From contig JASEGJ010000015.1 in NCBI GenBank assembly GCA_030018135.1, positions 1 to 24,298 of the forward strand: a stretch of 24,298 bases of DNA, in the 5' to 3' direction. Shown here piece by piece: positions 1-24,298 of the stretch (the first letter of the stretch is position 1; every line of letters begins with the position of its first letter). The position numbers were made by a program, and so were the translations under genes. The notes beneath the pieces are model-generated. The model was not told the DNA's origin. It saw nothing but the letters and a program-made list of their open reading frames with translations, and made no database searches. The stretch is from Candidatus Hodarchaeaceae archaeon (GTDB taxonomy: Archaea; Hadarchaeota; Hadarchaeia; Hadarchaeales; Hadarchaeaceae).

Positions 1-34
1 CAGAGATTTTTCAAAAGGAAAAAATCATCCTAAC

Positions 35-118
35 TCACGGATTCCGAGGAAAACCTCCCATCTCCACCTCCACATCCTCAACACCGAGCAGACGCATATA
101 CGTCTTGATCGGCGCCGC
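35..118 (-). pseudogene. Possible C-terminal remnant of an unidentified protein
   Basis: The minus strand is open from just after a TAG (119-121) to a TGA at 35-37 and reads as an ordinary soluble protein tail, including the stretch MRLLGVEDVEVEMGGFPRNP. The codons (many GAG, GTG, CTG) resemble those of the real genes here. There is no room for a full gene and the upstream stop cuts it off, so it would be a remnant of a decayed gene lying behind the toxin gene, or chance. I do not recognise the family. The rest of 1-180 shows nothing I can name. Confidence 0.2.
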
Positions 119-180
119 CTAGCAAGGGGACGCGATTCAGGGGGCTGGAGAAGTTAAGCGGAAACACTTCAGATATGAAA

Positions 181-612
181 CTACTCGAGCCTCTTGACGA
201 TCCCATCGAAGCTGCGGTCAAAGCTGATCAGGCTTTCGATTCCCTCTTCCTTCATCAGCGCGATGGTCGTACAGTCGGTGAAGCTGAGTCCCTTGGCCGA
301 GTAGCGCTTGAAGAGAGCCCAAGCCCTCGCGAAGGTTTCATCGTCGACATGCAAGAGTTCGATAAATCTGGGAATGCCACGCGGCGGGTTGCCCAAAATC
401 AGCTCGCCAATCTCGATCGCTGTGGCTGGTTTCTTGGTTCGCATCAACGCAAGCGTCACCGCTTCGTCGAACACGTAGTCTGAGGTAAAAACTGATCTAT
501 GCTCTCCACTCATAGCCCGCTGCAGGATTTCGATTGCCCTAGCGTGATTTCGATCATCGACATTGTTGAATGCGACGAAGACACCCGTGTCGATGAATGC
601 AGTCATCTTCAC
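181..612 (-). CDS. vapC: VapC-type PIN-domain toxin (putative ribonuclease)
   Basis: PIN-domain protein of 143 residues, the usual size for VapC toxins. These are Mg-dependent ribonucleases that cut tRNA or other RNA when freed from their antitoxin. The acidic residues expected for the metal site are visible: Asp8 in FIDTGVF, Glu50 in FDEAV, Asp113 in SFTDCTT and Asp131 in ISFDRS. The GTG start at 612 overlaps the antitoxin stop (GTGA), implying translational coupling; an ATG two codons in (606) is an alternative. The family is clear. The RNA target cannot be read from sequence, and a housekeeping PIN nuclease is possible but less likely given the partner gene. Confidence 0.85.
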   Translation of the reverse strand: MKMTAFIDTGVFVAFNNVDDRNHARAIEILQRAMSGEHRSVFTSDYVFDEAVTLALMRTKKPATAIEIGELILGNPPRGIPRFIELLHVDDETFARAWALFKRYSAKGLSFTDCTTIALMKEEGIESLISFDRSFDGIVKRLE

Positions 613-908
613 CCCTTGCCGTAGAGGTACTTGTTGATGTCATCCTCGCATGTGGCGACGCCCCAGCTCTTCGGCAGGTTGAGGAGGCGCTTGATCTCCG
701 CTTCGCCGAGCGGGACCCTCGGACGTTTGGAAATTTTTGAGATGAGTTTTTCCTTCCTCTCTTTCGCGTCGGCGAGCAGCAACTCCAACAGCTCCTGCTG
801 TGAAACCTTCTTACCCGCCTTAAGCGTTGCCTCTGCCTGCAAAGCATCTAGCACTCGCTTGCTCCGCTCGCTTAATTTGACCGATGTCACCATCAGATCA
901 TCATCCAA
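609..908 (-). CDS. vapB: VapB-type antitoxin (putative, ribbon-helix-helix-like)
   Basis: Small charged protein of 99 residues, or 94 from the ATG at 893. The N-terminal part (VTSVKLSERSKRVLDALQAE) looks like a ribbon-helix-helix DNA-binding segment, followed by a lysine/glutamate-rich helical linker and a C-terminal segment likely to wrap the toxin. It lies directly upstream of the PIN toxin with a 4-base GTGA overlap, the standard antitoxin-first order. A TATA-like box at 926-936 would put the transcript start near 905, which favours the ATG at 893. Antitoxins of this kind usually repress their own promoter, and the AT-rich repeats just upstream are candidate operators. The assignment rests on context and fold impression, not a diagnostic motif. 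Confidence 0.65.
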   Translation of the reverse strand: MDDDLMVTSVKLSERSKRVLDALQAEATLKAGKKVSQQELLELLLADAKERKEKLISKISKRPRVPLGEAEIKRLLNLPKSWGVATCEDDINKYLYGKG

Positions 909-913
909 TTTTG

Positions 914-939
914 AATACTTTTCTACTTTTAATACTTTT
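914..939 (-). promoter_or_regulatory. AT-rich promoter with three TACTTTT repeats before vapB
   Basis: On the plus strand TACTTTT occurs three times, at 916-922, 924-930 and 933-939; the longer unit AATACTTTT recurs at 914 and 931, 17 bp apart. On the minus strand this gives AGTATTAAAAG (926-936), a plausible TATA box about 25 bp before the vapB start. Tandem short repeats over a promoter suit antitoxin autoregulation, but this is inference. Confidence 0.45.
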
Positions 940-954
940 TACCGATCGATTTGT

Positions 955-984
955 GGATCATTTGACCCAACGGATCATTTGACC
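955..984. repeat. Direct repeat GGATCATTTGACC x2
   Basis: The 13-bp unit GGATCATTTGACC is present exactly at 955-967 and again at 972-984, a 17-bp period, in the spacer between vapB and the DUF1805 gene. The period equals that of the AATACTTTT repeats just next to it. It could be a tandem operator or a remnant of a small duplication. Confidence 0.6.
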
Positions 985-1007
985 TCACATTAAGTTGGCC
1001 AAGGCGG

Positions 1008-1015
1008 TTTATAAA
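1008..1015. promoter_or_regulatory. TATA-like box TTTATAAA
   Basis: TTTATAAA is a self-complementary, near-consensus archaeal TATA box preceded by GGCGG on the plus strand and followed by a purine run. On the plus strand it would start a transcript near 1040 that runs through the two palindromes toward the DUF1805 gene. No start site can be confirmed from sequence. Confidence 0.35.
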
Positions 1016-1052
1016 GAAGAAAAGGGAAAGGGGGCACGTTTTTGGCTCGCGT

Positions 1053-1103
1053 GATGTCACAGGTGTGACATCCACGGTGCCGCCTCAACGTCACAGCTGT
1101 GAC
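1053..1103. promoter_or_regulatory. Paired palindromic operator-like sites (GTCACA-NN-TGTGAC x2)
   Basis: Two copies of GTCACA-NN-TGTGAC lie at 1056-1069 and 1090-1103, centres 34 bp apart. The first extends to 9-bp arms (GATGTCACA / TGTGACATC, 1053-1072). The second (GTCACAGCTGTGAC) is a perfect 14-bp palindrome. Two matching inverted repeats in a spacer are the mark of a dimeric DNA-binding protein. An ATTAAA TATA-like element follows directly at 1104-1109. The regulator is unknown. VapBC complexes and metabolic regulators both use such sites. Confidence 0.65.
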
Positions 1104-1262
1104 AATTAAACGATATTCCAGCAGAGAAGCCGCACGCGTGCCAAACCCTCCTTCAAGCTAGCTGAATACGCACGAAAATTGCTTATGTATTTGGCTACTG
1201 GGGTCAGAACTTGTTTTTTGACAGTTGGCCCCAAATTGAAATCGTCATCGGAGGTGGGGGCG

Positions 1263-1553
1263 ATGATCGAAAAACGGAATGTAAAGATCGATGGAAAGGA
1301 AGCGTTCGGTCTGAAGGTCGAGTTGCCGGGAGCACCGATGTTGTTGCTCGTGGCTCCCAGGGGCTACGTCATGTGTGGGTACCTGAACATAGAAACCGCG
1401 GAAAGGCTGGGGCAGGTCGCCGCGGTGGTGACGGGCGTCAAGAGCTTTGAAGATGTGCTCGGCGCGGAGGTCGCGAGGGTCACTGCCCAAGCGAGGCGGC
1501 TCGGGGTCAAGGAGGGCATGCTGGGCAGAGAGGCGCTGAGGCTAATGTTCTAG
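1263..1553 (+). CDS. DUF1805 family protein (YunC-like), function unknown
   Basis: Protein of 96 residues matching from memory the DUF1805/YunC family, with its characteristic core GAPMLLLVAPRGYVMCGYL, then NIETAERLG, VTGVKSFEDVL and a C-terminal GMLGREAL. Family members are small single-domain proteins, common in archaea and firmicutes, without an established biochemical role. The ATG at 1263 is preferred over the upstream TTG (1179) because GGAGGTGGGGGCG directly precedes it and the family begins here. The stop overlaps the end of trpA by 12 bp, so the two transcripts converge. A 354-bp spacer with palindromes lies upstream, so it may be regulated. Confidence 0.8.
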   Translation: MIEKRNVKIDGKEAFGLKVELPGAPMLLLVAPRGYVMCGYLNIETAERLGQVAAVVTGVKSFEDVLGAEVARVTAQARRLGVKEGMLGREALRLMF

Positions 1554-2354
1554 CTTGGTAGCTGCCTTCATGGCCCTTCCAAATCCGTCGAGTTCCCTCA
1601 GCATTTTCCGCTCATTTTCACGATATCTTGCGACGATGTCGACGAAGGCGCTACCGACGATTGCGCCGTCCGCCCCCCACCTGAGCACCTCGCTGACGTG
1701 CGCGGGCTTGGATACCCCGAAGCCCACGGTGAGCGGCAGTTTGCCCCCCGAGGAGGCGCGCGCCCTAGCTATCAGCCCCCTGACCTCGTCGGACAGGCCC
1801 CTGCGCGCCCCCGTCACGCCGAGCAGCGAAACCAAATAGAGGAAGCCGCTCGAAAGGCTGCAGATTCGCCTCAGGCGCTCCGGCGTGGTGGTGGGCGAGG
1901 CCAGAAGGATGAGGTCGATGTCTTGATTTTTTGCGGCATTCAGCACCTCGCCCGACTCCTCCACCGGCAGATCGGGTATGACGATGCCATCGCCGCCCGC
2001 CGCGGCCAGCCTGCGCACGAAGTTCTCCACGCCAGGTCTGAACACGATGTTGCAATAGGAGAGCACCACCAGCGGCACATCGCTTCCGCTACGGATTCGC
2101 TCGATGATCTCGAAAACCGTCTCTGGGGTCGTGCCCGCCGAGAGCGCCCGGTCGTCCGAGGCTTGGATGGTCGGACCATCCGCGATCGGGTCGGAGAAGG
2201 GAAGGCCGAGTTCCAGGATATCCGCATGTTCGACGAGCACCTCGGCTATTCTCGGGGTCAGCGAGGGCCTGGGGTCGCCAGCCGTGACGAACGCGATCAA
2301 CGCGCCCTCCCCTCGTCCGCGCAGCTCGGCAAATTTCGCGGCTATCCTGCTCAA
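1542..2354 (-). CDS. trpA: Tryptophan synthase alpha chain
   Basis: Cleaves indole-3-glycerol phosphate to indole and glyceraldehyde 3-phosphate and passes indole to TrpB in the cytoplasmic complex. The TIM-barrel motifs are intact: AFVTAGDP near residue 22, [14 protein letters not shown] with the catalytic Glu and Asp near residues 47-58, and C-terminal GFGVSKP and [12 protein letters not shown]. The chosen start is TTG at 2352-2354, overlapping the trpB stop as TTGA. It gives 270 residues, right for TrpA; the longer open frame upstream is only read-through over trpB in another frame. It is the last gene of the trp operon and its end converges with the DUF1805 gene. Confidence 0.95.
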
Positions 2355-3547
2355 GTCTCGACCCCCATGTAGCGCGCCGCGATCTCCACATCCTTGTCGC
2401 CCCTGCCCGACAGGTTGATCACGACGAGCGCCCCCTTGCCCAGCTCCCGCCTCAGCCTCGGCAGGTACGCTAGCGCGTGCGCGGATTCCAGCGCCGGCAG
2501 GATGCCCTCGGTCTCGCACAGCAGCCTGAAAGCTTTCATCGCCTCGTCGTCGCCGACGCATCCATACTTGACGCGACCGCGCAGCTTCATGAACGCATGC
2601 TCCGGGCCGACGCCGGGGTAGTCCAGGCCAGCCGCTATGCTGTGCGTCCGCATGACCTGCCCGAACTCATCCTGCAACACGTAGCTGCGCGCGCCGTGCA
2701 GGACGCCCTCCGATCCGGCGCAAAGCGTTGCGGCATGCTTTCCCGTGCGAAGCCCCTCGCCGGCGGCCTCGACGCCGTAGAGCTTGACATCATCGTCGAG
2801 GAAATCGTAGAAGATGCCGATCGCATTGCTCCCGCCGCCGACGCAGGCGACGATGGCATCCGGCAGGCGACCCTCCTTCTCCAAGATCTGCTCCTTGGTC
2901 TCCCGCCCTATCACGCGCTGAAAGTCGCGCACGATCATGGGGTAGGGATGTGGGCCGACTATCGAGCCGAGCAGGTAGTACGTGGTGCGGACGTTTGTCG
3001 TCCAGTCCCGCAGGGCCTCGTTGATCGCGTCCTTGAGCGTGCGGGAGCCAGCCCTCACCTCGTGCACCTCAGCGCCGAGCAAGCGCATCCTAAACACGTT
3101 GAGGCGCTGCCGCTGCGCGTCCTTGCTACCCATGTATATCTCGCATTTCAGCCCAAGCATCGCGGCGGCCGTCGCGGTGGCCACACCGTGTTGGCCAGCA
3201 CCGGTCTCAGCGATGACACGTTTCTTGCCAATGTATTTGGCGAGCAGGCACTGCCCGAGTGTATTATTGAGCTTATGTGCACCTCCGTGCAAAAGGTCTT
3301 CTCTTTTCAAATACACCTTCAATCCCACTTCGGCCCCAAGCCGTTTGGCGCGGTAAAGAGGGGTCGGCCTACCGCCAAAATCTCCCAGCAATTTTTGAAG
3401 CTCCCTCTGAAACTTTGACCCCCTACTCACCTTTAGATAAGACTTCTCGAGTTCTTTGAGCGCGGGCATGAGCGTTTCAGGGACGAATTTTCCCCCGAAT
3501 TTTCCGAAGTATCCATGTTCGTCCGGGTATTTACCAACAAGGGACAT
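2351..3547 (-). CDS. trpB: Tryptophan synthase beta chain (TrpB1 type)
   Basis: PLP enzyme of 398 residues that condenses indole with serine to give tryptophan. The PLP lysine lies in the motif HGGAHKLNN (about residue 92), followed by [13 protein letters not shown] and the phosphate-binding GGGSNAIG loop. The [10 protein letters not shown] motif and the [20 protein letters not shown]-terminus are typical of TrpB1, the form that pairs with TrpA, rather than the stand-alone TrpB2. The ATG at 3547 lies 1 bp after the trpF stop, with a GGAGG ribosome site inside the end of trpF. It overlaps the trpA start. No lesion seen. Confidence 0.97.
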
Positions 3548-3548
3548 G

Positions 3549-4202
3549 TCAAAACGCCTCCTTCACCACCTCGACGAAAGCCCTCATCAACGCCGGGTCC
3601 TTTTTGCCGGGGCTCGATTCGACGCCGCTCGACACGTCCACGCCGTAGGGTCTCACGGCCTCGATCGCATCCCCCACATTGGCCGGGTTCAAGCCTCCAG
3701 CCAGAAACACCGGTTTGGAAACGGCATCCCGGATCATCCGGCTAATCCTCCAATCGTGCGTTAAGCCAGTGCCCCCGCCGGACGGCCCCTTGGTGTCGAG
3801 CAAGAGATAGTCGACAAACTCGCCAGCTTCGAGTGCACGGCTGAAAACTCCCTCCGGGTCTTCAACCCTTTGCGGCACCCCGACCACGCCGATCAGTTTG
3901 GCCCTCGTGATCCTCCTCGCCTGCTCAAACCGCTCAGCCGGAAGGCCCGAATGAATCTGCAGGTAATCCGGCTTCAGCTTCCGGGTTATCCTCCTGATCT
4001 CGATTGGACCATTGGGCACGACGACCACCACCTTCTCGACGGACTCGGGGACAACGCGCAGGATTTCGATCGCCCGCTCGAGTGCGACGTTCCTCGGCGA
4101 AGTTGGAGTTCCGACTAGCACGCCGATCATGTCCGCGCCGAGTTCGCAGGCGATCCTCGCGTCCTCGCCGTTCGTGAAGCCGCATATCTTGACCACGACC
4201 AC
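3549..4202 (-). CDS. trpF: Phosphoribosylanthranilate isomerase
   Basis: Converts N-(5-phosphoribosyl)anthranilate to CdRP, the third tryptophan-specific step. The catalytic cysteine is in VKICGFTN at the N-terminus and the general-acid aspartate in [14 protein letters not shown] near the C-terminus; [12 protein letters not shown] is the phosphate-binding loop. About 217 residues, normal size. The start is uncertain: GTG at 4200-4202 or GTG at 4194-4196, both just after the trpC stop and a GAGGTGA ribosome site. The longer open frame to 4244 overlaps trpC and is unlikely. Tight spacing on both sides places it firmly in the operon. Confidence 0.93.
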
Positions 4203-4206
4203 GAGC

Positions 4207-4977
4207 TCACCTCGCACTGACGAGCGATCGCACCTTACTCGCAACCTCGCTGGAGCGCATCAATGCGGTGCCGACGAGCACGGCATCCGCGCCCGCCTCG
4301 AGCACGGCCCTTACATCACCCGGCCCACTTATGCCGCTTTCGCTCACGAGCATCACATCGTCGGGCACCAGGGGGGCAAGTCGCCTGGTGCGACCGATGT
4401 CGACCCGCATGGTCCTCAGGTCGCGGTTGTTTATGCCGATGATTTCGGCTCCGGCCGAGGTGGCCAGTTTTACCTGCCCCTCGTCGCCGACCTCGACCAG
4501 GCTCTCCATCCCGAGCTCTCGAGCCAGCCCCATGAATCTGGGGAGCCTCCTCCCCAAGAGCTCGGTTATCAGCAGGATTGCATCGGCGCCCAGCTCGCCC
4601 GATTCATAAAGTTGGTACTCCTCGACGATGAAATCCTTCCGCAAGACGGGCACGTCCACGATTTTTCGTATCCTCGGCAGGTAGCTCGGGTCCCCCTTGA
4701 AGTACTTTGGCTCGGTCAACACCGACAGAGCGATCGCACCTCCGTCGACCATCGCCCGCGCCACCTCGAAAACATCAGCGTCAAGGTTGATGTCCCCGGC
4801 GGAAGGCGCCGCCCGCTTCACCTCGGCGATCAGCGGTACCTCGGGCGCCCCCTCGATGGCTTTTCGTAGGCTGCGCTTGGGTGAGCGATCGATGATCATC
4901 TCCCCGGCGGGCTTAACGCTGGCCCGCTGTCTTACCGCAGCCCGCACATCCCTCACGATTTTTTCGAGGACGTTCAG
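4207..4977 (-). CDS. trpC: Indole-3-glycerol phosphate synthase
   Basis: Closes the indole ring, converting CdRP to indole-3-glycerol phosphate. TIM-barrel landmarks are present: AEVKRAAPSAGDIN, PVLRKDFIVEEYQLYES, INNRDL and VSESGI. If translation begins at the GTG at 4954-4956 the protein has 249 residues but loses the usual N-terminal helix. The CTG at 4975-4977 would add MNVLEKI, matches the family start, overlaps the true trpD stop as CTGA, and sits 7 nt after a GGAGG ribosome site. I therefore give the CTG start, with the GTG as alternative. All catalytic motifs are intact. Confidence 0.93.
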   Translation of the reverse strand: MNVLEKIVRDVRAAVRQRASVKPAGEMIIDRSPKRSLRKAIEGAPEVPLIAEVKRAAPSAGDINLDADVFEVARAMVDGGAIALSVLTEPKYFKGDPSYLPRIRKIVDVPVLRKDFIVEEYQLYESGELGADAILLITELLGRRLPRFMGLARELGMESLVEVGDEGQVKLATSAGAEIIGINNRDLRTMRVDIGRTRRLAPLVPDDVMLVSESGISGPGDVRAVLEAGADAVLVGTALMRSSEVASKVRSLVSAR

Positions 4978-6049
4978 AGGATCGCCTCCAGTGCCCTCAA
5001 CTTTTGCATATCTCCGCCCGTGGCCTCGACGAGCCGGACGAGTTTCTCGTAGCTCCTGCCTGAGTCGATGGCCTCCTCCGCGGCCTCCAAGCCCTCCCGC
5101 ATATCGTTTGCCTTGCCGCCGACCACGATGGCGGCCGCCGCGTTGAGCAGAACTCCGCCGCGTTGAGCAGAACTATATCCCGCTTCGGTCCCTCCTCGCC
5201 GCGCAGCACCCTGAGCATCGTCAGCGCGTTTTCCGCCGCGTCCTCGCCGGCTATTGCGTGTGGACTCGCGCGCCGGATGCCGAAATCTTCCGGCGATATC
5301 GTATAGCTCCTGACGCCGCCATCGAAGACCTCCGAAATTTGGGTTACCCCAATCGTCGAAATTTCGTCCAAGCCACCCAAGCCATGGACGACCATGGCAC
5401 GCTCGCAGCCGAGCCTCGCCAACACGTGCGCGAGTTTTTCCGCCAAGGCGACATCGTAAACCCCCACCACCTGCGCCTGCGCGCCGGCGGGATTTGTGAG
5501 TGGGCCAAGCACGTTAAAAACGGTCCTCACGCCCATCTCCCTGCGCGGCCCTATCGCGTGCTTCATCGCACCGTGGAAGACTGGCGCAAACATGAAGCCG
5601 ATGCCGGTGCCCTCGATGACCCGCTTGACCTCCCGCGGCTGTAAGTCTATGCGCACGCCCAGGGCTTCGACCACATCGGCACTCCCCGCTCTGCTCGTTA
5701 CGGAACGGTTTCCATGTTTTGCTATCACGACCCCAGCGCCGGCCGCGACGAACGTGGCTGCCGTGCTGATGTTGAAGGTCTTGATCTTATCGCCGCCCGT
5801 GCCGCAGGTGTCGACCAGCAACCCATTCACGTTTGGATTTATCCGCGCAGCGAACTCCCGCATGACTCGGGCGAAGGCCGTGATTTCCGCGATGGTCTCG
5901 CCCTTCATGCGCAGGGCCGTCAGGAATGAGCCTATTTGAGCCGGCGTGGCCTCGCCGGACATTATGCATTTCATCGCGCCCTCGGCTTCTGCGTCCGTCA
6001 AATCTTTGCGATCGATTAGCTTCCCAATTATGGCATGCATGACGTTCAC
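4974..6049 (-). pseudogene. trpD: Anthranilate phosphoribosyltransferase, frameshifted by a 20-bp tandem duplication
   Basis: Transfers phosphoribose from PRPP to anthranilate. The PRPP-binding signature [16 protein letters not shown], the [21 protein letters not shown] segment and the [10 protein letters not shown] region are intact. The 20-bp unit at 5135-5154 is repeated exactly at 5155-5174, shifting the frame after [10 protein letters not shown] and replacing the last 50 or so residues with an arginine/serine-rich tail that stops at 4997. Removing one copy restores [20 protein letters not shown], gives 351 residues, normal for TrpD, and ends at the TGA at 4974-4976 that overlaps the trpC start. 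The GTG start (6047-6049) overlaps the stop of full-length trpG as GTGA. An assembly or sequencing artefact is as likely as real decay. Confidence 0.9.
5135..5174. repeat. Exact 20-bp tandem duplication inside trpD
   Basis: The unit CCGCCGCGTTGAGCAGAACT occurs at 5135-5154 and again at 5155-5174 without a mismatch. It is not a multiple of three and is the sole cause of the trpD frameshift. Confidence 0.97.
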
Positions 6050-6621
6050 GCGACCATCTCAAGAAAATTCTTTACGATGAGTTTTCCCTGCAGCGTCAGC
6101 ACGGACTCCGGATGAAATTGGACCCCTCAGATGGGGTATCGCTTGTGCCTGAGCCCCATGATCTCGCAATCCTCGTCGACGGTCTCCGCCACCACCTGCA
6201 GACAGCTCGGCAGGGTTGCGCGGTCGACGGCCAATGAATGGTAGCGCGTTGCCCTGAAGGGGTTCGGCACCCTTTCGAAAAGCCTGCTGTCGTCGTGTCT
6301 TATGAGCGAGGTCTTGCCGTGCATCAAACGCTTTGCCTGCACCACCCTTCCGCCAAATGCATAGGCGATTGCTTGGTGCCCGAGACAAACGCCCAGGGTC
6401 GGCACCCTTTTGCCCAGCCTCTTGACGACGTTCACGGAGACGCCGGCATCCTTCGGGGTCTTCGGGCCAGGGGAGATCACCACCCCGTCCGGCTTTGCCT
6501 CGATGATCTTTCGCAGGGAGATATCGTTCGTGAAGATCACAGGCTCGGCGCCGAGCTCGCCCAAATACTGCACGAGATTGTAGACGAAAGAGTCGATGTT
6601 ATTTATCACGGCGATACGCAT
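6046..6621 (-). pseudogene. trpG: Anthranilate synthase glutamine amidotransferase, interrupted by in-frame TGA
   Basis: Class I glutamine amidotransferase that supplies ammonia to TrpE. The oxyanion motif SPGPKTP and the nucleophile Cys in GVCLGHQAIAYAFGG are present. The frame stops at TGA 6127-6129 after 164 residues (HKRYPI), then continues in the same frame as GVQFHPESVLTLQGK and ends at TGA 6046-6048, overlapping the trpD GTG. The missing piece holds the catalytic His-Pro-Glu, so the truncated product should lack glutaminase activity unless TGA is read through. Homologues often have an aromatic or acidic residue at this spot, and a TGG (Trp) to TGA change is one base. The start ATG directly follows the trpE stop (TAA-ATG). 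Confidence 0.9.
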
Positions 6622-8181
6622 TTAAACACCCGCCGCCGCGAGCAAAGATCTCGCCTTGTTCTCGGTTTCATAATATTCCTTCCATGGCGTGGAATCCGCG
6701 ACTATGCCCGCGCCGACCTGAATGTAGCCCACGCCGCGCTCGGCCACCAAAGTCCTTATGGTGATCGCGAGATCGGCTTGGCCGGCGTAGTTCAGCGAGC
6801 CTATCGCCCCGGCGTAAATTCCGCGCCTCGTCGGCTCGAGCTCCTCAATTATCTCCATCGCCCGAACCTTTGGCGCGCCGGTGACGGTACCGGCGGGAAA
6901 GGTTGCCCGCAGCGCGTCGAGTTCACCCTCGCCTTCCCGCAGCCGCCCGGCCACCGTACTCACGAGGTGTTGGACGTGACCATACTTCTCGATTTTCATG
7001 AACTCCGTGAGCCTGACCGAACCGAACTCGCAGACGCGCCCGATATCGTTCCTCCCAAGGTCGACGAGCATGACGTGCTCCGCCCGCTCCTTTTCATCCG
7101 CCAGCAGACCTTGTTCGAGAGCCCTGTCCTCCTGCTCATCCTTACCCCTTCGCCTGGTGCCAGCGATTGGCCTCGTCACCACCTCCCGGCCGTCGACCTT
7201 CACGAGGATTTCCGGGCTTGAGCCGACGATGCTTCGCCTCGGGAAGTCCAAGAAGAACATGTATGGAGAGGGGTTGATCCGCTTGAGGTTCATATAAAAT
7301 CGCCCGAGCGGCGGCGCTGGTTCGAGCCTGATCCTCCTCGAAAGTACGACTTGAATGATGTCGCCTGCGCGGATGTAGTCCTTAGCTACCTCAGCGCTTC
7401 TCTCGAAGTCAGCCTTTTCGACGTTCGACTTAAACGTTATTCTTGAGTCGGCCTCGGCTCTAGGGGTGGGTTTCATCGCCTTGAGCCACTTGATATTGGC
7501 GAGCGCTCGCTCGTATGCCGTTCGCACATCGAAGCCGTCTGTGAGCAACATCAGCGAGTAGCAGTAGGTGCGGCGCTCCAAGTGGTCGAAGATCATCGCT
7601 CGCTCGGGCAACATGAATTCCACATCTGGGTGGCGAAGGTCGTCGATAGCATGGTTGTCTAGGTCGACGACGGAGCGGATGAAATCATAGCTGATGTAAC
7701 CCACAGCACCGAGCATGTAACGCGGGCCCAGTATTCGAGGCACTTGCATGCTCTTGAGGAACATGGCCTCCTTCAGCACCTCGAGTGAGTCGGAACCGTG
7801 TCTAACACGCTCCGCGCGGCTCCTAGCGAGTTCGACAACGTCTGGCCTACCGCTGACCTCCAACACGCAGTCTCGGACAGCGACGTATAGCAGCGGGTCG
7901 CATCCCATGACCGAGTACCTCGCGGCATGCTGCGGTCCCTCGGCCGATTCGAGCAGGTAGGACGAGCGATGCAGTCGCCTGATGCGCAGGTACGTCTTGG
8001 CCGGATCCGTGCAGCCTCCAATCGCGATGGCAAGCGGAATTAGGCAGGGCCTGCCGAGTTCATCGGCTAGTTGGCTGGCCTCCTCGATGCTTGGGGTCGG
8101 CTTCGATGGTTTTTCTCCCTTCAAGTTTAAGCCCAAAGAGGTTTCTAGGGCTTTTGTACTATTTAAGGCTTTGTTGTACAT
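6622..8181 (-). CDS. trpE: Anthranilate synthase component I
   Basis: Turns chorismate plus ammonia into anthranilate. The chorismate-binding domain is intact: GSSPEILVKVDG, RPIAGTRRRG, DEKERAEHVMLVDLGRND, YGHVQHLVS and TVTGAPKVRAMEII. The LLES motif at residues 76-79 belongs to the tryptophan feedback pocket in studied homologues, so allosteric inhibition is expected. The ATG at 8181 gives 519 residues with about 28 more than usual at the N-terminus, and a TATA-like box (8159-8167) lies inside that extension. The real start may be TTG at 8134-8136 or 8122-8124, giving a leaderless or short-leader mRNA. First gene of the trp operon; abuts trpG. Confidence 0.95.
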   Translation of the reverse strand: MYNKALNSTKALETSLGLNLKGEKPSKPTPSIEEASQLADELGRPCLIPLAIAIGGCTDPAKTYLRIRRLHRSSYLLESAEGPQHAARYSVMGCDPLLYVAVRDCVLEVSGRPDVVELARSRAERVRHGSDSLEVLKEAMFLKSMQVPRILGPRYMLGAVGYISYDFIRSVVDLDNHAIDDLRHPDVEFMLPERAMIFDHLERRTYCYSLMLLTDGFDVRTAYERALANIKWLKAMKPTPRAEADSRITFKSNVEKADFERSAEVAKDYIRAGDIIQVVLSRRIRLEPAPPLGRFYMNLKRINPSPYMFFLDFPRRSIVGSSPEILVKVDGREVVTRPIAGTRRRGKDEQEDRALEQGLLADEKERAEHVMLVDLGRNDIGRVCEFGSVRLTEFMKIEKYGHVQHLVSTVAGRLREGEGELDALRATFPAGTVTGAPKVRAMEIIEELEPTRRGIYAGAIGSLNYAGQADLAITIRTLVAERGVGYIQVGAGIVADSTPWKEYYETENKARSLLAAAGV

Positions 8182-8189
8182 AATTGTAC
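8155..8189 (-). promoter_or_regulatory. trp operon promoter with three phased TGTAC boxes
   Basis: TGTAC occurs on the plus strand at 8155-8159, 8175-8179 (as TGTACA) and 8185-8189, that is 20 and 10 bp apart, on one face of the helix. Between the first two sits CTTAAATAG (minus strand, 8159-8167), a good archaeal TATA box, placing the transcript start near 8138. The two upstream boxes form an inverted repeat with 5-bp arms (GTACA-ATTA-TGTAC). TrpY of Methanothermobacter binds TGTACA TRP boxes around its trp promoter, so a tryptophan-responsive repressor is a reasonable inference. Confidence 0.6.
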
Positions 8190-8287
8190 GGAGAAGAAAA
8201 AGCCTCTACAACCACACCGTCACTGAGAAAATCAGATGTATTGATTGAGTCCCGTCAACTTTGATTTTTTGTCCGCTGTCATGCTCG

Positions 8288-9076
8288 CTAATAGACGATG
8301 ACGCTCTGCACGCTCGGCAGCTTGCGGAGCGCCTCGATTACTTCCCCCTTGACTGGCTCGTCGGTGATGATCGTCAGCTTGGGCTGCGGCACAAAATACG
8401 GGTCGTCAGCAATCGCCTGTCTGATGCTTATGCCAAACCTTGAGATCGCGCCAGTGACCTCGCTTATTATGCCCGGCCGAGTGGCATCCCTGGGCAGGAT
8501 CTCCACCACGCCAAGCCCGAGCCGCCGAGACACGCCCTTGAGGTAGGCGATCGGTTCGAGGTTTGCAAACACCTCCCGCAGTTCCCTGTTCTGGAGGATT
8601 GCCCTAGCCGCTGCATCGACGACGCGCCTATCGACGCCAGCTTCCTTGGCGATTTGAACGGCGGGGATGCGGATGTCCCCGCACGCGATCTCGCCGTCAT
8701 CGCGGACGCGCAGGCCATATTTAAACAGCACTCGAACGACGTTTAGTTGCGCGGGATGGCCCTCGAATGCCCCTTGAACTTGGGCCCACATCCCCGCCCC
8801 GCCCGCGCGCTCGATCTGAGCACCAGCCATCTGGGCAATGGTCAGCCTCATCAGGCTCTCGATGAACGCCGGGTCTAAGCCCTTCTTCTTCGCCCTCTCC
8901 TTCGCCAAAGCCACAATCGCCCGTTCCCTCGCCTCATCGCGGATGCCCGCGCCCAGCTTTTTCTTTAGGGCGACCAAGTCCTCGACGAGCCTCAGCCTTT
9001 GAGCGAGCAGGTCTATCAGCTGCTCATCGATCCGATCTATCTCGCGCCGCAGGGCCCCCAATTTCCTCTCGCTCAT
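8288..9076 (-). CDS. aroQ: Chorismate mutase (AroQ) fused to an HTH-ACT regulator domain
   Basis: Residues 1-90 are an AroQ-type chorismate mutase helix bundle (LRREIDRIDEQLIDLLAQRL, KKKLGAGIRDEARE), which converts chorismate to prephenate. Residues 95-262 look like the stand-alone archaeal family annotated as predicted regulator of amino acid metabolism with ACT domain (COG2150): an HTH-like stretch at 138-160 (IPAVQIAKEAGVDRRVVDAA) and an ACT domain at 187-262 opening with GVVEILPRDATRPGIISEV. The two parts are each of normal length, so this is a clean fusion. The ATG overlaps the aroK stop (ATGA). ACT domains bind amino acids, so the enzyme may be allosteric, DNA-binding, or both; that is inference. 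Confidence 0.88.
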   Translation of the reverse strand: MSERKLGALRREIDRIDEQLIDLLAQRLRLVEDLVALKKKLGAGIRDEARERAIVALAKERAKKKGLDPAFIESLMRLTIAQMAGAQIERAGGAGMWAQVQGAFEGHPAQLNVVRVLFKYGLRVRDDGEIACGDIRIPAVQIAKEAGVDRRVVDAAARAILQNRELREVFANLEPIAYLKGVSRRLGLGVVEILPRDATRPGIISEVTGAISRFGISIRQAIADDPYFVPQPKLTIITDEPVKGEVIEALRKLPSVQSVIVY

Positions 9077-9945
9077 GATTTAACCTCCATGCGCGCCCCT
9101 TCTATCGACGGCCTAGTAACTACTATCCTACCCGGTCTCTTTTGCCATATCCTTTTTACTCTGCCGACGTCGCCCGGCCTAGCTATTGCCACAACTGCTG
9201 GCCCGGTGCCAGTCAGGCCAGCTGCGAGGGCACCCATCTTCAGCGCATCTAGCGCGATGTCCTGATCGTGTCCGAGCGCACAGGAGTAGAGCAAACCGTT
9301 GAGCGTCAGGGCGCCCAAGATGTCCCCTCCCAACGCTTGTTTGTGGGCAGCTTCGACAAATTTTGACAGGAGTTTAGTCCTCTCGACATCGACCCGAGCG
9401 GTGTGAAGTTTGGCAGGTGGCACGTGGATAAGCACCCTCAGCTTTGGGTCGACCCTGAAGCGCTTCAGTACGCGCCGCTTGAAATTGTCCGTTATCACGC
9501 CGCCGCCAAAAAAGGAGGCAGCGGCATCGTCAAGCGCGCCCGTGATTGTAACGCCCGCCTCCAGGGCTGCGTCTATGCCCAAGTTTACGGCGACCTTGGG
9601 CTGAGGCTTTTCGCCAAGCGCGGCAAAGGTCGCCAAGATTGTGGCGTTGGCTGCGGCGCTGCTGCTGGACAGGCCAACGGCTATTGGCACCTCGGAGGTC
9701 GTCGATATCTTTGCGCCATAGGTGCGATCTAACCCGAGGTGTTCGAGAACCCTCCGCGCGCAAACCTCTATCAGGCGCGGGCTTTCAGATGGCTCGTCAG
9801 CTATTCGCCCCACGATCTCGCCAGCCCGATCCGTAAGCTCAACTTCCGCTCGAACGCGCAGGTCGACGGCGAATGCGGCCCCCTTGCCAGTCGCGATGGC
9901 GTTGACCACGGTCGCGGAGCCGCAGGCGGAGGCGATGCCCCTCAC
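9073..9945 (-). CDS. aroK: Shikimate kinase, archaeal GHMP type
   Basis: Phosphorylates shikimate at the 3-OH using ATP. It is not related to bacterial AroK but belongs to the GHMP kinase superfamily, shown by the ATP-binding glycine/serine loop [16 protein letters not shown] at residues 87-102, the N-terminal [20 protein letters not shown] substrate segment and the C-terminal [13 protein letters not shown] motif. 290 residues, usual for the family. The GTG start overlaps the aroC stop (GTGA), and the stop overlaps the chorismate mutase start. The symbol aroK is used by function. Confidence 0.93.
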
Positions 9946-11048
9946 TTTCTTACCTCGAACCGATTGGGATCTATTTTGCCAGCGCGGAGCATTTGGTCGG
10001 CCAGCACGATCGCGAGCATGGCCTCAGCTACGGGGACTATGCGCGGGCAGATGTTGGGATCGAATCTTCCCTTGAGTTTCAGCTCGACCTCCTCCATGCG
10101 CGCGATGTCGACCGTGCGCTGGGGCTTGGTTATGGACGGCGTGGGTTTGACCGCTATTCTGGCGACGATCGGCATGCCCGTGCTTATCCCGCCGAGAATT
10201 CCTCCCGCGTTATTTGTCAGGCTCACGATCTTCCCCCTCCTCAGCGCCAGAGGATCGTTCATCTCGGAGCCCCGCATCCTCGTTGCCATGAAGCCAGCGC
10301 CTATTTCAACTCCCTTGACCGAGCCGATCGACATCAGTGCGTGAGCAATCTCAGCGTCGAGCTTATCGAACACTGGATCGCCGAGCCCGGCTGGCACGTT
10401 GAGCGCGAGCACCTCGACCACGCCGCCCGTGCTATCGCCCGCCTCGCTCGCCTTCAGCACCTCTTCCTTCATCCTTTCGGCAACGCCCAGGTCGGCGCAC
10501 CTCATCGGATTTTTTTCAACATTTTTTCTGATCTCGTCCGGCTTGACCTCTCGTCCAACCGCCACGCCGGCCGCCTCGACGGTATGCCCAAGGACCTCGA
10601 TGCCGTGCGCGGCCAGGAGCTTCTTGGCGATAGCACCGGCCGCGACCCGAGCGATGGTTTCCCTCGCCGCCCCCCTGCCACCTCCACGGTGGTCGATGTG
10701 CCCGAACTTCAGCCAATAAGGGAGTTCGACATGCCCAGGTCTGGGCTTGGTCTTTATCGCCTCATAGGGGCTTGAGTCGACATCGACGTTGCGCACGAGC
10801 ATGCAGATCGGCGTGCCCAAAGTTTTGCCTTCGAACACGCCCGATAGGATCTCAACGCGATCCCTCTCGGCCCTTGGGGTCGTGACGATCGATTGACCCG
10901 GGCGGCGACGGTCAAGCTCCCGTTGCACATCGGCCTCGCTCAGGGGCATGCCCGCTGGCACGCCGTCCACGACTACGCCGATGGCGACGTTGTGCGATTC
11001 TCCGAACGACATCATGCGAAAAATCTTTCCAAAGGTGTTTCCGCCCAT
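9942..11048 (-). CDS. aroC: Chorismate synthase
   Basis: Eliminates phosphate from EPSP to give chorismate and needs reduced FMN. Family signatures are present: [16 protein letters not shown] at the N-terminus, [10 protein letters not shown], the [12 protein letters not shown] segment and [21 protein letters not shown]. The ATG at 11046-11048 ([10 protein letters not shown]) gives 368 residues and fits the family start, with GGGGTGG upstream as ribosome site; the open frame to 11207 runs into aroA and is ignored. The motif usually FGESHG reads FGESHN here. A TTTTAAAAGG TATA-like element at about 11074-11083 could give a second promoter in the 115-bp gap to aroA. Confidence 0.95.
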
Positions 11049-11163
11049 AATGCCACCCCATCTGAGCTTTAACATGCCTTTTAAAATCCTCCATTTTTCA
11101 ATGTTTTCGGCTGAATGTATATCTCCATGTTGCTTTTGTAACCTTTGGCCCCAGAGGTAAACG

Positions 11164-12453
11164 TCACCACACAAGTTCCAGCCGACCACCCAATTTTCGC
11201 ATGTCATCGATGAAGTTTGGGTAAGACACTTTAACGCTCTCCGCCCCGTCTATGACCGTCTCCCCCTTTGCGACCAGACCAGCGACCGCTAGCGCCATGG
11301 CCATGCGGTGGTCGCCGTAGGAGGTAAGGCTGGCGCCCTTGAGCTGCTTTACCCCCCGCAGGTGGAGTTCGCCGGGCAACTCCTTCACCCGGGCCCCCAA
11401 TTTGTGCAGCTCGCTGGCGAGCGCGCGGAGACGGTCCGTCTCCTTGTACCTGAGGTGTGGGATGTTTGTGAGTGCCGTCCGACCATCGGCGACCGCCCCG
11501 AGCACCGCGAGCACCGGCACTAGGTCGGGGTTGTCGCCGCAATCCGCTTCAATCCCGGTCAGCCCTCCGGCGCCGGTGACCTCTACGGTCCTGCCCCGAA
11601 CCCTCAAATCAACCCCAAACTCGCGGAGCATGTCGACTATGCGCTTGTCCCCCTGCGCCCCGCGGACATCGAGGTTGTTCACCCTGACTTCAACCCCGGT
11701 CAGCGCCGCAGCCCCGAGGACAAATGCTGCGGATGAAAAATCGCCCGGGATGCTGAATCGGGTTGCCTTGAAAACTTGCCTTCCCGGGATCCAGAATTCC
11801 GTGAGGGCCCGATTGTGCTTGATCTTTGCCCCAACCGCGTCCAGCACCTCGAGCGTTATCTCGACGTAGGGCCTGGAGCGCAGTTCCTCGGTTATCGATA
11901 GCTCGACGCCGCCCTCGGAATACGGACATGCGAGCAGCAAAGCTGAGATGAATTGTGAGCTGACCGCGCCGGTGATCTCGACCTCCCCCCCTTTGAGCCC
12001 GCCCCCCACAACGACCGGCGGTCTGCCCCTCGGTCCCTCGCACCTCGCCCTGGCGCCCAGCTTCGCCAGGGTTTCTATGAGCTGCCCCATCGGGCGCGCG
12101 CGAATCGAAGCGTCGCCCGTCAGGTGCACGGAACTCGGCGACAGCGCGGCGATCGCGCTCATGAAGCGAAGCGTGGTGCCGGAGTTGCGCACATCGATGA
12201 GGTCGGCTCTTGGCTCGAGGTGCCCCGCGGTGCCGACAATCCGCCAAGTCGTCCCTTCTTGTTTGACCTCAGCGCCGAGGATTCGAGAGGCATCGATGGT
12301 GGCCAGAGTATCAAAACTCAGAAGCGGGTCGATGACTCTACTTTCGCCGCGCGCGAGCAGGCCTATGGAAAACGCCCGATGCGTGTAGCTCTTCGATGGT
12401 GGGGCGGTGACCTCGCCAGCAAGCGTCGATGGCTTGACCCTTAGGATGGCCAT
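11164..12453 (-). CDS. aroA: 3-phosphoshikimate 1-carboxyvinyltransferase (EPSP synthase)
   Basis: Joins PEP to shikimate 3-phosphate. The two-domain inverted alpha/beta enzyme is complete at 429 residues: the substrate-binding [10 protein letters not shown] near residue 18, the PEP-site [10 protein letters not shown] near 89, the [12 protein letters not shown] segment, [17 protein letters not shown] with the catalytic Asp, RYKETDRL with the catalytic Glu, and [15 protein letters not shown]. The ATG at 12453 is preceded by GCGGGAAG and by a TATA-like CTATATTAG about 35 bp upstream. First gene of the minus-strand aroA-aroC-aroK-aroQ unit, divergent from the plus-strand aro operon. Confidence 0.96.
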
Positions 12454-12483
12454 GAACTTCCCGCTAAACAGTCTTCAAAAGCC

Positions 12484-12492
12484 CTAATATAG
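12484..12492. promoter_or_regulatory. Shared TATA-like box between divergent aro operons
   Basis: CTAATATAG reads as a TATA box in both directions. On the minus strand it puts a start near 12463, 10 nt before the aroA ATG (12453). On the plus strand it puts a start near 12513, 17 nt before the small leader ORF ATG (12530), which has its own GGTGA ribosome site. One box driving both operons is inference. Confidence 0.45.
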
Positions 12493-12529
12493 CGTTTGAT
12501 AACTCAATGATTAGCCAACGGTGAAAAAC

Positions 12530-12679
12530 ATGGGGAAGGCAGGGTGCTGCGCGGAGCCCTGTTGCTTTTATTGCTGGAGTAGCCCCTGTTTCAGTAGATG
12601 GAACCTTTTTTGCCAATTCGGCATGCATTTTAACATGTACATTCTTAACTCGGAAGGGGTGGTTGATTGTCAGAGATAG
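12530..12679 (+). CDS. Putative aromatic- and cysteine-rich leader peptide (49 aa)
   Basis: ATG at 12530 follows GGTGA by 5 nt; the frame stops at TAG 12677-12679 after 49 codons and overlaps the first 13 nt of the ADH synthase gene, allowing translational coupling. Nine of residues 13-37 are aromatic (Phe13, Tyr14, Trp16, Phe21, Trp24, Phe27, Phe30, Phe34, Tyr37) and eight residues overall are Cys, including CCFYCW. A peptide packed with Phe, Tyr and Trp codons before a Phe/Tyr/Trp pathway operon is what an attenuation leader looks like. Alternatives are a small zinc-binding protein or a chance frame in T-rich spacer. No hit can be claimed. Confidence 0.35.
12540..12588 (+). promoter_or_regulatory. 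Two mutually exclusive hairpins over the leader ORF
   Basis: The arm CAGGGTGCT (12540-12548) can pair with AGCCCTG (12555-12561) or, more fully, with AGCCCCTG (12581-12588; eight pairs, one bulged base). The codons Phe13-Tyr14-Cys15-Trp16 (12566-12577) lie between the two right arms. A T6 run follows at 12606-12611 and a small TGCC/GGCA hairpin at 12611-12623. Competing stems with regulatory codons between them resemble an attenuator; no folding energy has been computed. Confidence 0.3.
12628..12641 (+). promoter_or_regulatory. TTTTAA / TGTACA element before the aro operon
   Basis: TTTTAA (12628-12633) is followed directly by TGTACA (12636-12641), 26 bp before the TTG start of ADH synthase. 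It repeats the pairing of TATA-like box and TGTAC element seen at trpE. If it is a promoter, the leader ORF upstream would be bypassed; the two models compete. Confidence 0.35.
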
Positions 12680-13467
12680 GTAAACAAATTCGGCTCGAGC
12701 GTATAACCAAACGCGAGACCCACCGCACTGTGATAGTACCCATGGATCATGGCTTGAGCATGGGCCCGATCGCTGGGCTGGAGGACATGGCAGCGATCGT
12801 GAACAAGGTTGCGGATGGTGGAGCAAATGCGGTCGTGCTTCACAAGGGCATCGTGCGGGCTGGCCACAGGGGTTACGGGCGCGATATAGGCTTGATCATA
12901 CACATCTCTGGCAGCACCGCGCTGGGCCCGGACCCGCACAGCAAGGTGTTGGTGACCTCCGTAGAGGAGGCGATTCGTCTTGGTGCCGACGCGGTGTCCG
13001 TGCACATCAACATTGGTGCGGCAAATGAGCCAGAGCAGCTTCGAGCCCTCGGCACGGTGGCCGAGACCTGTGCGGGGTGGGGCATGCCCCTGCTCGCCAT
13101 GATGTATCCCCGCGGCCCAAAAGTTAAAAGCGAGCACGCGCTCGAGATGGTGGCGCACGCAGCCCGCGCCGGGGCAGAGCTTGGCGCAGACATCATCAAG
13201 ACCAACTACACGGGCGACATCGACTCATTCAAAAAGGTCGTCAAGGGTTGCCCGGTGCCCGTCGTGATCGCCGGTGGTCCTAAGATGACGACCGACAGGA
13301 ATGTGCTCGAGATGGCTGCCGATGCGATCAAAGCTGGTGCGGCAGGAGTTTCGATAGGTCGGAATGTATTCCAGCATCGCAACCCGACCGGCATGATTAG
13401 GGCGCTCTCTCGGATAGTGCATGAGGAGGTCTCCGTCGAACGGGCCATGCGTGAGCTAAAGCGGTGA
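12667..13467 (+). CDS. aroA': 2-amino-3,7-dideoxy-D-threo-hept-6-ulosonate (ADH) synthase
   Basis: Class I aldolase-like enzyme of the archaeal shikimate entry: it condenses a deoxyketohexose phosphate-derived unit with aspartate semialdehyde to give ADH (Methanocaldococcus MJ0400 family). Key features are [13 protein letters not shown] near residue 23, [12 protein letters not shown], and the Schiff-base lysine in [10 protein letters not shown], then VIAGGPK and [11 protein letters not shown] for phosphate binding. 266 residues, normal length. The start is TTG at 12667 behind AAGGGGTGG. It overlaps the end of the aromatic-rich leader ORF and lies 4 bp before the DHQ synthase II gene. An ordinary fructose-bisphosphate aldolase is the close alternative; its partner gene argues for the shikimate role. 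Confidence 0.93.
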
Positions 13468-13471
13468 GGGG

Positions 13472-14587
13472 TTGCGAAGGAGCATTTGGGTCAGGGCGGA
13501 CTGGGTTGAGCCCTGGGAGCAGCGAAAGCGCTTCGTGACGGCCGCGCTCGAAGCCGGCGCTGATGCGGTCGTGGTGCAGCCAAGTGAGGCAGCCGTTGCG
13601 CGCGGACTTGGCGCAATAACAATCGTCGCGGGCGGACCAGCGCCAGGGGTAGATGTGGTGATGTTGAGCGCGAGCACGGTGGCTGATGTCGAGCGGGCAG
13701 TGGCATCCGCGAGGGAACTTCGGGAGCAGGGGGGAAAGACGGCGATATGCGTCGAGATAGTCGACAAGGAACTTGAGCGAGCAGCGGTCAGGGCCGGAAG
13801 GGCGTCCGATTTCATCGTCGCGATAGGGCACGATTGGAAGGTGATACCGCTCGAAAACCTGATAGCCGAGCTCCACCGCGCAAACGTCAAAATCCTTGCA
13901 GGCGTGAAGGATGCGGACGAGGCCAAGACGGCGGTTGGGACCCTCGAGATCGGTGCGGACGGCGTGCTTTTGGATCCTCGTGAGAGGGGCCCCGGGGAGG
14001 TGCGCAGGGTTTGCGAGGCGCTCGAGAGCTTGGCGATGGAAAAGCTTGAGCTCGTACCAGCTAGGGTCGTATCTGCCAGGCCAGTGGGCATGGGCGACCG
14101 CGCCTGCGTCGACACCTGCTCGCTCATGACGCTCGGGGAGGGTATCCTAGTCGGTAGCCAAGCAGACGGCATGTTCCTCGTTCATTCCGAATCGCTCGTC
14201 AGCAAATACGTTGAACCCCGGCCCTTTAGGGTGAATGCAGGCGCAGTACACGCGTACGTGCGACTGCCGGAGGGCAAGACCAAGTATCTTTCTGAATTGC
14301 GCGCGGGCGATGAGGTATTGCTCATAAATGCCCGCGGTGAGGCCCGCGTTGGCATCGTCGGCCGCGTCAAAATAGAGCGCCGTCCCCTGCTGTTAGTTGA
14401 GGCGGAGCGCGAGGGGCAGGTGTTCAAGGTGTTGCTGCAAAATGCCGAGACCATAAACCTCGTCGCAAAGGATGGCAACCCGATATCCGTCACCTCGCTC
14501 AGGCAGGGCGACGAGGTGCTCGTCCGAGTGGAGCGCGTGGGGCGTCACTTCGGTGTCAAAGTGGCGGAGACCATCGTCGAGAGGTAG
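13472..14587 (+). CDS. aroB': 3-dehydroquinate synthase II
   Basis: Archaeal enzyme that oxidatively deaminates and cyclises ADH to 3-dehydroquinate with NAD (MJ1249 family), unrelated to bacterial AroB. Recognised from the N-terminal SIWVRADWVEPWEQRKRFVT, ETIGADGVLL-like EIGADGVLLDPRE, the CVDTCSLMTLGEGILVGSQA signature and RPFRVNAGAVHAYVRLPEGK. 371 residues, in the family range. TTG start at 13472, 4 bp after the ADH synthase stop, with GTGAGGGG as ribosome site. The pairing with ADH synthase is the standard archaeal order. Confidence 0.95.
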   Translation: MRRSIWVRADWVEPWEQRKRFVTAALEAGADAVVVQPSEAAVARGLGAITIVAGGPAPGVDVVMLSASTVADVERAVASARELREQGGKTAICVEIVDKELERAAVRAGRASDFIVAIGHDWKVIPLENLIAELHRANVKILAGVKDADEAKTAVGTLEIGADGVLLDPRERGPGEVRRVCEALESLAMEKLELVPARVVSARPVGMGDRACVDTCSLMTLGEGILVGSQADGMFLVHSESLVSKYVEPRPFRVNAGAVHAYVRLPEGKTKYLSELRAGDEVLLINARGEARVGIVGRVKIERRPLLLVEAEREGQVFKVLLQNAETINLVAKDGNPISVTSLRQGDEVLVRVERVGRHFGVKVAETIVER

Positions 14588-14591
14588 CTCC

Positions 14592-15314
14592 ATGCTGAAG
14601 CTCGGCAGGCACCAGCTGCGGACGCCGGCGGTCTGTGGATCCGTCATAGGCGAGGAAATAGGTAATATGGCGGCAGGCATGTCTTTGGCCCTCGAGCAGG
14701 GTGCCGACCTGATCGAACTCAGGCTGGATGGGTTGCGTGGGCTGGTGGGCTGGAAGAAGCTGCTGCGCACCGACTCGCCAATCATTCTAACCAACCGGGC
14801 GGAGCGCGAGGGTGGACGGTTCGGCGGAGAGGAGCGGGAACGCGTTGAGCCATTGTTGGAGGGCATCGTCGAGAAAGTTGCATGCGTCGATGTGGAGCTC
14901 TCGACTCCAAGACAATTGCTTGGCGAGGTCGTGTCCGAGGCAAGGAAGCGTGACGTGAGTATATTGATGTCTTACCACGACTTCGCCGCGACGCCGAAAG
15001 TTGACGCCATGATGGGAATCGCCGAGCACATGGTGCGTGCTGGCTGCGACGTGGCCAAAATTGTCACCTTCGCAAGGGAGCCGCGGGACTCGTTGACGGT
15101 GCTTGACTTCCTGATTCGGGCATCGGATGAACTGGGCGCGCCGGTTGTGACCTTCGCGATGGGTGAAGCTGGCAGGCTATCGCGGATCGCTGCCCCGATA
15201 CTGGGCTCGCCGATAGCTTACGCGGCGGTTGGCGAAGCCACCGCGCCCGGACAATTCGATGTCGCTACCACCAAGCGACTGTTGCGCGAGCTTGGCCTTG
15301 GGGACGAATCATGA
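14592..15314 (+). CDS. aroD: 3-dehydroquinate dehydratase, type I
   Basis: Dehydrates 3-dehydroquinate to 3-dehydroshikimate through a Schiff base. The type I residues are visible: Glu42 and Arg44 in IELRLDGL, His129 in MSYHDF, and the Schiff-base Lys156 in DVAKIVTFA; the closing loop reads ATAPGQFDV. 240 residues from the ATG at 14592, close to the usual 220-250. The longer frame from 14472 lies inside the DHQ synthase II gene and is rejected. The stop overlaps the aroE start as ATGA. Confidence 0.95.
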   Translation: MLKLGRHQLRTPAVCGSVIGEEIGNMAAGMSLALEQGADLIELRLDGLRGLVGWKKLLRTDSPIILTNRAEREGGRFGGEERERVEPLLEGIVEKVACVDVELSTPRQLLGEVVSEARKRDVSILMSYHDFAATPKVDAMMGIAEHMVRAGCDVAKIVTFAREPRDSLTVLDFLIRASDELGAPVVTFAMGEAGRLSRIAAPILGSPIAYAAVGEATAPGQFDVATTKRLLRELGLGDES

Positions 15315-16177
15315 TATCGGGTAAAACAAAACTTTTCGCGCTGATGGGCGATCCCGTGGAGCAAAGCCTCTCGCCGGCGATGCACAACGCAGCCTTTAGG
15401 GCGCTCGGGCTCGATTGCGTGTATCTCGCGCTCAGGGTACAAAGGGCGATGTTGGCGGATGCCATAGCTGGCGTCCGTGCATTGGGCATAACTGGCCTAA
15501 ATGTCACACACCCGCACAAGGTCAATGTCTTAAATTTGCTCGATGAACTGGATGAATCGGCGAGCGCGGTTGATGCAGTCAACACCATCAAAAATGATAG
15601 GGGCAAGCTCGTAGGCTTCAACACGGACGGGCCTGGCGCCGTTCTAGCGCTCGAGCGAGAGGTCGGTAAGCTAGCTGGTCGTAGAGTTTTATTGCTCGGC
15701 GCTGGAGGGGCGGCTCGATCCATAGCTTTCTCGCTGGCCAAAGCGCGGGCGGAGTTAACTATCGCGAACCGCACCGCCCTCAAGGCGCAGGGACTGGTCG
15801 CCGCGATCAAACAGAGGCTGGGGGTGGACGTGGGGCAAATAGGAATAGGGCGCAAGGAGCTTGCGGGTGCCATAAAGCGGGCGGATATCCTCATAAATGC
15901 GACGACGATCGGCATGCGCCCGAACATCAACCGAACCCTCGTGACGGCGAGCATGATGCACCGCGATCTAGTGGTCAACGATATAGTTTACGAGCCAGTT
16001 CAGACGAGGCTGCTCCGAGAGGCAAGAAAAGCTGGCGCTAGGACGGTAACAGGTTTAGGGATGCTTGTGCATCAAGGGGTATTGGCGTTCGAAATATGGA
16101 CGGGCAGGAGGGCGCCGATTAAATTTATGAGGACAGCAGTTAAACGTGAGCTGCGCAGACGGGGTGAGAAGGTTTGA
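15311..16177 (+). CDS. aroE: Shikimate dehydrogenase
   Basis: NADP-dependent reduction of 3-dehydroshikimate to shikimate. The substrate site SLSPAMHNAAF (residues 19-29), the catalytic Lys70 in NVTHPHK and Asp106 in GFNTDGPGA are all present, followed by the nucleotide-binding LLLGAGGAARSIAF near residue 131 and the NRTALKAQ segment. 288 residues, normal. The ATG start overlaps aroD (ATGA) and the stop overlaps the TTG start of tyrA (TTGA). Confidence 0.96.
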   Translation: MISGKTKLFALMGDPVEQSLSPAMHNAAFRALGLDCVYLALRVQRAMLADAIAGVRALGITGLNVTHPHKVNVLNLLDELDESASAVDAVNTIKNDRGKLVGFNTDGPGAVLALEREVGKLAGRRVLLLGAGGAARSIAFSLAKARAELTIANRTALKAQGLVAAIKQRLGVDVGQIGIGRKELAGAIKRADILINATTIGMRPNINRTLVTASMMHRDLVVNDIVYEPVQTRLLREARKAGARTVTGLGMLVHQGVLAFEIWTGRRAPIKFMRTAVKRELRRRGEKV

Positions 16178-17040
16178 GGTTCGCGATCATCGGCGCGGGC
16201 GCGATGGGTAAATGGTTTGCCAGCTTTGCGAAGCAAAACTTGGGCGAGGTCGAGGTAGCAGACGTAAGTGCCGCAAAGGCTAGGCAGGTCGCTGATGAGC
16301 TGGGCGTGAAAGCAGCGGAGACGGGCGCCGAGGCAGCTGCTCGGGCGGATGTCGTCATAGTCGCAGTGCCAATCACCAAAACTCCGGATGTTGTTAAATC
16401 GCTCGCGAAATGCATGCGGAAGGGCTCGCTCATGATGGACATCGCGTCGGCGAAGAGCGATGTGGTGGGCACGATGCGTGAACTCGATGTTGAGCTTGAG
16501 CTCGTTTCGATTCATCCGCTCTTTGGCCCAGGAGCGGCGACCATGAGCGGAAAAGATTTTGTGGTCGTTCCCGTAAAGCCGGGGAAACTCTACGCCGAGT
16601 TTAAACGGCGTTTGGTGGAGCTAGGCGCACGTGTAACCGAAATGGAGGCGGAGGAACACGACCGCATAATGGCGATCTCTCAATGTCTAACGCACTTTGT
16701 GCTCCTTTCGTACCTCTCCGCACTTAATTCGATGAAGGACTCGAGGCGCGCGAAACAACTATGCACGCCCATGTCCGAAGCCCTGCTCAATCTGGCCAAA
16801 TCCGTCCTAGCTGGAAACCCGGACCTTTACGGCGAGGTTCAAGTCCTAAATAGGTATGCGCAACTTACGCGCAGCAAGTTGATGGAGGCCTGTCACTCGC
16901 TAGATGTGGCATTCGCGGCACGCGATATCAAGGTAGCTCGCAAGATCTTCAGCGATTCGTTGAAGCTATTGGGTCGGGCGGATGCGCAAGCCGCATATAA
17001 GCAATTGTACAAGTACCTAGAGAGCGGGGAAGGAACATGA
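16174..17040 (+). CDS. tyrA: Prephenate dehydrogenase
   Basis: Oxidatively decarboxylates prephenate to 4-hydroxyphenylpyruvate, the tyrosine precursor. The Rossmann motif GAGAMG occupies residues 7-12, and the catalytic His114 lies in SIHPLFGPG. A helical dimerisation domain with EHDRIMAISQCLTHFVL follows. No chorismate mutase or ACT domain is attached, so the mutase step falls to the separate aroQ fusion. 288 residues. The TTG start is set by the 4-base overlap with aroE and by the Rossmann strand beginning at once (MRFAIIGAG). The stop overlaps the pheA ATG. Confidence 0.95.
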   Translation: MRFAIIGAGAMGKWFASFAKQNLGEVEVADVSAAKARQVADELGVKAAETGAEAAARADVVIVAVPITKTPDVVKSLAKCMRKGSLMMDIASAKSDVVGTMRELDVELELVSIHPLFGPGAATMSGKDFVVVPVKPGKLYAEFKRRLVELGARVTEMEAEEHDRIMAISQCLTHFVLLSYLSALNSMKDSRRAKQLCTPMSEALLNLAKSVLAGNPDLYGEVQVLNRYAQLTRSKLMEACHSLDVAFAARDIKVARKIFSDSLKLLGRADAQAAYKQLYKYLESGEGT

Positions 17041-17858
17041 AGGTTGCCATACTTGGTCCACGCGGCACATACGCGGAGATCGCTGCCCGCTTGAGGTTTG
17101 GTAGCAGCGCCGAAATCGCGCCGTATTCGATGATTACAGATGTGGCTGAGGCAGTGGCGCGCGGTGAGGTCGACGCCGGCATCATACCAGTCGAAAGCCT
17201 ACGCGAGGGCTCGGTGGGCGAGGCACTGGATGCGCTCGCTTGGACGGATATAAAGGTTCAGGCGGAGATTGTGGTGCCGATATCTCATTGCCTGATCGGC
17301 GTGCCGGGTGCAAAACTCGAAAATATCACGCAGGTGCTCTCCCACCCCCAGGCACTGGCGCAGTGTCGGGATTTCCTGCGCAAAAATCTACCAAAGGCTG
17401 AGCTGATCGAAATGACGAGCACGGCGAGGGCCGCTGAACAAGTGGGCAAACTTAAACAGCCATATATGGCGGCGATAGGACCTAGAGCGCTGGCGGACAC
17501 CTACGGGCTGGAGGTGTTGCGGGGAAACATACAAGCAAGCGAGATGAATATAACCCGGTTCCTGTGTCTGGCCAAAGAGGACAGCAGGCCAACTGGCCAC
17601 GACAAGACATCGATAGTCTTTTACACCGCGGAGGATAGGCCGGGCATATTGTATGAAATTCTGCGGGAGTTCGCGGTGCGGAACATCAACCTGACGAAGA
17701 TAGAGTCGCGCCCCTCCAAGAGGGTATTGGGCGATTATCTATTCTTCATAGATTTTGAGGGTCACCGTGAAGATGCTCGGGTGCGCGAGGCCCTAGAGGC
17801 CCTGCAGACCAAGGTAGCGATGCTCAAGGTCGTCGGATCGTATCCAAAACGCTTTTGA
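17037..17858 (+). CDS. pheA: Prephenate dehydratase with ACT domain
   Basis: Converts prephenate to phenylpyruvate. The dehydratase domain covers residues 1-180, from VAILGPRGTYAE to the catalytic Thr173-Arg174-Phe175 in NITRFL, with SHPQALAQC between. The ACT domain starts near residue 191 (TSIVFYTAEDRPGILYEI) and has the ESRP motif at 223-226 that forms the phenylalanine site, so feedback inhibition by phenylalanine is expected. 273 residues, typical of mutase-free archaeal PheA. The ATG overlaps tyrA (ATGA). Confidence 0.96.
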   Translation: MKVAILGPRGTYAEIAARLRFGSSAEIAPYSMITDVAEAVARGEVDAGIIPVESLREGSVGEALDALAWTDIKVQAEIVVPISHCLIGVPGAKLENITQVLSHPQALAQCRDFLRKNLPKAELIEMTSTARAAEQVGKLKQPYMAAIGPRALADTYGLEVLRGNIQASEMNITRFLCLAKEDSRPTGHDKTSIVFYTAEDRPGILYEILREFAVRNINLTKIESRPSKRVLGDYLFFIDFEGHREDARVREALEALQTKVAMLKVVGSYPKRF

Positions 17859-17867
17859 GCGGGTAGA

Positions 17868-18671
17868 ATGGATGCTGCGGCAAGAATAAAACAGGCGTTG
17901 AAGATAAATCCTCCAGCTGTTAAGCGCAAGTTAACGACGTTTATCAAACAGAGGGTCGAGGAGGCGGGCGCTGAGGGCCTCGTATTGGGCCTGAGCGGTG
18001 GGATGGACTCCTCAACCATCGCATTCCTCTGTGTCGAAGCTCTAGATGCAGGTCGAGTGTTAGGGGTTTCGATGCCCGAGGCGGGGGTGACCGACCCGCG
18101 AGATGTGGCAGACGCTCGCGAGGTGGCCAACAAGCTCGGCATCCATTTTAGGGTCGTGGACATCACACCAGCCGTTGAGGGCGTGCGCAAAAATTTGACG
18201 GATTTTAAAATAGGTGCGTTTCTCCCGGCCGCCAACATAAAACCTAGGGTGAGGATGACGATCCTCTACTATTACGCGAACTTGCTCAACCGCCTAGTTG
18301 TTGGAAGCAGCAATCGGAGCGAGCTTCGGGCAGGTTACTTCACCAAATATGGCGACGGCGCAGCCGACATAGCGCCGCTCGGTTGCCTGTACAAAACACA
18401 GGTCAGGCAACTGGCAGAACACCTTGGAGTACCGGAACAGGTAATTCGGAAAGTGCCTTCGGCAGGCCTTTGGCGGGGTCAAACCGATGAAGCGGAGCTA
18501 GGCCTGCCGTATGAGAAGCTCGATATGGTTTACGTCGGCTTGGATCTGGGGCTCGAGCCAAACGTCATAGCTGAAGCCGCCAGTGTAAGGAGGGAGGACG
18601 TAAGCCGATTTACGGAGCGCGAGCGAAGGTCGGCCCATAAGCTTAGGGCTCCGGAGATTCCAGCTTTGTGA
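17868..18671 (+). CDS. nadE: NH3-dependent NAD synthetase
   Basis: Last step of NAD synthesis, amidating deamido-NAD with ammonia and ATP. The N-type ATP pyrophosphatase loop SGGMDSS lies at residues 43-49, and the GSSNRSELRAGYFTKYGDGAADIAPLG segment is diagnostic of NadE. At 267 residues it lacks the glutaminase domain, so it uses ammonia. The ATG is 9 bp after the pheA stop, so it is probably cotranscribed with the aro operon, although not an aromatic pathway enzyme. Its stop abuts the stop of the convergent EF-1 alpha gene with no spacer. Confidence 0.95.
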   Translation: MDAAARIKQALKINPPAVKRKLTTFIKQRVEEAGAEGLVLGLSGGMDSSTIAFLCVEALDAGRVLGVSMPEAGVTDPRDVADAREVANKLGIHFRVVDITPAVEGVRKNLTDFKIGAFLPAANIKPRVRMTILYYYANLLNRLVVGSSNRSELRAGYFTKYGDGAADIAPLGCLYKTQVRQLAEHLGVPEQVIRKVPSAGLWRGQTDEAELGLPYEKLDMVYVGLDLGLEPNVIAEAASVRREDVSRFTERERRSAHKLRAPEIPAL

Positions 18672-19916
18672 CTATTTTGCCGGCACCAAATCGATGCACA
18701 TGCCAGCGGCCACGGTTTGTCCCCCGTGGCGCATCGCAAATCTGGCGAGCGATGGTATCTCACCAACACGTTCGATTACCATCGGCTTGCTTGGCACTAT
18801 TCTGATGACCCCCGCTTCGCCCCTGCGCAGGGAATCGGGCCTTTCTTCCACCACAGCCCCGGTGCGCGGGTCGATCTTTTGCAGGATCTCCTCGATTCTA
18901 CCGGGGATGTGTGCGGCATGACAGTGGAAAAGCGGTGCAAAACCAGGCGCAATGGCGGTAGGCACGGCGAGCGCGATGATCTTTGCCGTGAACTCCCGTG
19001 CAACAGTAGGCGGCGCTTCGGGGTGTCCAGCGACATCTCCCCGTTTCACGTCGCCCTTTGCGATGCCCCTGACGTTGAAGCCGATGTTATCACCTGGTTC
19101 GGCGCGCCAGAGGGGCTGGTGGTGCATCTCTATCGATCTAACCTCGCCCCTCACGCCGGATGGCTCAAAGACGACGACATCGCCGACCTTCAGCACGCCA
19201 GTTTCAACTCGACCGATCGGCACCGTACCCACGCCGGAAATGGAGAACACATCCTGCACGGGGATGCGCAGGGGCTTGTCGATCGGCTTTTCGGGCTCCT
19301 TTAAGACATCAAGCGCCTGTATGATTGTCGGCCCATCATACCATGGCATCCTCGAACTCGGCTTAGTGATGTTTTCGCCGTGAAATGCAGCAATTGGCAG
19401 GTAGAGGAAACCGCCCGCATCCCTGTAGCCGATGCCGCTGAGCAATGCAACGAGATCCTGCTTAATTTTTTCATAGGCGGCGCGCTCAAAATTCACCAAG
19501 TCCATCTTGTTGATCGCGATGATGAGCTGGTCGACGCCGAGCGTGAAGGCAAGCGCGGCGTGCTCTCGGGTTTGGGGCATTATTCCGTCGTCCGCCGCAA
19601 CGACGAGCACGGCGGCATCCGCCTGGCTGGCGCCCGTAATCATATTTTTGACGAAGTCCCTGTGGCCAGGAGCATCGATAATAGTTATCTCATTCTTCGA
19701 GGTTTCAAACTTTCCGTAGGAAAGATCTATTGTTAATCCGCGTTCCCGCTCCTCCCTAAGCCTGTCCATCACCCAGGCGAACTTAAACGATCCGGCTTCT
19801 TCACGCAACTCCTTTTCCGAGATCAAGCCAGTCTCGAATAATAGCCTGCCTATCAGTGTGGACTTGCCATGGTCGACATGGCCTATGAAAACTAGGTTAA
19901 TGTGTGGTTTTGCCAT
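18672..19916 (-). CDS. tuf: Translation elongation factor EF-1 alpha
   Basis: GTPase that delivers aminoacyl-tRNA to the ribosome. G1 GHVDHGKS at residues 12-19, the switch region ERERGLTIDL near 56-65, G3 DAPGH at 81-85 and G4 NKMD at 136-139 are intact, followed by the two beta-barrel domains. 414 residues is slightly short for archaeal EF-1 alpha, which usually exceeds 420, with no obvious missing block. No ribosomal protein or other translation gene adjoins it in the window. It follows the two-TM protein by 14 bp and may share its promoter. Confidence 0.96.
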   Translation of the reverse strand: MAKPHINLVFIGHVDHGKSTLIGRLLFETGLISEKELREEAGSFKFAWVMDRLREERERGLTIDLSYGKFETSKNEITIIDAPGHRDFVKNMITGASQADAAVLVVAADDGIMPQTREHAALAFTLGVDQLIIAINKMDLVNFERAAYEKIKQDLVALLSGIGYRDAGGFLYLPIAAFHGENITKPSSRMPWYDGPTIIQALDVLKEPEKPIDKPLRIPVQDVFSISGVGTVPIGRVETGVLKVGDVVVFEPSGVRGEVRSIEMHHQPLWRAEPGDNIGFNVRGIAKGDVKRGDVAGHPEAPPTVAREFTAKIIALAVPTAIAPGFAPLFHCHAAHIPGRIEEILQKIDPRTGAVVEERPDSLRRGEAGVIRIVPSKPMVIERVGEIPSLARFAMRHGGQTVAAGMCIDLVPAK

Positions 19917-19930
19917 CCTGCCACCGAGCG

Positions 19931-20623
19931 TCAGGAACCAGCCTGCGGCGCTGCAGCGCCCCTCGTGTAGTTACCCAAGTTGGTCGCCACTAGCCTAAGG
20001 TCACGAGATAGTTTTTCTGCGGCCCTGCGCAGGGGCTCGGTATACGCTCGCACGATTTCCGGTTTTTCTCGCTGAAAGTCGTAAAGTTTATTGGCGATCC
20101 GATCAGCTTGAGCTGCACACCCCTCAAGCCCCTCCAGCACCCGCTGTATACCTTCGCCAGACCAGTTCTCGCGCAACCCAAGCTTCTTGACCATGGCGCG
20201 AAGGTCGGCCGCGAGATTGTATGCATGCCTATGCGATTTCTCCCTCGTCAGCTCGTCAAAGCCATGCTTGCCGACGAGCACGGATAAACGCTCGCTTAGC
20301 AACTCAGCGTTTGAAGCGAGCGAGCCCATATCCGCGCTGGCTATCTGGATAGCTGAATCTATCTCTTGTGGACCAAGGCGTCGTAGCTCAGCGGCTGGTT
20401 CTCCGACATCCATCCACAAACTGAAGTCCTCGATGGGCATGCGTGCAACATCAGCTGAAGGTTTCGTATATTGAAAGAGTGTGGCGATGGCGACCAAAGC
20501 CGCTGCCGCCGCGAGCATGATCATAAAGGGCAATATCTCCTCTTCGGCACCGATGGCGACAATCAACGCGACAAAAGCTAGGACAAGTGCTACGATGGCT
20601 ATGGGGGATATGCGCATGTTCAT
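19931..20623 (-). CDS. Unknown two-TM membrane protein with a long helical domain
   Basis: I do not recognise this 230-residue protein. It has two hydrophobic segments near residues 8-25 and 31-50 with only a short acidic turn between them (GAEEE), so it forms a membrane hairpin. The remaining 180 residues are charged, predicted mostly helical and heptad-like (for example AELLSERLSVLVG, AADLRAMVKKLGL and RAAEKLSRDLRLVA), probably cytosolic. There is no enzyme motif. It starts at ATG 20623 (a second ATG follows two codons on) and lies 14 bp upstream of EF-1 alpha in the same direction. Confidence 0.75.
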   Translation of the reverse strand: MNMRISPIAIVALVLAFVALIVAIGAEEEILPFMIMLAAAAALVAIATLFQYTKPSADVARMPIEDFSLWMDVGEPAAELRRLGPQEIDSAIQIASADMGSLASNAELLSERLSVLVGKHGFDELTREKSHRHAYNLAADLRAMVKKLGLRENWSGEGIQRVLEGLEGCAAQADRIANKLYDFQREKPEIVRAYTEPLRRAAEKLSRDLRLVATNLGNYTRGAAAPQAGS

Positions 20624-20668
20624 CGTTTTTCAGGTAGTTTTGTTGTTCAAAAAGCTTTCCGTAGTTAA

Positions 20669-20679
20669 GGTTTAATTCC
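20669..20679. promoter_or_regulatory. Shared TATA-like box between 20623 and 20719
   Basis: GGTTTAATTCC lies in the 95-bp gap between two divergent genes. TTTAAT on the plus strand places a start near 20697, before the TTG of the pantothenate gene. ATTAAA on the minus strand places a start near 20647, before the membrane protein. Confidence 0.4.
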
Positions 20680-20718
20680 TGTTGGTCAAAAACAATTGGT
20701 ATCCCCTTAGGTGGTAAA

Positions 20719-21480
20719 TTGAGCGACATTTTGCCGACCCACCCCAGAGCTGAGTCGTTGCGCATCCGAGAACGCCTCGCGGATGGTTTTAGGGCAGGTC
20801 TGGTGGCCCCGGAGGGGCTGGCTGCGCACGGGCGAGGCGAGGCGTTCGATTACATCTTAGGTGAGCAAACCACGGTTCAAGCCCGCCGAGCGGTGGAGGC
20901 GGCGGTTGCGATGTTGTTATCCGCTAGGCGGCCGGTAATTTCCGTGAACGGCAACGTCGCAGCGCTCGTGCCTTCAGAGGTGGTCAGGCTAGCTAGAGCT
21001 GTCGATGCGGCCCTCGAGGTTAACCTTTTTCACAGCTCTGCTGAGAGGGAGGAGGCGATAGCTGGACACCTGCGCGAGCACGGTGCCGAAAGGGTACTTG
21101 GCGTAGAGCCAAAATTCTCGATCCAAATATCCGAGGTGCATAGCAATAGGCGCAAGGTCGACAGGAGGGGCATCGCGGCGGCCGATGTCGTGCTCGTCCC
21201 GCTTGAGGACGGGGACCGCACGGAGGCCCTTAAAAAGCTAGGTAAGGGGCTCATAGCGATCGACTTAAATCCGATGTCGAGGACCGCTCAAGCGGCGGAC
21301 ATCACCATCGTGGACAATATCGTCAGGGCTCTCCCACTCATGGTTAAAACCGCCGAGCGCCTGTCGCGAAAATCGCGCGTCGAGCTTAGAAAAATCCTTA
21401 AAAGTTTCGACAATTCCGCCAACCTAAGGGCGACGCTTGGATTTATGTTTGAGAGGCTGGAAAGGTTATCTCGTGGGTGA
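20719..21480 (+). CDS. 4-phosphopantoate--beta-alanine ligase
   Basis: Archaeal enzyme of CoA synthesis (COG1701, phosphopantothenate synthetase) that joins 4-phosphopantoate and beta-alanine with ATP. It replaces bacterial PanC and works after pantoate kinase. Recognised from the family pattern HPRAESLRIRERL at the N-terminus, SVNGNVAAL near residue 75, the DGDRTEALKKLGKGLIAIDLNPMSRTA segment, and DNIVRALP. 253 residues, normal. The TTG start at 20719 is preceded by AGGTGG. The stop overlaps the next gene by 8 bp. Presence of panB two genes downstream supports the role. Pantoate kinase is not in the window. Confidence 0.9.
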   Translation: MSDILPTHPRAESLRIRERLADGFRAGLVAPEGLAAHGRGEAFDYILGEQTTVQARRAVEAAVAMLLSARRPVISVNGNVAALVPSEVVRLARAVDAALEVNLFHSSAEREEAIAGHLREHGAERVLGVEPKFSIQISEVHSNRRKVDRRGIAAADVVLVPLEDGDRTEALKKLGKGLIAIDLNPMSRTAQAADITIVDNIVRALPLMVKTAERLSRKSRVELRKILKSFDNSANLRATLGFMFERLERLSRG

Positions 21481-22132
21481 TGGCTTGAAGCCGGTTGTCC
21501 AAGTTGCACTCGATGTGGTCGAGCTCAAACAGGCGATTGAAATAGGTAAGCAAGCCGTGAGCGGAGGGGTCGAGTGGGTGGAGGCAGGGACACCGCTGAT
21601 AAAGTCGGCTGGGCTTGAGGCGATTAAACAGCTCAGGCGTGCATTTCCAGCCAAAACAATAGTTGCGGATATGAAGACGATGGATGCGGGTGCGCTTGAG
21701 GTTGGGCTCGCCGCAAAGGCCGGCGCCGATGTGGTTTGCGTGTTAGGAGTGGCGGCCGACCCCACGATATCCGAGGCTGTCAGGGCCGCGGGGGAGCACG
21801 GGGTTAAGGTGCTCGTTGACCTACTTGCAACAGCCGATCCCCGTACGAGGGCAAAACAAGTCGAGCAACTGGGCGCCAGCTACGTCGGCGTGCATGTTGG
21901 CATAGATCAACAAAAGTTGGGCATCAGCCCACTTGAACAATTGCGCGCAGTCGTGCGGGCAGTTAAGATACCGGTGGCGGTTGCGGGCGGCATAACGGCC
22001 GAGACCGCACCTGAGCTGGTTAGGTGCGGCGCATCGATCATCGTGGTCGGAGGCGCGATCACCAAGGCGAAGGATGTGATGCGCGCGGCTAGCGATGTCG
22101 TGGATGCGGTCAAAGCAGTTAAACGATGTTAA
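21473..22132 (+). CDS. 3-hexulose-6-phosphate synthase-like protein (HUMPS family)
   Basis: TIM-barrel decarboxylase/aldolase of the orotidine-phosphate decarboxylase superfamily. The motif VADMKTMDAGALEVGLAAKAGAD is that of hexulose-6-phosphate synthase, and VAVAGGITAETAPELV forms the phosphate site. In archaea such enzymes make or break D-arabino-hexulose 6-phosphate, giving ribulose 5-phosphate and formaldehyde. The usual partner isomerase (PHI) is not fused and not nearby. GTG at 21473 gives 219 residues and matches the family start; the frame open further upstream is inside the previous gene. The pairing with CoA genes is not explained by this activity. Confidence 0.85.
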   Translation: MGDGLKPVVQVALDVVELKQAIEIGKQAVSGGVEWVEAGTPLIKSAGLEAIKQLRRAFPAKTIVADMKTMDAGALEVGLAAKAGADVVCVLGVAADPTISEAVRAAGEHGVKVLVDLLATADPRTRAKQVEQLGASYVGVHVGIDQQKLGISPLEQLRAVVRAVKIPVAVAGGITAETAPELVRCGASIIVVGGAITKAKDVMRAASDVVDAVKAVKRC

Positions 22133-22136
22133 ATAA
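22129..22136 (+). promoter_or_regulatory. TATA-like box before panB
   Basis: TTAAATAA overlaps the stop codon of the upstream gene and would place a transcript start near 22160, 16 nt before the panB ATG. This suggests panB can be transcribed on its own. Confidence 0.4.
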
Positions 22137-22175
22137 TCCGCGCGAAAAACTGTATCACGTTTGTGGGGAACGCAT

Positions 22176-23042
22176 ATGGAGAGGAAAAAGGTCACGACCA
22201 CCGTGCTAAAAGAGATGAAGGGTAAGAAGGAGAAAATAACCATGCTTGCCGCCTACGATTACCCGACGGCGAGGATGATAGATGAGGCGGCAATTGAGGC
22301 AATATTAGTAGGCGATTCCCTAGGCAATGTCGTTCTGGGCCATCGGGACACCCTGTCGGTGACCATGGACGAAATGATTCACCATACTAAGGCAGTTGCG
22401 AGGGGGACGAAATATGCCCTATTGGTCGGCGATATGCCATTCCTCTCGTATCAAGCCAGCATTGAGGACGCGATCAGAAACGCTGGTCGCCTCGTTAAGG
22501 AGGGACAGGCAGAAGCGGTGAAAGTGGAGGGGGGCCGCAATGTGGTCGACAAGGTGGAGGCGATCATACGGGCGGGGATTCCCGTCATGGGCCATCTGGG
22601 CCTGACCCCCCAGTGGGTCCATCAATTCGGCGGTTTTAAGGTTCGGGGAAAGACCGAGACGACCGCTCGTTCGATAATCGAGGATGCCAAGGTGCTTGAG
22701 GAAGCTGGCGTTTTTAGCATTGTTTTGGAGTGCGTGCCATGGCAGTTGGCCAAGATGATTACCGAAAGCGTTAGCGTTCCGACAATAGGTATCGGGGCTG
22801 GCCCCTATTGCGATGGACAAGTGTTGGTCCTGCACGACCTGCTTGGGCTCTCGGGGCAGCATATCCCAAAGTTCGTCAAGCGCTACACTGATATGGAGGG
22901 CATCGTAGCGAAAGCGTTGGCCAATTTCAGGGAAGAAGTAAAATCATGTAAATTCCCATCCATCGAACACAGCTACGCGATGGAGGACGAAGAGCTGAAG
23001 AAGTTATTAAGGCATCCCTTCAGAGCCAGAAAATCTGCATGA
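22176..23042 (+). CDS. panB: 3-methyl-2-oxobutanoate hydroxymethyltransferase
   Basis: Adds a hydroxymethyl group from methylene-tetrahydrofolate or a tetrahydropterin equivalent to ketoisovalerate, giving ketopantoate for CoA. The metal ligands appear as Asp47 in VGDSLGNVVLGH and Asp86 in LVGDMPF, with Glu118 in VKVEGGR; MGHLGLTPQ and GIGAGPYCDGQVLVLHDLLGL complete the barrel. 288 residues, near the usual size. The ATG at 22176 has GGGGAA just upstream; a TTG at 22161 is an unlikely extension. It belongs to the same pathway as the ligase at 20719. Confidence 0.95.
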   Translation: MERKKVTTTVLKEMKGKKEKITMLAAYDYPTARMIDEAAIEAILVGDSLGNVVLGHRDTLSVTMDEMIHHTKAVARGTKYALLVGDMPFLSYQASIEDAIRNAGRLVKEGQAEAVKVEGGRNVVDKVEAIIRAGIPVMGHLGLTPQWVHQFGGFKVRGKTETTARSIIEDAKVLEEAGVFSIVLECVPWQLAKMITESVSVPTIGIGAGPYCDGQVLVLHDLLGLSGQHIPKFVKRYTDMEGIVAKALANFREEVKSCKFPSIEHSYAMEDEELKKLLRHPFRARKSA

Positions 23043-23078
23043 ATTTTTGCTCACAAATCTGCAGCACGGGTGGCATGA

Positions 23079-23771
23079 ATGAGGCGAAAGGTCGTCCTCG
23101 AGCTTATCGATAGGTTGGGACAGCCCTATCACCGAGCCCTGGGCATCGACCTGAGTAAACGCGATGGCGGCGAGATGTTCAAATGGTTTATCGCATCGGT
23201 GCTCTTTGGCGCGCGGATATCCGAACGCATCGCGATGAACACCTACGAGCAATTTGAGCGCGATGGTCTGCTCACCCCTCACCGGATGATTGCGCGTGGT
23301 TGGTCCCGCCTCGTGGAGAGTTTGGACCGCGGAGGGTATGTCCGTTATGACTTCAGCACCGCGGATGAGCTTCTGGCACTCGCTGACTCCCTCTTGCGCA
23401 GTTATGGCGGCGACCTCAACCGCCTGCACGACAGCGCTAGGGATGCGGCTGACCTCGAGGCTCGCCTAAAAGAATTCAAGGGCGTAGGTGATGTTACAGT
23501 AAACATATTTCTCCGCGAACTCCGCGAAATTTGGCCCAAAGCCAAGCCATTGCCACAGGAACATGTTTTTGTCGCCGCGCGAAACCTCGGCCTAATTAAG
23601 TTGGGAGGGGGGGCTCCGGAGTTCGATGAACTCCAGCGGGTTTGGCGAGCAAACGCTCCGCCACATAGAAGCTTTGTGGAATTTGAAGTTGCCCTTTCTC
23701 GCTTGGGGAGGCTTTACTGCAGGAAGTCAAATTGTCGAGCTTGCCCGGTCAGCAAGTGGTGCAAACGCTGA
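23079..23771 (+). CDS. Endonuclease III-like HhH protein with 4Fe-4S motif, catalytic residues altered
   Basis: Residues 30-170 resemble the helix-hairpin-helix DNA glycosylase fold, with the hairpin FKGVGDVTVNIFLREL at about 133-148. The C-terminus has Cys214-X4-Cys219-X2-Cys222-X5-Cys228, like the endonuclease III iron-sulfur cluster but with a first spacing of 4 rather than 6. Aligned by eye with E. coli Nth, the catalytic Lys (GVGRKTAN) becomes Val139 and the catalytic Asp (VDTH) becomes Gln160 (PQEH). It may be a monofunctional glycosylase of another type or a DNA-binding protein without catalysis. 230 residues. ATG at 23079; an ATG at 23075 is out of frame. Confidence 0.8.
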   Translation: MRRKVVLELIDRLGQPYHRALGIDLSKRDGGEMFKWFIASVLFGARISERIAMNTYEQFERDGLLTPHRMIARGWSRLVESLDRGGYVRYDFSTADELLALADSLLRSYGGDLNRLHDSARDAADLEARLKEFKGVGDVTVNIFLRELREIWPKAKPLPQEHVFVAARNLGLIKLGGGAPEFDELQRVWRANAPPHRSFVEFEVALSRLGRLYCRKSNCRACPVSKWCKR

Positions 23772-23792
23772 GCTTTTAAGGCGGGCGGAATC

Positions 23793-23800
23793 CTTTTATT
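23793..23800 (+). promoter_or_regulatory. TATA-like box before the histone gene
   Basis: CTTTTATT places a transcript start near 23822, giving the histone a short leader that carries the strong ribosome site GGGAGGTGAGGG. Confidence 0.4.
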
Positions 23801-23835
23801 TGTCATCTAACCGCTAAAATCTGGGAGGTGAGGGA

Positions 23836-24030
23836 ATGGTAACCGAACTACCGAAGGCGACCGTCCTCAGGATATTCAAAGAAGCTGGCGCTGTACGCGT
23901 CTCCGGCGATGTCGCCGATGCGGTTAATAAGGTTGTGGTCGCGCTAGCGAAGGAGGCAGTTAGATCCTGTAAGGCTGCCGGCCGAAAGACGGTAACTGCG
24001 GATGATGTCAGGTGCGTGGCGGTTAAGTAA
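23836..24030 (+). CDS. Archaeal histone
   Basis: Single histone-fold protein of 64 residues that dimerises and wraps DNA. It shows the family pattern LPKATVLRIFKEAGAVRVSGDVADAV, the middle helix with VVVALAKEAVRSCKAAGRKTV, and TADDVRCV at the end, typical of the loop-2 and third helix. No tails. The ATG at 23836 follows GGGAGGTGAGGG, one of the best ribosome sites in the window, which suits an abundant protein. A candidate TATA box and a terminator frame it as its own transcript. Confidence 0.95.
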   Translation: MVTELPKATVLRIFKEAGAVRVSGDVADAVNKVVVALAKEAVRSCKAAGRKTVTADDVRCVAVK

Positions 24031-24054
24031 ACCGCCCGCCCTTTCCGCTTTTTT
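24018..24054 (+). terminator. Hairpin plus T-run after the histone gene
   Basis: GGCGGTT (24018-24024) pairs perfectly with AACCGCC (24030-24036) across a 5-nt loop that contains the histone stop codon. A T6 run follows at 24049-24054. Archaea mainly need the U-run, so the 12-nt gap between stem and U-run is acceptable. Confidence 0.5.
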
Positions 24055-24298
24055 CTACAAACAAAGTGTGCCACTAAATAGCGTGGTAAGTCCACTTTTC
24101 CGGAATTGACCAGTTAGCTGGCCCGTTTGGTTCGGACCGCTGAGAGGAGAGGGGGCAGCAAAAGCTGAGGTCTTGATCGCTGATGGGCCCGTGAACGGAT
24201 CCTTGGTGCCTTCAAAAGGGAACACATGGCCTGCATGCAGCTTATTTAAGTCATTTCCCACAAGTCACGCCGTAGTTTAAAAACATCGGAGTCCCAGA
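24055..24298. other. Non-coding tail of the window, no gene identified
   Basis: I see no supported protein gene, tRNA or CRISPR here. The segment CAGCAAAAGCTG at about 24157-24168 is a small hairpin, flanked by GACC and GGTC that could extend it. TATA-like CTTATTTAAG (24241-24250) and GTTTAAAAAC (24277 on) could serve a gene beyond the window. A 68-residue minus-strand frame has no recognisable features. An unrecognised structured RNA is possible. Confidence 0.3.

Follow-up and report, generated by a model that had tools for sequence, protein, structure and literature searches.

The locus studied here raises the question of whether one archaeal polypeptide can both draw on chorismate as an enzyme and control transcription of a competing pathway and, if so, whether the two activities share a sensor. 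It lies in a 24,298-nucleotide stretch of contig JASEGJ010000015.1 (the window) from a Hadarchaeota metagenome-assembled genome (MAG; 1.1 Mb assembly, 93% complete), a phylum of which we know no cultured member. Judging from sequence, we consider it quite probable that the gene encodes a two-function protein, a competent AroQ chorismate mutase (CM) with a C-terminal TrpY-type, Trp-responsive transcription regulator. The gene and its predicted domains are as follows.

8288..9076, minus strand: CM-TrpY fusion gene, 262 aa with an ATG start (ORF and domain matches; phylum-wide family)
8801..9076, minus strand: AroQ chorismate mutase domain, about residues 1-93 (CM_2, alignment with 1ecm, invariance in 23 genomes, model)
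8519..8791, minus strand: TrpY winged HTH (wHTH) domain, residues 96-186 (NF053754, alignment with free TrpY, model)
8291..8515, minus strand: ACT domain, putative amino-acid sensor, residues about 188-262 (Pfam ACT, model)

The original prediction was of a complete AroQ mutase joined in one 262-residue frame to a complete COG2150-like HTH and ACT protein, and domain searches bear this out. Pfam CM_2 matches residues 9-82 (E 2.4e-18, 66.5 bits against a gathering threshold of 27) and Pfam ACT residues 200-254, and the NCBIfam model TrpY_fam (NF053754) aligns over profile positions 1-163 of 163 to residues 97-259, with 206.2 bits against a cut-off of 180. Because of the last match, the COG2150-like half can be named more sharply as TrpY, the family to which the repressor of the trp operon in Methanothermobacter thermautotrophicus belongs (PMC6737238). 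The two-domain split also stands, with its limits moved from 1-90 and 95-262 to about 1-93 and 96-262. In the alignment, Met96-Trp97 of the fusion corresponds to the native Met-Trp start of free TrpY and directly follows the last CM helix, at a junction whose length never varies across the phylum, and gaps in the 262-residue alignment are confined to five N-terminal columns. Coupling between the domains is possible because the junction keeps this Met-Trp start behind the last CM helix and the alignment is nearly free of indels. An invariant DRR (residues 149-151) lies in the predicted recognition region of the wHTH.

Two other accounts of the frame were considered and rejected. A separate TrpY product from an internal start at Met96 is not conserved, because this residue is V, W or I in many relatives; and the fusion is not an artefact of chimeric assembly, since the full-length fusion is present in 23 Hadarchaeota genomes. 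In two of the fusion ORFs (L004 and L016, of G021 and G024) none of the codons ATG, GTG and TTG stands at the expected start, and rare start codons are possibly used; L016 has CTG at the aligned start position, and L004 has none of these four codons.

TrpY matches were found in 23 of the 28 Hadarchaeota genomes, all above the NF053754 cut-off, and every one of them is fused to CM. A 24th carrier (G003) holds the start of the same fusion, interrupted at a contig end. CM and TrpY are both absent from three further MAGs (G005, G013 and G014), in which the operator described below is present; assembly gaps are likely there because the operator is retained. For the MAG G001, searches found no CM, TrpY or TrpE match and no operator. 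Within the limits set by gaps in the MAGs, the fusion is the only real CM found across the 28 genomes, in which one sub-threshold CM match occurs (G023), and it is the sole TrpY and the sole CM found in the source genome. Twelve named Hadesarchaea records, all from Hadesarchaea/Hadarchaeum MAGs, match residues 1-262 at 65-77% identity. The fusions form a single group in a TrpY-domain tree (SH-aLRT 98), and the fusion has, on the sequences sampled, a single origin.

Free TrpY is common in other archaea. No frame holding both CM and TrpY occurred among the matches listed from 394 related genomes, 151 genomes of one methanogen-like phylum and 392 genomes of another phylum, which are overlapping sets covering several hundred archaeal genomes outside Hadarchaeota; 'methanogen-like' is a label that rests on gene order. 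The 151- and 392-genome searches used the full-length fusion profile, with which a fusion would outscore free TrpY. G243 and G099 were taken up as candidates for their long frames (321 aa and 245 aa), and G568, G573, G659, G728, G782 and G826 for matches with low start positions; no CM domain lies in frame in any of them. In three genomes of family f35 (G068, G088 and G198; loci L148, L149 and L155), the genes for CM and free TrpY lie side by side in divergent orientation, a hint that the functional link between the two is of older date. A literature search, confined mostly to papers outside subscription, returned no description of a CM-TrpY fusion. The concern that the fusion might be common and already characterised is therefore not borne out: as sampled, it is widespread in Hadarchaeota and confined to them, and no paper describing it was found.

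For the mutase half, the profile numbering differs from that of E. coli CM (1ecm) by one throughout the alignment. Because of this constant offset, R10, R27, K38, D47, R50 and E51, which are invariant in the 23 genomes, are the equivalents of E. coli Arg11', Arg28, Lys39, Asp48, Arg51 and Glu52. Variation is seen at position 87, which aligns with E. coli Q88 (Q in 7 genomes, E in 16), and at position 83, the Ser84 equivalent (Met in 16 genomes, Ser in 4, Thr in 2 and Ala in 1; Met in the window); in yeast CM the Gln88 position is occupied by Glu. The model of the CM part has the three-helix AroQ fold and superposes on 1ecm with Z 13.0 and 1.5 A over 91 residues. The cut-off of the nearest archaeal-CM equivalog in NCBIfam, CM_archaeal (TIGR01791), was not reached (50 bits against 66.95). 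Both enzymes that use the product of the mutase are encoded in the same window.

16174-17040, plus strand: prephenate dehydrogenase (family match)
17037-17858, plus strand: prephenate dehydratase with ACT (family match)

Since this dehydrogenase and dehydratase are present, a mutase is needed; and it is supported that the CM half would be catalytically competent and, as the cell's only mutase, make prephenate for Phe and Tyr.

The regulator half was examined in structure models. An HTH-only model reached pLDDT 88.8 and pTM 0.80, with structural neighbours that are mostly DNA-binding wHTH domains, although at weak scores (Z up to 5.8), so that the HTH fold on which the original prediction depends is present in the model. 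The ACT model matches the ACT domains of PGDH, AHAS and related proteins at Z about 9-10. Gly244 of the fusion is the counterpart of Gly149 of M. thermautotrophicus TrpY, counting from MWKQ, which we take to be the position of a Trp-blind mutant. The full-length AlphaFold model (pTM 0.40, with pLDDT under 50 at residues 92-95, the junction) does not support a fixed arrangement of the domains.

The gene stands between aro and trp genes, and its neighbours in the window are these.

11164..12453, minus strand: aroA, EPSP synthase, first gene of its unit (family match)
9942..11207, minus strand: aroC, chorismate synthase (family match; neighbour of aroK in 22 of 23 loci, the remaining one being at a contig edge)
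9073..9945, minus strand: aroK, archaeal (GHMP) shikimate kinase (TIGR01920; adjoins the fusion in 23 of 23 genomes)
6622..8136, minus strand: trpE, first gene of the trp operon predicted to be regulated (TrpE families; start moved from the ATG at 8181)
2351..6621, minus strand: trpG, trpD, trpC, trpF and trpB (ORFs; trpG and trpD by families, trpC, trpF and trpB by eye from translations)

As had been proposed, the fusion gene ends the aroA-aroC-aroK unit, overlapping aroK by 4 bp (ATGA, 9073-9076), and is followed after 98 bp by the conserved trpE operator and promoter; trpA follows the rest of the trp operon, below 2351. Across the phylum, aroK is the gene immediately preceding the fusion in all 23 loci, and in 3 of 23, the window included, trpE follows it. 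The fusion gene is codirectional with and behind aroK, not divergent from trpE as in the M. thermautotrophicus arrangement; the divergent trpY/trpE arrangement concerns where the gene lies and does not define the TrpY protein family. Within the trp operon of the window, trpG (6000-6621, minus strand) carries an in-frame stop immediately ahead of the conserved GVQFHPES motif, which is either a real nonsense mutation or an error in the MAG sequence, and trpD shows an apparent frameshift near its 3' end (4997-5150, minus strand), where the family match ends at residue 299 and the normal C-terminus lies in another frame.

Two elements before trpE bear on the predicted DNA binding by the TrpY half.

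8155..8189, minus strand: tripartite operator GTACA-N5-GTACA-N15-GTACA upstream of trpE (0 mismatches; no better match elsewhere in the 1.1 Mb genome)
8160..8167, minus strand: TATA-like box of trpE, CTTAAATA (enclosed by the operator boxes; same position in relatives)

The operator (8189-8155, minus strand) reads GTACAattaTGTACAacaaagccttaaataGTACA, with boxes 10 and 20 bp apart. Because the listed ATG of trpE at 8181 falls inside it, translation probably starts at a TTG further downstream, at 8136 or 8124. The layout occurs in 15 of 16 hadarchaeal trpE promoters, with 12-15 of 15 box letters and at most 3 of 200 shuffles as good, whereas pabB-like control promoters (n=11) lack the operator and reach 7-10 of 15; the exception is the trpE promoter of G018, which has no clear operator. 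When the phylum was searched with the pattern, 27 sites were found at <=2 mismatches and, at <=3 mismatches, 36 sites against 14 for the backward control. Ten genomes have the operator before a trpB2-like gene, and in the source genome only the trpE site matches perfectly and the trpB2 site (G000:C2:23188-23222) has 2 mismatches. It also occurs once before an apparent amino-acid permease, a fragment of which matches no NCBIfam model. Searches of the phylum and the source genome found the operator only at trpE, trpB2 and this one permease, with none at pheA/tyrA or aro genes, and the aro-fusion unit itself has no GTACA operator. The same 10/20 bp layout (GTACATTATTATACAGACAAGATTTAAATAGTACT) is present in methanogen-like genomes with trpY divergent from trpE. 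TGTACA is the published TRP box, and the result on geometry is independent of this identification.

Two other places in the window were rejected as operators. The aroA/ADTH-synthase intergenic region (12454-12667) holds a single TGTACA, at 12636, and TTGTACAA at 17005-17012 falls inside the prephenate dehydrogenase gene. The trpB2-like gene of the source genome (L200, G000:C2:20500-26000) is followed, by eye, by a short Lrp/AsnC ligand-binding-like gene, an arrangement shared with other genomes. In the trpE promoter of G022 (L084), the three boxes are jointly changed to GTGCA or the palindromic form (GCACA), and the TrpY part of the same genome (L019) deviates near the recognition region (VVEQVAERIL) and at the near-invariant Gly244; operator boxes and regulator possibly co-vary there.

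In M. thermautotrophicus, TrpY represses trp via TRP boxes, but TrpY of T. kodakarensis does not bind its trp promoter, and TrpY homologues differ in function by lineage (PMC6737238). For the hadarchaeal fusion, predicted DNA binding and Trp-operon control are well supported in silico because the operator recurs at trpE and trpB2 with the geometry of methanogen-like trpY. The idea of an enzyme that also binds DNA is therefore supported with respect to the trp genes, but not for the second target first suggested, 12600-12670, which has one TGTACA and no tripartite operator.

We infer that Trp is the ligand and repression the sign of regulation. The TrpY half would bind the GTACA boxes that enclose the TATA box at the trp operon and also, in many of the genomes, at trpB2; when Trp is plentiful and bound at the ACT domain, access of TBP/TFB to the trpE and trpB2 promoters would be blocked, resulting in repression. 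The CM half, as sole mutase of the cell, would supply prephenate for Phe and Tyr, and translation of the fusion gene with aroC and aroK would let the amounts of mutase and regulator rise with the supply of chorismate. As the mutase and the TrpY regulator are the same protein, they could share one amino-acid sensor. A rigid junction would let Trp at the ACT domain affect the mutase, sending chorismate to Phe and Tyr while the trp genes are shut. Such an influence of Trp through the junction is proposed tentatively. It is more doubtful that the whole protein is one allosteric unit, in which Trp at the ACT domain would fix the TrpY half on the trpE and trpB2 operators and at the same time raise mutase activity. 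A reverse signal, by which chorismate or prephenate in the mutase site tunes DNA binding, may also exist.

The main competitor to such coupling accepts both activities as real and holds that they are independent, the fusion fixing only their ratio and co-expression with no crosstalk between the domains; we give it a substantial chance, though a little short of even. The two domains are self-contained with separate folds, the AlphaFold model has its lowest confidence at the junction, and fusions of aromatic enzymes often serve no more than joint expression. However, a passive tether would be expected to drift in length, and this one is constant over the phylum; and because CM and ACT are both dimerising domains, their two states could hardly be fully independent. 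The regulator might instead be an activator, or answer Phe or Tyr as well, rather than act as a Trp repressor, since archaeal aromatic regulators differ by lineage and Tar of T. kodakarensis is an activator. This is unlikely: the boxes overlap the TATA box on both sides, which is a repressor layout, the sites leave out pheA/tyrA and the aro genes, and the layout matches that at the targets of methanogen-like trpY.

Readings in which one half has lost its function fare worse. A CM domain reduced to a dimerisation or chorismate-sensing module of the regulator would account for the changes of Ser84 to Met and Gln88 to Glu, and the CM fold does dimerise, but we regard it as very improbable that the enzyme has been lost, as the six active-site equivalents are invariant and the genomes encode prephenate-using enzymes yet no other real CM. 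It is even harder to credit that the TrpY half no longer binds DNA and serves only as an allosteric ACT domain of the mutase. ACT domains commonly regulate aromatic enzymes, and the matches of the wHTH to solved folds are weak; nevertheless, the DRR region and the wHTH are invariant, the operator is kept at trpE and trpB2 across the phylum, and these genomes have no separate TrpY. Our preferred reading remains a working mutase joined to a Trp-responsive repressor.

Both halves belong to known families; what is new is the CM-TrpY architecture together with its operator and small Trp regulon. The fusion would unite an enzyme and a predicted repressor in a single polypeptide at a central branch point of metabolism, in an arrangement fixed across an archaeal phylum, and offers a clean system for asking whether one ligand-binding event sets both flux and transcription. 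If the coupled reading is true, a single sensor diverts chorismate from Trp at the gene and enzyme levels at once. Hadarchaeota gain a predicted regulator, an operator and a small Trp regulon (the trp operon, trpB2 and, once, the apparent permease), and their operator layout is traced to that of methanogen-type TrpY. As TrpY homologues differ in function by lineage, the fusion adds a group with strong operator evidence.

The closest known relative is TrpY of M. thermautotrophicus (NF053754), to whose family the whole C-terminal half belongs, and methanogen-like trpY/trpE regions share with hadarchaeal trpE the operator geometry around the TATA box. In contrast, free TrpY lacks a CM domain and its gene diverges from trpE, whereas the fusion is CM-joined and stands at the end of an aro unit; and methanogen trpY is autoregulated, whereas the hadarchaeal aro-fusion unit has no operator of its own. 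Tar of T. kodakarensis (TK0271), described separately from the TrpY homologue TK1227 (PMC6737238), is likewise an aromatic-pathway regulator encoded in an aro operon. Unlike the fusion, Tar is an activator with the site TGGACA-N8-TGTCCA and has no CM. PutA, BirA and NadR combine a metabolic enzyme and a DNA-binding repressor in one polypeptide, as proposed for the fusion, but belong to other pathways and folds and have no family relation to CM-TrpY.

On the enzyme side, the mutases of E. coli (1ecm), P. furiosus (1ybz) and M. jannaschii (2gtv) have the fold and active-site residues in common with the fusion. PheA (CM-prephenate dehydratase), TyrA (CM-prephenate dehydrogenase), AroA(G) (CM-DAHP synthase) and the CM-PDT-PDH protein of Archaeoglobus resemble it in joining CM to a partner able to bring feedback control, but this partner is an enzyme and has no HTH. 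PheA and CM-PDT-PDH are named in the main text of a 2024 survey of archaeal fusions, from which CM-TrpY is absent (PMC11237513). The AroQ mutases named here are either free or joined to enzymes of the pathway, whereas the partner in Hadarchaeota is a predicted DNA-binding regulator.
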